This document shows, in pieces, positions 1 through 64,000 of a stretch of DNA of 64,000 bases. A program made the translations under genes and the position numbers. The number at the start of each line of letters is the position of its first letter. Position 1 is the stretch's first letter. Source of the stretch: an uncultured Alphaproteobacteria bacterium (lineage in GTDB: Bacteria; Pseudomonadota; Alphaproteobacteria; Puniceispirillales; UBA1172); assembly GCA_958431225.1 (NCBI GenBank), contig OY288107.1, forward strand, positions 1,701,501-1,765,500. The letters run 5' to 3'. The notes under the pieces were generated by a model. That model worked only from the letters and a program-made list of their open reading frames with translations. It ran no database searches and had not been told where the DNA came from.

Positions 1-3000
1 GGTCCGGCGATTTATGCGATTGACCCTACGGCTTCGGCGACAGGGGGAAATATGCTAGCATTGGAGGTCAGCACGCCCGACCCTGATGGCGTTGATACCA
101 ATTTTCCTATCACTTATCAATGGTTCACCACCACCGATGACGGCACAACGAAAACGCCTCTTGCCACCGATGCCGATGGCGCTAGTTATACGCTCAAAAT
201 GGGTGATAGCACCACGCCGGACTATGGCGTCACCGTGCGTTACACCGACATTTCGGGCAAAAATGAGGTCGTTGATTCTGCCCTCATCACCCTGCATCCT
301 TTGATTGCGACAGGTAGCGGGGCGGTTGAGGAAAATGACCAAGGCGCCGATACCGGCATCACGCTATCCGCAGGCAATGGCTACACGATAGGGGGCGATG
401 CTGAATTCTCTGTTTTTGCCAAAGGTGGGGACAATGATGGGGAGGAGGATGAGCGCTTTGAGGTGGTTAATGAAGCTGGTGTATGGAAGTTAAAATTAAA
501 ATCAAATGTATCCTTAGACGCCGAACAAGCGACACGAATTAATTTAAGGATTGTGCATAACAATGGGGCGGTGGTGCCGGTGGATGTGCAGGTTGCTGTG
601 GGGGATGTTAATGAACTTAACCCAGAGATTGCCCCCGAGACATTTCCCCCGCGCGATGGCGTCGTATTTTACGAGGATGTAGAAATTGGCACTGCCGTCC
701 ATGAGTTTGAAATCATTGATGATGCTACAGCGTTTGATGGGTTAAAAATCACCTTTGAAAGCACGAATAGAGATTTTAGTGAAGGCGACAGATTTACACT
801 ATCCAAAGAATTGCGGGTTGATGAGGAGACTGGCAAAAATAGGATATTTGCCAATCTTGAACTGGCACGAGAGCTAGATTATGATGAATATACACGCCTA
901 GATGCGAGCTATTCGGAGACTGTCACCGTTAAAGTTACGGGTTCAAGTATGCTTCAAAATGGCACGTTGCGATCATCTGTTACTGATTTTACATTTAGCA
1001 TTTATATTCTCAATATTAATGACACCGCCCCAGAATTGGAACTGCCCGATGGCACCGATTCTGCCGTGGCACAGCTTGACGAAAACACCGATGGCGCTAA
1101 TGTTGCGCTCAATATCAATTTCAAAGCCAGCGACCTAGATGATTCATTTTCATTTGCTAATGCGCACCAAGGGCATAACCTACCCGATACCGAATTCACC
1201 TTCACCATCAGCGGCGACCAAGCCCATAGATTTGAAATTGTTGCCAACCACAATGAAATTTACAACTGGCAATTAAATCTCAAAAGCGGACATAGCCTAG
1301 ATTATGAACGCGCCGCCACGCTCAATTTACAAATCACCGCCAGCGATGGCGTTAATACATCCGCGCCCATTTTTGTCACCATAAACGTAAATGACGACAA
1401 CACCGAAACCAATATCCATAACCCCTATTTCATCGGTGGTGCTATTGCTTTGGACGTGTTTGAAGATATTGCCGTGGGCGTACGCATTGCTACACTGACC
1501 GCCCTAGATGGAGACGGCGACACCCTGACCTATGCCATCACTGCTGGCAATGAAAGGGGGCTATTTGCCATTGACGCCAACACCGGCGCGCTCACCATTG
1601 CCAAAACGCTGGATTACGAAACCGCTATAACCCACACCCTAACGGTGCAAGTTGCCGACAACAACGGCAAAACCGATAAGGCGGAAGTAGCGGTCAATGT
1701 GCTTGATGTCAGCCCCGAAACCCCCGCCCCAACCGACACCACCCCGAGTGTCAATGATATCATCCCCATTTTCACCCGCGCCATTGATAGCCCCATGCAT
1801 GGCGTCATTGATGAAACCGGGGGCAGTGGCAACACCGAGGATGTCAGCACCGGCTATAAAATCCTTATTACCGATGCCGATAGCAATAATAACTTCACCT
1901 TTGACTTCAATGACAACCGCTTCAAATTTGCAGACCAAGGGGAGGGGATTTGGGAATTATTCCTCAAAGCCAACAATGCCGTGGATTACGATATGGCGGG
2001 GGGCGAATCCATCGCGCTTGATTTCCTTATCAATGACGGGGCTAATAATGCCGCACGGCGTGGGGCGGTCAATGTGAGGGTCAATGATATAGACGACCAC
2101 GCCCCAAGCTTTACCATATCGGGGACGGGGCAGATTGATGAGCAAATTTCTACACAGCATGATGCGGTCTATGCGGGGATTACTTTTACCATCAGCGATA
2201 TGGATACTGGCATAGATACGAATTCTACATTGCTATTTTCAATCAATCGCCCCTACTATGACCGCTTTGAGTTGGTGCGGGATGGAAACACCTTAAAACT
2301 TTACCTCAAAGCCGATGCGGTATTGGATTATGAAAGCGAAACGACCATTGACGGAATCCTCGCCACCATAAACCAGCACCCTTATAGCTATACGTCCCCC
2401 GCAGGTGCGGTGACGCTCCACGTCCAAAACAAAGACGAAGGCGATGCGGTCTATCAAATCAATGGTGCCTCTACCGCCATAGGCAGCATGCTCACTTTGC
2501 AACAAATTACCGATGACCCCGATGGCATCAAAGCGGGCACGCTCCGCTATCAATGGTTCACGACAACCGATGGCGGTGCGACCAAAAACGACATCGCCAC
2601 CAACGCCAATGGCGCTAGCTATACATTACAAACAGGCGACAGCATCACCGCACTTTACGGCGTCACCATCAGCTATACCGACAATGCCGACACCCAAGAA
2701 AGCGTTGATGTGCTGTTCGGCTTGACGGCTTCGGCGCCGGTTGGGACGGTGACGGAAAATGACCGAGGCGCTGATACCGGCATCACCCTATCCTTTGACG
2801 GTAGATATAGCGGGATTAGTGGTGCTTCGTTTGTGATCACGGGACGCGATGGCGAGATAGATAATCGTTTTGAGGTGGTTAATGAATCTGGCGCATGGAA
2901 GTTAAAATTAAAAGCAACAAAATTCCTAGACGCCGAACAAGCCACAAAAATCAATCTAAACATTGCCCTCAATGATGTGTCGGTGGATGTGCAGATTGCC

Positions 3001-6000
3001 GTGAATAATGTAAATGACGTTCGCCCAGATTATACTGAGGATACATATCGGGGCAATGATTTTACCGACCATTTCACGCTTTACGAAGATGCCAAAATTG
3101 GCACTGTCATCCATGAATTTGAGATCACTGAAGATGTCGGAAGGGAAGGGTTTCATGTTTCCTTTGCTGATTCAGGTGGCATCCGTACCAGAGGCGATAA
3201 ATTTATATTGTTTGAAGATATACGGATTGATGAGGAGACGGGCAGAGAACGGATATTCGTGCGGATTGAACTGGCACGAGAGCTAGATTATGAGGAATAT
3301 ACGCGCCTAAAACAGGATCATAGAGAGTCAGCGAGTATTGAGGTTTTAGGCTCATCTTTGGATGGCTTTGGTAATGTTAGACAAAGCACTGGAGAAATTG
3401 GTTTTGTCATCATAAATATCTTTAATGTCAATGACACGCCGCCGGAGTTAGAACTGCCCGATGGCACCAATTCCGCCATGGCACAGGTAGATGAAAACAC
3501 CGATGGCGCCAATGTTGCGCTCAATATCATGTTCAAAGCCAGCGACCTAGATGATTCATTTTCAACGCTTCCGGCGCACAGACAACATAATAACCTCCCC
3601 TTCACCGAATACACCTTCACCATAAGCGGCGACCAAGCGCATAAATTTGAAGTAGTAGCAAGCGGTGATACGGATTACGCTTGGCAGTTAAATCTCAAAA
3701 GCGGACAAAGCCTAGATTATGAACGCGCCGCCACCCTAAACCTACAAATCACCGCCAGCGACGGCATCAACACATCCGCCCCCCTTGAAATCACCATAAA
3801 CGTAAATGACGACGCAACCGAAACCAACCCCCACAACCCCTATTTCACCAACGACAGCATAAGCCTAGACGTGCATGAAAATATAACCGTAAATACACAA
3901 ATAGCCATCCTAACCGCCCTTGATGGCGATGGCGAGGCACCAACCTACGCCATCACAGCAGGCAACACCAACACCCAATTCGCCATAGACCAAAACAGCG
4001 GCATCCTCACCATAGCCAAATCCCCCAAATCCCTAAACCACGAAACCACCCCCACACACACCCTCACCATCACCGCCAATGACGGCAACGGCAAAACCGA
4101 AGAAATCATAGCAACAATAAACGTCCTAGACATAGATGAAGTGTTGGAATTTTCGCAAGCCGGCGGCTACATAGCGACAATCAAAGAAGATGGCACTAGC
4201 CTCACAACACTAGCGGTATCTGCGACTTTAAATGACCCGAATATCACCGATAATATCAGCTATGCCTTTTTGACCGATGCCAACACCGGCGCGGGCGACA
4301 CCACGCATTTAGGCTTTACGATTGATGCGGCGAATGGCACGATTAGCTTTACTGGCACCGCTAGCACGGATTTGGATTTCGAATCTATCGCCGAAAATCC
4401 AATCCCCTTAACCGTACGCGCTACCCACGATAATGGCGATGCCAATGTTCCAAATCCATCGGATGATATCACGGTGACTATCACTGTGGAGGATGTTAAT
4501 GAATTTGCGCCGGTATTTGTCACGCCCGCAACGGATACAACGCTCATTGGCGACAGCGCAAATGTTGCTGAAAATGCTGTGGTGAATGATAGGGTAGGGC
4601 TATTCCGTGCAACAGATGCGGATGGGGATAATAATGCTGTTGGCTACACGCTGGCTGGTGGCGGCGGTGTGTTTGATATTCGTGAAGTTGCAGGCACTAA
4701 TAATTGGGAAATTTATGTAACTGACACGTCCGCTTTGGATTTTGAATCAAGCACCAAAACCTATAACCTAGTCATCACGGCTTCGGATAGCGACCCCGAT
4801 ACGCCTAAGACGGAAACGAAACCGGTCCGCATCAGCATCACCGACATCAACGACAACGCCCCGATGCTTGGCGCGCCTGTATGGGTGGGCAGTTATGCGA
4901 CCTCGGTGCGTGAAGATACCGCCGCTAACACCGCGCTATTCCAAGTCACTGCCACCGATGGCGATACCGCGACCACACCACCCCCAACGCTGACTTATGA
5001 AATTGTTAGCATTGATGGGGTGGCACTTGCGCGCATCACCAACCCACTTTTCCGCATTGAACCTGATAATGGCGATGTTAAAATAGCAAACGCACTAGAT
5101 TACGAAACCGCCCAAAACCATACATTAATCATTAGGGCAACGGACGGAACGCACCCATCAAATGAGGTATCAGTCACCATCAATGTGGCAGACACCAACG
5201 ACAACGCCCCGATGGTGACGGTTGCTGGCACTGGGGCGATTGATGAGCGTATTGCGGGCGCAACGGATGCCATAGTTGCGACTGGAATCACCATTACGCT
5301 TGCTGATGCTGATGCCACTGATGCGTATAAGAGTGGCGTAGGTCTCACGCCGAATTTCAGGGTTCTCAATGCCGGTGATGATACGCACAATACGGATTTT
5401 GCGGTTGTGGATGATGGTAGCGGTAATTGGGTGCTACAATATACTGGCACAACATTATCTGCCGAATCCGCCGCCACGATTGCCCTCAAAATTGAGGTAA
5501 GCGATGGCGTGCATACGCCCCCGGATGTGTCGGATGCGTTCACCCTCACCGTCAACAACCTGCAAGAAGGCGCGGCGACTTATATTGTTTCGGGCAGTGT
5601 TGCGGCGGATGCGGAGCTCACGGCTATGCTTGCACCGGATGGCGCCGACCCTGATGGTGTTGATGGCACGGTTCCTATCATGTATCGCTGGTTCACGAAA
5701 TCTAGTGTTGATGCTAATCCGACCTCATTTACAGATAGCGGTTCGGGCGATTTCCAATGGCTTGGTGCGGAATCTACGGACAACACCTATACGATTATGG
5801 GCGCACCTGTTGCCGGGGCAGTTTATGGCGTTCTTGTCCGCTATACCGATGGCTTCTCGGCAAGCACGCCAAATTTCGTTCCCGCCCTAGCCTCAGCGTT
5901 GGTATTTTCGCAAACTGGCGGCTACTCGGCGACAATCAAAGAAGATGGCACGAGCCTCACAACGCTAGATATAGATGCGACTTTAGATGACTCGGCGGAC

Positions 6001-9000
6001 GATATCACCTATGCCTTTTTGACCGATGCCTCCACAGACGCAACTGCCGCCACGCATCAAGGCTTTGCGATTGATGCAAGTGATGGCACGATTACTTTCA
6101 CTGGCACGGCTAGCACCGATTTGAATTTTGAATCTATCACCAACAATCCCATCACCCTAACCGTGCGCGCGACCCACGATAATGGCGACCTCAACACGCC
6201 GAATCCGTTTGGCGATATTGAGGCGGCCATCACTATCACCGACCTCAATGACGAAAAGCCGATGCTGGATGGCGCGGCGAGTCTGCGCATGAATGAACGC
6301 ACGGCGGCTGGCGATTTTGCGACAGGCTATATATTCACGCTAACCGATGCCGATGCCGTTGATGACGATGCGCGTTTTACGGCAGGCGATTTCACATTCA
6401 ACGACACGCGCTTTGGCGTTAGGAAAACCGCCACAGCTGGCACATGGGAATTGGTGCTGAAAGATGGCGAGACGCTAGATTACGAAACCGCCGCCGACCG
6501 AAACATCGCCCTTGAAATCACAGTAACCGATAGCAACAGCAATACAAGCGACCCGCTAGAAATCGCCATCACCGTGCAGAATGTTCCTGACCAACCGCGT
6601 CTTGCGCCTAGTGCGCCCGGGTCATTAGATGCGGGGTCATTGACGGAAAATCAACTGAGTGCGGATACGGGGGTTACCTTTATTATGGAGGAAATCACTG
6701 TGCCTATTTCCTATGCGGTTACTGCCGACACGACGGATTTTGACCCGAGCAGTTTTTCAATCGCTCAGCGCGCTGGCACACATAGATTCGTGCTTGATGG
6801 TTATGAAATCGTTGGCGCTGGGGACAGCACGAAAAATTGGTTCAAATTGAAATTGAAAGAGGGCTATTCTGCGGATTATGAAGGTTACGGGATAACCCGG
6901 GGAACACTTTATTTTGAAATCAGAGCGCATGATAGTGACGGCAATATCATAGCGAGACAGGATGTTGATATCCAACTCAACGATGTCAATCCTGAGGTAA
7001 CGCCAAGCCTGTTTGTGACTGGCAAAAGAGGGGGCATAACGGAAAATGCTGCGGGTGCGGATTCGGGTGCATCCTTTACCTTAAGCGACCCCGACACGCC
7101 CATTTCCTTTGCCCCAACGGCAACTGATGCTGATATTGACCCGGGCGATTTTGTCATCACCGCCATCAATGGCACCCACGAGAAATTTGCTGAAATGTTC
7201 AGAATCGCCCGCAGTGGCACTAGCGACAGGTGGAGCCTGCACTTAAAAGATGGCGTGAGCCTAGATTATGAAGACCCCGACCTACCTAGCCATAAGACGC
7301 TATTTTTAGATGTCAGAGTGACCGACCCTGACGGCAATACATCCTCGGCACTGAATTTTGAAATTGTGGTGCGGGATGTTGTTGATGAATCACTGACTTT
7401 GAGCCAAGCCCAAGGCACCGGGACAATATTTGAAAATGTTACTGGTGCGGATACCGGCATTACCTTTACGCTGGCCGCCCCCGCCACGACCATTTCCACC
7501 ACCGCCACCGCTGATATGACGGATATTGACCCCGATAATTTCATCATCACCGCCGCCGATGGTACCCCATCTGGATTTGCTGGTGAGTTTGAATTTGTAT
7601 GGGATGATACTAACAATAACTGGAAATTGAAATTGGGGGGTCTCTCATCTATGGACTTTGAAAATCCCAATCTGCCTGCTGATAAAATGCTCCATTTTGA
7701 TATCCACGTGGCTGACCATGACGGTAGCAAGTCAGCCGTGCGGCGCGTTGATGTTGAGGTGGTGAATGTTTTGGGTGGACCGCATATTTTACCCAATGTG
7801 CCCGGGTCATTAAATCTTCAGCATCTAACCGAAAATCAACTTGGTGTGGATACTGGGATTTCCTTTGTCGTGGTCAGCGATAATGCGGATAATACGCCTG
7901 TTTCCTATACCGTTACCGCCGACACTACTGACATTGACCCGAGCAATATTGCAATCTTTCCCCGCAGTGGCATACATAGATTCGTCCTTGATAGATATGA
8001 AATCGTGGTAGATGGGGACGGCACTAGTAATTGGTTCAAGTTGAAATTGAAAGATGGCTATTCTGCGGATTATGAAGGCTTCGGGCTAGACAGCAAAACA
8101 CTCTTATTTGAAATCAGAGTGCATGATAGTGCCGGAAATATCATAACGAGACGGAATGTCGATATCCAACTGCACAATATAAATCCTGAGATAACACCAA
8201 CCCTGCTTTTGACTGGTAAATTTGGGAATGTAACGGAAAATGTTGCTGGTGCGAATTCGGATGCATCCTTTACCCTCAGCGATGGCGACACGCCCATTTC
8301 CTTTACCGAGACGGCAACTGATGATGATATTGACCCGGGCGACTTTATCGTCACCGCCATTGATGGCACAGATAAGAAATTCGCTGATATGTTTAGGGTC
8401 GCACGAAATGGCACTAGCAACAAGTGGAGTCTGCAATTAAAGCCTGACATGAGCCTAGATTATGAAGACCCCGACCTACCCGCCAATAAAACAATCTTTT
8501 TAGATGCCAGAGTGGCTGACCCTGATAAGAATCAATCCTCGGCACTGAATTTCATCATTCGGGTGCACGAAGCCGTGGGGCCGGTATTGGGCGCACCCCA
8601 AGGCACCGGGGCAATCATTGAAAATGCCACTGATGTGGATAGCGGAATTACCTTTACTTTCACCGATGCCGATACGCCTATTTCTGCGACCGCCACCGAT
8701 AACACGACGGATATTGACCCCAATAGTTTTGCCATCACCGCCCGCCCCGGCACGGACGCGAAATTCGCTGATATGTTTGCACTTGCACGCGTAGGCACTA
8801 GCAACACTTGGAAATTGAAAGTAAAATTTGGCAAGAGCATAGATTATGACGACCCCGACTTACCCACCAACAAAATCATCCAATTATCCGTGCAGATAAC
8901 TGACCCTTCCGGCGAGGCATCGGCAATACGCAATGTTGATATCAGCGTGAGGGAAGATACCACCGCCCCAATCTTGGGCGCGCCCCAAGGCACCGGGAGC

Positions 9001-12000
9001 ACCGGGGCAATAATAGAAAAAATTGCCGGTGCGGATACGGGGATTAGTTTTGCCATTAGCGATGGCGACACGTTTATTTCCCCCACCGCAACCACCGCCA
9101 CTAGTGATATTGACCCGAACAGTTTTAGTATCATCCACCGCACTGCCCCTGATGAAAAATTCGCTGGTTTATTTACGCTCGCCTATGATGACGCTAACAG
9201 CATTTGGCGTTTGAAATTAAAGGAGCGCATGACGTTGGACTATAACGATACCGACCTAGCCGCCGACAAGACCATCCGTTTAACCGTCCAAGTGAATGAC
9301 CCCGAGGGCAACGCATCGACAACGCCGCGCAATGTTGATATCCGCGTTCATACCCGCATGCTTGACGATACCTTAGCGCCAAATCTGAGCCAACCCCAAG
9401 GCACTGGTGCAATAACCGAAAATGCTGTTGGTGCGGATTCGGGGATTACTTTTACCCTGACTGACCCCGACACGACCATTTCCCCCACCGCTACCGCTGA
9501 CACGACGGATATTGACCCCGATAGTTTTGCCATCACCGCCCGCGACGGCACTGACGCTAAATTTGCTGGTATGTTTACATTCGCACAAACCAACACTGCC
9601 GATACTTGGACATTGAAAGTGCGGGATGGCATGAGCCTAGATTATGAAGATGACGATATACCCGATGATAGAATACTCCATTTCGCGGTTAGAGTGACCG
9701 ACCCTGATGGCAACGCATCAGCAATACGGAATATTGATGTCAGCGTGGAAGATATTGATGAGATAAATCCAATATTTTTTGCTTTCAATCATCGTGCTGG
9801 GGTAATGGAAAATGTTCTTGGTGCGGAAACGGGAGTTGTCTTTCACGCTAGCGATGAAATTACCCCCGGTGTTCAATCTGTCCTTAAGCCGAGTAGTTTT
9901 AGTTTCAGTCATGGACCTGGCACACACAGATCATATGCGGGGTATTTTGAATTCGTAAGCCTTGGCACTAACAACAGATGGCGCTTGAAATTAAAGGATG
10001 AATTATCTTTAGACCGAGAAGCCGCCGGGCTGACGTTTGATACCACCATTTATTTATGGATTAGAGTGCTTGATGATACTGGAAATGGATCTGCGACGCA
10101 TATTGCGCAAATTGACGTAATCAATATACACCCTGAAACAACACCAACCCTGAATACGCATCTCAGACACAATGTGGGGGCGGTAACGGAAAATATTCCA
10201 GCTGCAGATACAGGGCTACGCTTCACCGTCACCGACTCCGACACGCCTATTTCCACCACTGGCAGAACCGCCGACATGACCGATATTGACCCCGATAGTT
10301 TCATCATCACCGCCCAAGACGGCACTGACGATAAATTCGCCGATATGTTTGAAGTCCTGCGTGAAGGCACTAGCGATAGTTGGCGCATTTACTTAAAAAA
10401 TGGCGTGTTCCTAAATTATGAAGACCCCGACCTACCCGCCCCCGAGGATTCCGGCAACAAAAGAATCAGCCTTGCGGTCAAAGTCGCTGACCCCGACGGC
10501 AATACCTCCACGACATGGTATTTCCACGTAGATGTGCGCGATGCCAATGAAGCATCACCGGAATTGAGCGCACCCCAATTTCCCATAGGTGCCGACACCG
10601 GGACAATAACCGAACATGATGTTGGTGCGGATGCCGACATTATCTTTACGCTCACCGATAGCGACTCGCTTTTTGCCACGACCGGCAGAACCGCCGCCAC
10701 TAATGATATTGACCCCGATAGTTTCACCATCACCGCCGCCGACGGCACCGACCAAAAATTCGCTGATCTGTTTGAGATTGTAGTGGAGCCTAGGGTCGTA
10801 CTTTTCCCATCACTCCATTTTAGGTATGACCAATGGAAATTAAAATTGCGGGATGGGGCAACGATAGATTATGAAGACCCCAATTTGCCCGATGATGGAA
10901 TACTCCATTTTGATATCCAAGTAACCGACCCCCAAGGCAACAAATCAGCCGTGCGAAGCGTTGATGTTGCGGTGCAGAATGTTAATGATGGACCGCATAT
11001 TTTGCCCAATGTGCCCGGGTCATTAGATCTTCAGCATCTAACCGAAAATCAACTAGGTGCGGATACCGGCATTTCCTTTATCGTGGTCAGCGACAATGCG
11101 GCTAACACGCCTATTTCCTACACCGTCACCGCCGCCACCACGGATATTGACCCGAGCAGCTTTAGCATCAGGGGCATAAACCAAACACACGATTTCGTCG
11201 CTGAAGAATATGAAATTGTCGGTGCTGGCGATGGCACTAATCATTGGTTCAAATTGAAATTGAAAGATGGCTATGCCGCAGATTATGATGGTTTTGGGCT
11301 AAGCGGCGACAGACAGGTACGCCTCCGCATCACCTTGACGACCCCTGATGGAAGCAGCAGAATAAAGGATGCCCGCATCCAATTGCTACATGAAGCCGGT
11401 GAAGTAACACCAACCATGGTCGTGCTGAGGAAATTTGGCGTCGCATCGGAAAATGTTGCTGGTGCGAATACATTAGCATCCTTTCGTCTCAGCGACCCCG
11501 ACACCGATATTTCCACCACCCCAACCCCCGCCGACAGCACCGACATTGACCCGAGCAGCTTTAACATCGCCGTCCGTGACGGCACCCACGCAGATTTTGC
11601 CAAAATGTTTGAAGTCGCATGGGATGCCGCACACGGCAGATGGACGGTGAAATTAAAACCCGGCATGCGTTTAGACTATGACGATGCTAACCTGCCCGCC
11701 GATAAAAGAATCCTTTTAGCCGTCAAAGTGACCGACCCTGATGGCAATGTATCGTCACTATTGGGGCTTGGCGTTGATGTGAAAAATGCCGCAGCATTTA
11801 CCTTGAGCACGCCCCAAGGCACCGGGTCAATAGACGAACATGATTTGGGGGCGGATACCGGCATTACCTTTACCCTCACCGGTGCTGATACGACGGATAT
11901 TGACTCCAACAACTTTATCATCACCGCCGCCGGCGGCTACCCCCAAAGATATGGTGATGTGTTTGAAATCGTATGGGATGACACCGCTAAAAATTGGAAA

Positions 12001-15000
12001 TTGAAATTGCGGGAAGGCTCATGGATAGATTATGAGGATGGCGGTCTGCACGATGATAAAATACTCCATTTTGATATCCACGTGGTTGACTCTGCCGGCG
12101 GCAGTTCATTAGTGCGGCGTGTTGATGTTGCGGTGGAGAATGTTCAGGATGGACCGCATATTGTGCCGGGCGGTCCCGGGTCAACGCGCACCGGCTCATT
12201 GACGGAAAATCAATTTGGTGCGGATACTGGTATTACCTTTACCCTTAGCGATACTGACATACCTATTTCCTATACCAATACCGCCGACACTACGGACATT
12301 GACCTGAGCAGCTTTAGCCTCAGTGGAATAAACCAAACGCACGATTTCGTCACTGAAAATTATGAATTTGTCGGCGATGGCGATGGCACGAATAATTGGT
12401 TCAAATTGAAATTGAAAGATGGCTATGCCGAGGATTTTGAAGGTTTCGGGCTAAGCCTCACCACCATAAGCAGAGAAGTGCGCTTCCGCATCACCCTGAC
12501 TAATCCTGATGGAAGTACCAGAATACATGATGTCAGAATCCCGTTGATCAATATAGAGGACGAGGTAATACCAAGCATGCTCCTGACGAGGAAATTTGGC
12601 GTCGTAACGGAAAATGTTGCTGGTGCGAATACATTCGCATCCTTTCGTCTCAGCGACCTCGACACCGATATTTCCCTTACCAAAACCGCCGACACTACGG
12701 ACATTGACCCGAGCAGCTTTAACGTTGCCGTCCGTGATGGCACGCATACTAAATTCGCTCGTATGTTTGACATCGCATGGGATGAACCGAACAACAGATG
12801 GACGGTGAAATTAAAACCCGGCATGCGTTTAGATTATGACGATACTGACCTGCCCGCCGATAAGAGAATCCTGCTTGCGGTCAAAGTGACCGACCCTGAT
12901 GGCAATGTATCGTCACTATTGGGGCTTGGTGTTGATGTGCGCGATGCCATAGCACCTGTCTTGGGCGGCGCAGTGCTAGGCAGCGGGACAATAACCGAAA
13001 ATGCGGTTAATGCGGATACCGGCATTACCTTTACCCTCACCGATGCCGATACGCACATTTCCGCAACCGCCACCGATGACATTCTTGACATTGACCCCAA
13101 TAGTTTTGCCATCACCGCCCGCGACGGCACTAATGCGAAATTCGCGGGTATGTTTGAACTCGCAAAAACCAACATTGCCGATACTTGGGCATTGAAAGTG
13201 AAATCTGGCATAGACTATGAAGACCCCGACCTACCCACCGACAAAATCATCCGATTATCCGTGCAAGTCATCGACCCTTCCGGCAAAACATCATTAATAC
13301 GCAATGCTGATATCAGCGTGATAGATGATACCACCGCCCCAATTTTGGGCGCGCCTCAAGGCACCGGGGCAATAATAGAAGATATCGCTGGTGCGGATTC
13401 GGGGATTAGTTTTGCCGTTAGCGATGGCGACACGTTGATGACCTCCCCGGCGACCACATCAACTAATGATATTGACCCGAACAACTTTACCATCACCGCC
13501 CGCGACAGCACTAACGCTAAATTCGCCGGTATGTTTGCACTCGCCTATGATGACACTGAGAGCGTGTGGCGTTTGAAATTAAAGGAGCGCATGGCGTTAG
13601 ATTATGACGATACCGACTTAGGCACCGACAAAACCATCCGCTTAACCGTCCAAATAACCGACCCCGAGGGCAACGCATCAGCAACGCCGCGCAATGTTGA
13701 TATAAGCGTTCATGCCCGCATGCTTGATGATGCCTTAGCACCAAATCTGAGCCAACCCCAAGGCACCGGGGCAATAACCGAAAATGCCGATGGTGCGGAT
13801 TCGGGAATTACCTTTACCCTGACCGACCCCGATACGGCTATTTCCCCCACCGCTACCGCTGACACGACGGATATTGACCCCAACAGCTTTACCATCACCG
13901 CCCGCGACGGCACTAACGCGAAATTCCTTGATATGTTTGAATTCGCACAAACCGACACTGCCAATACTTGGACATTGAAATTGCGGGATGGTATGAGCCT
14001 AGACTATGAAGATGACGACCTAGACGATGATAAAATACTCCATTTCGCGGTCAGAGTAACCGACCCTCATGGCAACGCATCAGCAATACAGAATATTGAT
14101 GTCAGCGTGGAAAATGTTGATGAGATAGCACCAGTAATGATTAGCATTGGCAACACTCGTTCGGGGGTAATGGAAAATGAGCTTGGTGTGGTTACGGGAA
14201 TTACCCTTACCGTTGCGGATGAGATTACCCCCGGTGTTAGAGGTGAGCTTGATTCCAGTAATTTTCATTTAGTTAGAGCCTATCACACACACAGATCATA
14301 TGCTGATTATTTTGAATTCATACGCGAAGGCACTAGCGACGTTTGGAGATTGAAATTAAAAGATGAATTCTCTTTAGACTATGAAGCGCAAGGGTTGGTG
14401 CATGCAGGGGGTGCTCGCTCCGTCTATTTGGTGGTGAGAGTGATTGATGATGCTGGAAATACAACCTCGTCTGTGATCGTCGAAGTTGACGCACTCAACG
14501 TACACCCTGAAACAACACCAACCTTGAATACGCATCTCAGAAACAATGTAGGGACAATAACGGAAAATGACGCCGCTGCATATACAGGGCTACGCTTCAC
14601 CGTCACCGATGACGACACGCCTATTTCCATCACCGGCAGAACCGCCGCCACAACCGACATTGACCCCGACAGTTTCACCATCACCGCCCAAGACGGCACC
14701 AACACAAAATTCGCCGATATGTTTGAAGTCGTGCGTGAAGGCACGAGCAATAATTGGCGCATCAAATTAAAAGATGGCGAGAGCCTAGACTATGAAGATG
14801 CCGATATGCCCACCCCCGAAGATTCCGGCAACAAAAGGCTCAGTTTTTCGGTAAAAGTCGCTGACCCCGAAGGCAACACCTCCACAACATGGTATTTCCA
14901 CGTAGACGTGCAAGATGATACATCAGACAACCCAGCACCAGCCCCAGCTCCAGCCCCAGCCCCAGCCCCAGCAATAACCCCAGACGACCTAGAAGACCCC

Positions 15001-15051
15001 GCAGAAGACCTAGGACTAACCCCAATACCAGAAACCGACCCCAACGGGTGA
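1..15051 (+). CDS. Giant cadherin-like repeat surface protein (5' end outside window)
   Basis: The frame is open from base 1, and the residues before the first ATG (base 52) match an internal repeat near 2440, so that ATG is internal and the gene starts upstream. About 5000 residues are visible. The first third has cadherin-like modules marked by LDYE and ITASDG-type strands, plus three Ig-like modules containing YQWF (or YRWF) near 110, 2540 and 5680. From about 6600 on, a different about 100-residue module recurs, marked by TENxxGADTGITF, DIDP and LDYEDPDLP. No GGxGxD RTX nonapeptides are seen. The C-terminus is an Ala-Pro linker ending in PIPETDPNG. Such proteins are usually secreted adhesins with calcium-binding repeats; function here is inferred from repeats only. 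The N-terminal export signal is not visible. The product is far larger than most cadherin-repeat proteins. Confidence 0.9.
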   Translation, partial: GPAIYAIDPTASATGGNMLALEVSTPDPDGVDTNFPITYQWFTTTDDGTTKTPLATDADGASYTLKMGDSTTPDYGVTVRYTDISGKNEVVDSALITLHPLIATGSGAVEENDQGADTGITLSAGNGYTIGGDAEFSVFAKGGDNDGEEDERFEVVNEAGVWKLKLKSNVSLDAEQATRINLRIVHNNGAVVPVDVQVAVGDVNELNPEIAPETFPPRDGVVFYEDVEIGTAVHEFEIIDDATAFDGLKITFESTNRDFSEGDRFTLSKELRVDEETGKNRIFANLELARELDYDEYTRLDASYSETVTVKVTGSSMLQNGTLRSSVTDFTFSIYILNINDTAPELELPDGTDSAVAQLDENTDGANVALNINFKASDLDDSFSFANAHQGHNLPDTEFTFTISGDQAHRFEIVANHNEIYNWQLNLKSGHSLDYERAATLNLQITASDGVNTSAPIFVTINVNDDNTETNIHNPYFIGGAIALDVFEDIAVGVRIATLTALDGDGDTLTYAITAGNERGLFAIDANTGALTIAKTLDYETAITHTLTVQVADNNGKTDKAEVAVNVLDVSPETPAPTDTTPSVNDIIPIFTRAIDSPMHGVIDETGGSGNTEDVSTGYKILITDADSNNNFTFDFNDNRFKFADQGEGIWELFLKANNAVDYDMAGGESIALDFLINDGANNAARRGAVNVRVNDIDDHAPSFTISGTGQIDEQISTQHDAVYAGITFTISDMDTGIDTNSTLLFSINRPYYDRFELVRDGNTLKLYLKADAVLDYESETTIDGILATINQHPYSYTSPAGAVTLHVQNKDEGDAVYQINGASTAIGSMLTLQQITDDPDGIKAGTLRYQWFTTTDGGATKNDIATNANGASYTLQTGDSITALYGVTISYTDNADTQESVDVLFGLTASAPVGTVTENDRGADTGITLSFDGRYSGISGASFVITGRDGEIDNRFEVVNESGAWKLKLKATKFLDAEQATKINLNIALNDVSVDVQIAVNNVNDVRPDYTEDTYRGNDFTDHFTLYEDAKIGTVIHEFEITEDVGREGFHVSFADSGGIRTRGDKFILFEDIRIDEETGRERIFVRIELARELDYEEYTRLKQDHRESASIEVLGSSLDGFGNVRQSTGEIGFVIINIFNVNDTPPELELPDGTNSAMAQVDENTDGANVALNIMFKASDLDDSFSTLPAHRQHNNLPFTEYTFTISGDQAHKFEVVASGDTDYAWQLNLKSGQSLDYERAATLNLQITASDGINTSAPLEITINVNDDATETNPHNPYFTNDSISLDVHENITVNTQIAILTALDGDGEAPTYAITAGNTNTQFAIDQNSGILTIAKSPKSLNHETTPTHTLTITANDGNGKTEEIIATINVLDIDEVLEFSQAGGYIATIKEDGTSLTTLAVSATLNDPNITDNISYAFLTDANTGAGDTTHLGFTIDAANGTISFTGTASTDLDFESIAENPIPLTVRATHDNGDANVPNPSDDITVTITVEDVNEFAPVFVTPATDTTLIGDSANVAENAVVNDRVGLFRATDADGDNNAVGYTLAGGGGVFDIREVAGTNNWEIYVTDTSALDFESSTKTYNLVITASDSDPDTPKTETKPVRISITDINDNAPMLGAPVWVGSYATSVREDTAANTALFQVTATDGDTATTPPPTLTYEIVSIDGVALARITNPLFRIEPDNGDVKIANALDYETAQNHTLIIRATDGTHPSNEVSVTINVADTNDNAPMVTVAGTGAIDERIAGATDAIVATGITITLADADATDAYKSGVGLTPNFRVLNAGDDTHNTDFAVVDDGSGNWVLQYTGTTLSAESAATIALKIEVSDGVHTPPDVSDAFTLTVNNLQEGAATYIVSGSVAADAELTAMLAPDGADPDGVDGTVPIMYRWFTKSSVDANPTSFTDSGSGDFQWLGAESTDNTYTIMGAPVAGAVYGVLVRYTDGFSASTPNFVPALASALVFSQTGGYSATIKEDGTSLTTLDIDATLDDSADDITYAFLTDASTDATAATHQGFAIDASDGTITFTGTASTDLNFESITNNPITLTVRATHDNGDLNTPNPFGDIEAAITITDLNDEKPMLDGAASLRMNERTAAGDFATGYIFTLTDADAVDDDARFTAGDFTFNDTRFGVRKTATAGTWELVLKDGETLDYETAADRNIALEITVTDSNSNTSDPLEIAITVQNVPDQPRLAPSAPGSLDAGSLTENQLSADTGVTFIMEEITVPISYAVTADTTDFDPSSFSIAQRAGTHRFVLDGYEIVGAGDSTKNWFKLKLKEGYSADYEGYGITRGTLYFEIRAHDSDGNIIARQDVDIQLNDVNPEVTPSLFVTGKRGGITENAAGADSGASFTLSDPDTPISFAPTATDADIDPGDFVITAINGTHEKFAEMFRIARSGTSDRWSLHLKDGVSLDYEDPDLPSHKTLFLDVRVTDPDGNTSSALNFEIVVRDVVDESLTLSQAQGTGTIFENVTGADTGITFTLAAPATTISTTATADMTDIDPDNFIITAADGTPSGFAGEFEFVWDDTNNNWKLKLGGLSSMDFENPNLPADKMLHFDIHVADHDGSKSAVRRVDVEVVNVLGGPHILPNVPGSLNLQHLTENQLGVDTGISFVVVSDNADNTPVSYTVTADTTDIDPSNIAIFPRSGIHRFVLDRYEIVVDGDGTSNWFKLKLKDGYSADYEGFGLDSKTLLFEIRVHDSAGNIITRRNVDIQLHNINPEITPTLLLTGKFGNVTENVAGANSDASFTLSDGDTPISFTETATDDDIDPGDFIVTAIDGTDKKFADMFRVARNGTSNKWSLQLKPDMSLDYEDPDLPANKTIFLDARVADPDKNQSSALNFIIRVHEAVGPVLGAPQGTGAIIENATDVDSGITFTFTDADTPISATATDNTTDIDPNSFAITARPGTDAKFADMFALARVGTSNTWKLKVKFGKSIDYDDPDLPTNKIIQLSVQITDPSGEASAIRNVDISVREDTTAPILGAPQGTGSTGAIIEKIAGADTGISFAISDGDTFISPTATTATSDIDPNSFSIIHRTAPDEKFAGLFTLAYDDANSIWRLKLKERMTLDYNDTDLAADKTIRLTVQVNDPEGNASTTPRNVDIRVHTRMLDDTLAPNLSQPQGTGAITENAVGADSGITFTLTDPDTTISPTATADTTDIDPDSFAITARDGTDAKFAGMFTFAQTNTADTWTLKVRDGMSLDYEDDDIPDDRILHFAVRVTDPDGNASAIRNIDVSVEDIDEINPIFFAFNHRAGVMENVLGAETGVVFHASDEITPGVQSVLKPSSFSFSHGPGTHRSYAGYFEFVSLGTNNRWRLKLKDELSLDREAAGLTFDTTIYLWIRVLDDTGNGSATHIAQIDVINIHPETTPTLNTHLRHNVGAVTENIPAADTGLRFTVTDSDTPISTTGRTADMTDIDPDSFIITAQDGTDDKFADMFEVLREGTSDSWRIYLKNGVFLNYEDPDLPAPEDSGNKRISLAVKVADPDGNTSTTWYFHVDVRDANEASPELSAPQFPIGADTGTITEHDVGADADIIFTLTDSDSLFATTGRTAATNDIDPDSFTITAADGTDQKFADLFEIVVEPRVVLFPSLHFRYDQWKLKLRDGATIDYEDPNLPDDGILHFDIQVTDPQGNKSAVRSVDVAVQNVNDGPHILPNVPGSLDLQHLTENQLGADTGISFIVVSDNAANTPISYTVTAATTDIDPSSFSIRGINQTHDFVAEEYEIVGAGDGTNHWFKLKLKDGYAADYDGFGLSGDRQVRLRITLTTPDGSSRIKDARIQLLHEAGEVTPTMVVLRKFGVASENVAGANTLASFRLSDPDTDISTTPTPADSTDIDPSSFNIAVRDGTHADFAKMFEVAWDAAHGRWTVKLKPGMRLDYDDANLPADKRILLAVKVTDPDGNVSSLLGLGVDVKNAAAFTLSTPQGTGSIDEHDLGADTGITFTLTGADTTDIDSNNFIITAAGGYPQRYGDVFEIVWDDTAKNWKLKLREGSWIDYEDGGLHDDKILHFDIHVVDSAGGSSLVRRVDVAVENVQDGPHIVPGGPGSTRTGSLTENQFGADTGITFTLSDTDIPISYTNTADTTDIDLSSFSLSGINQTHDFVTENYEFVGDGDGTNNWFKLKLKDGYAEDFEGFGLSLTTISREVRFRITLTNPDGSTRIHDVRIPLINIEDEVIPSMLLTRKFGVVTENVAGANTFASFRLSDLDTDISLTKTADTTDIDPSSFNVAVRDGTHTKFARMFDIAWDEPNNRWTVKLKPGMRLDYDDTDLPADKRILLAVKVTDPDGNVSSLLGLGVDVRDAIAPVLGGAVLGSGTITENAVNADTGITFTLTDADTHISATATDDILDIDPNSFAITARDGTNAKFAGMFELAKTNIADTWALKVKSGIDYEDPDLPTDKIIRLSVQVIDPSGKTSLIRNADISVIDDTTAPILGAPQGTGAIIEDIAGADSGISFAVSDGDTLMTSPATTSTNDIDPNNFTITARDSTNAKFAGMFALAYDDTESVWRLKLKERMALDYDDTDLGTDKTIRLTVQITDPEGNASATPRNVDISVHARMLDDALAPNLSQPQGTGAITENADGADSGITFTLTDPDTAISPTATADTTDIDPNSFTITARDGTNAKFLDMFEFAQTDTANTWTLKLRDGMSLDYEDDDLDDDKILHFAVRVTDPHGNASAIQNIDVSVENVDEIAPVMISIGNTRSGVMENELGVVTGITLTVADEITPGVRGELDSSNFHLVRAYHTHRSYADYFEFIREGTSDVWRLKLKDEFSLDYEAQGLVHAGGARSVYLVVRVIDDAGNTTSSVIVEVDALNVHPETTPTLNTHLRNNVGTITENDAAAYTGLRFTVTDDDTPISITGRTAATTDIDPDSFTITAQDGTNTKFADMFEVVREGTSNNWRIKLKDGESLDYEDADMPTPEDSGNKRLSFSVKVADPEGNTSTTWYFHVDVQDDTSDNPAPAPAPAPAPAPAITPDDLEDPAEDLGLTPIPETDPNG
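8581..10545 (+). repeat. Super-repeat block A inside the giant gene
   Basis: This stretch encodes about five modules in the same order and with near-identical wording as block B at 12952-14925. Examples are LGAPQGTGAI, then ARMLDD-type spacer, then GVMEN, then HPETTPTLNTHL, then EDSGNKR. It indicates a multi-module duplication rather than single-module expansion. Confidence 0.8.
12952..14925 (+). repeat. Super-repeat block B inside the giant gene
   Basis: This is the second copy of the block at 8581-10545, offset by about 4.4 kb. Module order is kept, while several residues and short indels differ, so the duplication is not very recent. Confidence 0.8.
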
Positions 15052-15059
15052 GGGCAGGG

Positions 15060-15262
15060 ACGGCGCGGCGCACCCTCAGGGTGGTAGCGTGGGCGCGAAT
15101 TAAAAGGGACGGCGCGGCGGCGTGGGCGCGAATTTAAAGACGGCACGGCGCACCCTCAGGGTGGTAGCGTGGGCGCGAATTAAAAGGGACGGCGCGGCGG
15201 CGTGGGCGCGAATTTAGAGACGGCGCGGCGCACCCTCAGGGTGGTAGCGTGGGCGCGAATTA
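15060..15262. repeat. 80-bp tandem repeat, about 2.5 copies
   Basis: Copies start at 15060, 15140 and 15220; the third is partial. Each unit has two related halves that share GTGGGCGCGAATT. One half also carries the palindrome CACCCTCAGGGTG. It lies directly after the stop codon of the giant gene. No coding potential is evident and the role is unknown. Confidence 0.9.
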
Positions 15263-15477
15263 TTAGATATTTTACAATTCCCGCCACGGCTTGCAATCCT
15301 GTTTGTATGGAGCCTTCCACCCAGCCACTCAATCCGGGAGAGGCGGAAGCTTCTCCTGTGCTGTCCATGATTGTGCGTTGTAGTCCCAGCCATAATTCAG
15401 CATCAGTATTCCCGATTCGTTCTTAGATAGCCCCGCGCCTTGAATAGATAATGGTATGCGCCTCGCCCGCATCCTTT
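15263..15477. other. Intergenic stretch with a possible minus-strand coding remnant
   Basis: No intact gene is seen. A minus-strand frame entering at 15422 reads ERIGNTDAELWLGLQ, which loosely resembles the C-terminal part of HigA-type antitoxins, and then runs into unrelated sequence. This is weak and may be chance. Confidence 0.25.
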
Positions 15478-16407
15478 TCAATCTACGGAAGCATTAAGGC
15501 GCGCTTCTGGCACGACTTCGTTGCGCATAAATCGGGCGAAGGCTTCGGCTGTTGGGGATAGTCCTGTTGCTACTGACCATGCTAGCCCTACATCCATGCT
15601 TGGCACCGGGCTGGCTAGGGACACGGCTTCAATGCGTAAGCCTTCCAATGACCATGGGCGATAGACCATGTTGGATAGGATGGTGATGCCCATGCCGTTT
15701 GCCACCATGGAACGCACGCCTTCTACTGATGATGAGTGCATGAGGATGTTCGGGCGCAATCCTGCTTGATTCCAATAGCGCCATGAGGTGGTCGCCGCTT
15801 CATCCACGGTGAGCATGATATAAGGCTCATTGGTTAGATCGCCTAGGTGAATTTTATCGCGCTGGGATAATTTATGCCCGCTTGCTAACCATAAACGCCT
15901 TGGGGAACGGATTAGGGTTTCGTAGGCTAGCTTTTCTTGCTCGGCTATATTGAGCGTCAAAAGCACCGCGATATCATACTGCCCCGAAACCAACCCGTCC
16001 TCAATTTCCGCGCGATTGACTTCTACTAATTGCAGGTTGATGGCGGGATAAATCCGTTTGAATCGCTCCAAATAGGGGGGCATGAAATAGCCCGCCACGG
16101 TGTAGGTCATGGCTAGGCGCAGCTCGCCTTCTAAACTTGAGCGCGCATCGTTGCCCGGGGCGCGCACGGCTTCATTGACGGCGACCATGACACGTTCGGC
16201 GTGATGCAGGAAAATCGTGCCGTTATGGGTGAGGTTCAAGCCGCGCGCATGGCGGCGGAATAGGGCGCAACCGACAATTTCTTCTAGATGTTTGATGGCG
16301 GTGGTGATGGCGCTTTGTGAGACGTTTAACTCATGGGCAGCTTGGGCGATCTGTCCGGCATGGGCGACGGCAATAAAATAGCGGATTTGACGAAATGTGG
16401 GTTCCAT
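15478..16407 (-). CDS. LysR-family transcriptional regulator
   Basis: The 309-aa protein has the classic LysR layout: an N-terminal winged helix-turn-helix (residues about 3-62, with QIAQAAHELNVSQSAITTAI at the recognition region) and a C-terminal periplasmic-binding-like effector domain. Length is typical of the family. It is transcribed divergently from the TorT-like/ABC/pxp operon across a 261-bp gap. LysR proteins commonly control the divergent operon in response to a pathway ligand, so it is the likely regulator of that operon. The ligand cannot be read from sequence. Confidence 0.92.
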   Translation of the reverse strand: MEPTFRQIRYFIAVAHAGQIAQAAHELNVSQSAITTAIKHLEEIVGCALFRRHARGLNLTHNGTIFLHHAERVMVAVNEAVRAPGNDARSSLEGELRLAMTYTVAGYFMPPYLERFKRIYPAINLQLVEVNRAEIEDGLVSGQYDIAVLLTLNIAEQEKLAYETLIRSPRRLWLASGHKLSQRDKIHLGDLTNEPYIMLTVDEAATTSWRYWNQAGLRPNILMHSSSVEGVRSMVANGMGITILSNMVYRPWSLEGLRIEAVSLASPVPSMDVGLAWSVATGLSPTAEAFARFMRNEVVPEARLNASVD

Positions 16408-16517
16408 ACGAATCTCCCAATTCTGATTTTTTGTGGCAACCTATCTAAAAAACAGAATGCTCGCTTTTGAATCTGGTGCCAATTTGAATGCGTATCTCTT
16501 TAAGGAAAGTAAATAGC

Positions 16518-16549
16518 ATAAGGTTTTCTCCCGCGAAAGCCTTATTTTT
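16518..16549 (+). terminator. Intrinsic-terminator-like hairpin in the divergent promoter region
   Basis: The arms ATAAGGTTTTC (16518-16528) and GAAAGCCTTAT (16535-16545) pair over 11 positions with one wobble, around a 6-nt loop, and are followed by TTTT. It sits 120 bp upstream of the TorT-like start, with no gene ending there, so it may attenuate the operon leader or end a short RNA. Confidence 0.5.
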
Positions 16550-16668
16550 CTGCCCGCATTGATGTTTCTGATTTTTCTATATCACTTCGTTTTTATTTAT
16601 ATTTTTAATCCACCTATGCTTAGGCGTAATCTCTAACGAAACACACATTTTCTTTCAGGAGGACTCTT

Positions 16669-17739
16669 ATGAATTATCGTTTGACTTCACTCATCTCTGC
16701 CGCCGCCATTGTGCTATCGGCGGGGTTCACGCAAGCTGATGAGGCTTGGTATCCTTACGCTGTTGAAAGCTGGAACCCGCCATTTGATATGGCTAGCCCG
16801 CGCAAATCGGTGGATTATACGCCCCTCAACAAAGCCGCTAAGGCTTGGGATATTTGCGTATCGTTTCCGCATATGAAGGATGCGTATTGGTTGGGGGTCA
16901 ATTATGGCGTGGCTTCGGAGGCAAAACGTCTCGGGGTTAAGATGCAACTCGTTGAGGCGGGGGGCTATACCGAACTCAACACGCAGATTAATCAGATTGA
17001 GGATTGCGTTGCGGCGGGTGCTGATGCGGTGGTGATTGGCGCGATTTCTTATGATGGCTTGAATAATCTGGTCGCTGAAATTAGGGGCAAAGGCGTTCCG
17101 GTCATTGATATTATCAACGGGATGTCGTCGCCCGAATTGTCTGCCAAATCGCTAGTGTCGTTTGGTGAGATGGGCGGCAAAGCGGGGGAATTCCTTGCCA
17201 AGAAACATCCTAGTGGGCGTAAGGTAAAGGCGGCTTGGTTCCCGGGTCCTGCGGGTGCCGGCTGGGTTGAAGCGGGCAATAGCGGCTTTATGGCTGGCGT
17301 TGCTGGCAGTGCGGTTGAGGTCGTGGATACCAAATACGGCGACACCGGCAAGGAAGCACAATCGGCTTTGGTTGAGGATGCGCTTGAGACCTATCCTGAC
17401 CTTGATTATATCGTTGGCACGGCGGTGACGGCGGAGGCGGCGGTGCCGATTCTGCGCGCACGTGGGCTGACGGATAAGGTTAAGGTGGTGTCGTATTACT
17501 TCACCCCGGGCGTCGACCAAGGCATTAAGCGCAAGCAGATTCTTGCCGCGCCAACCGATTCCACGGTGATTCAAGGGCGCATTGCCATTGACCAAGCCGT
17601 GCGGATTTTGGAAGGGCATGATTATCATAAGCACGTGGGCCCGGCGCTTTATGTGGTGACCACCGATAATCACGGCGATTTTGATGCGAGCTCAACCCTT
17701 GCGCCTGCCGGGTTTAGTCCGGTGTTTCGTGTGGAATAA
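16669..17739 (+). CDS. TorT-like periplasmic binding protein
   Basis: This is a 356-aa type-1 periplasmic binding protein. A signal peptide covers about residues 1-23 (positive start, hydrophobic core, cleavage after TQA). The mature start (WYPYAVESWNPPFDMASPR, then ICVSFPHMKDAYWLGVNYG) matches what I recall of the TorT family, which binds trimethylamine N-oxide and partners the TorS sensor kinase. Here no sensor kinase follows. An ABC ATPase and permease do, so the protein is probably the solute receptor of an importer. A strong Shine-Dalgarno AGGAGGA precedes the ATG. It is the first gene of the long operon. The true ligand is uncertain. Confidence 0.85.
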   Translation: MNYRLTSLISAAAIVLSAGFTQADEAWYPYAVESWNPPFDMASPRKSVDYTPLNKAAKAWDICVSFPHMKDAYWLGVNYGVASEAKRLGVKMQLVEAGGYTELNTQINQIEDCVAAGADAVVIGAISYDGLNNLVAEIRGKGVPVIDIINGMSSPELSAKSLVSFGEMGGKAGEFLAKKHPSGRKVKAAWFPGPAGAGWVEAGNSGFMAGVAGSAVEVVDTKYGDTGKEAQSALVEDALETYPDLDYIVGTAVTAEAAVPILRARGLTDKVKVVSYYFTPGVDQGIKRKQILAAPTDSTVIQGRIAIDQAVRILEGHDYHKHVGPALYVVTTDNHGDFDASSTLAPAGFSPVFRVE

Positions 17740-17753
17740 GCTGGATTAAGGCG

Positions 17754-19289
17754 TTGTCTGAAACTCCACTTCTCTCTGCGCGTCTCCTCACGCGAAACTA
17801 TCCGGGAGTGCGTGCCCTCGATGCGGTCAATTTTGACCTTCTCCCTAGCGAGGTGCACGTACTTTTCGGAGAAAATGGTGCGGGGAAATCAACCCTGATA
17901 TCAATTCTATCGGGGGCGCTGCGTCCCTCATCGGGGCATATTGAAATGCGCGGCGAGGTCGTGAATTTCGCCTCAGTGCATGAAGCACGCCAACGCGGAA
18001 TTTCTGCGGTGTTTCAAGAATTTTCACTCATCCCGCAGATGACCGTGGAAGAAAACCTGTTCCTCGGTGCTGAACATAGACAAGGAGTGTTTTTGGATAA
18101 GCGTGCTATGCGGGCGGAAGCGGTGCGGTTGTTGGATGAGCTTGGCTTTGCGCTACCGCCCAATCGGCAGGCAGACCACCTCACCCGCGCCGAACAACAG
18201 ATGCTTGAAATCGCCAAAGCCTTTCGTTCGGAATTATCGGTGCTGATTTTGGATGAGCCAACCGCGAGCCTGACGGCGCATGAAACCAAGCGGCTTTTTG
18301 CCCTGATACGCCAACTGACCGCCAAGGGAGTGGGGATTATCTATATCACGCACCGCATGGGCGAAATTCGGCAGATTGGCGACCGCATCAGCGTGTTGCG
18401 CGATGGGCGGCATGTGAAAACCCTGTCCTTGGATGCGGCGGATGATGCGACATTGGTGCGTTTGATGAGTGGCAGAGATGTCGGGGCGGTATTCCCGCGC
18501 ATCAAACATCCTAGGGCGCGGAAATCTGCCAATGCTATTGATGATGCGGTGTTGCGCCTTGACCGCCTTAGCACCGAAGGCGGCGCGGTGAAGGACGTGT
18601 CGCTGCATGTGAATCGCGGTGAGATTGTTGGCATGGCGGGGCTGGTTGGTTCGGGGAAATCGGCGGCGATGCGTGCGGCGTTCGGGATTGTGCCTGTTGC
18701 CGCAGGGCGGGTGTTTTATGGGGGTGCTGAGATCACAGGGCAGATGCCAAAACAAGCCATTCGCCGTGGCTTTTTATATCTGCCCGCAGACCGCAAACAT
18801 GATGGTTTGGTGATGATGCGGGCGGCGCGGGAAAGTATCAGTCTCGCCGCGCTTGACGTGCCGCCTTTTTGTCGCGGGGGCATTTTTATCAATCGCCGCG
18901 ATGAAAAACGACAGGTCGCGGCATTGGCGGAACAGCTGAACCTTAGCCCCAATCAGCCCGAACGTGCGGTGGAACATTTTTCTGGGGGCAATCAGCAAAA
19001 ATTGATGCTGGCACGGAGCCTCACGCGCGATTTTGATCTGATTGTCTTTGACGAACCCACCGTGGGGGTGGATGTAGGGGCGCGGGTGGCGATTTATCGT
19101 TTCATTGCCGCACTTGCCGAATCTGGGGTGACGGTGGTGATTGTGTCATCGGATTTGCCGGAGATTTTGCACCTATCAAGCCGTGCTTATGTATTTTGTC
19201 GCGGGCGCATAACCGCCGAGATACCCCGCGCGCGCCTCAGCGAGGAAGCAATGCTAAAACATTTCTTTGATAAGGAGCAAGCCGCATGA
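17754..19289 (+). CDS. Sugar-type ABC transporter ATPase, two nucleotide-binding domains
   Basis: The 511-aa protein is of the RbsA/MglA class with two fused ATPase domains. Domain 1 has Walker A GENGAGKS (residues 39-46) and Walker B ILDEPTASL. Domain 2 has GLVGSGKS, signature FSGGNQQ and Walker B VFDEPTVGVD. The domain 1 signature is degenerate (LTRAEQQ), which is normal in this class. The start is a TTG with AAGG upstream, 14 bp after the preceding stop. It energises import with the permease that overlaps its stop by 4 bp. Confidence 0.93.
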   Translation: MSETPLLSARLLTRNYPGVRALDAVNFDLLPSEVHVLFGENGAGKSTLISILSGALRPSSGHIEMRGEVVNFASVHEARQRGISAVFQEFSLIPQMTVEENLFLGAEHRQGVFLDKRAMRAEAVRLLDELGFALPPNRQADHLTRAEQQMLEIAKAFRSELSVLILDEPTASLTAHETKRLFALIRQLTAKGVGIIYITHRMGEIRQIGDRISVLRDGRHVKTLSLDAADDATLVRLMSGRDVGAVFPRIKHPRARKSANAIDDAVLRLDRLSTEGGAVKDVSLHVNRGEIVGMAGLVGSGKSAAMRAAFGIVPVAAGRVFYGGAEITGQMPKQAIRRGFLYLPADRKHDGLVMMRAARESISLAALDVPPFCRGGIFINRRDEKRQVAALAEQLNLSPNQPERAVEHFSGGNQQKLMLARSLTRDFDLIVFDEPTVGVDVGARVAIYRFIAALAESGVTVVIVSSDLPEILHLSSRAYVFCRGRITAEIPRARLSEEAMLKHFFDKEQAA

Positions 19290-20302
19290 ATGACGCACCA
19301 CGCCAAAAAATCGCGGTCGGCGATCTGTTGAAACGGCTATTTGTGCGCCTTGGCATTTTGCCGTTTCTGCTGATTATTGCGGTGATTGTTTTCACCTTGC
19401 TGTCGGAAAATTTTCTCACCACGCGCAATTTAACCAATGTATTGCGCCAATCGGTGTATCTCACCATCGTCTCGGCGGGGCAGATGTTTGCGCTCTTGAC
19501 CGGGGGTTTTGATTTATCGGTGGGAACGGTGCTGGCGTTGTCGTCGGTGGTGGGGGCGTTGGTGATGGCTTCGGTCTATGGCGCCATGCCCGATGCGGTG
19601 TTTTTGGCTATCAGCCTAGGTATTTTGGCAGGGGTCGCCGGGGGGACGATGATTGGCGTGGTTAATGCGGTTGGTGTTGCTTATATCGGCGTCTCGCCTT
19701 TTATGATGTCGCTGGGGATGGCTTCGGTGGGGTTTGGTGTTGCGCTCTATTTGACTGGAGGTGTGCCGGTTTATGGGATGCCTGTTGAATTCGGCGATAT
19801 TTTTGGTTTTGGTATTTGGTTCGGGATTCCGGTGCCGGTATGGATTGCCGCGCTGGTGGTGGTGGTGCTTTATATTCTACTCAATCGGACAGTGTGGGGG
19901 CGGTATTTTTATGCGGTGGGGGGCAATGCTAAGGCGGCGCGGCTGTCGGGGATTCCTGTGCGTAGGATGCTGTTTGCGACTTATGTGTTATGTGCGGGGC
20001 TGGCGGCACTGACGGGGATGTTGCTGACGGCACGGCTGGATACGGGGGAGGCGAATATCGGTGCTTCCATGCCCCTTGAAAGCATCGCCGCTTGCGTCAT
20101 TGCCGGGGTGTCGTTGCGGGGGGGCATTGGTAGGCTTGAAAATGTCGTGCTGGGGGCGTTGTTTATTGGGCTGATTCAGAACGGCATGAATCTGGCGCGC
20201 ATTGAAAGTTATTTGCAAACCGTGGTGTTGGGGGCGTTGCTGATTTTAGCGGTGGTAGCGGATCAGATTCGCTTGCGCTTTGTCGCATCGCTCAAGGATT
20301 GA
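19286..20302 (+). CDS. Sugar-type ABC transporter permease (RbsC-like)
   Basis: This is a 338-aa, highly hydrophobic inner-membrane protein of the BPD_transp_2/RbsC family, with the family landmarks LTGGFDLSVG and GNAKAARLSGI. Eight or more membrane segments are visible. Its ATG overlaps the ATPase stop (ATGA), so the two are translationally coupled. With the TorT-like protein it forms a complete importer. Confidence 0.93.
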   Translation: MNDAPRQKIAVGDLLKRLFVRLGILPFLLIIAVIVFTLLSENFLTTRNLTNVLRQSVYLTIVSAGQMFALLTGGFDLSVGTVLALSSVVGALVMASVYGAMPDAVFLAISLGILAGVAGGTMIGVVNAVGVAYIGVSPFMMSLGMASVGFGVALYLTGGVPVYGMPVEFGDIFGFGIWFGIPVPVWIAALVVVVLYILLNRTVWGRYFYAVGGNAKAARLSGIPVRRMLFATYVLCAGLAALTGMLLTARLDTGEANIGASMPLESIAACVIAGVSLRGGIGRLENVVLGALFIGLIQNGMNLARIESYLQTVVLGALLILAVVADQIRLRFVASLKD

Positions 20303-20317
20303 TAAAGGGAGGCGGGC

Positions 20318-21067
20318 ATGGATTTGAATTGTGATATGGGGGAAAGTTTCGGGCTTTATCGTTTTGGCGATGATGCGGCGATTATGCCCCACATCAACCA
20401 AGCCAATGTAGCCTGCGGGTTTCACGCATCAGACCCGAATCATATGCGCGCCACGGTTGGGCTGGCGAAACAATATGGGGTGCGGGTCGGGGCGCATGTG
20501 TCGCTCCCGGATCTAGCAGGATTTGGACGCCGCGAGATGCGCATTGAACGCGAGGAAATGCGCGACATTATCCTTTATCAAATCGGCGCGCTATCGGCGT
20601 TTTTGAAAGCTGCGGCGATGCCCTTGGCGCATATTAAACCCCATGGCGCGCTTTATGGTATGGCGGCGCGCGAGCGTCCTATTGCCGAAGCGATTGCCGA
20701 TGCGGCGGCGGTCTATGCGGTGCCGGTGATGGGGCTGGCGGGGACGTTGCATGAGGAAATCTATGAAGCGCGCGGGGTTGGATTTTTGGCGGAGTTTTTT
20801 GCCGACCTTGATTACAGCGATGAGGGCGCGCTCATCATCACCCGCGAACACGAACCGATTACCCCTAGCACTGCCGCCACCCGCGCCCTAGAAGCCGCAC
20901 AAGATAAAACCCTAACGAGCGTTAGCGGTAAAAAAATCCCCTTGCGTGCGGAAACAATCTGCATCCATTCGGACACCCCCGGCGCCGCCGCTAACGCCAA
21001 AGCCATCGCCGCCGCGCTAAGTGATATCAAGCCCGGGGGCGACCTCAAACCCACCAAAGCAAAATAA
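20318..21067 (+). CDS. pxpA: 5-oxoprolinase subunit A (LamB/YcsF family)
   Basis: The 249-aa protein has the N-terminal family signature DLNCDMGESFG and the motif NVACGFHASDP; length is normal. PxpA works with PxpB and PxpC in ATP-dependent opening of 5-oxoproline to glutamate (established for the PxpABC family). An AGGGAGG ribosome site precedes the ATG. It starts the metabolic half of the operon, 15 bp after the permease. The biotin carrier and biotin carboxylase genes sit between pxpA and pxpB. Confidence 0.92.
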   Translation: MDLNCDMGESFGLYRFGDDAAIMPHINQANVACGFHASDPNHMRATVGLAKQYGVRVGAHVSLPDLAGFGRREMRIEREEMRDIILYQIGALSAFLKAAAMPLAHIKPHGALYGMAARERPIAEAIADAAAVYAVPVMGLAGTLHEEIYEARGVGFLAEFFADLDYSDEGALIITREHEPITPSTAATRALEAAQDKTLTSVSGKKIPLRAETICIHSDTPGAAANAKAIAAALSDIKPGGDLKPTKAK

Positions 21068-21082
21068 CCAAAGGAGCAAATC

Positions 21083-21322
21083 ATGGCACATGCAATCAAA
21101 TCCCCCATTCCCGGCATTTTCTATCGCCGCCCATCCCCCGATGACCCGGTGTTTGTTGAAGCGGGCGATGCCGTCAAGGAAGGCGATGTCATCGGGCTGA
21201 TTGAAGTGATGAAAACGTTTCACGAAATCAAAGCCGACAAAGCGGGTGTAGTCGCTAGCTTTGCCGTGGAAAACGAAGAAGCCGTTAGTGTCGGACAGGT
21301 ATTATTGACGTTGGAGGAATGA
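21083..21322 (+). CDS. Biotin carboxyl carrier protein (short, standalone)
   Basis: The 79-aa protein consists of a biotinyl domain only. The biotin acceptor is Lys44 in EVMKT, where the common motif is AMKM. The long N-terminal linker of AccB is absent. It overlaps the biotin carboxylase by 4 bp and so is its likely partner. Such small carrier genes occur with pxpABC clusters in other bacteria. A role in a carboxylation linked to 5-oxoproline metabolism is inferred. It is too small to be the main acetyl-CoA carboxylase carrier. Confidence 0.88.
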   Translation: MAHAIKSPIPGIFYRRPSPDDPVFVEAGDAVKEGDVIGLIEVMKTFHEIKADKAGVVASFAVENEEAVSVGQVLLTLEE

Positions 21323-22707
21323 TGATAAAAAAACTTCTCATTGCCAATCGCGGCGAGATTGCCGTGCGTATTATCCGCGCCGCCAAAAGCCTTGGCATCG
21401 CCACGTTGCAGGTCTATTCAAGTGCGGATAAGGATATGCTGGCGGTGCGCCTTGCCGATGAAGCGGTGGAAATCGGCGCACCCCCGGCGGCGCAATCCTA
21501 TCTCAATGCCGATGCCTTGATTGGTGCGGCACGGGATAAAGGCGCGGATGCGATTCATCCGGGCTATGGGTTTTTGGCAGAAAACGCCGATTTTGCCGAT
21601 AAGGTCGCCGAGGCAGGGCTGATTTTTATCGGTCCCGACGGCGATACCATCCGTCTCATGGGCGATAAAGCGGCGGCACGGCAAGCGGCGGAGCGGGCGG
21701 GCGTGCCAACCGTGCCCGGCTCATCGGGGGTCATCACCCCTCAAGAAGGCGCGGTGCTGGCGGCAGAAATTGGCTATCCGCTGATGATAAAAGCGGCGGC
21801 AGGGGGCGGTGGGCGCGGCATTCGCGTGGCAAATGATGCTGAGGAATTTGCCAAATTTGCCCCGCAAGCCGCCACCGAAGCCCGCACCGCTTTTGGTGAT
21901 GGCGGGATTTATGTGGAAAAACTCATCGCCAATCCGCGCCATATTGAAGTGCAGATTCTAGGCGATGGCGAGGAGGCGGTGCATTGTTGGGAGCGCGAAT
22001 GTTCGTTGCAAAGACGGCGACAGAAAGTCTGGGAAGAAGCCCCTTCACCGGCTCTTGATGAGGCGGCGCGGGCAAAGTTATGCGCCTCTGCCACGGCGCT
22101 GGCAAAATCCGTCAAATATAAAGGCGCCGGGACGATTGAATATCTTTATGATGAAGCGGAATCGGCGTTTTATTTCATTGAAATGAACACGCGCATTCAG
22201 GTGGAACATCCGGTGACCGAAATGATTACCGGGATTGATTTGGTGGCAGAGATGATAAGCATCGCAGGCGGGGCAGGGCTATCCATGCGCCAAGACGATA
22301 TCACGCGAGCAGGACACGCCATTGAAGTGCGCCTCAACGCCGAAGACCCGAGCAATCATTTCATCCCCTTTCCCGGCGTGGTTAGCGGGTTGTCGCTACC
22401 CCAAGGCGACGGCATCCGCTTTGACCATGGGCTCTATGAAGGCTACGCGGTGCCGCCTTTTTACGATTCGCTTTTGGGGAAATTGATTGTGCATGGCGCT
22501 GACCGCAAGGCTGCTTTGGATAGATTAGAGCGCGCTTTAGGGGGGCTGAAAATTGAAGGCTTGCCCACCACCGCCCCGCTTTTTCTCGCGCTCTTGGAAT
22601 CGCCTGAAATCCAAGCCAACGCCGTGCATACGAATTGGCTAGAAGCTTGGCTCAACACCCATCCCGTATCACCATCACCATCATCAAGGAAGGAGCAAAT
22701 ATCATGA
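21319..22707 (+). CDS. Biotin carboxylase (AccC-like, pxp-linked paralogue)
   Basis: This 462-aa protein has the full biotin carboxylase fold: N-terminal domain LLIANRGEIAVRIIRA, ATP-grasp Gly loop GGGGRGI, the ERECSLQRR strand, and the catalytic stretch EMNTRIQVEHPVTE. It carboxylates the biotin on the neighbouring carrier protein using ATP and bicarbonate. The start overlaps the carrier stop (ATGA); a second ATG lies one codon later. No carboxyltransferase gene is present unless PxpB/PxpC fill that role. PxpC relatives carry the name 'biotin-dependent carboxylase uncharacterised domain'. Confidence 0.9.
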   Translation: MMIKKLLIANRGEIAVRIIRAAKSLGIATLQVYSSADKDMLAVRLADEAVEIGAPPAAQSYLNADALIGAARDKGADAIHPGYGFLAENADFADKVAEAGLIFIGPDGDTIRLMGDKAAARQAAERAGVPTVPGSSGVITPQEGAVLAAEIGYPLMIKAAAGGGGRGIRVANDAEEFAKFAPQAATEARTAFGDGGIYVEKLIANPRHIEVQILGDGEEAVHCWERECSLQRRRQKVWEEAPSPALDEAARAKLCASATALAKSVKYKGAGTIEYLYDEAESAFYFIEMNTRIQVEHPVTEMITGIDLVAEMISIAGGAGLSMRQDDITRAGHAIEVRLNAEDPSNHFIPFPGVVSGLSLPQGDGIRFDHGLYEGYAVPPFYDSLLGKLIVHGADRKAALDRLERALGGLKIEGLPTTAPLFLALLESPEIQANAVHTNWLEAWLNTHPVSPSPSSRKEQIS

Positions 22708-23579
22708 GTTGCAGATACACATTCGGCGGCGATGAACATTTATTCGTTGAAGTTGACGAAGCCATGTCGCTTGAAGCGTTTTTCATTTCGCTCGCCGTCA
22801 CCAATGCCATCCGCGAAGCATCCATTGAAGGGGTGACGGAAATCTGTCCGGCTAATGCGTCGTTTCAGATTAAATTCAACCCCGATATCATCCACCCCGA
22901 TAAACTCCTCGCCATCGTCAAGGAGGCGGAAGCGGCGGCACAGCAAACCGAGGCGAAACTCAATACGCGCATTGTTGAAATCCCCGTCTATTACCAAGAC
23001 CCTTGGACGCATGAAACCCTGATGCGTTTCCGCGAACGCCACCAAGACCCCGATGCCACCGATATAGAATACGCCGCGCGCATCAATGGCTATAAGGATG
23101 TTGAGGCATTTATTGAAGCCCATTCGGGTGCGCCGTGGTTTGTTTCTATGGTCGGGTTCGTGTCGGGCTTGCCGTTTCTTTATCAAATGGCACCCCACGC
23201 GCGCCAGATTGAAGTGCCAAAATATCTGCGCCCGCGCACGGATACGCCTAGATTGACCGTGGGTTATGGGGGGTGTTTTTCGTGCATTTATTCGGTGCGG
23301 GGTGCCGGCGGTTATCAGATGTTTGGCATCACGCCAATGCCGATTTATGACCCGCGCCAAGCGGTCAGTTATCTCAAAGATTTCATGGTGTTCTTCCGCC
23401 CGGGCGATATCGTTAAATGGAAACCGATTTCGCGTGAAGAATATGATGCGATTCTAAAAGACGTGGAAGCCAATCGCTTTGCCCCGAAGCAACGCGATGT
23501 GGTTTTTGATCTCGCCGCCTATTCCGCCGATATTGACGGCACCAACGCTAAACTGATGGAGGCTCTCTATGCCGATTAA
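22704..23579 (+). CDS. pxpB: 5-oxoprolinase subunit B (KipI/allophanate hydrolase subunit 1 family)
   Basis: I start this at 22704 rather than the earlier in-frame ATG at 22635. It has AAGGAAGGAG just upstream, overlaps the carboxylase stop by 4 bp, and gives a normal N-terminus (MSCRYTFGGDEHLFVEV). The 291-aa protein carries the family segment WFVSMVGFVSGLPFLYQM and the glycine-rich VGYGGCFSCIYSVRGAGG. The family is a cyclophilin-like subunit that pairs with PxpC. It overlaps pxpC by 11 bp. Confidence 0.9.
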   Translation: MSCRYTFGGDEHLFVEVDEAMSLEAFFISLAVTNAIREASIEGVTEICPANASFQIKFNPDIIHPDKLLAIVKEAEAAAQQTEAKLNTRIVEIPVYYQDPWTHETLMRFRERHQDPDATDIEYAARINGYKDVEAFIEAHSGAPWFVSMVGFVSGLPFLYQMAPHARQIEVPKYLRPRTDTPRLTVGYGGCFSCIYSVRGAGGYQMFGITPMPIYDPRQAVSYLKDFMVFFRPGDIVKWKPISREEYDAILKDVEANRFAPKQRDVVFDLAAYSADIDGTNAKLMEALYAD

Positions 23580-24564
23580 AGTGATTACTTCAGGAATCTT
23601 AACAACGATTCAAGATTTAGGACGCCCGGGATATTATCATCTAGGCATCCCGATGGGCGGGGCGATGGACCGCTTTGCCATGCGCACCGCCAATATGCTA
23701 GTGGGCAATCCCGAGGACGCCGCCGGTTTGGAGGCAGTGTTTATGGGACCCGAATTGGAATTCACCGAGGACGCCACGATTGCCGTGTGCGGGGCTGACT
23801 TGCCGCCAAAAATCAACGATAAAGAAATGCCGGTTTGGACGGCGCTTAGTGTTAAGGCGGGGGATGTGCTGAGTTTTGATTTATTGCGAAAAGGCGCAAG
23901 GGCGTATATCGCTATTTCAGGAGGCATTGATACACCCCCCGATTTAGGCAGCCGTTCCACCTATGCGATTGGTGCGCTCGGGGGTGTTGATGGGCGTGCT
24001 ATTGCGCCGGGCGATATGCTCCCCCTAGGTAAAACTAAAAGGGGCAAAACCAAAAAGCACGGCACCGGCAGAGCTGGCAAAACCGCCCCGGAAAATCTGC
24101 GCCGCTTGCCCGATGCCACCCCACAACTACGCATGTTGCCGGGATTATATTGGCACCGCATCACCGCAGATTCGCAACAAGCATTTTTCAAAGACACATG
24201 GAAAGTCGCCGGCGAGGCAGACCGCATGGGCTACCGCTTTCAAGGAGGCAGTGCGATGGAATTTATCCCGCGCGAACAACCCTTTGGTGCCGGTTCTGAT
24301 GCGTCAAACATCACCGATGCCTGCTATCCTTATGGCTCGGTGCAAGTGCCAAGCGGCACCGAACCCATTATCTTACACCGCGATGCGGTTTCGGGTGGCG
24401 GCTATTTCATGATTGGCACGATTATTTCCGCCGATATGGATTTCATCGGACAATTACAACCGGGCACCGATATGCAGTTTAAGGAAGTGGATATGGAAAC
24501 CGCACTAAAGGCAAGAGCCGAACGCAACCAAACCCTAACCGCCATGCGCGCGGCGTTGGCGTAA
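23569..24564 (+). CDS. pxpC: 5-oxoprolinase subunit C (KipA/allophanate hydrolase subunit 2 family)
   Basis: The 331-aa protein opens with the family pattern TTIQDLGRPGYYHLGIPMGG and MDRFAMRTANMLVGN. Length fits the family. It is the partner of PxpB, with which it overlaps by 11 bp, and is the last enzyme gene before bioY. A basic insert near residues 147-166 (rich in Lys and Gly) is longer than I would expect but causes no frame problem. Confidence 0.9.
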   Translation: MPIKVITSGILTTIQDLGRPGYYHLGIPMGGAMDRFAMRTANMLVGNPEDAAGLEAVFMGPELEFTEDATIAVCGADLPPKINDKEMPVWTALSVKAGDVLSFDLLRKGARAYIAISGGIDTPPDLGSRSTYAIGALGGVDGRAIAPGDMLPLGKTKRGKTKKHGTGRAGKTAPENLRRLPDATPQLRMLPGLYWHRITADSQQAFFKDTWKVAGEADRMGYRFQGGSAMEFIPREQPFGAGSDASNITDACYPYGSVQVPSGTEPIILHRDAVSGGGYFMIGTIISADMDFIGQLQPGTDMQFKEVDMETALKARAERNQTLTAMRAALA

Positions 24565-24584
24565 CTTTAAAAAGGAGAATAAAC

Positions 24585-25157
24585 ATGACAAACGCAACCA
24601 CCACTAACACCACCACACTAATCCGCCCCGAAGGATGGGCACAAAACCTAGCGCTAGTTTTCGCAGCCACGCTGTTATTAACCCTGTCGGCAAAAATCAG
24701 CGTGCCATTTTACCCGGTGCCAATGACCATGCAGAGTTTCGTAGTAGTATTCCTAGGCTTCGCCATGGGACCACGTTTAGGAGGCTTAGCGGTGCTAGCA
24801 TATTTAGCAGAAGGCGCAGTAGGGCTACCCGTATTTTCAGGAACCCCCGCAAAAGGCATAGGGCTAAGCTATATGCTAGGGACAACAGGAGGCTATCTGA
24901 TAGGCTTCTTGTGCGCCGTGTTAGTAACGGGATATTTAGCAAACCGCCATTGGGGGCGGTCATATCTGCTAACAGCACTAGCAGGGTTCATAGGTCTAGC
25001 GGCAATTTTCGCCCCGGGCTTGTTATGGCTAGGGGCAGTAGCAGGATGGGATAAACCCATTCTAGCATGGGGTCTATGGCCATTCCTGCCGGGAGAGGCA
25101 CTAAAACTAGCACTCCTAGTATGCATAGTGCCATTAGCATGGCGCGCGCGGGGGTAG
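24585..25157 (+). CDS. bioY: Biotin transporter S-component BioY
   Basis: This is a 190-aa hydrophobic protein with about six membrane segments and BioY landmarks (SVPFYPVPMTMQ, then LAYLAEGAVGLPVFS). BioY binds biotin in the inner membrane and works alone or with an ECF energising module. No EcfA/EcfT is in the window. It lies 20 bp after pxpC with a GGAG site, so it probably supplies biotin for the carrier protein of this operon. Codon use is odd: A-ending codons (CTA, GCA, GTA, ATA, GGA) dominate, unlike the upstream genes. Confidence 0.9.
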   Translation: MTNATTTNTTTLIRPEGWAQNLALVFAATLLLTLSAKISVPFYPVPMTMQSFVVVFLGFAMGPRLGGLAVLAYLAEGAVGLPVFSGTPAKGIGLSYMLGTTGGYLIGFLCAVLVTGYLANRHWGRSYLLTALAGFIGLAAIFAPGLLWLGAVAGWDKPILAWGLWPFLPGEALKLALLVCIVPLAWRARG

Positions 25158-25311
25158 GGGGGAATAGATATGGGGGGTGTATGGCTGGTGTATGTGCAGG
25201 GCGTGTTTGTGCCGAGCCTGCAAGCAACCTCACTGCTTTTCGGTTTTTTATTAATTTAGTCTGGCTGATAGTAAAGTAGTAACCAATAAACGACGTTAAG
25301 GGAGGCACATC

Positions 25312-25581
25312 ATGACAACACCACTCGCTGGAACAGGACCCGTAGCAGAAAATGCTGTAGGGGCAGATGATACAGGAAACGCCAACACAGGAAATACCGT
25401 TGGGCTACGGGAGGTAAAGGGGGATATCAAAGCACCGGGACTTAATAGCACTAGTGATAGCACTGATGATGACAACACCGCCATCTATAAGGGCGATGCG
25501 CTCATCATGGTGCTAGAAGATTTTACCGATGAGCTAGAACTTGATATGTTTGACCTTGTTGCCGTGGCTGACATTGTTTAG
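25312..25581 (+). CDS. Short relic of a cadherin/RTX secreted protein (89 aa)
   Basis: A good ribosome site (GGGAGG) precedes the ATG. The N-terminus (GTGPVAENAVGADDTG) matches the module start of the giant gene. The C-terminus (NTAIYKGDALIMVLEDFT, ending with an MFDLV-type strand) matches the end of the RTX adhesin that follows (RGDDILLMVLEDFT). All middle modules and RTX repeats are missing. It looks like an internal-deletion derivative that kept the head and the presumed C-terminal secretion tail. It may be expressed as a small protein or be a pseudogene. Confidence 0.6.
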   Translation: MTTPLAGTGPVAENAVGADDTGNANTGNTVGLREVKGDIKAPGLNSTSDSTDDDNTAIYKGDALIMVLEDFTDELELDMFDLVAVADIV

Positions 25582-25883
25582 CTAAGGAAGAACAGCAGAT
25601 GCTAATAGAGCATGGTCAGTGGATGCCGGGACAGTTCTGATTTATCACACCCCAGCCCTATCTATAAATCCAATAAATAATCACTCCGCACTTGTTGTGG
25701 ATACCGCGCCCGAATTGGGGTGCAGTGTGGCAGAATATCTGAGATAGCTGCGTTAAAATTTCGCTCCACTATCAGTATAAGTGATGATGCTTAAACATGA
25801 TACGAATCTGCATTGACGCTTTATTCCCTTTAACGCAAAACTCATCCTTCGTTAGCAAGACAACAATCTGAAAGGGGAATCTT
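25582..25883. other. Intergenic region with a possible out-of-frame coding remnant
   Basis: No start-to-stop gene is supported. In the +1 frame relative to the preceding 89-aa gene, bases 25586-25747 read through without a stop (for example SVDAGTVLIYHTPA, then VVDTAPELG) and end at TAG. This could be decayed adhesin tail sequence. The 3' part should hold the promoter of the next gene, whose ribosome site AAGGGG lies just before its ATG. Confidence 0.3.
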
Positions 25884-28800
25884 ATGTCTACAACAAATAC
25901 TATTACAGCTCCTGTTTTTGATCGGGATTCATATAATGTGACCATACCTTCGGTGGTTGGTGTTGGTCTTATTCTTACCACGCTTACCGCACGAAATGCG
26001 GATGCCAGCGATACTTTGACCTATTCTATTATTGATGGCAATGATGACGGGCTTTTTGGCATTGATGCGGTGACAGGTGCTATCACGGTTGCTGATGTTG
26101 GCGTGCGGTCTGAATTCACTAGATATACATTGACAGTGCAGGTGACGGATAGCGGTGGGCGCATTGATACGGCAGAACTTGTTCTCGCTAATCAAACCCT
26201 GCCCGGTCGTGGTAACGATAAAGGGCGTTCGTTGCACGCCGACTATGGCGAAATTGGTGAGATCGGTTATGCTTATGGTGGAAATGATAGTGTATTTGCT
26301 AGTGCAAGCTTCGGTGGCATCATGTATGGCGGTAGTGGCAATGATACGATGTATTCCCAAAATCCTTTCTATGTCTTTTATGGCGGTAGCGGGCTAGATC
26401 GCCTAACTGTTGCTGATGACTTTGTCAACAACGTTTTTTATGGCGGTAGAGATATAGATTACCTCTTGGGCGGGAGCGGCGCTGATTTTCTTGATGGCGG
26501 TGACGGCAGTGACGTTTTAGAAGGCCGTGGCGGTGCGGATATTTTCGTGCTGGATACGAATGATTCGGGTAGCGATGTGATCCGCTTTTTCAACCCGGGC
26601 GCGGGCGATAAAATTCGCATAGAAGTCACTGACCCGACGATTAGCACGCTTGAGGAACTTCTCGCCCATGCTGGTCTGCGTGTGGCAGTAGAACATGTTG
26701 ATACATTGAGTTTTGAATCGTTTCAGCCTGAGGCTTTAGCCCAAATTATCCATGTAAAATTTCCTTACACTAATAATGCTACGATATTGGATACTGCCAT
26801 CTATAAGGTGGTAGGTGAGGTGGATAGAATCAGTGGCGGCGATGATGAGATTGTTGTGGTGCTAAAGGATTTTGACGCTCCCCTAACCTATAGTATGTTT
26901 GATGTGGTGCTTTCTATCCTTGATTCCGAGGCCTATAGTGGGGCAGTTTCCGAAGATGCCGCCATTGATAGCGCAATCCTCAAAATAACTGCTGTCAATC
27001 CTAGTGCTACATTAAGCTATTCCATTATTAGCGGTAATGATGCTGGGCTTTTTACTATTGATGATACCGGGCAAATTACCCTCGCTAACATGTTGGATTA
27101 TGAAATCGCCCCCTATCATATCATGGCGGTTCAAGTCACTGATAGTGCCGGGCGTACGGATATGGCAGAGGTTGTTGTCAATGTTCTGAATGTGAACGAA
27201 CATGCTCCTATTTTCGGTGCGTATGCTTATGATGCGGAAATCATCGAAACTGCGGCAAAAGGTGCGGCGGTTTTGCAAGTGGTTGCGGCAGATGCCGATA
27301 GAAATGAGAGGCTAGATTATGCCATCATTAGCGGTGATGATGCCGGGCTTTTTGCTATTGATGACGCCGGACAGATCACGCTCGCTGATACATTGGATTA
27401 TGAAACTGCCACCAGCCACACCCTCACCGTGCAAGCGACGGATAGCGGCGGGCGCACGGATACGGCAGAAGTCATTATCACCGTTGCTAATGCGAATGAC
27501 GAATCTCCTATGTTTGGTGCGGCTATCTATAATGCGATAATCGCTGAAAATGCTGTGCGTGGCACGGTGCTTGTGCAAATTGACGCGAGTGATGCGGATG
27601 CAAATGATACCCTGACCTATGCCATCACTAGTGGCAATGATGACGGGCTATTTAGCATTAATGCTGATAGTAGGCAAATCACGCTCATTGGTGCGTTGGA
27701 TTATGAAACCGCGACCAGCTATACCCTCGGCGTTCAAGTGACGGATGGTGCGGGCAACACAGACACGGCAGAGGTTATTGTCACTGTTGCTGATGTCCAT
27801 GAAAACGCCCCCATTTTTGGCATGGATATTTATGAGACAGAAATCGCCGAAAGCGCCGCTAGAGGCACGGTGCTTGTGCAAATTGACGCGAGCGATGCGG
27901 ATATTGGCGATACGCTAAACTATGCCATCACTAGTGGCAATGATGACGGGCTATTTAGCATTAACACTGATAGTGGGCAAATCACGCTCATTGGCACATT
28001 GGATTATGAAACCGCGACCAGCCACACCCTCGGCGTTCAAGTGACCGATAGCGTCGGGCGCACGGACACGGCAGAGGTTGTTGTCACTGTTAATAATGTG
28101 AATGAGTATGCCCCTATTTTCGATGCGCCTGTCTATAATTGGGTAATTTCTGAAGATGTCCCGCCTGGCACGGTGCTTGTGCGTGTTGGTGCGACCGATG
28201 CGGATATTGGCGATGTGTTGCGCTATTCTATCACTAGCGGCAATGATGCCGGGCTATTTAGCATTCACGCCGATAGTGGGGACATCACGACTGATGGCAG
28301 GTTGGATTATGAAACCACGACCAGCCACACCCTAGGCATTCAAGTGACCGATAGTGTCGGTCAAACCGGCACGGCAAAGGTCGCTGTCAGTGTGCTTAAT
28401 GTAAATGAGTTCGCCCCGGTTTTCGGCATGGACATTTATGAGGCAGAAATTGTTGATGATGCCGTGCGCGGTACGTTGATTGTGCGCGTTGATGCGAGTG
28501 ATGCCGATGCGGACGAAACCCTAAACTATTCCATCACGGGCGGCAATGATGCGGGTCTATTTAGCATTAACGCCGATAATGGAGACATCACGCTTATTGG
28601 CGCATTGGATTATGAAACCGCGACCAGCCACACCCTAACCGTTCAAGTGACGGATAGCATAGCCCATGCGGATATAGCACAGGTCGTTATCAATGTCCTT
28701 AATGCCAATGCGTTTGCCCCGGTTTTCGGCATGGATACTTATGAAGCAGAAATCGCCGAAAATGCCGCGCGCGACACGCTGCTTGTGCGTGTTGGTGCCA

Positions 28801-31061
28801 CGGATGGCGATGAGGGCGATACGCTAAACTATGCCATCACTAGCGGCAATGATGCCGGGGTATTTAGCATTAACGCTGATAGTGGGGACATCACGCTTAC
28901 TGGCACATTGGATTATGAAACCACGACCAGCTACACCTTAGGCGTTCTAGTGACGGATAGTGGAGGGCGCACGGATACGGCAGAGATCGTTATTAGCGTT
29001 CTTAATGTCAATGAACACGCCCCGATTTTCGGTAAGGATATTTATGAGACAGCAATCGTTGAAAATGCCGCCCAAGACACGGCAATTCTGCGCGTTGCCG
29101 CGACCGATGCCGATGCTGATACTACGCTAAGCTATGCCATCACTAGCGGCAATGATGACGGGCTATTTAACATTAACACTGATAGTGGGCAAATCACGCT
29201 TGCTGATGCGTTGGATTATGAAACCGCCACTAGCCACACCCTAGGCGTTCTAGTGACGGATAGTGGGGGAAAAACCGACACGGCAGAGGTCGTTATCAGC
29301 GTCCTTAATGTGTATGAACACGCCCCCATTTTCCGCAGGGATGTTTATGAAGCAGAAATCGCCGAGGATGCTACTACCGACACGGTAATTATAAAGGTTG
29401 CCGCGACCGATGCGGATGTTGGCGATACGCTAAACTATGCCATCACTAGCGGCAATGATGCCAGGCTATTTAGCATTAACGCCGATAGTGGGCAGATCAC
29501 GCTCTTTGGCGCATTGGATTATGAAACCGCGACTAGCCATACCCTAGGCGTTCAAGTGACGGATAGTGAGGGGCGCACGGATACGGCGGCGGTCGTCATT
29601 AGTGTTCTTAATGTCAATGAACACGCCCCCATTTTCGGTACGATTATCACAAATCAGCTGGTCGCTGAAACCGTCCCTACAGGCACGATATTGATGCATG
29701 TGACCGCGACCGATGCCGATGCTGGCGATACGCTACGCTATGCCATCACTAGCGGCAATGATGCCAGGCTATTTAGCATTAACGCCGATAGTGGGCAGAT
29801 CGCGCTCTTTGGCGCATTGGATTATGAAACCGCGACTAGCCACACCCTAGGCGTTCAAGTGACGGATAACGCAAACCGCACAAACGCGGCAGAGGTCGTT
29901 ATCAATGTTCTGAATGTGTATGAATACGCCCCCATTTTCAGTGATGCTACCTATCATGCAGAAATCGCCGAAGATGCCACGCGTGGCACGGCAGTCGCAC
30001 AAATTGTGGCTTCGGATGCGGATATTGGCGATGTGTTGCGCTATGCCATCACTAGCGGCAATGATGACGGGCTATTTAACATTAACGCTGATAGTGGGCA
30101 AATCACGCTTGTTGGTGCGTTGGATTATGAAACCGCGACTAGCCACACCCTCACCATTCAAGTGACGGATAGCACAGGGCAAACCGGCACGGCAAATCTT
30201 ATTGTCGCCGTTGCTGACGTGGATGAGGGCAATCTATTCTTTGATGAAGAAATTTACCTTTTCCCCAATATCCCTGAAACAGCAACCACAGGTTATGCGA
30301 TAGGTAGCGTTTCTGCCACCGATATTGATGGAGATGCGCTGATCTATTCCATCTTTGCGGGCAATGATGCGGGGCTATTCGCCGTTGATGCAACAAGTGG
30401 CGTCATTACCATCGCTACACCAAATCAAGTCACCAACTCAGCGACTATTTCAATGACTTTGCAAGTGGAAGATAGCGCCGGGCATTTTGATAAAGTGACC
30501 GTGGCTGTGTACGATCCGGCAATGCGCGGCACCGATAATGGAGATGTGATTACCGGGGTTAGCACCCGTGACATAATCTATGGCGGTGCGGGGACTGATA
30601 CGCTCAATGGCAAGGGCAATGCGGATAGTCTCTATGGCGGTGCGGGGGATGATTTCCTTAATGGCGGCGATGGTGCTGATATTTTGTCTGGCGGCACGGG
30701 GCGCGATTTCCTCCAAGGACGGCGGGGGAATGATGTTTTCGTGCTGAATACTGCTGGCGGAGAAAATGATGGCGATGTTGTCATCGATTTTCGCGGCAGA
30801 GGCAATGATACCCTCCGCATGGATGTCACTGACCCCGCAGCCATAACAAGCCTAGCCGCGCTAGAAACCTCAGACAATCTGCGCATAGACAAAGGGCGCA
30901 TTAGCCTCCCCGATTTTCCTTCAAACAGCGACCACCCATCACGAGTCAATACTGTCATCTACCACAACAACGGCACCGCAACAGATAGGGGCGATGATAT
31001 TCTTCTAATGGTATTAGAAGATTTCACAGGGCTTAATCTCAATATGATTGAACTCATTTAG
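25884..31061 (+). CDS. Large cadherin-repeat RTX adhesin, probably type I secreted
   Basis: This 1725-aa protein starts with one cadherin-like module. An RTX block with GGSGNDTM and GGSGADFLDGGDGSD repeats then spans about residues 130-230. A tail-like domain follows (about 235-350), then twelve cadherin-like modules of about 101 residues (LDYETATSHTLGVQVTD as hallmark). A second RTX block (GGAGDDFLNGGDGAD) spans about 1550-1630, and a C-terminal domain ends in MVLEDFTGLNLNMIELI. No N-terminal signal peptide is visible, which fits type I export with a C-terminal signal. RTX repeats bind calcium outside the cell. The RTX-plus-tail pair occurs twice, near both ends, as if two proteins were fused. 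No ABC/HlyD export genes are nearby. Confidence 0.9.
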   Translation: MSTTNTITAPVFDRDSYNVTIPSVVGVGLILTTLTARNADASDTLTYSIIDGNDDGLFGIDAVTGAITVADVGVRSEFTRYTLTVQVTDSGGRIDTAELVLANQTLPGRGNDKGRSLHADYGEIGEIGYAYGGNDSVFASASFGGIMYGGSGNDTMYSQNPFYVFYGGSGLDRLTVADDFVNNVFYGGRDIDYLLGGSGADFLDGGDGSDVLEGRGGADIFVLDTNDSGSDVIRFFNPGAGDKIRIEVTDPTISTLEELLAHAGLRVAVEHVDTLSFESFQPEALAQIIHVKFPYTNNATILDTAIYKVVGEVDRISGGDDEIVVVLKDFDAPLTYSMFDVVLSILDSEAYSGAVSEDAAIDSAILKITAVNPSATLSYSIISGNDAGLFTIDDTGQITLANMLDYEIAPYHIMAVQVTDSAGRTDMAEVVVNVLNVNEHAPIFGAYAYDAEIIETAAKGAAVLQVVAADADRNERLDYAIISGDDAGLFAIDDAGQITLADTLDYETATSHTLTVQATDSGGRTDTAEVIITVANANDESPMFGAAIYNAIIAENAVRGTVLVQIDASDADANDTLTYAITSGNDDGLFSINADSRQITLIGALDYETATSYTLGVQVTDGAGNTDTAEVIVTVADVHENAPIFGMDIYETEIAESAARGTVLVQIDASDADIGDTLNYAITSGNDDGLFSINTDSGQITLIGTLDYETATSHTLGVQVTDSVGRTDTAEVVVTVNNVNEYAPIFDAPVYNWVISEDVPPGTVLVRVGATDADIGDVLRYSITSGNDAGLFSIHADSGDITTDGRLDYETTTSHTLGIQVTDSVGQTGTAKVAVSVLNVNEFAPVFGMDIYEAEIVDDAVRGTLIVRVDASDADADETLNYSITGGNDAGLFSINADNGDITLIGALDYETATSHTLTVQVTDSIAHADIAQVVINVLNANAFAPVFGMDTYEAEIAENAARDTLLVRVGATDGDEGDTLNYAITSGNDAGVFSINADSGDITLTGTLDYETTTSYTLGVLVTDSGGRTDTAEIVISVLNVNEHAPIFGKDIYETAIVENAAQDTAILRVAATDADADTTLSYAITSGNDDGLFNINTDSGQITLADALDYETATSHTLGVLVTDSGGKTDTAEVVISVLNVYEHAPIFRRDVYEAEIAEDATTDTVIIKVAATDADVGDTLNYAITSGNDARLFSINADSGQITLFGALDYETATSHTLGVQVTDSEGRTDTAAVVISVLNVNEHAPIFGTIITNQLVAETVPTGTILMHVTATDADAGDTLRYAITSGNDARLFSINADSGQIALFGALDYETATSHTLGVQVTDNANRTNAAEVVINVLNVYEYAPIFSDATYHAEIAEDATRGTAVAQIVASDADIGDVLRYAITSGNDDGLFNINADSGQITLVGALDYETATSHTLTIQVTDSTGQTGTANLIVAVADVDEGNLFFDEEIYLFPNIPETATTGYAIGSVSATDIDGDALIYSIFAGNDAGLFAVDATSGVITIATPNQVTNSATISMTLQVEDSAGHFDKVTVAVYDPAMRGTDNGDVITGVSTRDIIYGGAGTDTLNGKGNADSLYGGAGDDFLNGGDGADILSGGTGRDFLQGRRGNDVFVLNTAGGENDGDVVIDFRGRGNDTLRMDVTDPAAITSLAALETSDNLRIDKGRISLPDFPSNSDHPSRVNTVIYHNNGTATDRGDDILLMVLEDFTGLNLNMIELI
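27090..30230 (+). repeat. Tandem 303-bp cadherin-module array
   Basis: The string TTGGATTATGAAAC recurs at a 303-bp spacing (for example 27393, 27696 and 27999), giving about eleven in-frame units of 101 codons. Neighbouring copies are nearly identical over long stretches, so the array is prone to unequal recombination and to assembly collapse. Confidence 0.85.
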
Positions 31062-31079
31062 ACCAAGATTAGACGAACC

Positions 31080-31100
31080 CCCCCCTCACTGCGAGGGGGG
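31080..31100 (+). terminator. Hairpin after the RTX adhesin
   Basis: CCCCCCTC (31080-31087) and GAGGGGGG (31093-31100) pair perfectly around a 5-nt loop, 19 bp after the stop. There is no T-run, so it may be a transcript-end stabiliser rather than a full intrinsic terminator. Confidence 0.5.
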
Positions 31101-31171
31101 CAAATGCACATCTTAATAACCACACGATAAGGTATGATGACCGCACGATACGATTTATCATCGGGGTTGAA

Positions 31172-31432
31172 ATGAAATACGGCTCATTCAACCCGGATGT
31201 TTTAATCGGCGGTGATGGCATTACCAATGATGCGGTATGGCTTGAACGTTTGCAAAAATTCGTCAACATACGTTGGGATGATTCACCTAATCCTAACCCC
31301 CGACCGCCGACCGCGGCGGGGCGGTTTTTGGTACTTGCCTTTTGGGGTGGGATATTTGATTGCGAGGGCAAGCGGATTTGGGGCAGGGCGAGGATTCCAG
31401 TGTCTAATGTTGCGGAGGCGGGTTGGGGTTGA
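31172..31432 (+). CDS. Possible small gene or gene fragment (86 aa), unrecognised
   Basis: The first about 38 residues (for example VWLERLQKFVNIRWDDSP) look like protein. The rest is translated from a GC-rich hairpin element that recurs at 31738 and from a dispersed repeat, so the 3' half is unlikely to be original coding sequence. There is no clear ribosome site. I regard it as a fragment joined to intergenic repeats. Confidence 0.25.
   Translation: MKYGSFNPDVLIGGDGITNDAVWLERLQKFVNIRWDDSPNPNPRPPTAAGRFLVLAFWGGIFDCEGKRIWGRARIPVSNVAEAGWG
31296..31330 (+). terminator. GC-rich terminator-like hairpin, copy 1
   Basis: An ACCGCC arm and a GGGCGGT arm enclose a GC-rich loop and are followed by TTTT. 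A near copy lies at 31738-31778. There is no obvious upstream gene for this copy. Confidence 0.4.
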
Positions 31433-31545
31433 GGGATTTTGAATACTATAATACTCAACAGAAAAAAATAACACAAAACCAAACGCTTACGCCAAAAAAA
31501 TCGCCGGGTGCGTCGCCCCCACTGGGGGGAGTGGGGGGATGCCGC
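31406..31545. repeat. Dispersed noncoding repeat, copy 1
   Basis: The shared core is GATTTTGAATACTATAATAC, then AACACAAAACCAAACGCTTA, then a GC-rich part containing GCGTCGCCCC and runs of G. Copies 2 (31547-31672) and 3 (35661-35790) keep the same order. It is probably a small non-autonomous (MITE- or REP-like) element family. Confidence 0.7.
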
Positions 31546-31546
31546 C

Positions 31547-31672
31547 CGATGTTGCGAAGGCGGGTTGGGGTAGAGAGATTTTGAATACTATAATACTCAT
31601 AACAAAGAAAATAGTACAAAATTAAGCAGTTACGCAAACAAACCGCCGAGCGCATCGCCCCTGCACGACGTT
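31547..31672. repeat. Dispersed noncoding repeat, copy 2
   Basis: It is directly adjacent to copy 1 in the same orientation. Core GATTTTGAATACTATAATAC is intact; the A-rich middle is diverged (AAAATAGTACAAAATTAAGC). Confidence 0.7.
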
Positions 31673-31737
31673 CCGTGCTGGCGTTCCGTGCGGTGCATAA
31701 GTCCCTCATTATCTCATGGGGATTTCACCCCCAAACC

Positions 31738-31778
31738 CCCGACCGCCGAGCGCGGCGGGGCGGTTTTTTGGTGCGTGT
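31738..31778 (+). terminator. GC-rich terminator-like hairpin, copy 2
   Basis: Same element as at 31296, with a longer T-run (TTTTTT) after the GGGCGG arm. It lies just beyond the 3' end of the minus-strand GIY-YIG gene but is oriented as a plus-strand terminator. Confidence 0.4.
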
Positions 31779-31797
31779 TTTTTGTGGGCTAGGTGGG

Positions 31798-32508
31798 TTA
31801 GTATGAGTATAGGACAGGAGCCGCCATGCCTTTTTTGCGCATGTTGGCGGGGATTCTGGTTCGCATATAAAGTTTCTTAATGTCATCGGGAGCCTCGATT
31901 CCTACAAAGCCCCATCTGCCGTCAGGATATTTCTCCCAATCTTTCGGTTTAAAAACGCCAATCACAAGCCCTTTCGACACGGCTAATACATATTCGGCTT
32001 CTTCGGCTCTTTTAACATTTAGTCTCCATGATTTTCGCACCGCATCATAGATACTATCTGCTTCAAGAGCAGTGTGATTGATCTTAATGATCAGTGCTTT
32101 GTGCTGGATATCAGTTTCTCTGGCTTCGTATTGCTCAATCACTTGTTTTGCATGCATGCATCCGCGTTCATTAGAGCCGTGACCTCCGGCTTTATTTGAC
32201 AGCCCGGGATAGGCTTCCATTAGTGCGCCCTCCACCTCAAAAGCAGCATCCTCATCCATACCATGCCTATGAATAACATGCTCGACCTCAAAACCGTCAT
32301 TTTTGATTTCGCGTATGCGTTGCAGTTTAGGATCGTTGACCTCATCCGAGTCTGCGCCGGTTTCTGGTTCTGCATTTGCGTGCGCAAAAACCCTGTTTCC
32401 CTGCCCTTTGCCCACATAAAATGTATCGCCATTTCTGGGGTCAATGAGCCTGTAGACATAATACTCCAACTTATCGCTGACTTCTGGTGAAAACATGATT
32501 GCCTCCAA
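31798..32508 (-). CDS. GIY-YIG nuclease-family protein (LEM-3-like)
   Basis: This 236-aa protein carries an N-terminal GIY-YIG-type domain with YYVYRLIDP (residues about 16-24) and FYVGKGQGNRVFAH (30-43), followed by an acidic helical part. The C-terminal segment (GRWGFVGIEAPDDIKKLYM, ending RKKGMAAPVLYSY) belongs to a small domain often attached to such nucleases. GIY-YIG domains cut DNA through a conserved Tyr, Arg and Glu. The physiological role is unknown. It is a single gene with its own upstream region. An alternative start is Met5. Confidence 0.75.
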   Translation of the reverse strand: MEAIMFSPEVSDKLEYYVYRLIDPRNGDTFYVGKGQGNRVFAHANAEPETGADSDEVNDPKLQRIREIKNDGFEVEHVIHRHGMDEDAAFEVEGALMEAYPGLSNKAGGHGSNERGCMHAKQVIEQYEARETDIQHKALIIKINHTALEADSIYDAVRKSWRLNVKRAEEAEYVLAVSKGLVIGVFKPKDWEKYPDGRWGFVGIEAPDDIKKLYMRTRIPANMRKKGMAAPVLYSY

Positions 32509-32663
32509 TGATACGATTGATTTGCCCCCACGCTATTTTACAATTTGCGAAGAATCAAGAAAAAAATCAAATTATTTTTGCTGTCGGTTTTTTTTAATAA
32601 AGTGTTGCACTAAAGCAAAGTATGTTTTAGAGGAGGGGAAAGATTTATTGAAGGAACAAGGGC

Positions 32664-34202
32664 ATGAAACAGATAAAAAACTGGATTCTAGGCGTGGCAC
32701 TAGCGGTGATGCTAACCGCGACGGCATCGGCGGCGGATTTGCAGAAAGGGCTGGATGCCTATGAGGTTGGCGACTACGCCACCGCCCTTTCTATATTAAA
32801 ACCCCTAGCCGAAGCGGGGAATGCCGATGCCCAACTCACTTTGTCGTGGATGTATTATTTTGGCAGGGGCGTTCCACAGGATGATGCGGAATGGACGAAG
32901 TGGCGGGATCGTGCGTTTAATGTGGTTGATGCGACCGCCCAAGACACGCCTACTGAAACAGGAACGCTGGGAACTATAAAGGTATCTGAGGATGATTTTC
33001 ATGAAGGGGTGCGCGCCTATGCTAATGGCGATTACGCCACCGCCTACGCAAAAATTTTTCCCTTAGCAGAGTTACAAAATGCTGATGCCTTATACTTTTT
33101 GGGGTTGATGTATTACAATGGTCAACACGTTGCACAGGATCATGAGCAAGCCGCACATGTATTGCGCCAATCGGCAGAGGGCGGGAACACCGATGCTCAA
33201 AATCTTCTAGGTGTGATGTATGATCATGGCAGGGGCGTTCCGCAGAATGTTGAGGAAGCGGAGCAATGGTTTCGCCGCGCGGCGGCGGCAGGACATACCG
33301 AAGCCCAACAGAATTTGGAGAGACTACTAGCAAGCATAGAAGCGGCGGCAGAAGCGGCGACGCCGGCGGACGATTTACAAAAAGGGCTGGCAGCCTATGA
33401 GGCTGGTGATTACGAAACCGCCTTTGCCATATTAACCCCCCTAGCAAAGGGCGGGAACGCTGATGCCCAAAACAATCTGGGCTGGATGTATGATTATGGC
33501 GAAGGCGTTGAACAGAATGCTGAGGAAGCGGTAAAATGGTATCGCCGTGCGGCTAAACAAGGGCACGCTATCGCCCAAAACAATCTGGGCAAGATGTATC
33601 AATATGGCGAAGGCATTGAGCAGAATGATGAGGAAGCAATAAAATGGTATCGCTTCGCGGCAGAGCAAGGACATGCCGAAGCCCGACAGAATCTGGAAGG
33701 AATGCTAGCAAGCACTGCATCGGCGGCAGATGGCACAGCATCGGTGGCGAATTTGCAGGAAGGGATAGATGCCTATAATGCTGGCGACTACGGCACTGCT
33801 TTTGCTATATTGAAACCCCTAGCAGAAGCGGGGGATGCCGCCGCCCAAGCCAATCTGGGATTGATGTATGACCTTGGCAGAGGCGTTGAAGAGGATGTTG
33901 CGGAAGCGGTGAAATGGTATCGCAAGGCGGCTGAGGCAGGAATTGCATCAGCCCAAATCAATCTGGGGAGTAAGTATTTCACTGGTGATGGCGTTGCGGA
34001 GGATGATGCAGAAGCGGCGAAATGGTTTCGTCTTGCGGCTGAGCAGGGGGATGCCTATGCCCAATTCAATATAGGCTGGATGTATGATTATGGCGAAGGC
34101 GTTGCGCAGAATGATGCAGAAGCGGTGAAGTGGTATAGCCGTGCGATTGAACAGGGGTATGCCAAAGCCCAAGAATATCTGGATCGTCTATTAAAAAGAT
34201 AG
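32664..34202 (+). CDS. Secreted Sel1-repeat protein (four-block TPR-like)
   Basis: This 512-aa protein has a signal peptide (about residues 1-24, ending ASA-AD). Sel1/TPR-like repeats follow, with hallmarks AEAGNADAQ, YGEGVEQNAEEAVKWYRRAA and AAEQG. The block beginning DLQKGLDAYEVGDY recurs near residues 24, 109, 231 and 359, so the protein grew by duplication of a large unit. Sel1 proteins are periplasmic or surface scaffolds for protein contacts. The partner is unknown. The ribosome site is modest (AAGGG). Confidence 0.85.
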   Translation: MKQIKNWILGVALAVMLTATASAADLQKGLDAYEVGDYATALSILKPLAEAGNADAQLTLSWMYYFGRGVPQDDAEWTKWRDRAFNVVDATAQDTPTETGTLGTIKVSEDDFHEGVRAYANGDYATAYAKIFPLAELQNADALYFLGLMYYNGQHVAQDHEQAAHVLRQSAEGGNTDAQNLLGVMYDHGRGVPQNVEEAEQWFRRAAAAGHTEAQQNLERLLASIEAAAEAATPADDLQKGLAAYEAGDYETAFAILTPLAKGGNADAQNNLGWMYDYGEGVEQNAEEAVKWYRRAAKQGHAIAQNNLGKMYQYGEGIEQNDEEAIKWYRFAAEQGHAEARQNLEGMLASTASAADGTASVANLQEGIDAYNAGDYGTAFAILKPLAEAGDAAAQANLGLMYDLGRGVEEDVAEAVKWYRKAAEAGIASAQINLGSKYFTGDGVAEDDAEAAKWFRLAAEQGDAYAQFNIGWMYDYGEGVAQNDAEAVKWYSRAIEQGYAKAQEYLDRLLKR

Positions 34203-34234
34203 AAAAAAAGCGAAAAACCCCGCAACCCACCGAA

Positions 34235-34891
34235 TCACCCGCCCAAATACGCCAATATTATGAATAAAACTACAAAAACTGCGAAGACAAAAACACCCCA
34301 TAGGGTATCATAAGCACCCCGCCAAAAGCGGTGGAGGAGGGTTAATTTTTTTTGCTTTTTAATTTTCTGTGGAGAAGTGCCAGTAAAGCGAAGCACGTTT
34401 CTCAAAAGCATTTTCCACTTAGAAATTTGAAGTCGTGGTTTTTTATCTTTTTCAATATCCACAAGATTATTGCAATGATACAATAAAACCCTATATCCAG
34501 GAGGCTCGTCTGCCATAAGTTGAACCATTTCCTTTTCTACTTCTTCAAGAGTTTCATCACTTATTTTATTACCAGTCAGGCGCATCTCTAAATGGTAAAA
34601 ACGCTGTTTTAAAAAATTATGCGCTTGAGCACCTATTGAAAACTTCAATACCAAGTCTAATGAGGCAGAAATCACTGGCAATAATGCTAAAATCGTGACA
34701 ATTTTAGAGCTACTATCAAACAATCTCGAAGCCAATAAGGCACTTGATATGAAAATGGTGCAAAAAACAAGACGATGGCAAAAATCTAAGAAACCCCCTC
34801 TATATCCATGATAACGAGAAGATATCCGACATTGCCAAATCAATTCATCTTTTTTATTTTTCTCACGCATTGGTTGTTTCTCAGCACTCAT
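34235..34891 (-). CDS. Conserved membrane protein, SLATT-like
   Basis: The 218-aa protein starts with WQCRISSRYHGYRGGFLDF, followed by two close membrane helices (about residues 42-60 and 66-85), a cytosolic region with ADEPPGYRVLLYHCNN, and a C-terminal membrane helix (about 195-215). The WxxR-RYH plus two-helix start recalls SLATT-type membrane proteins, which act as pore-forming effectors in some defence systems, but I cannot prove membership. It is convergent with the Sel1 gene. Its start overlaps the end of the next minus-strand frame by 11 bp. Confidence 0.6.
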   Translation of the reverse strand: MSAEKQPMREKNKKDELIWQCRISSRYHGYRGGFLDFCHRLVFCTIFISSALLASRLFDSSSKIVTILALLPVISASLDLVLKFSIGAQAHNFLKQRFYHLEMRLTGNKISDETLEEVEKEMVQLMADEPPGYRVLLYHCNNLVDIEKDKKPRLQISKWKMLLRNVLRFTGTSPQKIKKQKKLTLLHRFWRGAYDTLWGVFVFAVFVVLFIILAYLGG

Positions 34892-35177
34892 TTTTTTGGG
34901 TGGTGGTAATGTTGGGTGGTACTGGTGGTACTGGCTCTCTTGCTACGGCAACCGGACGCCCCGAGCCTCTATGACGCGGCGTTTGTTTGTTCTCAACGAG
35001 TGGCCTCCGAGTGGCGTTTTTTGGCCGAGGCGGCGGTTTCTTAACGTTGGACAATTTGACCTCCCATTTTTTGCAGTAATGCAACGTAGAGGATATTGTA
35101 ATAAGAGTATCAAAAAAAATCAAGCAATTTATTTTAACTAACTCCCCCACCACGGACAACATTCCATCCGTCATCAC
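34881..35177 (-). CDS. Possible small proline-rich protein (98 aa), unrecognised
   Basis: A hydrophobic N-terminal part is followed by a Pro/Arg-rich tail (VKKPPPRPKNATRRP, VAREPVPPVPP). The frame ends inside the start of the SLATT-like gene, which would allow translational coupling. No family is recognised and the start is unsure; a later Met gives a shorter form. Confidence 0.35.
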   Translation of the reverse strand: MMTDGMLSVVGELVKINCLIFFDTLITISSTLHYCKKWEVKLSNVKKPPPRPKNATRRPLVENKQTPRHRGSGRPVAVAREPVPPVPPNITTTQKNEC

Positions 35178-35276
35178 TATTTACCCCATCGCTTCAATGG
35201 GGTAATCTGCAAAAATTCAATAGATGGCGGAAAATACCGCGCACAAAACTATAAAAGGCTGTTAAAGGGGCAGGGT

Positions 35277-35554
35277 ATGGAGCAGGTGGAAAAATCTATG
35301 CCTACTTATGAATTGGTGGATGAAACCACCCTATCGCGCATAGAATCCCTAGCCGACACCATCCTCGACGAGGTCGGCATAGCCATAGAACACCACCCCC
35401 CCCAAGCCTCGAAGCCCTACGCAATCTAGGCGTCTCCATCAAAGGCGAGCGCGTCCATATCTCCGGCGCGCAAATCCGTGAATTCATCCGCGATAAAATC
35501 CCGCGCACTTTCACGTGGCAGGGGCGCACTCTAGCGCATCGCTTCCCTAAATAA
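35277..35554 (+). pseudogene. MttB-family methyltransferase remnant, frameshifted and truncated
   Basis: The 5' part reads MEQVEKSMPTYELVDETTL, then ILDEVGIAIEHH. The frame then reaches a run of eight C (bases 35396-35403) and soon stops. In the next frame the family sequence continues (SLEALRNLGVSIKGERVHIS, then IREFIRDKIPRTFTWQGR) and stops at 35554. This matches the N-terminal about 90 residues of trimethylamine methyltransferase (MttB) proteins, normally about 500 aa. The 3' gene body is absent and the palindromic core of the dispersed repeat follows. A ribosome site (AAAGGGG) is still present. Confidence 0.7.
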
Positions 35555-35567
35555 ACTCCATATAAGA

Positions 35568-35591
35568 TTTTGAGTATAATAGTATTCAAAA
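35568..35591. repeat. Isolated palindromic core of the dispersed repeat
   Basis: TTTTGAGTATAATAG followed by TATTCAAAA is the reverse-orientation version of the core of the family at 31406, 31547 and 35661. It lies 70 bp before copy 3, so the two form an inverted pair that brackets about 85 bp. Confidence 0.6.
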
Positions 35592-35660
35592 CACTCAAAA
35601 CCCCCAAAAAACCGCCACCGAGCGAGGTTCCTGCTGAGGGCATGGGGGATGCTGTTGCCC

Positions 35661-35790
35661 AATGTTGCGAAGGCGATTTTGAATACTATAATACTCAACC
35701 GCAAATAAAATAGCACAAAACCAAATGCTTCCGCCAATAAATAGCCGGGGCGCGTCGCCCCTGCTGGGGGGTATGGGGGGTGCATAAGCC
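35661..35790. repeat. Dispersed noncoding repeat, copy 3
   Basis: Same order as copies 1 and 2: GATTTTGAATACTATAATAC, AGCACAAAACCAAATGCTTC, then GCGTCGCCCC and G runs. Its end holds GGGGGG and CCCCCC arms around TGCATAAG (35775-35794), which could terminate the minus-strand HAD gene. Confidence 0.7.
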
Positions 35791-35801
35791 CCCCATTTCT
35801 C

Positions 35802-36539
35802 TTACCGAATTTGCTTCATCAACTCCGGCAACGCACCACAATCACTTATCGCATAACTAGATTCCGGCATAAAATCTGGGATGCTTGGTGCTGTGTTGGT
35901 TACTGCTATTACGTGGCGGCAGTTGGCTTTTGTTGCGGCGTCGTGGTCGGCTTGGGTGTCTCCTATCATTATGGTTTTTTGTGGGGGTATGTTTAGTGCC
36001 TCGCATATGGCTAGGATGCCGCCGGGTTCGGGTTTTTTTCCGTGTCCGCTATCGGCGGTTACTATTTTATCTATTAGTTTGCTTAATCCTAGTTCTCTCA
36101 TATTTATAGTTGTGGTTGCCGCGCCGTCATTGGTTACTAGCCCTAGCAGATAGCCCTCGGCTTTGAGCGTGGTTAGGGCGGGGACGACATTGCCTTTGGG
36201 GGCGGTTTTGCCTTTTACGGAGGTGGCGGCGATGCGGGTTACTTCGGCGCGGAACTCGGGGTGCGTCATGATGTGCGCGAGCTGGCTATCTAGGGCTGCC
36301 CATGCCGGCACTAGCGCGCTATAGGTGCCGCTAGCGTAAAGCCCATTTTCCAAAACTTTACCGCCCGCGCCATCCGCTTCAAGCATGACGCCGATGGCTT
36401 CGAGCAACTGGCGGTGATGCACGCGCCCTTCAATCAACGTTTCCGCATGGCGCGCAATCGCAACAATGGCAGGAAACCAAGTCTGGCTCAAATCCAAAAG
36501 CACGCCGTCTTTATCAAAAATAATAAGCTCAATCGCCAT
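35802..36539 (-). CDS. HAD-superfamily phosphatase (phosphoglycolate phosphatase-like)
   Basis: I use the ATG at 36539 (MAIELIIFDKDGVLLDL) rather than an upstream TTG, because motif I begins here in the family. The 245-aa protein has motif I DKDGVLLD, motif II LVTND, a Lys in GHGKKPEP and motif IV IMIGDTQADHDAA, all needed for HAD phosphatase chemistry. The cap domain lies between motifs I and II. The substrate is a small phosphate ester, unknown. It reads away from the tRNA gene. Confidence 0.85.
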   Translation of the reverse strand: MAIELIIFDKDGVLLDLSQTWFPAIVAIARHAETLIEGRVHHRQLLEAIGVMLEADGAGGKVLENGLYASGTYSALVPAWAALDSQLAHIMTHPEFRAEVTRIAATSVKGKTAPKGNVVPALTTLKAEGYLLGLVTNDGAATTTINMRELGLSKLIDKIVTADSGHGKKPEPGGILAICEALNIPPQKTIMIGDTQADHDAATKANCRHVIAVTNTAPSIPDFMPESSYAISDCGALPELMKQIR

Positions 36540-36663
36540 CACGCCAAGGGTTATGCCAGTATTTGGCAAATGTTGCAATCCATGTTTGACAAGCGCGCGC
36601 GAGTAGGCTAGATGAGGTGTTGCATACGCCGTGTTGAGAGCAATCTCAAACCCGTAGGATAGC

Positions 36664-36755
36664 GGAGGGGTGGCCGAGTGGCTGAAGGCGGCGGTTTGCT
36701 AAATCGTTGAAGGAGGAAACTCCTTCCGGGGGTTCGAATCCCTTCCCCTCCGCCA
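36664..36755 (+). tRNA. tRNA-Ser (anticodon GCU)
   Basis: The acceptor arms GGAGGGG (36664-36670) and CCCCTCC (36745-36751) pair fully, followed by discriminator G and an encoded CCA. The D arm TGGCCGAGTGG, an anticodon loop TTGCTAA (GCT), a long variable arm (GGAGGAAACTCC) and TTCGAATC in the T arm are all present. The long variable arm is the class II feature of tRNA-Ser. tRNA genes of this kind are frequent integration sites, and plasmid-type genes begin right after it. Confidence 0.95.
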
Positions 36756-36756
36756 A

Positions 36757-36823
36757 CCCCCATTGTGAAAGGAAATTTGTGTTCAGTGCTCAAAACGAGC
36801 CAATGCAAATCTAGCAATGGGGG
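36757..36823. repeat. Inverted repeat just after the tRNA
   Basis: CCCCCATTG (36757-36765) and CAATGGGGG (36815-36823) form perfect 9-bp arms around a 49-nt spacer, starting 2 bp after the tRNA. It could be a processing/termination structure or part of an integration junction. Confidence 0.5.
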
Positions 36824-36854
36824 AATGGAGATAGGTAAGCAGGAAATTAAGCGC

Positions 36855-36908
36855 AAAAAAAACCTCCCACCGAGGTGAGAGGCTTCTTCTGTATTAAAGA
36901 ACCAATGC
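36855..36908 (-). ncRNA. Predicted antisense (counter-transcribed) RNA controlling repC
   Basis: On the minus strand a hairpin (CCTCTCACC, TC, GGTGGGAGG; 36863-36882) is followed by eight T (36862-36855), a good intrinsic terminator. A promoter (TTGACT, 17 bp, TATTAA) lies 27 bp upstream of that hairpin (36943-36915). The predicted transcript of about 55 nt is antisense to the repC leader. RepABC-family replicons use an antisense RNA in exactly this place to limit RepC production and set copy number. The start point is inferred from the -10 box. Confidence 0.75.
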
Positions 36909-36914
36909 AACTCC

Positions 36915-36943
36915 TTAATACAGGCGGGTTTCTCACAAGTCAA
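36915..36943 (-). promoter_or_regulatory. Promoter of the repC antisense RNA
   Basis: The -35 TTGACT (36943-36938) and -10 TATTAA (36920-36915) have a 17-bp spacer on the minus strand. The -10 region overlaps one arm of the stem CTGTATTAA/TTAATACAG (36889-36897 and 36915-36923) in the opposing repC leader. Confidence 0.65.
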
Positions 36944-36963
36944 CAGAAAAAGTGATTTTTCTG
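36944..36963 (+). promoter_or_regulatory. Hairpin in the repC leader, S-element-like
   Basis: CAGAAAAA (36944-36951) and TTTTTCTG (36956-36963) pair around GTGA, 34 bp before the repC ATG. In RepABC replicons a hairpin just upstream of repC blocks its translation when the antisense RNA pairs. The position fits, the role is inferred. Confidence 0.5.
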
Positions 36964-36997
36964 ACAGGTTTTTTGCACCCTTTTTCTGGGCATCTAT

Positions 36998-38395
36998 ATG
37001 AACCTTATGAAACCCATAAGAACCACCATCAGCGCCTTCGGCAAATCTAAACCAGCTGGGGCGCGTATTATCACCGACCATCACCAACTGAACGACTTTC
37101 GTGCGGAAAACTATGAGATTGGGGAAGACTTCAATCGCTTTGAAGCCACGGACATCATCGCGCGTTGCGGCAGGAAGATGCCCCCTAGTGATTCGGGGCA
37201 ATGCTGGACGAGCGCTTTGATTACCCATATAGTTATGTTGGTCAAAATGACCCAAGACCGAGATTGGCTAGACCGCAAGCCCATTGTTTGGATGAGCGTC
37301 GCCAAGACCGCCCAACGCCTCGGCATATCGTGTAGCCAAGTCAATCGGCAAGAAAATAAACTCATGGAGTTGGGCGCGATTACTTGGGACGATAGCGGCA
37401 ACCATAAACGTTTCGGGCGCCGTAATGCCGATGGGCGCATTGTTGAGGCTTACGGCATCAATCTCGCGCCTTTGGCAGCAATGTTGGAAACGTTGCGGGA
37501 GCATGACAAAACCATATTCTGCGCCGAGCTAGAATGGGGGACGAAGCGCAACTCCCTCATTTCTTTGCGGTCAAAGTGCCGAAGGTATTTGTTGGGGCTT
37601 GATGAAGACAATGACATTATCGTTGCCCTCGCCGACGAATGCAATGCCATCCTCGGCTCAATCCATCTGCATGCGAATACCGATATTCCCACGTTGGATG
37701 GCTGGATCGCCGCACTGGATGCATGGATAGAAAAGCTGAAAAAGCAACCCGTAGAACCCGCGCGCACCAAACCTGTGGATAACGCGCAGAAATCTGCGAA
37801 AGTGACAGCAAAAATGCGACCCAAGGAAAGCAAATCTGCGACCCCAGGGTCGCATCCATGCGATGCACATACAATACAACATGAATCTCATGATATAAAT
37901 ACGCATACTTGTAGCGGCGAGGTTGTGGATAACGCGTCCGGCGCGGTGGGGGCATCAGCGTCCGCAGGGTATTGCCAAGAAGGAGGGCGTAGGCGAAGCG
38001 ATGATGCGCCTCCTGAACGCCTAGCGGAGGAGGCTGAGACCGATGCTATCATCTATCAGTTGGACCCGGCGCGCTTGTTTGAGCGCATGCCGCCAAATCT
38101 AGCCGCCGAGATAGGCATAGATTACGAGGACACAAGATGGGAAGATGTCGCCAATGCGGCGTTGCGCTTGCTCGTGCGGCTAGGGATTTCAGACCAAGCA
38201 TGGGCTTCGGCAGTGCGGCAAATGGGCAAGGATGGCGCCGCGCTCGCGGTGATCCTAATCGCATGGCGGCGCGAATTAGGCGAGGTCTATTCCCCGGGCG
38301 GCTATCTGCGCGGCATGACGAAAAAGGCACAAAAGGGCGAATTGAACCTAGTCCCATCGTTCTACGGGCTCCAGAAGCGAGGAGGAAAGCGGTAA
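36998..38395 (+). CDS. repC: Plasmid replication initiator RepC
   Basis: The 465-aa protein matches RepC of alphaproteobacterial RepABC replicons. The N-terminal part has a winged helix-like segment (SVAKTAQRLGISCSQVNRQE), then FGRRNADGRIVEAYGINLAPL. The C-terminal end is RRELGEVYSPGGYLRGMTKKA, then GELNLVPS. RepC binds the origin and starts replication. RepA and RepB, normally encoded just upstream, are absent; the tRNA and antisense RNA lie there instead. ATG at 37007 (MKPIRTT) is an alternative start. No strong ribosome site is present, as expected for a translation-limited initiator. Confidence 0.88.
   Translation: MNLMKPIRTTISAFGKSKPAGARIITDHHQLNDFRAENYEIGEDFNRFEATDIIARCGRKMPPSDSGQCWTSALITHIVMLVKMTQDRDWLDRKPIVWMSVAKTAQRLGISCSQVNRQENKLMELGAITWDDSGNHKRFGRRNADGRIVEAYGINLAPLAAMLETLREHDKTIFCAELEWGTKRNSLISLRSKCRRYLLGLDEDNDIIVALADECNAILGSIHLHANTDIPTLDGWIAALDAWIEKLKKQPVEPARTKPVDNAQKSAKVTAKMRPKESKSATPGSHPCDAHTIQHESHDINTHTCSGEVVDNASGAVGASASAGYCQEGGRRRSDDAPPERLAEEAETDAIIYQLDPARLFERMPPNLAAEIGIDYEDTRWEDVANAALRLLVRLGISDQAWASAVRQMGKDGAALAVILIAWRRELGEVYSPGGYLRGMTKKAQKGELNLVPSFYGLQKRGGKR
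37814..37916. other. Candidate origin of replication inside repC
   Basis: TGCGACCC occurs at 37814 and again at 37837-37844, where with GGGTCGCA (37847-37854) it makes an 18-bp palindrome. Directly after comes an AT-rich island (about 37865-37905) in otherwise GC-rich coding sequence. In RepABC plasmids oriV lies within repC at a dyad next to an AT-rich patch. This placement agrees, but binding is not shown. Confidence 0.55.
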
Positions 38396-38451
38396 GCGGG
38401 GGGGAGGATGCGGTAAGCGGGGGGTAAGATGCGGTAAGCGGGGGGTAAGAT
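38389..38451. repeat. Three 21-bp direct repeats over the repC stop codon
   Basis: Units at 38389, 38410 and 38431 read GCGGTAAGCGGGG plus GGTAAGAT (the first unit ends GGGAGGAT). The repC TAA stop lies in the first unit. Head-to-tail 21-bp units resemble iterons but the GC-rich sequence is unusual for one. Confidence 0.8.
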
Positions 38452-38611
38452 GCCTCTCCGTCATCGCGCGCCGCTAATCCGTGCCTTCGCGGGCTAATGC
38501 GGTGCTTGATGCGGGTTATGCCCCGCCGTCCGAGTTGCATTGAGCGCATCCCTGTGCGAAATTTTCATTTTTTGCTTGCCACCCATAGCAAACCTCTATA
38601 TCCCAGAAAGT

Positions 38612-38713
38612 GCGACAACATTTGCAGAAAGCCCGCCCTTTGTCGGGTTGCCTGCTAAATATAACACCTTCGGGAAATAGGTAGGATTCGTAGCTTTCTG
38701 CGAATGTTGTCGC
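38612..38713. repeat. 20-bp inverted repeat with 62-bp spacer
   Basis: Arms GCGACAACATTTGCAGAAAG (38612-38631) and CTTTCTGCGAATGTTGTCGC (38694-38713) pair at 19 of 20 positions. The spacer has its own small stems. It lies between repC and the lipoprotein gene; a leader RNA stem, a protein-binding dyad or a mobile-element edge are all possible. Confidence 0.7.
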
Positions 38714-38775
38714 AAATACAGCCCGACCCTTCGGTCGTGGCTGCACTTCAACAGCATTTGTAAGGAGCAAGTCCG

Positions 38776-40344
38776 ATGAAGAACCGAACCGAAGAAAATC
38801 GTAGAAATTTAGAAATGATTGCGCCAACATGGACATTGTTGGGGCTAGCTTTAACCGCTTGTGGCGGTGGAGGAGGTGGTGGTAGTAGTGGTTTCGGTGG
38901 AGGTAACCCCACCCCACGAACTCCACCTACTACGACGCCAAGATTAAGCGATGTCATCTCGCCTGCCGCCACTCAATTTGGCGTTGGTGACACCCTATCT
39001 GCTACGACAGATGAAACCAATGAGATTGCGCATTTTTATGCACTTAGATGGGACACAGCTATAGCCGTATTAGATATCACTGGTACGTTTGATCTACAGG
39101 TTACCTCAAAAACAGTCACTCTTACCGCAACATCTTTTGGTAGCACTACCACTGCTAGTTGGACGATAACAGGTGCCGATGCAGGTGATTTTATATTCGT
39201 CCAAGATGGGGCGGAGAATGCGGTTTTGCAAACTGTCAATCCTGTTGATTATGAAAATCCACGCGATGCGAACAGGGATAATGTCTATGAAATAACATTA
39301 GATGCGCAGGGAGGAACGTTCGGCGCAGCTTATACTCATATACTTTCAACGGGCGATGTCGACTATACGATCACAATCACCGATGTTGCTGGCGATGACC
39401 GACCCGCTACACCTCCAACCACGCCAACTCCAACTACACCACCTCCAGTCGTTAATTCGCCAATCATACTCAGGGACACCAATGGCAATGTTGTTGATTC
39501 CTACACTTTCTCAGTTGATGAAGATGCGCCTGAATTAACAACGGTGGGGAGGATATATTCAAGTGTGGATAATGCTGCACCAGGTAGCAGAATATTCCAT
39601 GAATTTTTGCTAACCGAGGGCATTTTTGCTGGTCGCATTTCTTCGAGTGACGACGATGACCACTTTAATATTTATGCAAATGGTGAGATTACTACGGAAT
39701 CGTCACATGGATTGCGTGTGGCAGTGCCGTTGGATTACGAAACCGCCACCAGCCACACCCTAACCGTGCGCGTGATGTACGATCTTGATGGCAGGTATGG
39801 CACCATCAGTGACCGAGAGATTAGGGATGTGCAGGTGGTCATCAATGTGAATGATGTTGAAGGGATAAGGCTCAGGCAGTATGGCGATGTTGTCGATTCC
39901 TACACTGGCTCAATTGATGAGGATGGCAGGGACGATGAATTGCCAACGATATCTGCAAGTGTGGATGATGCTCCGTCAGGTCATGTAATAATCTATCAAT
40001 TTGTTGAGTCCGGTAGCGTAAGCGATTCCGACGGAGCTTTTATGATTAACACTTCGTCGGGCGCAATTAGCGTTGATGATGCCAGCTTGTTGGATTACGA
40101 AACCGCCACCAGCCATACCCTAACCGTGCGCGTGACCTACGATGCGGATGGCGACACAACGACCACGAACGACCAACAGACTAGGGATGTGCAGGTGGTC
40201 ATTGATGTGAACAATGTCTCGGGAGCATCCCCAGCACAAATCCCAAACCGCCACGCAACACAGGCAGAGGTCATCATCCCAGACGACACCGACCCAATCG
40301 CCAACATAGTACCCCTACCAGACGCCGACCCATCCGCAGGGTGA
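38776..40344 (+). CDS. Cadherin-module putative lipoprotein
   Basis: This 522-aa protein has a polar start, a hydrophobic stretch WTLLGLALTAC with a lipobox-like LTAC (Cys29), then a poly-Gly/Ser run and Thr/Pro linkers. Two cadherin-like modules follow with LDYETATSHTLTVRV (near residues 318 and 440), nearly identical to modules of the RTX adhesin at 25884. The C-terminus IVPLPDADPSAG echoes the end of the giant protein (TPIPETDPNG). A ribosome site AAGGAG precedes the ATG. It is probably anchored in a membrane. It lies in the plasmid-like half yet shares modules with chromosomal-side genes. Confidence 0.75.
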   Translation: MKNRTEENRRNLEMIAPTWTLLGLALTACGGGGGGGSSGFGGGNPTPRTPPTTTPRLSDVISPAATQFGVGDTLSATTDETNEIAHFYALRWDTAIAVLDITGTFDLQVTSKTVTLTATSFGSTTTASWTITGADAGDFIFVQDGAENAVLQTVNPVDYENPRDANRDNVYEITLDAQGGTFGAAYTHILSTGDVDYTITITDVAGDDRPATPPTTPTPTTPPPVVNSPIILRDTNGNVVDSYTFSVDEDAPELTTVGRIYSSVDNAAPGSRIFHEFLLTEGIFAGRISSSDDDDHFNIYANGEITTESSHGLRVAVPLDYETATSHTLTVRVMYDLDGRYGTISDREIRDVQVVINVNDVEGIRLRQYGDVVDSYTGSIDEDGRDDELPTISASVDDAPSGHVIIYQFVESGSVSDSDGAFMINTSSGAISVDDASLLDYETATSHTLTVRVTYDADGDTTTTNDQQTRDVQVVIDVNNVSGASPAQIPNRHATQAEVIIPDDTDPIANIVPLPDADPSAG

Positions 40345-40456
40345 ATCACTCTGTAGGCAGATGCCGCGGCTTGAGGGCGGTAAATAATGTGATGGCGGGT
40401 ATTGACAGAACGTGATATTTGCGAAATGTGAACAAAACTGGGAAAGGGGATAGGAT

Positions 40457-41086
40457 ATGGCTAATGAGCAATGCACTGTGGAGGTGTTTGACCTGACTAA
40501 AATTAGCCGTTCATCGTCTGGTCGTGCGGGATTGAAAGAAACACTTCGTCCGCTCCCCCTTTCCGAGTCCGAGCGTTCTACATTGCAACAAATACTTGGC
40601 AAGAAAATAGGGTCTGAGCACGCTTTGCTAATCTTTGTTACTGAGAATCCTAAGGCACGTAGCGAAAAGCGTATAGATGCTATGGTTAAGGAGATTCTTA
40701 ACGATAAAGAATGGGCGGAAATTGATCTTGAGATTGAACAAGAGAATGAGGAGATGCGTGCGACATACTTGCAAACCACTGAACTCTACACGCCCGAGGA
40801 TATTCAAGGTCCAAGCACCAAGTGGAAACGCGAAGGGCGGGTTTTTGCTATTCAAGATGGTGAAAAAGATCTGTTCCCGGCTTTCCAGTTCGCTGACGGG
40901 GAACCTTTGCCGATTATCAAAAAAATCTTGGAGGCACTGCCCGAATACATGAGCCCATGGCAAACGGCTTTTTGGTTTGAATCGGGTAATGGTTGGTTGG
41001 GCGGAGAAATCCCACAGGAATGTCTTAAAAACGAAAGCGATCTCATTGACGCCGCCGAACAATTAGCCAAGCCAGAGATTGGCTAA
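40457..41086 (+). CDS. Hypothetical protein with a MbcA/ParS (DUF2384)-like C-terminal half
   Basis: In the 209-aa protein, residues about 120-205 (WKREGRVFAIQ, LFPAFQFADGEPLP, MSPWQTAFWFESGNGWLGG and then IPQECL) follow a pattern seen in antitoxin-like proteins of the DUF2384/Xre-MbcA-ParS group. The N-terminal half is charged and unrecognised. No RES-type toxin gene is adjacent. A helix-rich binding role is possible. Confidence 0.5.
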   Translation: MANEQCTVEVFDLTKISRSSSGRAGLKETLRPLPLSESERSTLQQILGKKIGSEHALLIFVTENPKARSEKRIDAMVKEILNDKEWAEIDLEIEQENEEMRATYLQTTELYTPEDIQGPSTKWKREGRVFAIQDGEKDLFPAFQFADGEPLPIIKKILEALPEYMSPWQTAFWFESGNGWLGGEIPQECLKNESDLIDAAEQLAKPEIG

Positions 41087-41226
41087 CATTAATACCGTCA
41101 TCGCTGCTCCCAAAAAATCGCATCATGCCATCGCGTCAAACCCTGTTGCGGACGCTTAATCCTGATATGCTGGTGCGCCGGTGGCGGGTTTCTGTGGGGT
41201 TTTGCAATCCTGCCTTGAAGGGATGC

Positions 41227-41353
41227 TATACATATAAATACAACAAAATAAAGTTAAATAATTATATTTAATTATAAGTAAATATAAATACATATAAATA
41301 CGTAAAAATAAATATAAATACATATAAATAAATATAAATAATTATGAATACTT
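41227..41353. repeat. AT-rich iteron-like repeats upstream of parA (candidate centromere)
   Basis: ATAAATACATATAAATA recurs (41284 and 41314), with related ATACATATAAATA at 41228 and partial copies between and after. The stretch is almost pure A/T in a half-GC region. It lies about 75 bp before a parA-type gene, where parA/ParG-like partition systems keep their centromere and operator. It could alternatively be a replication origin. Confidence 0.6.
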
Positions 41354-41426
41354 ATACATAAACACTTGCAAAGCGCTTGCAGATTGGCTACATTCTTCAC
41401 TCACACGAAACAGAAAGGAAGAAAAT

Positions 41427-42137
41427 ATGGCTATTATTGCATTTGCTAACCCCAAGGGAGGCGTGGGGAAGACTACTAGTGCGCTATTGCTCGCTAGTGA
41501 ATTGGCGCATCGTGGGGGGCGTGTTGTTGTTATTGATGTGGATCCGCAAAGGTGGATTTCTAAATGGGCGAGCACGGCGGCTATGCCCGACAATCTGCAA
41601 GTCATGGATCAATCCACCGAGGACAGCATCATTGATGATATTGAAACGGCTGATGCGGCGCATGATTTTGTCGTCATTGACCTTGAAGGCAAGGCGGATG
41701 TGATGGTGAGCCACTGCATCGGCATGGCGGATTTGGTCATTATACCGGCGCAAGGCTCCGTGCTTGATGGTGAAGGCGCGGCGAAAACCATTAAACTTGT
41801 CCTCAACCAAGCGCGCATTATCCAGCGTGAGATTCCTTATGCGGTTTTGCTGACGCGCACCTCGCCGGCCATCCGCACCCGCGCACAAAAAGATGTAGAA
41901 CACCAACTGGCGTTGAATAAAGTCCCGGCGTTCAAAACGAGCATCATCGAGCGCACCATGCTCCGCAATATGTTTAGCCAACGCGCCACCCTGCATAACC
42001 TAAACACAAGCAACCCCAAGACCCAAGAGAAAGCCCTAGAAAACGCCAGAGCTTTCACCGATGAAGTCATTGCCAGACTTTCTGGCAAGGCTGTTTCTAT
42101 AACCCGCAAGCAAAAGGAGACCGACCATGCCGGATAA
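41427..42137 (+). CDS. parA: ParA-family partition ATPase
   Basis: This 236-aa protein has the deviant Walker A KGGVGKT (residues 10-16) and a Walker B-like VVIDLEG. It lacks an N-terminal DNA-binding domain, so it is the small ParA (type Ib) sort used by low-copy plasmids. It overlaps the next gene by 11 bp, and an AGGAAG site precedes its ATG. It moves plasmid copies apart together with a centromere-binding partner. RepA of RepABC units is longer, so this is a separate partition module. Confidence 0.85.
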   Translation: MAIIAFANPKGGVGKTTSALLLASELAHRGGRVVVIDVDPQRWISKWASTAAMPDNLQVMDQSTEDSIIDDIETADAAHDFVVIDLEGKADVMVSHCIGMADLVIIPAQGSVLDGEGAAKTIKLVLNQARIIQREIPYAVLLTRTSPAIRTRAQKDVEHQLALNKVPAFKTSIIERTMLRNMFSQRATLHNLNTSNPKTQEKALENARAFTDEVIARLSGKAVSITRKQKETDHAG

Positions 42138-42447
42138 ACCAAATGAAGATGAATGTGTTGATATGGGCTTCGGCGATGCCAAAACCAACAAGAAACCCCC
42201 GCGCATCACCAAAGAACAATCATTGCAAGCCGCACGAGAATCAGGCTTCGCCCCACAAACAGAAACCAACACCACCCCACAACATCGCCAAAAACGGCGG
42301 CGACAATCCGGACGCAACCAAAATATCACAATCAGAACCTTTAGCGAGACGATTGATGAATTTTACCACCTCGCCGACCAAAACGACTGGGGCCTCGGAC
42401 GTACTTTTGAGCATTTGATGGAGCATTACAAGAATACCAAGGGCTAA
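42127..42447 (+). CDS. Probable centromere-binding partner of ParA
   Basis: This 106-aa protein has a disordered basic N-terminal half. The C-terminal segment NITIRTFSETIDEFYHLAD has the strand-helix pattern of ribbon-helix-helix proteins such as ParG. It overlaps parA by 11 bp with an AAAGGAG site inside parA. The gene order parA then small basic protein is that of type Ib partition cassettes. Function is inferred from size, fold pattern and position. Confidence 0.6.
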   Translation: MPDKPNEDECVDMGFGDAKTNKKPPRITKEQSLQAARESGFAPQTETNTTPQHRQKRRRQSGRNQNITIRTFSETIDEFYHLADQNDWGLGRTFEHLMEHYKNTKG

Positions 42448-42517
42448 CACCCCAAGGATAAAGGGGTAGAGACTGCTTTTTTGGTTTGTTTTTGCTTCAA
42501 ACTATGGGTGAGGCTTC

Positions 42518-43009
42518 TTACTTTGGTGGCACTTTTATATCCCAAGAGTGCATGACTTTCATTCCGAGCATCTTTGCAAACTTAATTTGATCACCATCAT
42601 CGGTATAAAAAATCGTCGCTTTATTAAGCTTAGCAATTGTCGCAATTTGGTTATCAAATTTGACCTTTTGCCAAGATGCCTGTGACCCTGATTTTTTATT
42701 GTGTCGCACCATCGTTTTGCGGATTATAATGCTCAATTCTATGGCACATTTCTCATTAAAATCAGCAATTTTTATAAATGGATATTGCTTAATTGCATCA
42801 ATAGCCTTTTGTACGTCCGGTACGCCAATGAGCAACTCTGCTAGGCAAGGTGCTGGCACAATCACCGTATCCTTAGCGTATTTATCCAGAAAAGCCTCCA
42901 TGCGCTCTTTTACTTGTTCAAGTTCGGCACCAGCATTTCGGTCAATTGGTGGCTTAGCATCTGGTTTAAATAGCAAACACAAAAAAGAATTATCTACTGC
43001 AACAATCAA
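42518..43009 (-). CDS. PIN-domain protein (toxin-like ribonuclease)
   Basis: The 163-aa protein has acidic residues spaced as in PIN nucleases: Asp6 (VAVDNSFL), Glu58 (CLAELL), Asp119 (KFDNQI) and the YTDDGD cluster (137-140). PIN proteins cut RNA and often serve as toxins. It overlaps the upstream minus-strand gene by 4 bp, so the pair is co-translated. Confidence 0.75.
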   Translation of the reverse strand: MIVAVDNSFLCLLFKPDAKPPIDRNAGAELEQVKERMEAFLDKYAKDTVIVPAPCLAELLIGVPDVQKAIDAIKQYPFIKIADFNEKCAIELSIIIRKTMVRHNKKSGSQASWQKVKFDNQIATIAKLNKATIFYTDDGDQIKFAKMLGMKVMHSWDIKVPPK

Positions 43010-43743
43010 TAAGAACCCCCGCCGTCTTTTATTTCTTTAAGAACCCCTAGAGGGTCATCGGGCCAATCAATATCCAGAGATTGAATGTGTTTTATGGCAT
43101 CCCGCAAATTACCAGATTTCAAAGGACGAAAATCGGTTATGTCAAAATCACTCACCGTCCAATCGCCGTCAGGGTCGCGCGTCCACAAACCGCGCCCACT
43201 AAGATTGACATATCTATCCTCAAGCAAAAATTCTTTTAATTTCCGCCCAATATCAAGGGTTGTCGTGCCAAAAATGGAGCCGTAGTCGTTCGTTTCCAAT
43301 CGGATATTGATAACATCTTTGCTTTCAGCCATGTGGTAAATTTTGCCGGAAAAAGAAGCAGAGTCCCTGACTTCATAGCAAATTTTTTCTTCAGTCCGCT
43401 TGCTCGGGAATGGAATGACTTTTTTATTGTTTTTGTCAATGATTCCACCGCTAGTTTTATCTTCCTCAAACATTTTTTCCATATTTTCATGCGCCTTCAT
43501 CGCGCTTTTAGGCGCGTCGCCTTTTGCTAATAATTCTATACGTTTTTCAAAATAATCTGTGCATTCTTCATCAAACCGCAAGGCAGTGTTGAGGCTACCT
43601 TCAGTGATGCTGACTAGATGCAAGTGGTCAGCGTTACCAAGCATTTTTGCTAATTGCTGGTAATACTCCGTCAAACGCTTGAGAGGCATTGTCTCAGGCG
43701 TGTGATCGTCAATTTTGAATATGTATTCGGTTTTGTCAGTCAT
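43006..43743 (-). CDS. Partner of the PIN protein, unrecognised (245 aa)
   Basis: The N-terminal part (PLKRLTEYYQQLAKMLGNAD, HLVSITEGSLNTALRF) recalls proteins I have seen paired with PIN genes, but I cannot name the family. The rest has a beta-rich segment (SGKIYHMAESKDVINIRLE). It is far larger than a normal antitoxin. The 4-bp overlap with the PIN gene suggests a functional pair, perhaps an atypical antitoxin or targeting subunit. Confidence 0.55.
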   Translation of the reverse strand: MTDKTEYIFKIDDHTPETMPLKRLTEYYQQLAKMLGNADHLHLVSITEGSLNTALRFDEECTDYFEKRIELLAKGDAPKSAMKAHENMEKMFEEDKTSGGIIDKNNKKVIPFPSKRTEEKICYEVRDSASFSGKIYHMAESKDVINIRLETNDYGSIFGTTTLDIGRKLKEFLLEDRYVNLSGRGLWTRDPDGDWTVSDFDITDFRPLKSGNLRDAIKHIQSLDIDWPDDPLGVLKEIKDGGGSY

Positions 43744-43893
43744 CTAAATATCCCCATCAAGAAACCGATTCTAAACCTTTCACCGCCCTTTGGCTAGTAT
43801 TTTTTTCATGCACGATTAATTTGCAAAGCGTTGTAGGGTAAATTTCAAAGCGTGGGGTGGTTTTTGATTGTTATTTTAACGGAATTTGTTGAA

Positions 43894-43925
43894 CTGGCGC
43901 GATGATGAGATAAACCCCGCGCCAG
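43894..43925 (-). terminator. Hairpin downstream of the serine recombinase
   Basis: CTGGCGCG (43894-43901) and CGCGCCAG (43918-43925) pair perfectly around a 16-nt loop, right after the recombinase stop. No T-run follows on the minus strand. A recombination-related dyad is an alternative. Confidence 0.4.
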
Positions 43926-43928
43926 AAC

Positions 43929-45311
43929 TCACTTAAATTTCCGAGTCAGGTGCGTCAGCACTTCGTAGTCTGGAATGGTTTCTTGCACGTAGATTTTGCC
44001 GTTTTCATCGTGTTCTGCTGTAATTTTTTCCAATATGGTGTTCAATAAATCGGTAGGGTCGGGGGCGGCTTTTTTTAGTTGGTTTAGGAAAAATGTTCTT
44101 CCCATTTCATCTAATACCAATGGATTCCACCCTAGAGCTTCGAGCTTGCCATTTGCGAGGTCTCTCTCGCGCTTTTGGTGGTGTTCGTAATTCTTACGCC
44201 AAAGCAGAGCTTCCCAATCCATCCAGAGCAGAGCCGTATCTGCTGTCATGTGTTTGTAAGTGGCGCCTATGAGGGCATCAATGCGCATTTTCTTGTTTGC
44301 GGCGCAAGTCTTCTTGGTTTTGAATGTTGGGCAGATCATATATTTCTCATCGCAACGGCTCATGGCGGCGCCACATTTGCCGCAGGTTACTTCAAATGGC
44401 AATTTTTTATTGCGGTCGCGTTCTTCCTTCTGGTCGCGGGAACGTTCCTCGCGGATCTTTTGTGCTAAATCCCATTGGGCTGTGTCTATGATGGCTAAAT
44501 CTGGTTTTTGGTGGATCACAATTTCATCTTCGGAGTTCCGACGCACATGGCGGGTGCCCGTGGTTGGATGTCGCTTAAAGTTATTACGATTCCACTGCAT
44601 TTCGCCTTTGTAGAGCGGATTCTGCAAGATGCCATTGCCACGTCCTTTATGCCCGGCAATGGTGCTTGTGGACCATTGCCCACCGCGCGCAGAAGGGATT
44701 TTGTCTTTATTGAGGTCGCGTGTAATTGCCGTCACGGTTTTGCCGTTGCAAAATTCATCAAAAATGCGCTTCACGATTTTAGCTTGTTCAGGGTCAATTT
44801 CACGCAAGCCCCGCTCAGGTTTCCCCCCGGCATTTAGATAGGGCACTTTATAGCCATAAGCTAGCCCGCCAGCAGCCTTGCCCCGACTGATATTGCCTGC
44901 TTGCCCACGGCGGGTGCGTTTAGCAATTTCGTCAAGCTGTATCGCGTTCATGGTGCCTTTGAAGCCGATATGCATTTCATTAACTGCGCCTTCATATAAC
45001 GTATGAATCGGCACATCATGATACTGGCAAATTTTGTATATCCGCGCGATTTCTTCTTGGCTACGGCTCAAGCGGTCTATCGCTTCACTGATAACTATCA
45101 GAACATCGTCACTTTCCACATCTTCAATGAGCCGTTGAATTTCCGGACGATCTTTAATCAAAAAACCACTGACTTTGGCATCATGGTAGGATTCAATGGG
45201 GGTTTCAGCAAAAGCAGCATTCTTACCAATAAATTCCCGACAACGCACATCCTGATCCTCACAAGACAACACATTTTGCAAATCGCTAGAATAACGAGCA
45301 TAGATAGCAAT
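43929..45311 (-). CDS. Large serine recombinase with a missing normal start codon
   Basis: The resolvase domain, recombinase domain (GLAYGYKVP, then NKDKIPSARGGQWS) and zinc-ribbon (CGKCGAAM) are all present. The N-terminal strand and catalytic serine (IAIYARYSSDLQN) are encoded upstream of the first standard start (TTG, 45281), in frame back to 45320, where a TAG lies just before. No ATG/GTG/TTG exists there, only ATT (45311). Either it uses ATT or the start was lost and the protein is dead. It follows the small GRPP-type gene. Catalysis would be site-specific DNA integration or inversion. Confidence 0.75.
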   Translation of the reverse strand: MAIYARYSSDLQNVLSCEDQDVRCREFIGKNAAFAETPIESYHDAKVSGFLIKDRPEIQRLIEDVESDDVLIVISEAIDRLSRSQEEIARIYKICQYHDVPIHTLYEGAVNEMHIGFKGTMNAIQLDEIAKRTRRGQAGNISRGKAAGGLAYGYKVPYLNAGGKPERGLREIDPEQAKIVKRIFDEFCNGKTVTAITRDLNKDKIPSARGGQWSTSTIAGHKGRGNGILQNPLYKGEMQWNRNNFKRHPTTGTRHVRRNSEDEIVIHQKPDLAIIDTAQWDLAQKIREERSRDQKEERDRNKKLPFEVTCGKCGAAMSRCDEKYMICPTFKTKKTCAANKKMRIDALIGATYKHMTADTALLWMDWEALLWRKNYEHHQKRERDLANGKLEALGWNPLVLDEMGRTFFLNQLKKAAPDPTDLLNTILEKITAEHDENGKIYVQETIPDYEVLTHLTRKFK

Positions 45312-45350
45312 TTTAGGGAACTATATACAATGTTCCGCAACCCCCAAAAA

Positions 45351-45488
45351 TTAGGATTTTTTTCTCTTTTGTTGGGGTGGTGGCATAATCGCCCTCATCA
45401 CCGCCTCACCAACACGCTCTGGTGTCGCCTTGATGGGCGGGATGATTCTAGGCGGTCTGCCTAGTGGCTTTTTCTTATCCATCGCCAT
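45351..45488 (-). CDS. Small basic protein upstream of the recombinase (45 aa)
   Basis: The frame ATG (45488) to TAA (45351) encodes MAMDKKKPLGRPPRIIPP, ending QQKRKKS. A Lys-rich start plus GRPP motif is what I recall from small proteins encoded just before serine recombinases, possibly DNA-binding accessory factors. It lies 2 bp after the stop of the Sel1 gene and 30 bp before the recombinase frame. A second Met at 45482 is possible. Confidence 0.5.
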   Translation of the reverse strand: MAMDKKKPLGRPPRIIPPIKATPERVGEAVMRAIMPPPQQKRKKS

Positions 45489-45490
45489 CT

Positions 45491-46042
45491 TTAACAATCC
45501 TTGTAATTTTGTTCAAGGCAACGAACAGATAACTCTTGGGCTTTTTCAATTTGAGCCGGAGTTATTTTGTCATAATTAAGACTTCCCTCACGCATATAGA
45601 TTTTCGCGGTTTGAGCACTCACACTTCCTTGAGCGGCGGCAAGGTTAAACCACATATAAGCACGAATCGTATCCTTTGAAAAAGGGTCAATCCCCGAAGC
45701 ATAACGGCGTGCTACTTTTACTTGATATCGAGAATCGCCACTCTCAGCCGCCATCAGCATCCAACGCATCGCTTCCTTATTGCTCTCCAAAGTTCCTTTT
45801 CCAAGTTTATACCTTATCCCCACTTCCCATTGGGCCACAAAATTGCCAGCCTCAGCACAAGATTTTAGAAGTTGAAACGCCTCAATATCACTCTTACCCT
45901 TAATAGCAGGAAGCCATCTATCGCTCCTTACATGTTCAATTTCACAATCATCCGCAAAAGCGGTTTGCGACAAATTAACCGCCACTAGCAGAGTCATCCC
46001 TGCCAATACCAGCATACGATAAAAGTTGATAGTCATAGTCAT
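45491..46042 (-). CDS. Short Sel1-repeat secreted protein
   Basis: The 183-aa protein has a signal peptide (about residues 1-30, ending TAFA-DD). Sel1-type repeats follow (AEAGNFVAQWEVGIRYKLGK, then AAESGDSRYQVKVARRYASG and YMWFNLAAAQG). Four Cys in the mature part may pair in the periplasm. It overlaps the upstream recombinase-type gene by 4 bp, an unusual neighbour for a secreted protein, perhaps cargo of the element. Confidence 0.75.
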   Translation of the reverse strand: MTMTINFYRMLVLAGMTLLVAVNLSQTAFADDCEIEHVRSDRWLPAIKGKSDIEAFQLLKSCAEAGNFVAQWEVGIRYKLGKGTLESNKEAMRWMLMAAESGDSRYQVKVARRYASGIDPFSKDTIRAYMWFNLAAAQGSVSAQTAKIYMREGSLNYDKITPAQIEKAQELSVRCLEQNYKDC

Positions 46043-46638
46043 GTTCCTTTCTTTGGTTGGTTGAAAACATTAGGCAATACGGGCTGAGGCTCGTGTCGTC
46101 CCAATGCTCGGCTAGGGGTTTCAAATCTAACGCCATCTAGCACATTTGCAATCGTTAATAACTGCATACGCGGATAATCCACGCCATTAAGGGTAAGATT
46201 CCCCGCCTCTGCCATTACTTGCTTAAAATTAGCGGTCTGGCGTTCCCCTAATTCGTCCATAATGCTAATGACTCCTATCCTGATTCCATCAATAACGCCT
46301 TCTTGTAGTGTGTGAATCTGCACATCATGGAAACGGCAAATTTCGTATATACGCGGAGCCTCACTTAGACTGCGGCTCAAGCGGCTTAGCGCTTCAGAGA
46401 AGATGATTCGAATTTTTTTATCTTCCACATCTTTGAGGAGTCGTATCATCTCCGGACGATCTTTAATTAAAAAACCGCTGATTTTTTCATCTTTGTAGGA
46501 CTCAATAGGGACGTTAGCGTAGCCATCCTGCTTAGCAATAAATTCCCGACAACTCATCTCTTGATCCTCACATGAGCGCGGATTTTGTAGCTCACTTGAA
46601 TAACGAGCATAGATAGCAATATGGGGCTGTTGGGACAT
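46039..46638 (-). CDS. Truncated serine recombinase joined to a methyltransferase-like tail
   Basis: The 199-aa protein's residues 1-130 are a serine resolvase domain with IAIYARYSSELQN (Ser14/15) and SEALSRLSRS, closely similar to the recombinase at 43929. From about residue 135 it departs and ends with GVDYPRMQLLTIANVLDG, a wording I associate with C-terminal ends of site-specific DNA methyltransferases. The recombinase and zinc domains are missing. It is probably a deletion fusion without integrase activity. Confidence 0.6.
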   Translation of the reverse strand: MSQQPHIAIYARYSSELQNPRSCEDQEMSCREFIAKQDGYANVPIESYKDEKISGFLIKDRPEMIRLLKDVEDKKIRIIFSEALSRLSRSLSEAPRIYEICRFHDVQIHTLQEGVIDGIRIGVISIMDELGERQTANFKQVMAEAGNLTLNGVDYPRMQLLTIANVLDGVRFETPSRALGRHEPQPVLPNVFNQPKKGT

Positions 46639-47096
46639 GGGTCACGAACCTTGAACTAGAATTGCATCAAAATAAACAAAACAGAAGCATAGTCAAGGCA
46701 GAAAGCGTAAAAATTGCATTCGTATAGCCGTCCTTCTTGCCATCACCAAAAAATCCGCCAGTCGCCCGCCGTCCGCCCGCCGTCATCCTGCCGATAACGC
46801 GCTAAAAACGCACCACCGGCGCGCCGGGTGGCTTTTTGACTTACCCAACACCGCAAAAGCACTAAACGGCGCTCAGGGGCTTTCTAGGGCTTTTTATGGC
46901 GGGGGCGGCAAAATTCACAAAAAAATCCAAAAAATTCAAAAAACAAACCAAACAAAAAGCCAGAAAACCCAAAAAACTGCGCCCTTTATTGCGCGCACGG
47001 CAAAAAAATCCACGAAGAAAGCCTTAGTCCAGGACAGAGCAGAAAACGATGCGGGGTTGGTAAGCCAACAGATCAAAATAGAGAAAGGAGATTGAT
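46639..47096. other. Intergenic region before ssb
   Basis: No gene is supported. It holds GC-rich direct repeats (CGCCCGCCGTC and near copies, 46753-46785), a CCACCGGC/GCCGGGTGG hairpin followed by CTTTTT (46813-46836), and an A-rich stretch (46912-46976). The ssb ribosome site AAAGGAG closes it. Confidence 0.5.
46813..46836 (+). terminator. Terminator-like hairpin, no upstream plus-strand gene
   Basis: CCACCGGC and GCCGGGTGG pair with one bulge around GCGC-type bases and are followed by CTTTTT. The nearest plus-strand genes lie downstream, so it may end a short RNA or shield ssb from read-through. Confidence 0.35.
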
Positions 47097-47669
47097 ATGT
47101 TTGGACAAAACGAAACTAACCTCATCGGCCGTGTTGGAGCAGAACCGGTCATTACTACAACCAACTCTGGCGGGCGTGTTGTCACCTTTTCGGTTGCTAC
47201 CGATGAAAGCTACACCAACAAAAATGGTGAGCGCGTTCAGAGAACCGAGTGGCATCGGGTTGTGACGTTCATACCCGGCTTGGTCAATCGCATTGCATCC
47301 TTGCAGAAAAAGGGTGCTTTGAAAGGCAAGCTGGTGCAGATTCGTGGCAAAAGCCGCACGCGCTCGTATCAGGAGCAAAGTGAGGCGAAGCCCCGCTATA
47401 TCACCGAGATTTTGATTGATATGAATGGCATTTTCATGCCACTCGAGAAAATCACGGTGACGGCGGAAGCGGCGCCTGCCCCGGCGGATGTTGCCCCGGC
47501 GCCTGCCCCGGCGGCACCTGCCCCGGCGGCACCTGCCCCGGCGGCATCTGACACGCTTCCTGAAACCTCTGCGGAAGCTGCCCCCGCGGCGACCCCGGCA
47601 ACGACACCGGCGGCGGCACCCGTAGCGACCCCTGCAACCCCTGCGGCTGAAGTTAAAGCCGCAGCCTAA
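47097..47669 (+). CDS. ssb: Single-stranded DNA-binding protein with an Ala/Pro tail
   Basis: The 190-aa protein has an OB-fold at residues about 1-115 (NLIGRVGAEPVITTT, TFSVATDESYTNKNGE, TEWHRVVTF), typical of bacterial SSB. It protects single-stranded DNA in replication and repair. The tail is a long Ala-Pro-Thr low-complexity run and ends EVKAAA. The usual acidic DDDIPF-type tip that recruits partner enzymes is missing, as in some plasmid or phage SSBs. A strong site AAAGGAGA precedes it and an intrinsic terminator follows, so it is a single-gene unit. Confidence 0.88.
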   Translation: MFGQNETNLIGRVGAEPVITTTNSGGRVVTFSVATDESYTNKNGERVQRTEWHRVVTFIPGLVNRIASLQKKGALKGKLVQIRGKSRTRSYQEQSEAKPRYITEILIDMNGIFMPLEKITVTAEAAPAPADVAPAPAPAAPAPAAPAPAASDTLPETSAEAAPAATPATTPAAAPVATPATPAAEVKAAA

Positions 47670-47677
47670 TCCTCCCC

Positions 47678-47718
47678 GAAGGCAAGGCACGATCAAAAGT
47701 GCCTTGCCTTCTTTTTTT
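47678..47718 (+). terminator. Intrinsic terminator of ssb
   Basis: GAAGGCAAGGCAC (47678-47690) and GTGCCTTGCCTTC (47699-47711) pair perfectly over 13 bp around an 8-nt loop and run into seven T. Confidence 0.95.
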
Positions 47719-47814
47719 GTGCGCGGGGGCAGAGTGTGGGCGCCCTTAATCAACATACGTGGAAAAGCGCACGTCACGTGTCTTTCCATTGTAGCACGAA
47801 GGCTTTGTAGTCAA

Positions 47815-47997
47815 GGCACGCCCGGGGGCGTACCTCCGGCGGGATGCGGGCATCCCTTGGCATCTTGGGAAACGCCTAGTCCAAAACGACCGAGGCTTCA
47901 CCCCTAAGTTCCGCTAGGGGCACGAGGCGCGCCCCAAGCTCCACATAAGGGCTTGCAGGCCGCACCACTCGTTTTGGGGCGTTTCAAGACCAAGCTG
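47815..47997 (+). ncRNA. Structured noncoding RNA candidate before the DUF2493 gene
   Basis: A long-range helix closes the region. GAAACGCC (47869-47876) plus CCAAAACGA (47881-47889), split by a TAGT bulge, pair with TCGTTTTGG (47969-47977) and GGCGTTTC (47978-47985). The helix extends outward with CTTGG (47864-47868) and CCAAG (47990-47994). Inside is CCCCTA/TAGGGG (47901-47920) and CAAGC/GCTTG. Upstream are ACGCCC/GGGCGT (47818-47831) and GGGATG/CATCCC (47841-47856). That is about 22 long-range pairs with bulges, hard to explain by chance. I do not match it to a known class; strand is inferred from neighbouring transcription. Confidence 0.55.
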
Positions 47998-48088
47998 TGA
48001 CAACAAAACCTAACTCGTGCTGGGGGAGGGGGCACGTTGTCGCCGCGGTGGTGACAACGGCTAACTCAAAACTTACGGAGATTGTGTT

Positions 48089-49003
48089 ATGACACACGAA
48101 CAACAAACCTCACCAACGGCGGCCGCAATGGAACATTTGGAACTCTATGGCGGTCATACAGCACGGCGCGGGCTTGAAGAGCCAGACCAGCGCGGCGCGC
48201 CCGATGAAGACACCGTGCAACACGCATGGGGCGACATCCTAGACATCATTGACGGCTTGGCGCACGACACCAAGCTTGAAGATAGCGTCGCGGAAATTGC
48301 ATCAAGCATGGCGACCTCGTTGCATTATATGCTGCAACGGGTATTGCGGACGCAGGATGATGTGCAATCCGAAATCCGCCAACTGACGCGAGACTTTGAC
48401 GGCTCGGAAATCACCGACATCAAAATCCAACAACAGACCAATCTGATGCACGACACCGATGCGCGCGTAGATATGCTAGAAATGGTGCGCGACAAATTGG
48501 TGGAACATATCGCGGTAAGATACCAACAAAGCTGGCACCCACCAAAGGGCAACCATGTCAGCCGCCGCAATGCCACCGCTAGCGTCGTTGAAGCCCGCGA
48601 TGTGTTAAAAGCCATCGCCGACAAAGAACAAAGCGCCTTAATCGTTGAAGGCACACTAGTCGGTTTTGCCGGCGGTAAAGATTTCCAAGACATAGATTGC
48701 ATCTGGCAATATCTTGACCGCGTCAAAGAACGCTACGGCGACATGGTGCTAGTGCATGGCGGCGGCCCCGGCGCAGAAAAGATCGCATCAAAATGGGCTG
48801 ACCACCGGCGCATCAAACAAATCATCTGCACGCCAGATTGGAAAGCGCACAACAAAGCCGCCCCATTCCGCCGCAATGACGAAATGCTGAAATTGGAGTT
48901 GGTGGGTCTAATAGCAACACCCGGTGGCGGCATCACCGATAATTTGGTGGATAAAGCGACCAAGAAAAACATCAAGGTAAAACGCTTAGGTCAGCAAGCC
49001 TAA
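48089..49003 (+). CDS. DUF2493 (SLOG-like) protein
   Basis: This is a 304-aa protein. The C-terminal about 120 residues fit DUF2493: VGFAGGKDFQDIDCIWQYLD, VLVHGGGPGAEKIASKWADH, then TPDWKAHNKAAPFRRND and TPGGGITDNLVDKA. The fold is related to SLOG/DprA nucleotide-binding domains. The N-terminal about 170 residues are helical and occur in plasmid-borne members. Activity is unknown. SLOG domains bind nucleotide ligands or process them. It stands alone, ended by a strong terminator and preceded by the structured region at 47815-47997. Confidence 0.8.
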   Translation: MTHEQQTSPTAAAMEHLELYGGHTARRGLEEPDQRGAPDEDTVQHAWGDILDIIDGLAHDTKLEDSVAEIASSMATSLHYMLQRVLRTQDDVQSEIRQLTRDFDGSEITDIKIQQQTNLMHDTDARVDMLEMVRDKLVEHIAVRYQQSWHPPKGNHVSRRNATASVVEARDVLKAIADKEQSALIVEGTLVGFAGGKDFQDIDCIWQYLDRVKERYGDMVLVHGGGPGAEKIASKWADHRRIKQIICTPDWKAHNKAAPFRRNDEMLKLELVGLIATPGGGITDNLVDKATKKNIKVKRLGQQA

Positions 49004-49015
49004 TAGCGCATCATT

Positions 49016-49056
49016 GAAAACCGCCTGAGTCGTCATTGGCTCAGGCGGTTTTTTTG
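49016..49056 (+). terminator. Intrinsic terminator of the DUF2493 gene
   Basis: ACCGCCTGAG (49020-49029) and CTCAGGCGGT (49040-49049) pair perfectly, extended by AAAA/TTTT, and are followed by a T-run to 49056. Confidence 0.95.
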
Positions 49057-49475
49057 TGTTAGTTCCTGTCAAGCCTCGCGCCCCCAGCGCATCGGCAAAT
49101 TATCCGTATAGCCGTCCCCCCGACGCCGACAACATAGATACGTATAGCCGGCCGTCAGACGCCTCGCGCATAACACGCATCGGCATGACATTCATCATGC
49201 CCCATCCTGACGCCTGCAACTTCCATCATCCACACACTAGCCGCTTCAATCGCCAGCGACGGCTACCCAAAATCGCAAGCGCATGAACAATCACTTGATG
49301 AAAGAGATAGCCCTAATTTCCACTATCGCGCCACGTGGCGATTTTTCTACACACCAAATACAACAGGTTGCAAGAGTCTGAAAAGATTGATCTTTTTTGC
49401 TGCCAAATTTTACCTGATTCACACTAGCAATCACAAAAAACTATTAAAAAACAACACTTTATGATTTTTGCCTGC
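49057..49475. other. Intergenic region without a supported gene
   Basis: The motif CGTATAGCCG occurs at 49105 and 49141 and once more at 46721. ATCGC/GCGAT arms followed by TTTTT (49325-49346) could terminate transcripts. The rest becomes AT-rich toward the operator repeats. An open frame from 49056 has no ribosome site or recognisable protein. Confidence 0.45.
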
Positions 49476-49578
49476 TCCCAATGGGAACAAAGTCTGCCCA
49501 ATGGGAACAAAAGAATCCCAACGGGAACAACATTGAAAACACTACATTTTTTTAACTCTTGCTCCCAATGGGAACAAA
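49476..49578. repeat. Four palindromic operator/iteron repeats
   Basis: TCCCAATGGGAACAA-type units start at 49476, 49496, 49516 (with C for T) and 49563. The first three are spaced exactly 20 bp, so they lie on one face of the helix. The fourth fills the spacer of the promoter at 49559-49587. The half-sites TCCCA/TGGGA are palindromic. Confidence 0.85.
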
Positions 49579-49587
49579 TGCTATAAT
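49559..49587 (+). promoter_or_regulatory. Promoter of the MobC-like gene
   Basis: The -35 TTGCTC (49559-49564), a 17-bp spacer and -10 TATAAT (49582-49587) form a near-consensus promoter. An operator-like palindrome lies inside the spacer, so a bound protein would block RNA polymerase; self-regulation by the downstream gene is likely. Confidence 0.7.
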
Positions 49588-49626
49588 CTGACTTTAACAC
49601 AACCCATTACGAAAATGGAGACCAAA

Positions 49627-49959
49627 ATGGATGTAAGGAAATCTAAAAGACGCTCATTTAGATGCACCGATGAGGAGTGGGAACTCATCACAAAAAATGC
49701 TGAACTGGCGTTCATGAATGTGACCGATTACATCATCACAAAGACCGTCCAAGGAGACAATCCACTCATCCTAACCATAGAGCAACAGAAACAAATTCTA
49801 GCCAACATCGGCAAGGAAAATTTCATCCCCTTGACCCTCGATTCTGACCGCCAAGAGAAAATAAAAAGGCAGCTCAATTTGATCGCTTATTACATCGGTC
49901 AAAGATGCAAAAAAGAGGGTATGACAGAAGACCAACTTAAGGAAATTCTTGACCGCTAA
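49627..49959 (+). CDS. MobC-like / ribbon-helix-helix protein
   Basis: I choose the ATG at 49627 because GGAG lies between it and the earlier ATG (49615). The 110-aa protein begins with KSKRRSFRCTDEEWELITKN, the R-x-R strand and helix pattern of relaxosome accessory proteins (MobC) and other ribbon-helix-helix regulators. No relaxase follows, so it is either an orphan of a lost mobilisation region or a regulator that binds the repeats upstream. Confidence 0.6.
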   Translation: MDVRKSKRRSFRCTDEEWELITKNAELAFMNVTDYIITKTVQGDNPLILTIEQQKQILANIGKENFIPLTLDSDRQEKIKRQLNLIAYYIGQRCKKEGMTEDQLKEILDR

Positions 49960-50049
49960 TCAGAGCAAATTTTCGGCATTCTTGAAGCCACACTCGCGGG
50001 CATTTTTATCCACGCCAACCACTAACGACACCAAGAGGAAAGGCGGTAA

Positions 50050-50502
50050 ATGATGGTTGAGAAATTTCGGAAATTGTTGCTTATATTTTTATTCTTTACT
50101 GTTGTTCCAGCAGTGGTCCTCTTTTGCCTATTTTATGAACCGTTTAGCTATCGGCCTGCGCAGGGTTACTTTGGGTCTGCGTGGGGTTACTTTCTCGAAC
50201 ATATTTTAACTCCCTTAATTTGGGCTGCGCCTTTATCTCTTTTTTTCATGATAGTGTATTACTTTGTCCTTCCGTCTTTTGAGGACTTTATAGACGTTTG
50301 GCAATTGCTTCATGGAAATGCAAATGCTCAGGCGGCTCATAAACCTGACTTGAATGAAGTTAATGAGCCAGAGAAACCTAATAAGGCAAAGCAAGAGACT
50401 CCCCCGAAGGTAAGTGCTCCATCTAATGCGCCAGTTGCACCGGTGGTTACAAAACCCAATAATTCGGATGAAACCATATTTAATATATGGTTTTGCCCGT
50501 AA
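50050..50502 (+). CDS. Two-helix membrane protein with a Pro/Lys-rich tail, unrecognised
   Basis: The 150-aa protein has membrane helices at about residues 9-29 and 55-78, then a disordered tail with EPEKPNKAKQETPPK. No family is recognised. It follows the MobC-like gene by 90 bp in the same direction. Confidence 0.5.
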   Translation: MMVEKFRKLLLIFLFFTVVPAVVLFCLFYEPFSYRPAQGYFGSAWGYFLEHILTPLIWAAPLSLFFMIVYYFVLPSFEDFIDVWQLLHGNANAQAAHKPDLNEVNEPEKPNKAKQETPPKVSAPSNAPVAPVVTKPNNSDETIFNIWFCP

Positions 50503-50690
50503 AAGAGAAAGTATAATGGCGTGAGAGTTATTGCGCCCCTAACCCACCCCCAAACACCGTACCAGCACCATGCCTGTACCGTACCAGTATTATATCAGTC
50601 TCAAACAAGTCGTTCAGATACTTTATGAAAAAGAAAGTAGGGGATGCGGTTTTGACCGATGGGGGAGAGGATGCAAACTAATCATCTGCG

Positions 50691-50963
50691 CCAAGATGGT
50701 GTCTATTCGCGCTGAGGTGGTGTCTATTCCACCGAGCTGGTTACTATTTGCGCCAAGATGGTTACTATTTCACCAATCTAATTACCATTTATGAGGCTGG
50801 CTCTTGCTTTCTCAGGCTGGTGTATATTCGCGCTGAGCTGGTGTATATCTGGTGTATATTTCACCAAGATAATGCCTATTTTTGAGTCTGGCTCTTGTTT
50901 TCTCAAGCTGGTGTATATTTCCGCCGAGCTGGTGTATGGCTGGTGTATGGCTGGTGTATGATG
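50691..50963. repeat. Array of degenerate 20-21-bp repeats
   Basis: Successive units read like GCGCCAAGATGGTGTCTATT, CGCGCTGAGGTGGTGTCTAT, CCACCGAGCTGGTTACTATT, GCGCCAAGATGGTTACTATT. They then drift into GCTGGTGTAT-type units of variable length. The spacing is two helical turns. A 42-bp sub-module ending in CTGGCTCTTGCTTTCT is itself repeated (about 50793 and 50889). Confidence 0.75.
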
Positions 50964-51139
50964 ACGGCTATGCTGAAAAAGATTTGATCGAGTTTTGATT
51001 TTGGGCGGTTTTTGCGTGCGGCGATAATAGGTGAATATAATAAAATCAAAAGGTTCCATCGGGCGCTTTGGAGCAAAAAGATTTGATCGGGTTTTGATCG
51101 GTGGCAAAAATCGCACCAATTTGACGTTGATGCAGAAGC

Positions 51140-51212
51140 CTCACCCCCCAAGCACCCCCCAAGTACCAAGGAAGCACCAAGGAAGTACCCCGTAAGTTAC
51201 CCCGCAAGTGCT
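51140..51212. repeat. 11-bp repeat array 1 (AAGTACCnnnn)
   Basis: Units AAGCACCCCCC, AAGTACCAAGG, AAGCACCAAGG, AAGTACCCCGT follow each other, then AAGTTACCCCGC and the end motif AAGTGCTCAAAATG. Confidence 0.75.
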
Positions 51213-51440
51213 CAAAATGAAAGATGCAGAACATTTTCGGCTAGAGTATTTGCAATCAGCTTTGAAAAATGATCTGAAAGGCTACACCCTAGAAGGGAGG
51301 TAGGGGACGCGGTTTTGGGTTATGAGGGGAGGGCGCAAGCGCATCATCAAGCAAAGGTCGCAAAATACCGCACAAGTGCTTAAAATGGTGATTAGCTGGT
51401 GTATATCTGGTGGCAGGCTGATATTCGGCGTTGTTGATGA

Positions 51441-51580
51441 AAGCATACCGCTATTGATGCGCTTTTAGAACAAAAATTATTGCTAGTTGAAGGAGAAGGC
51501 AGGCATATTTTGGCTAAAATCGCGCGCGACAGGCTAAGCGAGAAAGCCAAAAAAATTGGCGGAAACGTGGGAAATAATCA
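51441..51580 (+). pseudogene. Possible coding remnant, winged-helix-like
   Basis: A frame without a clear start reads AIDALLEQKLLLVEGEGRHI then RDRLSEKAKKIGG before running into repeats. The wording resembles the wing and last helix of a winged-helix protein. Weak. Confidence 0.25.
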
Positions 51581-51585
51581 AAATT

Positions 51586-51634
51586 TACCATACAAGTACC
51601 ATACAAGTACCATACAAGTACCGTACAAGTGCCC
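51586..51634. repeat. 11-bp repeat array 2
   Basis: ATACAAGTACC occurs as three consecutive units (the third starts GTAC), ending in AAGTGCCC. Same family as arrays at 51140, 51768 and 52019. Confidence 0.75.
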
Positions 51635-51767
51635 GATAACTCTAAAACAGGTTGTTAAGATAAACCCCAAAGCAGCAAACAAAAATACCGCCTCACCGAA
51701 TTGGGGCGCGTTTTTTGGGCTATGGGGGAGAGGACGCAAGCGCGTCATCAAGCAAAAGCCCCCAATT

Positions 51768-51815
51768 CCGTGCAAGCACCATACAAGAACCGTACAAGTA
51801 CCGTACAAGTGCTTA
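51768..51815. repeat. 11-bp repeat array 3
   Basis: AAGCACCATAC, AAGAACCGTAC and AAGTACCGTAC are consecutive, then AAGTGCTTAAAATGG. The same end motif occurs alone at 51374, where an array may have been lost. Confidence 0.75.
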
Positions 51816-52018
51816 AAATGGTGATTAGGTGGTGTTCATCTGCGCCGAACTGGTGCATGGTTGGTGTGTGATTACGGCTATGCTGAAAAAAGCAAATAAC
51901 TACATGAATGAATTGAAAAAGATTTGATCGGGTTTTGATTTTGGCAATGATGACTTTCATTATGATGGATTAGGCGGTATATTCTACCAAAATCTGGCAT
52001 CAATGCAGAAGCCTCACC

Positions 52019-52125
52019 CCCCCTGTACCCCCCCAGTACCCCCCCAGTACCACCCCAGTACCACCCCAGTTACCCAACAAGCACCCCACAAGTACCCCAC
52101 ATGAACCCCACAAGTACTAAAAATG
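52019..52125. repeat. 11-bp repeat array 4
   Basis: C-rich version: CAGTACCCCCC units, then CAGTACCACCC units, then AAGCACCCCAC, AAGTACCCCAC, and the end motif AAGTACTAAAAATGG. Confidence 0.75.
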
Positions 52126-52216
52126 GCGGATTAGTGGGATAATTCCGCGTCTCGCTACGTTTCAGATGCAAAATAGCCCTGTAAAATTGTCCAAAAAGAT
52201 GCTACATATTTCGGAC

Positions 52217-52879
52217 ATGACACAAGCGACACCAAATCTAAAAACCGCCATCCTAGACCGCATTGAAAAAGCCGCGAAGAAAGAAGTATGGACGCCGCGA
52301 GATTTTCTAGATCTCGGCAAGCGCGATGCTACGGACAAGGCACTGCAAAGGCTAACGCAAGCCAGAATTCTGCGCCGCATCAGTCGCGGGCTTTATGACA
52401 AGCCATATTTTAGTAAGTTGATACAAAGAGACAATCCCCCTGACGTCAGGCAAATCATCGCCGCGGTCGCCCGGCGCGATTGCATCCGCGTGCTAGTCGA
52501 TGGCATGACGGCGGCGAATGACCTCGGGCTGACCAATGCCGTGCCGGCAAAAATCATCGTCCACACCGACGCACGCATCAAACCAATCCTCCTCGGCAAC
52601 ATGAAAATCACCTTCAAAAAAACCGCCCCCAGCAAATTATACTGGGCAGACAGACCCGCCATGCGCGTAGTTCAAGCATTACACTGGCTACGAGATATGA
52701 TGGGCAGGGACGATAATGACGCGATATTCAATCGGCGGTTAAAGGACATTCTATCGCACCCAAAACACGGCAAATCCATCCGCGACGATCTGCGCGCAGG
52801 TTTCATGGCGCTACCTGTCTGGATGCAAGATATGTTGCGCCCTCTGTTGGAGGAGGAAGGGGAAAACAAAGGGGACTAA
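52217..52879 (+). CDS. AbiEi-like (DUF6088) antitoxin-type protein
   Basis: This 220-aa protein starts from ATG 52217 (starts at 52199 and 52166 are possible). Its N-terminal winged helix reads VWTPRDFLDLGKRDATDKAL, then LTQARILRRISRGLYDKPY, typical of AbiEi/DUF6088 antitoxins. The rest covers the AbiEi-like body. AbiEi normally represses and neutralises an AbiEii nucleotidyltransferase toxin encoded next. None is present; an XRE-ImmA/IrrE gene follows instead. Confidence 0.75.
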   Translation: MTQATPNLKTAILDRIEKAAKKEVWTPRDFLDLGKRDATDKALQRLTQARILRRISRGLYDKPYFSKLIQRDNPPDVRQIIAAVARRDCIRVLVDGMTAANDLGLTNAVPAKIIVHTDARIKPILLGNMKITFKKTAPSKLYWADRPAMRVVQALHWLRDMMGRDDNDAIFNRRLKDILSHPKHGKSIRDDLRAGFMALPVWMQDMLRPLLEEEGENKGD

Positions 52880-52980
52880 TTTGTATAAAAATATCGCTTG
52901 CTTTTTATGCCTCAACCATTATGGTTGATATATGACAATGTTTTATGAGTTTATCAACCACAGAGAAAAGGAGAATCATT

Positions 52981-54060
52981 ATGTTTGGGGAACGTCTAAA
53001 ATTGGCACGAAAGCGGGCAGGGATGTCTTTGCAGACTCTATCTGGTCGCGCCACTCCACGCGTTTCTGCCCAGGCCATTAACAAATATGAAAAAGGTATG
53101 ATGATGCCATCGTCGTCGGTTCTTGTTGGTCTCAGTAAGGCACTTGATGTGTCCATTGACTTCCTAATGAGTAGCCAAGTGGTGGAATTATCCGGCGTGG
53201 AATTTCGAAAACATTCCAAAACTTCGGCAAAAGATCGCGCGCAAGCCGAAGCCCTTGTGATTGAGCGATTGGAAGACTACCTCGCCATTGAGGATATCCT
53301 TGATCTTAAAGAGCTTAATGATCCTTTTGCAGAAGTGCGGTGCGATTCTGTTGCTTCTGTTGATGAGATTGAAAAAAAAGCACAGGATCTGAGGCGCAAG
53401 TGGAAACTTGGCAATAATCCTATTCCCAGCATTACTGCTTTGCTTGAAAATAATGGGGTTAAGGTGATTGAGGAGAAACTTCCAGAGCGATTTGATGGGA
53501 TGACTTGCGCGGTAAAACGTGCGGACGGCAAGCCCGATATTGAGGTTATCATTATTTCAAACAAAACCAATATTGAGCGCAAACGATTCAATCTCGCCCA
53601 CGAAATAGCACATCGCGTGATCGGTAGCGTTACGGATTCAGTCGGCATGGATATTGAGAAAGCTATGCACTGCTTTGCTGGGGCTTTTCTTGCGCCTGCG
53701 GAGCATCTGCGCCGAGAGGTTGGCAAAAGCCGACATAGGGTAATTCTTCATGAATTAATACACTTGAAACAGATTTATGGGATGTCCGCTGCGGCGATGT
53801 TGATACGGCTACGTGATGTAGGAATATTAGATAAATCAAAGGTTGAATATGCGTTCAGAACTTATGCGCGCCCGTGGCGCAAAAATGAACCATCTCCAAT
53901 TGAAGACGAGGAAGGTTTTGGCGCATTTGAAAAACCACTCTTATTTGAGTCGCTGGTTTATCGTGCGCTTGCCGAAGATATGATTTCGTCAGTGCGGGCA
54001 GCGCAATTCCTCAAAATTCCTCTCGCCGAACTTGAAGAAGAAATGCGAGGGGGCCGTTAA
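52981..54060 (+). CDS. XRE helix-turn-helix plus ImmA/IrrE metallopeptidase
   Basis: I choose ATG 52981, which has AAAGGAG at the right distance, over 52945. The 359-aa protein has an XRE helix-turn-helix (residues about 3-62), a linker, and an ImmA/IrrE-type zinc peptidase motif HEIAH (207-211) in RFNLAHEIAHRV. Such proteins sense stress and cleave or relieve repressors. The PIN gene starts 2 bp after its stop, making a likely two-gene toxin-antitoxin-like unit. Confidence 0.88.
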   Translation: MFGERLKLARKRAGMSLQTLSGRATPRVSAQAINKYEKGMMMPSSSVLVGLSKALDVSIDFLMSSQVVELSGVEFRKHSKTSAKDRAQAEALVIERLEDYLAIEDILDLKELNDPFAEVRCDSVASVDEIEKKAQDLRRKWKLGNNPIPSITALLENNGVKVIEEKLPERFDGMTCAVKRADGKPDIEVIIISNKTNIERKRFNLAHEIAHRVIGSVTDSVGMDIEKAMHCFAGAFLAPAEHLRREVGKSRHRVILHELIHLKQIYGMSAAAMLIRLRDVGILDKSKVEYAFRTYARPWRKNEPSPIEDEEGFGAFEKPLLFESLVYRALAEDMISSVRAAQFLKIPLAELEEEMRGGR

Positions 54061-54062
54061 CA

Positions 54063-54515
54063 ATGACCTCAAACAAATTTCCCTCCGTTATTGTGAATGA
54101 TAATTCATGCCTCGTAGCTTTGCGCAAAGGGAGGCTTTTGCACCTGCTTGTAAATCTGCCTTATCAAGTAGTCATACCCTTGTTAGTGTGGGAGGATGAA
54201 ATGATCAAATTTACGGAACAGGAAACGAAAATACTTGACTCTGAAGCTACTATTCATGATTTGCCATTTGAACAAATGCAAGAAGTTTACGATTTAAAAT
54301 CAATTTACAAAAGACCATCAGTCGCTGACTGTAGCTGCCTCGTTACAGCTCTTCATTACGAAGATGTAATTCTGCTGACAGGCGATAAGCAATTACGCAA
54401 TGCGGCAAAGGATTCTGGTTGTTGTGTGCATGGGGCACTTTGGGTGATTGATGAAATCGAACGTCTGGAACTATGCAAAAATGCTATCCTTATTAAAGCG
54501 CTTGAAAGTTGGTGA
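54063..54515 (+). CDS. PIN-like domain toxin paired with XRE-ImmA/IrrE
   Basis: The 150-aa protein has PIN-like acidic residues Asp13 (IVNDNSCL), Glu44-46, Asp89 (VADCSCLVTAL) and Asp108 (LLTGDKQLR). The TGDK motif near the end is typical of PIN-like RNases. It is co-transcribed with the metallopeptidase gene. A short ACCGC/GCGGT hairpin with a T-rich tail lies about 120 bp downstream. Confidence 0.75.
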   Translation: MTSNKFPSVIVNDNSCLVALRKGRLLHLLVNLPYQVVIPLLVWEDEMIKFTEQETKILDSEATIHDLPFEQMQEVYDLKSIYKRPSVADCSCLVTALHYEDVILLTGDKQLRNAAKDSGCCVHGALWVIDEIERLELCKNAILIKALESW

Positions 54516-54635
54516 ACGATCTGACCGTGCGCCTACCATCAGATGAAATCAATCGCCGGATACGCCGAATGAAGTAATGGAAGTGTTAGTGTGCGAGGGT
54601 AGGGGGCTAGAGAATCCGCTGACATCACCAAACCC

Positions 54636-54653
54636 ACCGCTTAGGCGGTTTAT
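54636..54653 (+). terminator. Weak terminator after the PIN gene
   Basis: ACCGC and GCGGT pair around TTAG and are followed by TTATTATTTG. The stem is short, so strength is doubtful. Confidence 0.4.
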
Positions 54654-54850
54654 TATTTGTTTAGATTGCGTCCTGAATACAGTGTTGTGAACTCGTTTTG
54701 CATGTTTGCTCCAACGATATTGTGACATCAATTTGCCCCAGATGGAAAATTGGCGTATTCTAACTTGTTGAATTATATAGAACTTACGAATACGTTGAAA
54801 AATGATTCCCTTCAAGGTAGGAAATTTAATAAATTAAGCAGTGTGACATT

Positions 54851-56371
54851 ATGACTGACATGATACAAAAATACCTTTCGAAACACGGCCCGTCGCGGTC
54901 TTCGTTGGTCGCAGAGTTCTTAATCGCATCCGGCATGACGGCGGAGGCGGCGCGTCAGCGTATATCGCGTGCGCAACCGCCTGTTCACCGTTTTCCAATA
55001 CCTATGCTACCGAAGCGTGAGGCATTTCTCTACCTTAAGGAAGATCGGAACAGCGAACGCTTCTGGGATAATTTTATGCGAGACCTGCGGGCAACCGGAT
55101 CGGTTTTCGGCATCGCTATTGATGGCATGATTGCTCGAGGGGGGTTCATAAAGAAGAATGATTTTTCGGTTATCAGCTCGGCACCAGTTATTCCAGTGGC
55201 AAAACAACTCTCTGTCGAAGTCGTCGCCAAGCGTTTGATTAGGGCTGGTTTTATGCAGGAAGTGAATCACGAAAATGTGGCACACTACGAATTGCCGATA
55301 TCGCTGGCAAGCACTTCGCCAGAAGGGCTAAGAGTGCGTGAGCTGATAGAACGTGTTCTGCTTGATGCTATGCGGGAGTGGGCGGGGAATATTGGCCTGG
55401 TCAGTTTTGACTCTGCTCGACTACGTGGCGAACCTAATTTGGAACCTATTAGCTCATTTACCTTTGATTTTACTGGGGCAAGTTACCTCCTGCCACTTCG
55501 AGGGGATGCTGGCAAGCCTGGTTTTGTGGTGGCCGACGTGTTTGCTGAAGGCAGGCTCGGAGTAAATGAAGTCCGGTACTTTATCCGAAAGGCCACGGCA
55601 TTGAAGTCTACCCGTAAGGACATCGGCGTCCTGTCAATCATAGTGGCTGATGAGTTTTCAGGTGAAGCACTCACAGCAGGTCACGCAGCTGGTGTGCTAA
55701 TGGCAACGCCAAAAGACCTGTTTGGCAAGCGGGTTGGTAATGCAATCACTTCCCTGATGAAGGTTTTGAAGAACGCAGCGGCATACGCTTCTTCTAATCC
55801 TAAGCAGCTTATGTTCCTTATGGACAACCTACTAGAGATTGAGGGGCGAAATGGAAATCTTCGAGGAGTCCTTTTTGAGCTTATGGCGGGTTATTTGGCT
55901 CGGCTTGATGCTCCATCAATCGATATGAACAAAATAGCTAAAGATCCGAAGACTGGCAAAACAGCCGAAATTGATGTGCTCAAAGTGACTAATCAATCCA
56001 CCTCTGTAACGGCTATTGAATGTAAGGGTAAGGAGCCCGGTGGAGTCCTGACAATTTTTGAGGTTGAAAGATGGCTGGAGAAGATCGCGATTATACGCGC
56101 CTACTTGCGCAATCATGATAGTTTCCGTGAATTCAAGCACCGTTTCGAAATCTGGACCTCAGGCGCGATAGAAGCTGAAGCATTGTCGCTTTTACAGGAT
56201 GAAAAGGCAAAGCGAACAAAGGCGCCAATCGATTGGAAGGACGGGCAGGCGATGCTGAAATTGGCGACCGAGGCTAAGCAAAAGGGCGTAGCAGATGCCC
56301 TCAAACAGCATTTCATGAATCATCCTCTTGACGACACCAAGTGGAAAAGGATAACAAAGGCAAAGCAGTAA
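54851..56371 (+). CDS. PD-(D/E)XK nuclease-like protein, first gene of a three-gene defence operon
   Basis: In this 506-aa protein, an N-terminal winged-helix-like part is seen (SLVAEFLIASGMTAEAARQR). The C-terminal half has the nuclease pattern Glu343 (GVLFELMAGYLA), Asp375 (AEIDVLKV) and Glu390-x-Lys392 (TAIECKGK), as in restriction-endonuclease folds. The middle is unrecognised. It ends 9 bp before the OLD gene, which has an AGGGGGCAGG site, so the two are one operon. It is probably the DNA-cutting or recognition part of the system. No match to a named family is claimed. Confidence 0.7.
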   Translation: MTDMIQKYLSKHGPSRSSLVAEFLIASGMTAEAARQRISRAQPPVHRFPIPMLPKREAFLYLKEDRNSERFWDNFMRDLRATGSVFGIAIDGMIARGGFIKKNDFSVISSAPVIPVAKQLSVEVVAKRLIRAGFMQEVNHENVAHYELPISLASTSPEGLRVRELIERVLLDAMREWAGNIGLVSFDSARLRGEPNLEPISSFTFDFTGASYLLPLRGDAGKPGFVVADVFAEGRLGVNEVRYFIRKATALKSTRKDIGVLSIIVADEFSGEALTAGHAAGVLMATPKDLFGKRVGNAITSLMKVLKNAAAYASSNPKQLMFLMDNLLEIEGRNGNLRGVLFELMAGYLARLDAPSIDMNKIAKDPKTGKTAEIDVLKVTNQSTSVTAIECKGKEPGGVLTIFEVERWLEKIAIIRAYLRNHDSFREFKHRFEIWTSGAIEAEALSLLQDEKAKRTKAPIDWKDGQAMLKLATEAKQKGVADALKQHFMNHPLDDTKWKRITKAKQ

Positions 56372-56380
56372 GGGGGCAGG

Positions 56381-58204
56381 ATGCGCATACACGCAATTGA
56401 AATTGAGGGGTTCAGAGGGATAATATCTGGGAAGGTTAGGTTCAACGACTTTACTGTTCTGATCGGGCCGAACAATTCTGGTAAAACAACCATCATTGAG
56501 GCTCTTGCGCTTTTATTTGGTCGAGACCGCCTTGTTCGCACCCTCACTGAACATGACTTTTACGGCTCATGTCCTAGTGTTACGGACCGGATTAAGATTG
56601 TCGCAACCATTGCAGGTTTTGCTCCTAATGACCCTGCCCGTCATCCAGACTGGTTTCGTGCTAATCGCGCCGTGCCCAAATGGCTCAATCCAGCAAACGA
56701 TACCCTTTCGCCTGAAAAGCTGAATGATGATGATCTTCTTGTCTGCCAAATAGCATTCTGTGCTCGGTTTGATCATGCGAGCCTTGAGGTTGAGAGCATT
56801 CGTTATTTCCTAGACGATGTTGCGCAGGACGATCCTTTTGGAGACGATGTAAGCATCACTCAGATCCCGCTAGCACTTATCAAGGAACTGGGCTTCTTTC
56901 TTGTCCCGGCAAGTCGAACCTGGGATCGAATGATCTCGTTCGGCTCTGAATTGTTTCGTCGGGCGGTGACTTACGTTGGCGGAAAGCCAGCCGAGACCGT
57001 CATTGAGGAACGTGACCGGTTGAGAAACCCTACTGCGCCACTTGAGGTCGACGAAAAAATGAAGCCGCTGATAGACGAAGTGAACAGGGATATCGTTAGC
57101 CTTTTCGGGCGTCAAACCGAACTCAAGCTCCGGCTGACTTCGACAGACAGCGATGGAGTGCTCGAAGCGGTGATTCCCCATTTTTCGGAAGGTGACCAGA
57201 TACCGCTACCCTCTCGTAGACATGGTAGCGGCCTTATTTCTCTTCAAACACTCATCCTACTGATGCGCTTTGGATCCTTGCGCACTGCAAACGGCGAAAA
57301 TTTCCTCATGTGTATTGAGGAACCGGAGCTACATATCCCACCGCCACAACAGCGACGCTTGCTGCATCTCATGCAGAAGCACGCTTCCCAGACCATCATT
57401 ACAACACATTCGCCGACGGTTGCCGCAGTACCCGACCCTCATCAATTGGTTCTGCTAGCCAATGATGCTGGTCATTTGACGGCTTCGCCGCTTCTCGTGA
57501 CCCCGCTTGACACAGACGCAACAAGCCCGCAACGCGGACTGTTTCTATCTGACAGAGACGCAACCATTACCGCAATCATGAACCCAGCCGTCATTATTCC
57601 CGAGGGGAAGACGGATGCGAGTTGGTTGCGTCTTCTGGCACGGGTAGCCGACCTTTCGACCACGAACGAAAATCTCGTTAGTTTTACCCACGAGGTTGGT
57701 GTGATCCCCACCAAGGATTCTCGTATCGCTGATGTTTTTGATGACCTTCGTGGGGTGCATCCAATGCTTACCTGCCTCGTCGATGGCGATGCTCAGGGCA
57801 AAGCATATGCGAGGACACTTGCGGCCAAGCTAGAACCACCAGCCCGTGTCATGGTATGGCCGGATGGATGGACCATCGAAGACGTGATTGGTTGGGTACT
57901 CGCAGCTGACCACAGTATCCTTCAGGATCCTGAACTGGCACCCTACGGGCTACCTACGGATATTGGAAAATTTTCTGCTTTTCTCGCGCAGGACAATTTC
58001 AAAACTGATGAAGTGCTACACGGACTGATAGCTGATGCTATTTCAGCCAAGCCACAATGTTGTGCTCGTGTTGCGCACATGCTGAACGTCATTGCATCGC
58101 TTGCTATGGGCCGAGACGTGTCTGCCGAATGGGCGACGAGCACTGTGAGCAAAAGTGGCAAAACAACAATATGGACGTTTAACAATGTCGTTTCGGGGAT
58201 TTGA
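56381..58204 (+). CDS. OLD-family ATPase with TOPRIM nuclease domain (GajA-like)
   Basis: This 607-aa protein's ATPase has Walker A GPNNSGKTT (29-37), GSG signature (282-284), Walker B CIEEPELH (311-318) and TTHSP (341-345). The TOPRIM domain has Glu408 in IIPEGKTD and the DxD Asp468/Asp470 in LVDGDAQGK. This is the class 2 OLD layout of GajA in Gabija anti-phage systems, where a UvrD-like helicase gene follows, as here (20-bp overlap). GajA nicks DNA when nucleotide levels fall. The extra nuclease gene upstream is not part of standard two-gene Gabija. Confidence 0.88.
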   Translation: MRIHAIEIEGFRGIISGKVRFNDFTVLIGPNNSGKTTIIEALALLFGRDRLVRTLTEHDFYGSCPSVTDRIKIVATIAGFAPNDPARHPDWFRANRAVPKWLNPANDTLSPEKLNDDDLLVCQIAFCARFDHASLEVESIRYFLDDVAQDDPFGDDVSITQIPLALIKELGFFLVPASRTWDRMISFGSELFRRAVTYVGGKPAETVIEERDRLRNPTAPLEVDEKMKPLIDEVNRDIVSLFGRQTELKLRLTSTDSDGVLEAVIPHFSEGDQIPLPSRRHGSGLISLQTLILLMRFGSLRTANGENFLMCIEEPELHIPPPQQRRLLHLMQKHASQTIITTHSPTVAAVPDPHQLVLLANDAGHLTASPLLVTPLDTDATSPQRGLFLSDRDATITAIMNPAVIIPEGKTDASWLRLLARVADLSTTNENLVSFTHEVGVIPTKDSRIADVFDDLRGVHPMLTCLVDGDAQGKAYARTLAAKLEPPARVMVWPDGWTIEDVIGWVLAADHSILQDPELAPYGLPTDIGKFSAFLAQDNFKTDEVLHGLIADAISAKPQCCARVAHMLNVIASLAMGRDVSAEWATSTVSKSGKTTIWTFNNVVSGI

Positions 58205-59444
58205 AGGTCCGGCAGGCACGGGCAAAACACACCGACTTATCAAAGAAGTCGAGCATTATTTGGCGCAGCATCCGCTTGAACCTTATCAGCGTGTACTGGC
58301 GCTTACCTTCATGCACGGATCGCGAAAACGGCTCGACGAGCGCTTCCGCAATATTGCCGCCCTTCGGGGGAGTGTCACCTGCATGACAATCGACAGATTT
58401 GCGCAGTACATTATTCAAAGATGGTGTTCATTTGCGGCCGCAAAAGGGCTTCAGGCTGATGGCTTCGATCAGACCTGCGACATCTGCGGTCAACTACTCG
58501 AATGCTCTGTCATTGCCGAGTGGGTGGCGCGCACTTTCCCTGTGATTGTTGTTGATGAAGCTCAAGATTTGAATCCTGAACGACTACGTATTCTTAAGGC
58601 TCTTGCGCAGCATGTCGCACTTTTCGTCGCGGCAGATGAATTTCAATGTCTCAAAGATGGGCTTGATACAGCACCTTTTCTCCAATGGTTTGCGACAGGC
58701 AATGTTGAGGCTCTGAATGTCGTTCATAGAACAGGAAGGCAGGGACTTCTCACGGCAGGGGTTGCGCTTCGGAATCTTCAGTCGCCTCGACCCGGCGCAG
58801 GACTCAAGATTGATTATGAATACCCAAATGTCATGCCCTTTGCAATAGCGTCCTCGCTCGCCAGAGCGCCTGGAAGCAAGGCACTTATTTATGCCCCTGC
58901 GGGACGCGGATGGGCAGATAAATTTATTGCCCGTGCAATGCAAGGTATGGAATCCAAAGGTTACGGTATAATTCCGCCCCAGAACCTCCTCCATGAGGAC
59001 CGGAACGATGATGAGAAGCAGGCAGTTCTCGCGGCATTCGCGGGAATGGAAACAGTAGATACAGCTACTGCCTTGGCTACGTTGGATGCGATTGCCAATC
59101 CTCCACCCTGGGTTTCCAGTGTAAGTAAAGCGATTGTTAAAGCTGCCCAGACACAGGGATGCGAATCCTGGAGCGTGGCTGGATTGACAGATTTGGTTGA
59201 GCGGAAGGCTACACACCACAAAGCTTATGGATACCAGCGAACCTATGGCATTCCTGTAATGTCCATTCATCAGGCCAAAAATCGTCAATTTGACCATGTT
59301 GTTCTGCTGTGGCCACCGGGAGTGCCTGGAAGTAACGAGCAGAAGGCTCGTTTGCTCTACAACGGTATTACGCGGGCGGTTCTAAATTGTCATGTATTTG
59401 TGCGCATTGAGTCGCTTCTGAACCAGCCCCCGTTTCGCTTCTGA
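58185..59444 (+). CDS. Short UvrD/Rep-like helicase (GajB-like)
   Basis: The ATG at 58185 gives MSFRGFEGPAGTGKTHRLI; the frame opens earlier but that would lengthen the overlap. The 419-aa protein has Walker A GPAGTGKT (8-15), motif Ia ALTFMHGSRKRL, motif II VVDEAQDL (Asp124-Gln127), motif III FVAADEFQCL, motif V VMSIHQAKNRQFDHVVLL and motif VI LLYNGITRA. Length is well below UvrD (about 720 aa), consistent with reduced 1B/2B insertions. Its start lies inside the OLD gene, so translation is coupled. Confidence 0.85.
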   Translation: MSFRGFEGPAGTGKTHRLIKEVEHYLAQHPLEPYQRVLALTFMHGSRKRLDERFRNIAALRGSVTCMTIDRFAQYIIQRWCSFAAAKGLQADGFDQTCDICGQLLECSVIAEWVARTFPVIVVDEAQDLNPERLRILKALAQHVALFVAADEFQCLKDGLDTAPFLQWFATGNVEALNVVHRTGRQGLLTAGVALRNLQSPRPGAGLKIDYEYPNVMPFAIASSLARAPGSKALIYAPAGRGWADKFIARAMQGMESKGYGIIPPQNLLHEDRNDDEKQAVLAAFAGMETVDTATALATLDAIANPPPWVSSVSKAIVKAAQTQGCESWSVAGLTDLVERKATHHKAYGYQRTYGIPVMSIHQAKNRQFDHVVLLWPPGVPGSNEQKARLLYNGITRAVLNCHVFVRIESLLNQPPFRF

Positions 59445-59479
59445 CTTTTTTGGGAAAGCCTTCCTCTGCCAGCAACCGC

Positions 59480-59653
59480 CTATCGGTGTTTTCCATTACC
59501 CCTTAGAACGGGATTGCACTCCGTAACGCCCCATAAGGTCGTCCCTGCGAGGTGGGAACGATCTGTTGGGGCGCGCTTTGGAAAACTTGGCAAGCCGATA
59601 AGATCGTGTGCAACATCAAGCAGATCATCAACATGCTCTTCGTGGGAATACAT
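59480..59653 (-). CDS. Truncated small protein, HEPN-like remnant
   Basis: This 57-aa minus-strand frame begins MYSHEEHVDDLLDVAHDLIG then LPSFPKRAPTDRS. The start fits N-termini of HEPN-type proteins that continue with a LRRAxSTAYYA segment, but here the sequence departs and stops. It is likely a broken gene. It starts 7 bp after the previous minus-strand gene. Confidence 0.35.
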   Translation of the reverse strand: MYSHEEHVDDLLDVAHDLIGLPSFPKRAPTDRSHLAGTTLWGVTECNPVLRGNGKHR

Positions 59654-59659
59654 GGATAT

Positions 59660-59947
59660 TTAAGCTCTGGCCTCAAAGCTTTTTAAGCTCAAATAAGGAA
59701 AGATGTCCTCATATTTAACGCCCATAGCATCTTGAATATCCACGCCCATACCCATGCTTTTGTCAGAAAATGCCTCAACATCCAAATCCTTCCGCACATG
59801 GATAGTGATGCGCAAACACGGCTCGCCATCCCAACTGACACCTTTTTCAATATCAACACCGCCCAAATAATCCTCAAAGCCCTCAAGCCTCTTGAAAATG
59901 GTGTCCCTGATGCGTTTTTTCAAAGCGTTGGTCAGATTAAAACTCAT
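59660..59947 (-). CDS. Small conserved-looking protein (95 aa), unrecognised
   Basis: ATG 59947 has a GGGGGG-type site, while the longer frame would need a TTG. The protein is compact: KKRIRDTIFKRLEGF, then GEPCLRITIHVRKDLDVEAF and YEDIFPYLSLKSFEARA. The truncated HEPN-like frame follows directly, so the two may be remains of a toxin-antitoxin-like pair. Confidence 0.5.
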   Translation of the reverse strand: MSFNLTNALKKRIRDTIFKRLEGFEDYLGGVDIEKGVSWDGEPCLRITIHVRKDLDVEAFSDKSMGMGVDIQDAMGVKYEDIFPYLSLKSFEARA

Positions 59948-59980
59948 TTGAGCCCCCCATAGTCTGTCATTGAAGCGCAA

Positions 59981-60307
59981 TCCCCATCATATCGGTCAGT
60001 GGCACTATGTCAATAAACAAGCGCGAACGTGCGACATGCTAAGTTTAAAACATCCATGCGTCAAGATGGTCTAGTTAAATAGGTTTCTATCTGTTGTGGC
60101 GTCTGACATTCCCATCTTGAAAAATGGCTTCCTGAGGCAATCAATCTTCCAATCTCCCATTCTGCACTGAGAAAGCATCATACAAATCAAAATCAAATAG
60201 CTCAAACGCTGCAGAAGAGTCCTTGTGTGGATTTGAACCTTAGGTTTATTATTTATTACTTTGATTCTACTTTACTATTCCAAAATGTCAGGTTTTTATA
60301 TTTTTTA
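59981..60307. other. Intergenic region with minus-strand coding scraps
   Basis: No intact gene. On the minus strand short stretches look coding in two frames (FELFDFDLYDAFSVQNGRLE at about 60145-60205 and ASGSHFSRWECQTPQQIE just after), suggesting a frameshifted relic. The 3' end is AT-rich and leads into the next promoter. Confidence 0.35.
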
Positions 60308-60336
60308 TTGACATTGTCAGAAAATACCTATATTTT
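60308..60336 (+). promoter_or_regulatory. Promoter of the QueC-like operon
   Basis: The -35 TTGACA (60308-60313), 17-bp spacer and -10 TATTTT (60331-60336) are well placed. The palindrome TGACATTGTCA overlaps the -35 and could be an operator, for example for the XRE protein of the same operon. AAGGAG follows before the ATG. Confidence 0.6.
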
Positions 60337-60357
60337 CGTGCCCATAAGGAGAGATTC

Positions 60358-60885
60358 ATGGTTGATGGACCTTTAACAAGTATGAAGATGGGTAAACATT
60401 GGGAGCGACCAATCGAAGCCCTTGAGAACGATTCCGTTGATCTGGACCAATGCAAGGTTCTCGTCAGTGATAGTATTACTCGTGAATTAAATGCGAAACC
60501 TAACATTTCTGTTTTGAGTAAAATAAAACTTTATTCACAAAAAAGTCAGTTGGATATTGATCCTATTTCTCAAATAAGGAAAATTTTTGATGAAAATAGC
60601 AACCCTCCTTTTATTGACTATCTAGAAAAGCAACTTATTCGTCGACTTGATGATGGGATGCAGATTGAAGATGCATTGCAGCAATCCCTTGAGGCAACTA
60701 TAATTTGGCATGCTGGCGAAGTAAAAAGTCGATTGCAAGGGGAAGTCAATCATTCCCATGAAAAGCAAAAAATTAGCCAAGAAAAAGCTCAAAATTTAAT
60801 AGAAAAAATAAACCGCACTCTTGATGGGCTTGATGTGAAGCCCATTGGTGAAGCGGTTTTAAACGATAAGAAAAACGCCTTCTAA
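60358..60885 (+). CDS. Unrecognised 175-aa protein, first gene of the QueC-like operon
   Basis: It is soluble, charged and mostly helical, with a probable coiled part near residues 125-155 (HEKQKISQEKAQNLIEKIN). No known motif. A good promoter and ribosome site precede it, and the QueC-like gene starts 51 bp downstream, so it is likely a partner protein. It is not a visible match to QatB or other named defence subunits. Confidence 0.6.
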   Translation: MVDGPLTSMKMGKHWERPIEALENDSVDLDQCKVLVSDSITRELNAKPNISVLSKIKLYSQKSQLDIDPISQIRKIFDENSNPPFIDYLEKQLIRRLDDGMQIEDALQQSLEATIIWHAGEVKSRLQGEVNHSHEKQKISQEKAQNLIEKINRTLDGLDVKPIGEAVLNDKKNAF

Positions 60886-60936
60886 GGACGCTATAATAAA
60901 AAATCGGGAATAGATGAGGGACCTAAATTTTAGAGA

Positions 60937-62298
60937 ATGTCTCGTTCCAAACATAGTAAGGTATTATCCATTGTCGTACTGGAATCTGGTCAAAAGCCGA
61001 AGCGGGTTTCTTCAAAGAAAATTCGCTTTCCAAGGATTGGCCATGAAATTAAATTCGATATTGATGCATTAGATACTTATGATTACATAGGCTGGAGCAA
61101 TATTCATTATGATCTGCTTGTGGTTAGTGGTGCGATAGAATTTGCCGACCGCAATCACAGACACGGGATTAGCCAGTGGGCACGTAATTTCAAGGTAAAG
61201 ATTCCCGTGCATGAGGTTGCTATTTGGAAACAGAAAGATGTTCAGGGTAGGTTGTGTGAGGTTGCTAGGTATCTAACTGGTGATGATTGGGAGTTTAATT
61301 TTATCCAACGACAAGGTGATCCTGAAGGTAAGAACAGACAGAAATGCTTGCCCTTAGAATATAATAAGCAAATTGTAATTGCCTATAGTGATGGCATTGA
61401 TTCTGTTTGCGTCTCGGCACTTTGTGAGAAAAATGATGAGGTGCTTCGGGTGCGTGTTACTAAGAATAAAAGTACGCGGAAAAAGGATGAGCGACCCTTT
61501 GACCAAGTGCCGTTTGAAGTTACGGGCAAGAATGTGGAGAGTAGTGTTAGATCGCGAGGGTTCAAATTTGCTGCAATCACCGCAATTGCCGCACATATCT
61601 CCGGTGTTGAAAAAATTGTAGTTCCTGAGAGCGGTCAAGGAGCGTTAGGCCCTGTTCTAATAACTTTACACAACACGTATGCCGATTATCGAAACTATCC
61701 AACCTATTTTCGGAAAATGGAAAAATTTATTAAGGCTGTTCTTAGGCACCAAGTGTCCTATGAACAACCGAGGCTTTGGCATACCAAGGGGCAGACGATT
61801 AAGGAGTTTCGTAGCCTTGATAGGCCCTACAATGACTTGATCACTACCCGCTCATGCTGGCAAAAGCGCTGGAATGTGATCATTGGGGGTAAACGCCAAC
61901 AATGCGGCTTGTGTGCAGCTTGTTTGCTCCGTCGCATGAGTATGCACGCAGCTGGCATAGATGAGCCAGTGGAGAACATTTACTTCTTTCCCGATTTAAC
62001 TGCAGAACACTATTCTGATGCCACACTGAAAGATAATAATGTGAAGTTACATGAGAGCATAATTAAGTATGGAATTATCGGCGCACAGCACTTTCAACGG
62101 TTAGCCAATATGGCGAAATTGTCTGACGAAGATCTTTCCGCATATGCCCTTGAACTCGCAGAAGCAACGAAAATCTCAAAAGAAGAAGCCTTGAAAAAAT
62201 TGAAAATATTGTTACAGAATCATGCGCAAGAATGGGATGACTTTTTGAGGGTGCAAGGGGAAAATACCTTTTTAAGGAGATGGATAAAAGGATGTTGA
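60937..62298 (+). CDS. QueC/QatC-like PP-loop enzyme
   Basis: This 453-aa protein has a PP-loop SDGIDS at 151-156 (IVIAYSDGIDSVCVS), replacing the usual SGGxDS, and a QueC-type zinc site Cys307, Cys323, Cys326, Cys329 (TRSCW and QQCGLCAACLLRR). QueC makes 7-cyano-7-deazaguanine; longer homologues such as QatC act in anti-phage systems. The about 140-residue N-terminal extension and the defence neighbours favour the latter class. No queD/queE or other queuosine genes are nearby. Confidence 0.8.
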   Translation: MSRSKHSKVLSIVVLESGQKPKRVSSKKIRFPRIGHEIKFDIDALDTYDYIGWSNIHYDLLVVSGAIEFADRNHRHGISQWARNFKVKIPVHEVAIWKQKDVQGRLCEVARYLTGDDWEFNFIQRQGDPEGKNRQKCLPLEYNKQIVIAYSDGIDSVCVSALCEKNDEVLRVRVTKNKSTRKKDERPFDQVPFEVTGKNVESSVRSRGFKFAAITAIAAHISGVEKIVVPESGQGALGPVLITLHNTYADYRNYPTYFRKMEKFIKAVLRHQVSYEQPRLWHTKGQTIKEFRSLDRPYNDLITTRSCWQKRWNVIIGGKRQQCGLCAACLLRRMSMHAAGIDEPVENIYFFPDLTAEHYSDATLKDNNVKLHESIIKYGIIGAQHFQRLANMAKLSDEDLSAYALELAEATKISKEEALKKLKILLQNHAQEWDDFLRVQGENTFLRRWIKGC

Positions 62299-62299
62299 T

Positions 62300-62833
62300 A
62301 TGACTGACTCAAACGAACTCGGCGCAGAAGAAATAGGTCGCCGCTTACGCATCGCGCGGGAAAATGCGGGCATCGGGCAGGATGACGCGGCGGCGGCGAT
62401 AGAAACCTCTCTCCCAACCCTTGTGTCCATTGAGCAAGGTGTGCGCCGTGCGCGTATGCCGGAACTGCAAATTCTCGCTAATCGCTATGGGATGTCAGTC
62501 AATGCATTGTTGCGCCGTGAGGCGATTCACACTGATTTGGCTCCTCGTTTTTGCAAACTTCGGGAAACTGAAGACGAGCATAGTTTGGAAGCGCTTCGGC
62601 TTTTGAATGATTTAGCGAATGCTGAAACCGAGCTTGAAAATATTTTGGACATCAAGCGGCGCGGGGAATACTCGCTGAGTTCAATGGCACATGCCACGTG
62701 GAAACGTGATCTTATGTCTGAAGGTCAATTAGCAGAACTTTTAAGGATAGGGCGCGTGGATTTCCGCAAACTGGTTGATGAGATTGAACTTGAGGAAAAC
62801 AACACAGACGACCTTCTCAAATCACCTACATAA
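62300..62833 (+). CDS. XRE regulator that appears to have lost an ImmA/IrrE peptidase domain
   Basis: The 177-aa protein has an XRE helix-turn-helix (RRLRIARENAGIGQDDAAAA, residues about 12-68), then NALLRREAIHTDLAPRFCKL. The end (SEGQLAELLRIGRVDFRKL) matches the very C-terminus of XRE-ImmA/IrrE proteins. The peptidase core with HExxH is absent between them, consistent with an in-frame deletion. It starts 1 bp after the QueC-like stop and probably regulates that operon. Confidence 0.7.
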   Translation: MTDSNELGAEEIGRRLRIARENAGIGQDDAAAAIETSLPTLVSIEQGVRRARMPELQILANRYGMSVNALLRREAIHTDLAPRFCKLRETEDEHSLEALRLLNDLANAETELENILDIKRRGEYSLSSMAHATWKRDLMSEGQLAELLRIGRVDFRKLVDEIELEENNTDDLLKSPT

Positions 62834-62844
62834 AAACACAAAAT

Positions 62845-62867
62845 AATTGCATTTTCCGCAATTTTTA
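62845..62867 (+). terminator. Short terminator-like hairpin or operator
   Basis: AATTGC (62845-62850) and GCAATT (62858-62863) pair around ATTTTCC and are followed by TTTAT. It lies between the XRE gene and the AbiEi-like gene; it could also be an operator. Confidence 0.35.
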
Positions 62868-62886
62868 TGTATTTTGCCATAGCCTC

Positions 62887-63681
62887 ATGACCAAAACACC
62901 ATCAACCAAACAACAACGTTTAGCAACGCTCATGCGCGCGACATCTGGCGCGATCCGTGTTGCCGATGCGATGCGCGCTTTTGACATAGACCGGCGCCAT
63001 GCCTCTACACTGCTGGCGGGGTGGCATAGGCAGGGTGCGCTTCGGCGTGTTGCGCATGGTTTGTATGTTCCTGTTCCGCCGTCAGCGATGGGGCAGACGC
63101 AGGTGCTTGAAGACCCGTGGGTGCTCGTGCCGGAGCTGTATGCGCCCGGCTACATAGGCGGATGGAGCGCGTTGGAGCATTGGGGGCTGACAGAGCAATT
63201 GTTTCGCTCAATCTGCGTGCTTACGCAGAAGCGTGTTGCCTATGGCGCACATACGCATCAAGGGGTCAATTTCTTTATCAAATACGCCCCGCAAAAGCAG
63301 TTATTTGGCACGGAGACCGTGTGGCGCGGGCATACGAAAATACTGATTTCTGACCCCTATAAGACGCTTTTGGATTGCATCAATGATTTGCATCTAGGGG
63401 CAGGGTTGCAGCACGTGACTGACTGCCTGCTTGAATTCAAGCGGGTGTTTCATAAGCCAAGCGACCTTGATGCATTGCTGGACTATGCCATTCAAATAAA
63501 TAATGGCGCGGTTTTCAAAAAACTAGGCTATCTGGCTGAACAGCTTGAGTTTAAGCCCTCATTTATCAATAAATGCCGCAAGCGCACGACTTCAGGCTAT
63601 GCGGTTCTGGATAAAAATGCTACGCATAACCGGCTGGTGACGCGCTGGAATTTATGGGTGCCGAGAGGAAAGAACAAATGA
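62887..63681 (+). CDS. AbiEi-like antitoxin-type protein
   Basis: This 264-aa protein has an N-terminal winged helix (RVADAMRAFDIDRRHASTLL, then GALRRVAHGLYVPV) followed by the AbiEi body (PELYAPGYIGGWSALEHWGL, then ISDPYKTLLDCINDL). AbiEi represses its operon and counters an AbiEii toxin. Here an XRE gene overlaps its stop by 4 bp instead. This repeats the arrangement at 52217-52981. Confidence 0.8.
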   Translation: MTKTPSTKQQRLATLMRATSGAIRVADAMRAFDIDRRHASTLLAGWHRQGALRRVAHGLYVPVPPSAMGQTQVLEDPWVLVPELYAPGYIGGWSALEHWGLTEQLFRSICVLTQKRVAYGAHTHQGVNFFIKYAPQKQLFGTETVWRGHTKILISDPYKTLLDCINDLHLGAGLQHVTDCLLEFKRVFHKPSDLDALLDYAIQINNGAVFKKLGYLAEQLEFKPSFINKCRKRTTSGYAVLDKNATHNRLVTRWNLWVPRGKNK

Positions 63682-64000
63682 CCCCAAAAGAACTAGGAAG
63701 CAAACTCAAACAAGCACGTGAAAATGCAGGCATGAGCCAAGCGGACGTTGCCGCCGCTCTCAACCTCACCCGAGCCGCCATCACTCAAATGGAAAACGGA
63801 AAGCGTGCGGTTTCAACACTGGAACTGAGCCAATTAGCCGCGCTTTATCACCGCCCGGTGGGCACGTTTTTTGGGGCGCACGATGCCGACGAGGAAGATG
63901 TGCTTGCTGTTCTACACCGCGCCATACCTGATTTTGGCGCACGAAGCGCAGTGAAAAAACAGGTGAGCCGTTACTTAAATTGGTGCCGCGAAGGACATAA
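63678..64000 (+). CDS. XRE-family protein, cut by the right window edge
   Basis: ATG overlaps the AbiEi-like stop (ATGA). The visible 107 residues show an XRE helix-turn-helix (KLKQARENAGMSQADVAAAL, then MENGKRAVSTLELSQLAALY) and a linker typical of XRE-ImmA/IrrE proteins (LAVLHRAIPDFG). The frame is open at base 64000, so the gene continues outside. A peptidase domain is likely but not seen. Confidence 0.85.
   Translation, partial: MTPKELGSKLKQARENAGMSQADVAAALNLTRAAITQMENGKRAVSTLELSQLAALYHRPVGTFFGAHDADEEDVLAVLHRAIPDFGARSAVKKQVSRYLNWCREGH

Follow-up and report, generated by a model that had tools for sequence, protein, structure and literature searches.

A divergent Gabija pair and an unnamed PD-(D/E)XK nuclease gene, probably joined by a deletion, in an uncultured alphaproteobacterium

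The hallmarks of the Gabija defence system are a 4:4 complex of GajA and GajB, which nicks phage DNA once triggered, and an anti-phage activity that needs both genes. Among one-protein nucleases, type IV restriction enzymes cleave modified DNA and carry a modification-reader domain, and Card1 has an N-terminal CARF domain that binds cyclic oligoadenylate. Class 2 OLD proteins are equated with GajA in a review that describes GajA as nicking DNA and GajB as an NTPase that DNA stimulates and defence requires (PMC10568477).

The window analyzed here is a stretch of 64,000 nucleotides from an uncultured alphaproteobacterium (contig OY288107.1). On its plus strand, positions 54851 to 59444 hold three intact, co-directional open reading frames (ORFs) of 506, 607 and 419 amino acids, which encode a nuclease-like protein (hereafter P506, also for its family), an OLD protein and a UvrD-like helicase (Table 1). 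The P506 and OLD genes are separated by 9 nt and the OLD and helicase genes overlap by 20 nt; the helicase length is counted from the ATG at 58185, and the ORF list also gives a longer frame with a GTG start at 58155. An earlier note on this DNA had given the same coordinates, sizes and P506 motif residues (Glu343, Asp375, Glu390-x-Lys392), all of which agree with the ORFs and with an 11-sequence alignment, and had proposed that the tightly spaced trio is one machine, either a Gabija variant or a separate system with two nucleases and a helicase.

Table 1 Features of the P506-Gabija locus in the window, and Gabija pairs near P506 at other loci.
Feature or locus	Window coordinates	Strand or orientation	Spacing	Evidence or arrangement
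Region upstream of P506, probable promoter/leader	54714..54850	+		kept in Hoeflea as far as the ATG
P506, predicted winged-helix-like N-terminus and C-terminal PD-(D/E)XK nuclease, 506 aa	54851..56371	+		E343, D375, E390, K392 invariant
Active site of the P506 nuclease, from E343 to K392	55877..56026	+		invariant alignment columns
Putative deletion scar: final 14 codons and stop of P506, from the hipA 3' end	56327..56371	+		LDDTKWKRITKAKQ against HipA IGDAMRTRIATTRQ
Spacer with ribosome-binding-like AGGGGG	56372..56380	+	9 nt	same as the hipA-OLD spacer of Hoeflea
GajA-type (class 2) OLD, ABC ATPase and TOPRIM, 607 aa	56381..58204	+		PADLOC GajA PDLC00086, PDB GajA chains, invariant residues
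GajB-type UvrD-like SF1 helicase, 419 aa	58185..59444	+		PADLOC GajB PDLC00104, Pfam, PDB GajB chains
Sphingomonas L002		divergent		Gabija pair immediately beside P506
Aquamicrobium L030		same strand	roughly 160-250 nt	GajA-GajB-P506
Agrobacterium L050		same strand	roughly 160-250 nt	GajA-GajB-P506
Sinorhizobium garamanticum L053		same strand	roughly 160-250 nt	GajA-GajB-P506
Rhizobium leguminosarum L060			about 1.8 kb	Gabija near P506, AbiE between

Further genes lie nearby in the window. Upstream of P506, positions 52945-54515 hold an HTH plus ImmA/IrrE-type gene (PADLOC RmrA, 6e-48), followed after 2 nt by a 150-aa gene that is PIN-like in appearance and has no Pfam match; the two are possibly a regulator or toxin pair. 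AbiEi-type antitoxin genes (DUF6088; AbiEi) are found at 52166-52879, with no AbiEii partner directly behind it, and at 62887-63681, near the window end, where the partner may be outside. A QueC/QatC-like gene at 60937-62298 (PADLOC QatC 1e-33, below the NCBIfam cut-off) is flanked by an HTH gene and by a gene of 175 aa that has no family match (60358-62833), and none of the ORFs in that span was recognised as QatA, QatB or QatD.

The best PADLOC matches of the OLD and UvrD-like proteins are GajA (PDLC00086; 1.1e-42 over OLD residues 1-428) and GajB (PDLC00104; 3.4e-17, with a short best stretch), respectively. Pfam UvrD-helicase and UvrD_C_2 scored above cut-off in the helicase, and family profile searches recovered the PDB chains of GajA at 5.6e-9 and of GajB at 1.5e-4. 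Invariant in the OLD protein and nine relatives are G29-x-N-N-x-G-K-T-T, E314, E408, D412, D468, D470, E500 and K541, the TOPRIM residues being assigned by motif order against the Bp residues E400/E404/D455/D457/E508/K562 (PMC6755086, PMC10822852), with D at position 412 where the reference Bp residue is E. The protein has a Walker A ABC ATPase and a C-terminal TOPRIM domain with the E, DxD, helical-domain acidic residue and lysine of class 2 OLD proteins, and the locus shares with Gabija an OLD ATPase-TOPRIM gene whose 3' end is overlapped by an SF1 helicase gene, with the TOPRIM acidic residues and lysine conserved. The relation of the two proteins to the models and structures of GajA and GajB, together with the invariant residues, bears out the earlier view of the OLD-UvrD pair as a Gabija core. 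The pair differs from described Gabija in forming a divergent clade with weak and partly local profile matches, in a helicase of 419 aa compared with 494 aa in Bacillus cereus GajB, and in the extra nuclease gene apparently fused in front of it by a deletion.

The small size of the helicase, to which the earlier note had drawn attention, is normal for this Gabija clade because the helicases of nine relatives are also about 420 aa long; a truncation was ruled out, as the relatives are equally long, and even shorter GajB proteins of 362-368 aa occur. The plasmids that carry the closest OLD-UvrD relatives are alphaproteobacterial, with a few others. The helicase, always of about 420 aa, is encoded by a gene that overlaps or adjoins the OLD gene at 10 of 10 related loci, and P506 is absent from all 10 of these distinct plasmid loci. 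Judged from sequence, this OLD-UvrD pair makes up a Gabija unit that is divergent and complete in itself.

P506 had no match to a family in Pfam or NCBIfam and no significant one in PADLOC, and the defence-profile search showed that it is not a subunit of any system named in these libraries. E343, D375, E390 and K392 are invariant among 11 family sequences (28-59% identity to the window protein), and in the AlphaFold model the E...D...ExK motif lies on an alpha-beta core whose helix-strand order agrees with PD-(D/E)XK. The core (residues ~361-470; pLDDT of 63-95 per 10-residue block, in a whole model of only 55) matches PD-(D/E)XK nucleases, with MspJI best (E=3e-4), then AF1548 and EndoMS, and, more weakly, winged-helix proteins. 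The invariant residues and core fold matches confirm the first gene as nuclease-like, and P506 is an unnamed PD-(D/E)XK nuclease family. A literature search on its E. coli member found nothing.

Like MspJI and other winged-helix-fusion endonucleases (PMC11037411), P506 appears to combine in one protein a PD-(D/E)XK domain with winged-helix-like elements; unlike MspJI, to which it has no significant sequence match, it lacks a visible SRA-type reader, in a whole model of low confidence. With regard to the reader domain of type IV enzymes, P506 shows only predicted winged-helix-like segments. The nuclease core also has weak profile similarity to Card1/Can2 (CARF-PD-(D/E)XK, DUF1887; E=0.047), and single family members match PADLOC CARF_PDDEXK (best 3e-6), but the P506 locus differs in having no detected CARF domain and no CRISPR context, and the reading of P506 as a CARF nuclease was not supported, since the window protein gave no CARF match in profile searches that included PADLOC. 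In the middle of the protein, residues 196-300 (window 55436-55750) match the nuclease core in strength of conservation, with D206, Y212, G224, F225, D229, K247, G281 and T286 invariant. AlphaFold models this middle domain with low confidence, and its predicted strand-helix order resembles that of a second nuclease-type fold; a duplicated nuclease fold found no support, as comparing the profiles of residues 196-300 and 318-475 yielded a probability of only 9.5%.

The origin of the short distance between P506 and the OLD gene could be read from a Hoeflea MAG that contains the best relatives of both proteins (80% and 87% amino acid identity, respectively). Positions 1741-3352 of its contig C232 are 77% identical (blastn) to window positions 54714-56328, including 24 identical nucleotides directly 5' of the P506 ATG, and contig C234 carries, in order, the P506 3' end, hipB, hipA and OLD. 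Because the end of C232 and the start of C234 share an exact 64-nt overlap, the Hoeflea order is P506-hipB-hipA-OLD, an order that joins two MAG contigs by end overlap and does not come from one contig; the contig stops inside OLD, so that gajB lies off it. The Hoeflea OLD gene begins 9 nt behind hipA, and these 9 nt are identical to the spacer between P506 and OLD in the window. The 47 nt 5' of gajA are 83% identical to the Hoeflea hipA-gajA sequence, compared with 78% for gajA itself, and farther upstream identity drops to 30% and then to about 20%. Since C234:11-65 and C234:1879-3319 align to abutting window stretches (56275-56329 and 56328-57768), 1.81 kb is missing from the window; the breakpoint lies at 56326-56330, with a short match, CCG[C/A]TT, shared by the two ends of the missing segment. 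With OLD only 9 nt behind hipBA in Hoeflea (L048, 361-1922), the Gabija gene there may be co-transcribed with this toxin-antitoxin system.

The C-terminal tail of the window P506, LDDTKWKRITKAKQ, matches the HipA end, IGDAMRTRIATTRQ, at 30 of 38 nt, and the best of 623,823 other positions reaches 23. The alignments of HipA relatives (54-57% identity) extend to residue 430-433 of the 436, nearly to the last residue, and the tail is thus native to hipA. Hoeflea P506 has a native 54-aa tail, which the window protein lacks, and the other P506 relatives have tails of their own, none with a LDDTKWKRITKAKQ-like sequence. The simplest history suggested by these alignments is a 1.81-kb deletion in the window lineage; as it would have been in frame, the final 14 codons of hipA would now close the P506 gene, and gajA would have kept its 9-nt spacer, with the HipBA system as the source of both and hipB and hipA themselves deleted. 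The converse, in which P506-OLD is the original arrangement and hipBA was inserted in Hoeflea, draws on the facts that only two genomes show the region and that the polarity depends on the homology of the tail; such an insertion must have ended, by coincidence, where the sequence resembles a native HipA C-terminus, an end that HipA homologues have and that the dissimilar tails of P506 relatives do not, and we consider it highly improbable. Tight spacing, taken earlier as an argument for one machine, loses that force, the 9-nt gap having been inherited from the hipA-OLD junction through the apparent deletion. The ratio dN/dS between window and Hoeflea, a comparison that does not single out the period since the deletion, is 0.12 for P506 and 0.04 for OLD, so both are selected genes and not chance ORFs, and purifying selection on both continues between the two lineages.

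P506 relatives were found in 357 plasmid records and at 14 loci of one GTDB scan, and a close relative with at least 80% query coverage occurs in 63 of 5,426 complete E. coli genomes, with 72 of its 75 placements on plasmids. Because the sampled genomes of the order, class and phylum contain few copies, the survey rests mainly on plasmids and one genome scan; three different family queries gave no match on phages or viral contigs. At the inspected loci P506 is mostly a lone gene with varied neighbours and without OLD/UvrD, and the neighbours include AbiE, type III RM, pAgo, PtuA and CBASS genes. In enterobacterial plasmids (L010, L011) a DUF4238 gene comes after the P506 relative and may be its partner within that subfamily, and in Hoeflea (L024, 440-1684) an ArdC-like anti-restriction gene lies directly 5' of P506. 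The gene is split over two frames, probably by frameshifts, in Novosphingobium (L034, 10001-11479) and Rhizobium sp. SSA_523 (L051, 9001-10493).

When the window OLD was used as a tblastn query, no pair was seen beside any other P506. The conclusion that P506 is never near OLD/UvrD was refuted, as this query misses other Gabija clades: PADLOC with extra seeds identified Gabija pairs adjoining P506 at L002, L030, L050 and L053 (Table 1). Gabija is near P506 in about 5 of 21 lineages, immediately adjacent in 4, with variable order and orientation, and in both the window and Hoeflea P506 lies upstream of the Gabija gene(s). Aquamicrobium L030 and Agrobacterium L050 have a GajAB clade in common (GajA 49%, GajB 43% and P506 34% identical), a resemblance behind which an older shared cassette possibly lies. 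A count of 4-5 in 22 corresponds to P values of ~0.004-0.02 at a background of 5% and 0.06-0.17 at 10%, both backgrounds being assumed. Co-occurrence of P506 with Gabija is recurrent, neither rare nor obligate. The earlier note had taken rare co-occurrence as grounds for dismissing its proposal, and this holds insofar as P506 is usually found without OLD/UvrD but fails for the lineages with Gabija near.

Could the three proteins nevertheless form one obligate machine of two nucleases and a helicase? The co-directional layout of the window, with its gap and overlap, and the co-directional GajA-GajB-P506 order at three other loci agree with such a machine, but the 9-nt gap appears to be a deletion product, OLD/UvrD is missing at most P506 loci, and P506 is neither regularly linked nor in fixed order, being present at 0 of 10 loci of the window clade. 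We regard this reading as very unlikely.

A looser connection, in which P506 is a non-obligate accessory that selection keeps joining to Gabija though each can work alone, is also unlikely, if less so. It would serve as a second nuclease, taking DNA that GajAB has nicked or unwound, or as a guard against Gabija escape. P506 stands beside or near Gabija of different GajA/GajB clades (L002, L030, L050, L053, L060 and window/Hoeflea), Gabija is the commonest strongly matched system among 109 P506-neighbour proteins, and on the P506 tree a minimum of 4 changes is required to explain the Gabija label; set against this, order and orientation are not conserved, the P506 of L052, 89% identical to its sister in L053, is without Gabija, most P506 loci have other neighbours and most Gabija loci have no P506, and significance hinges on whether a 5% or a 10% background is assumed. 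The association is more frequent than we would expect of random neighbours, and some functional link between P506 and Gabija is possible. The fuller version, in which P506 is an unrecognised optional Gabija companion, repeatedly joined to it across clades because the defences reinforce each other, and brought into one transcription unit here through the loss of hipBA, seems to us rather improbable.

We consider it likely that the locus holds two separate defence units, one a Gabija pair and the other a nuclease that stands alone, recently joined by deletion at one junction, and the trio is probably not a new three-part machine. The first unit would be P506, a single-gene PD-(D/E)XK DNase with predicted DNA-binding winged-helix-like segments, which, from its fold and gene neighbourhood, would restrict invading DNA alone, like a one-gene restriction enzyme; a type IV-like mode of restriction is our preferred guess, held with somewhat less than even confidence. 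The second would be the divergent Gabija pair, a GajA OLD ATPase-TOPRIM nuclease and a GajB SF1 helicase/NTPase, and each unit would work alone. In the ancestor, the order would have been P506-hipB-hipA-gajA, as in the Hoeflea MAG, and the 1.81-kb deletion would have taken out, in frame, P506's own C-terminal tail, hipB, and hipA except its last 14 codons. Since then gajAB has probably been transcribed from the P506 promoter, the region upstream of P506 appearing conserved in the alignment.

The locus illustrates that, within a defence island, operon-like overlap and tight spacing can be the scar of a deletion, here readable at base level, and are no proof of a joint machine. P506 itself, a nuclease family without a name that is carried on plasmids, goes undetected by current defence libraries and recurs beside Gabija.
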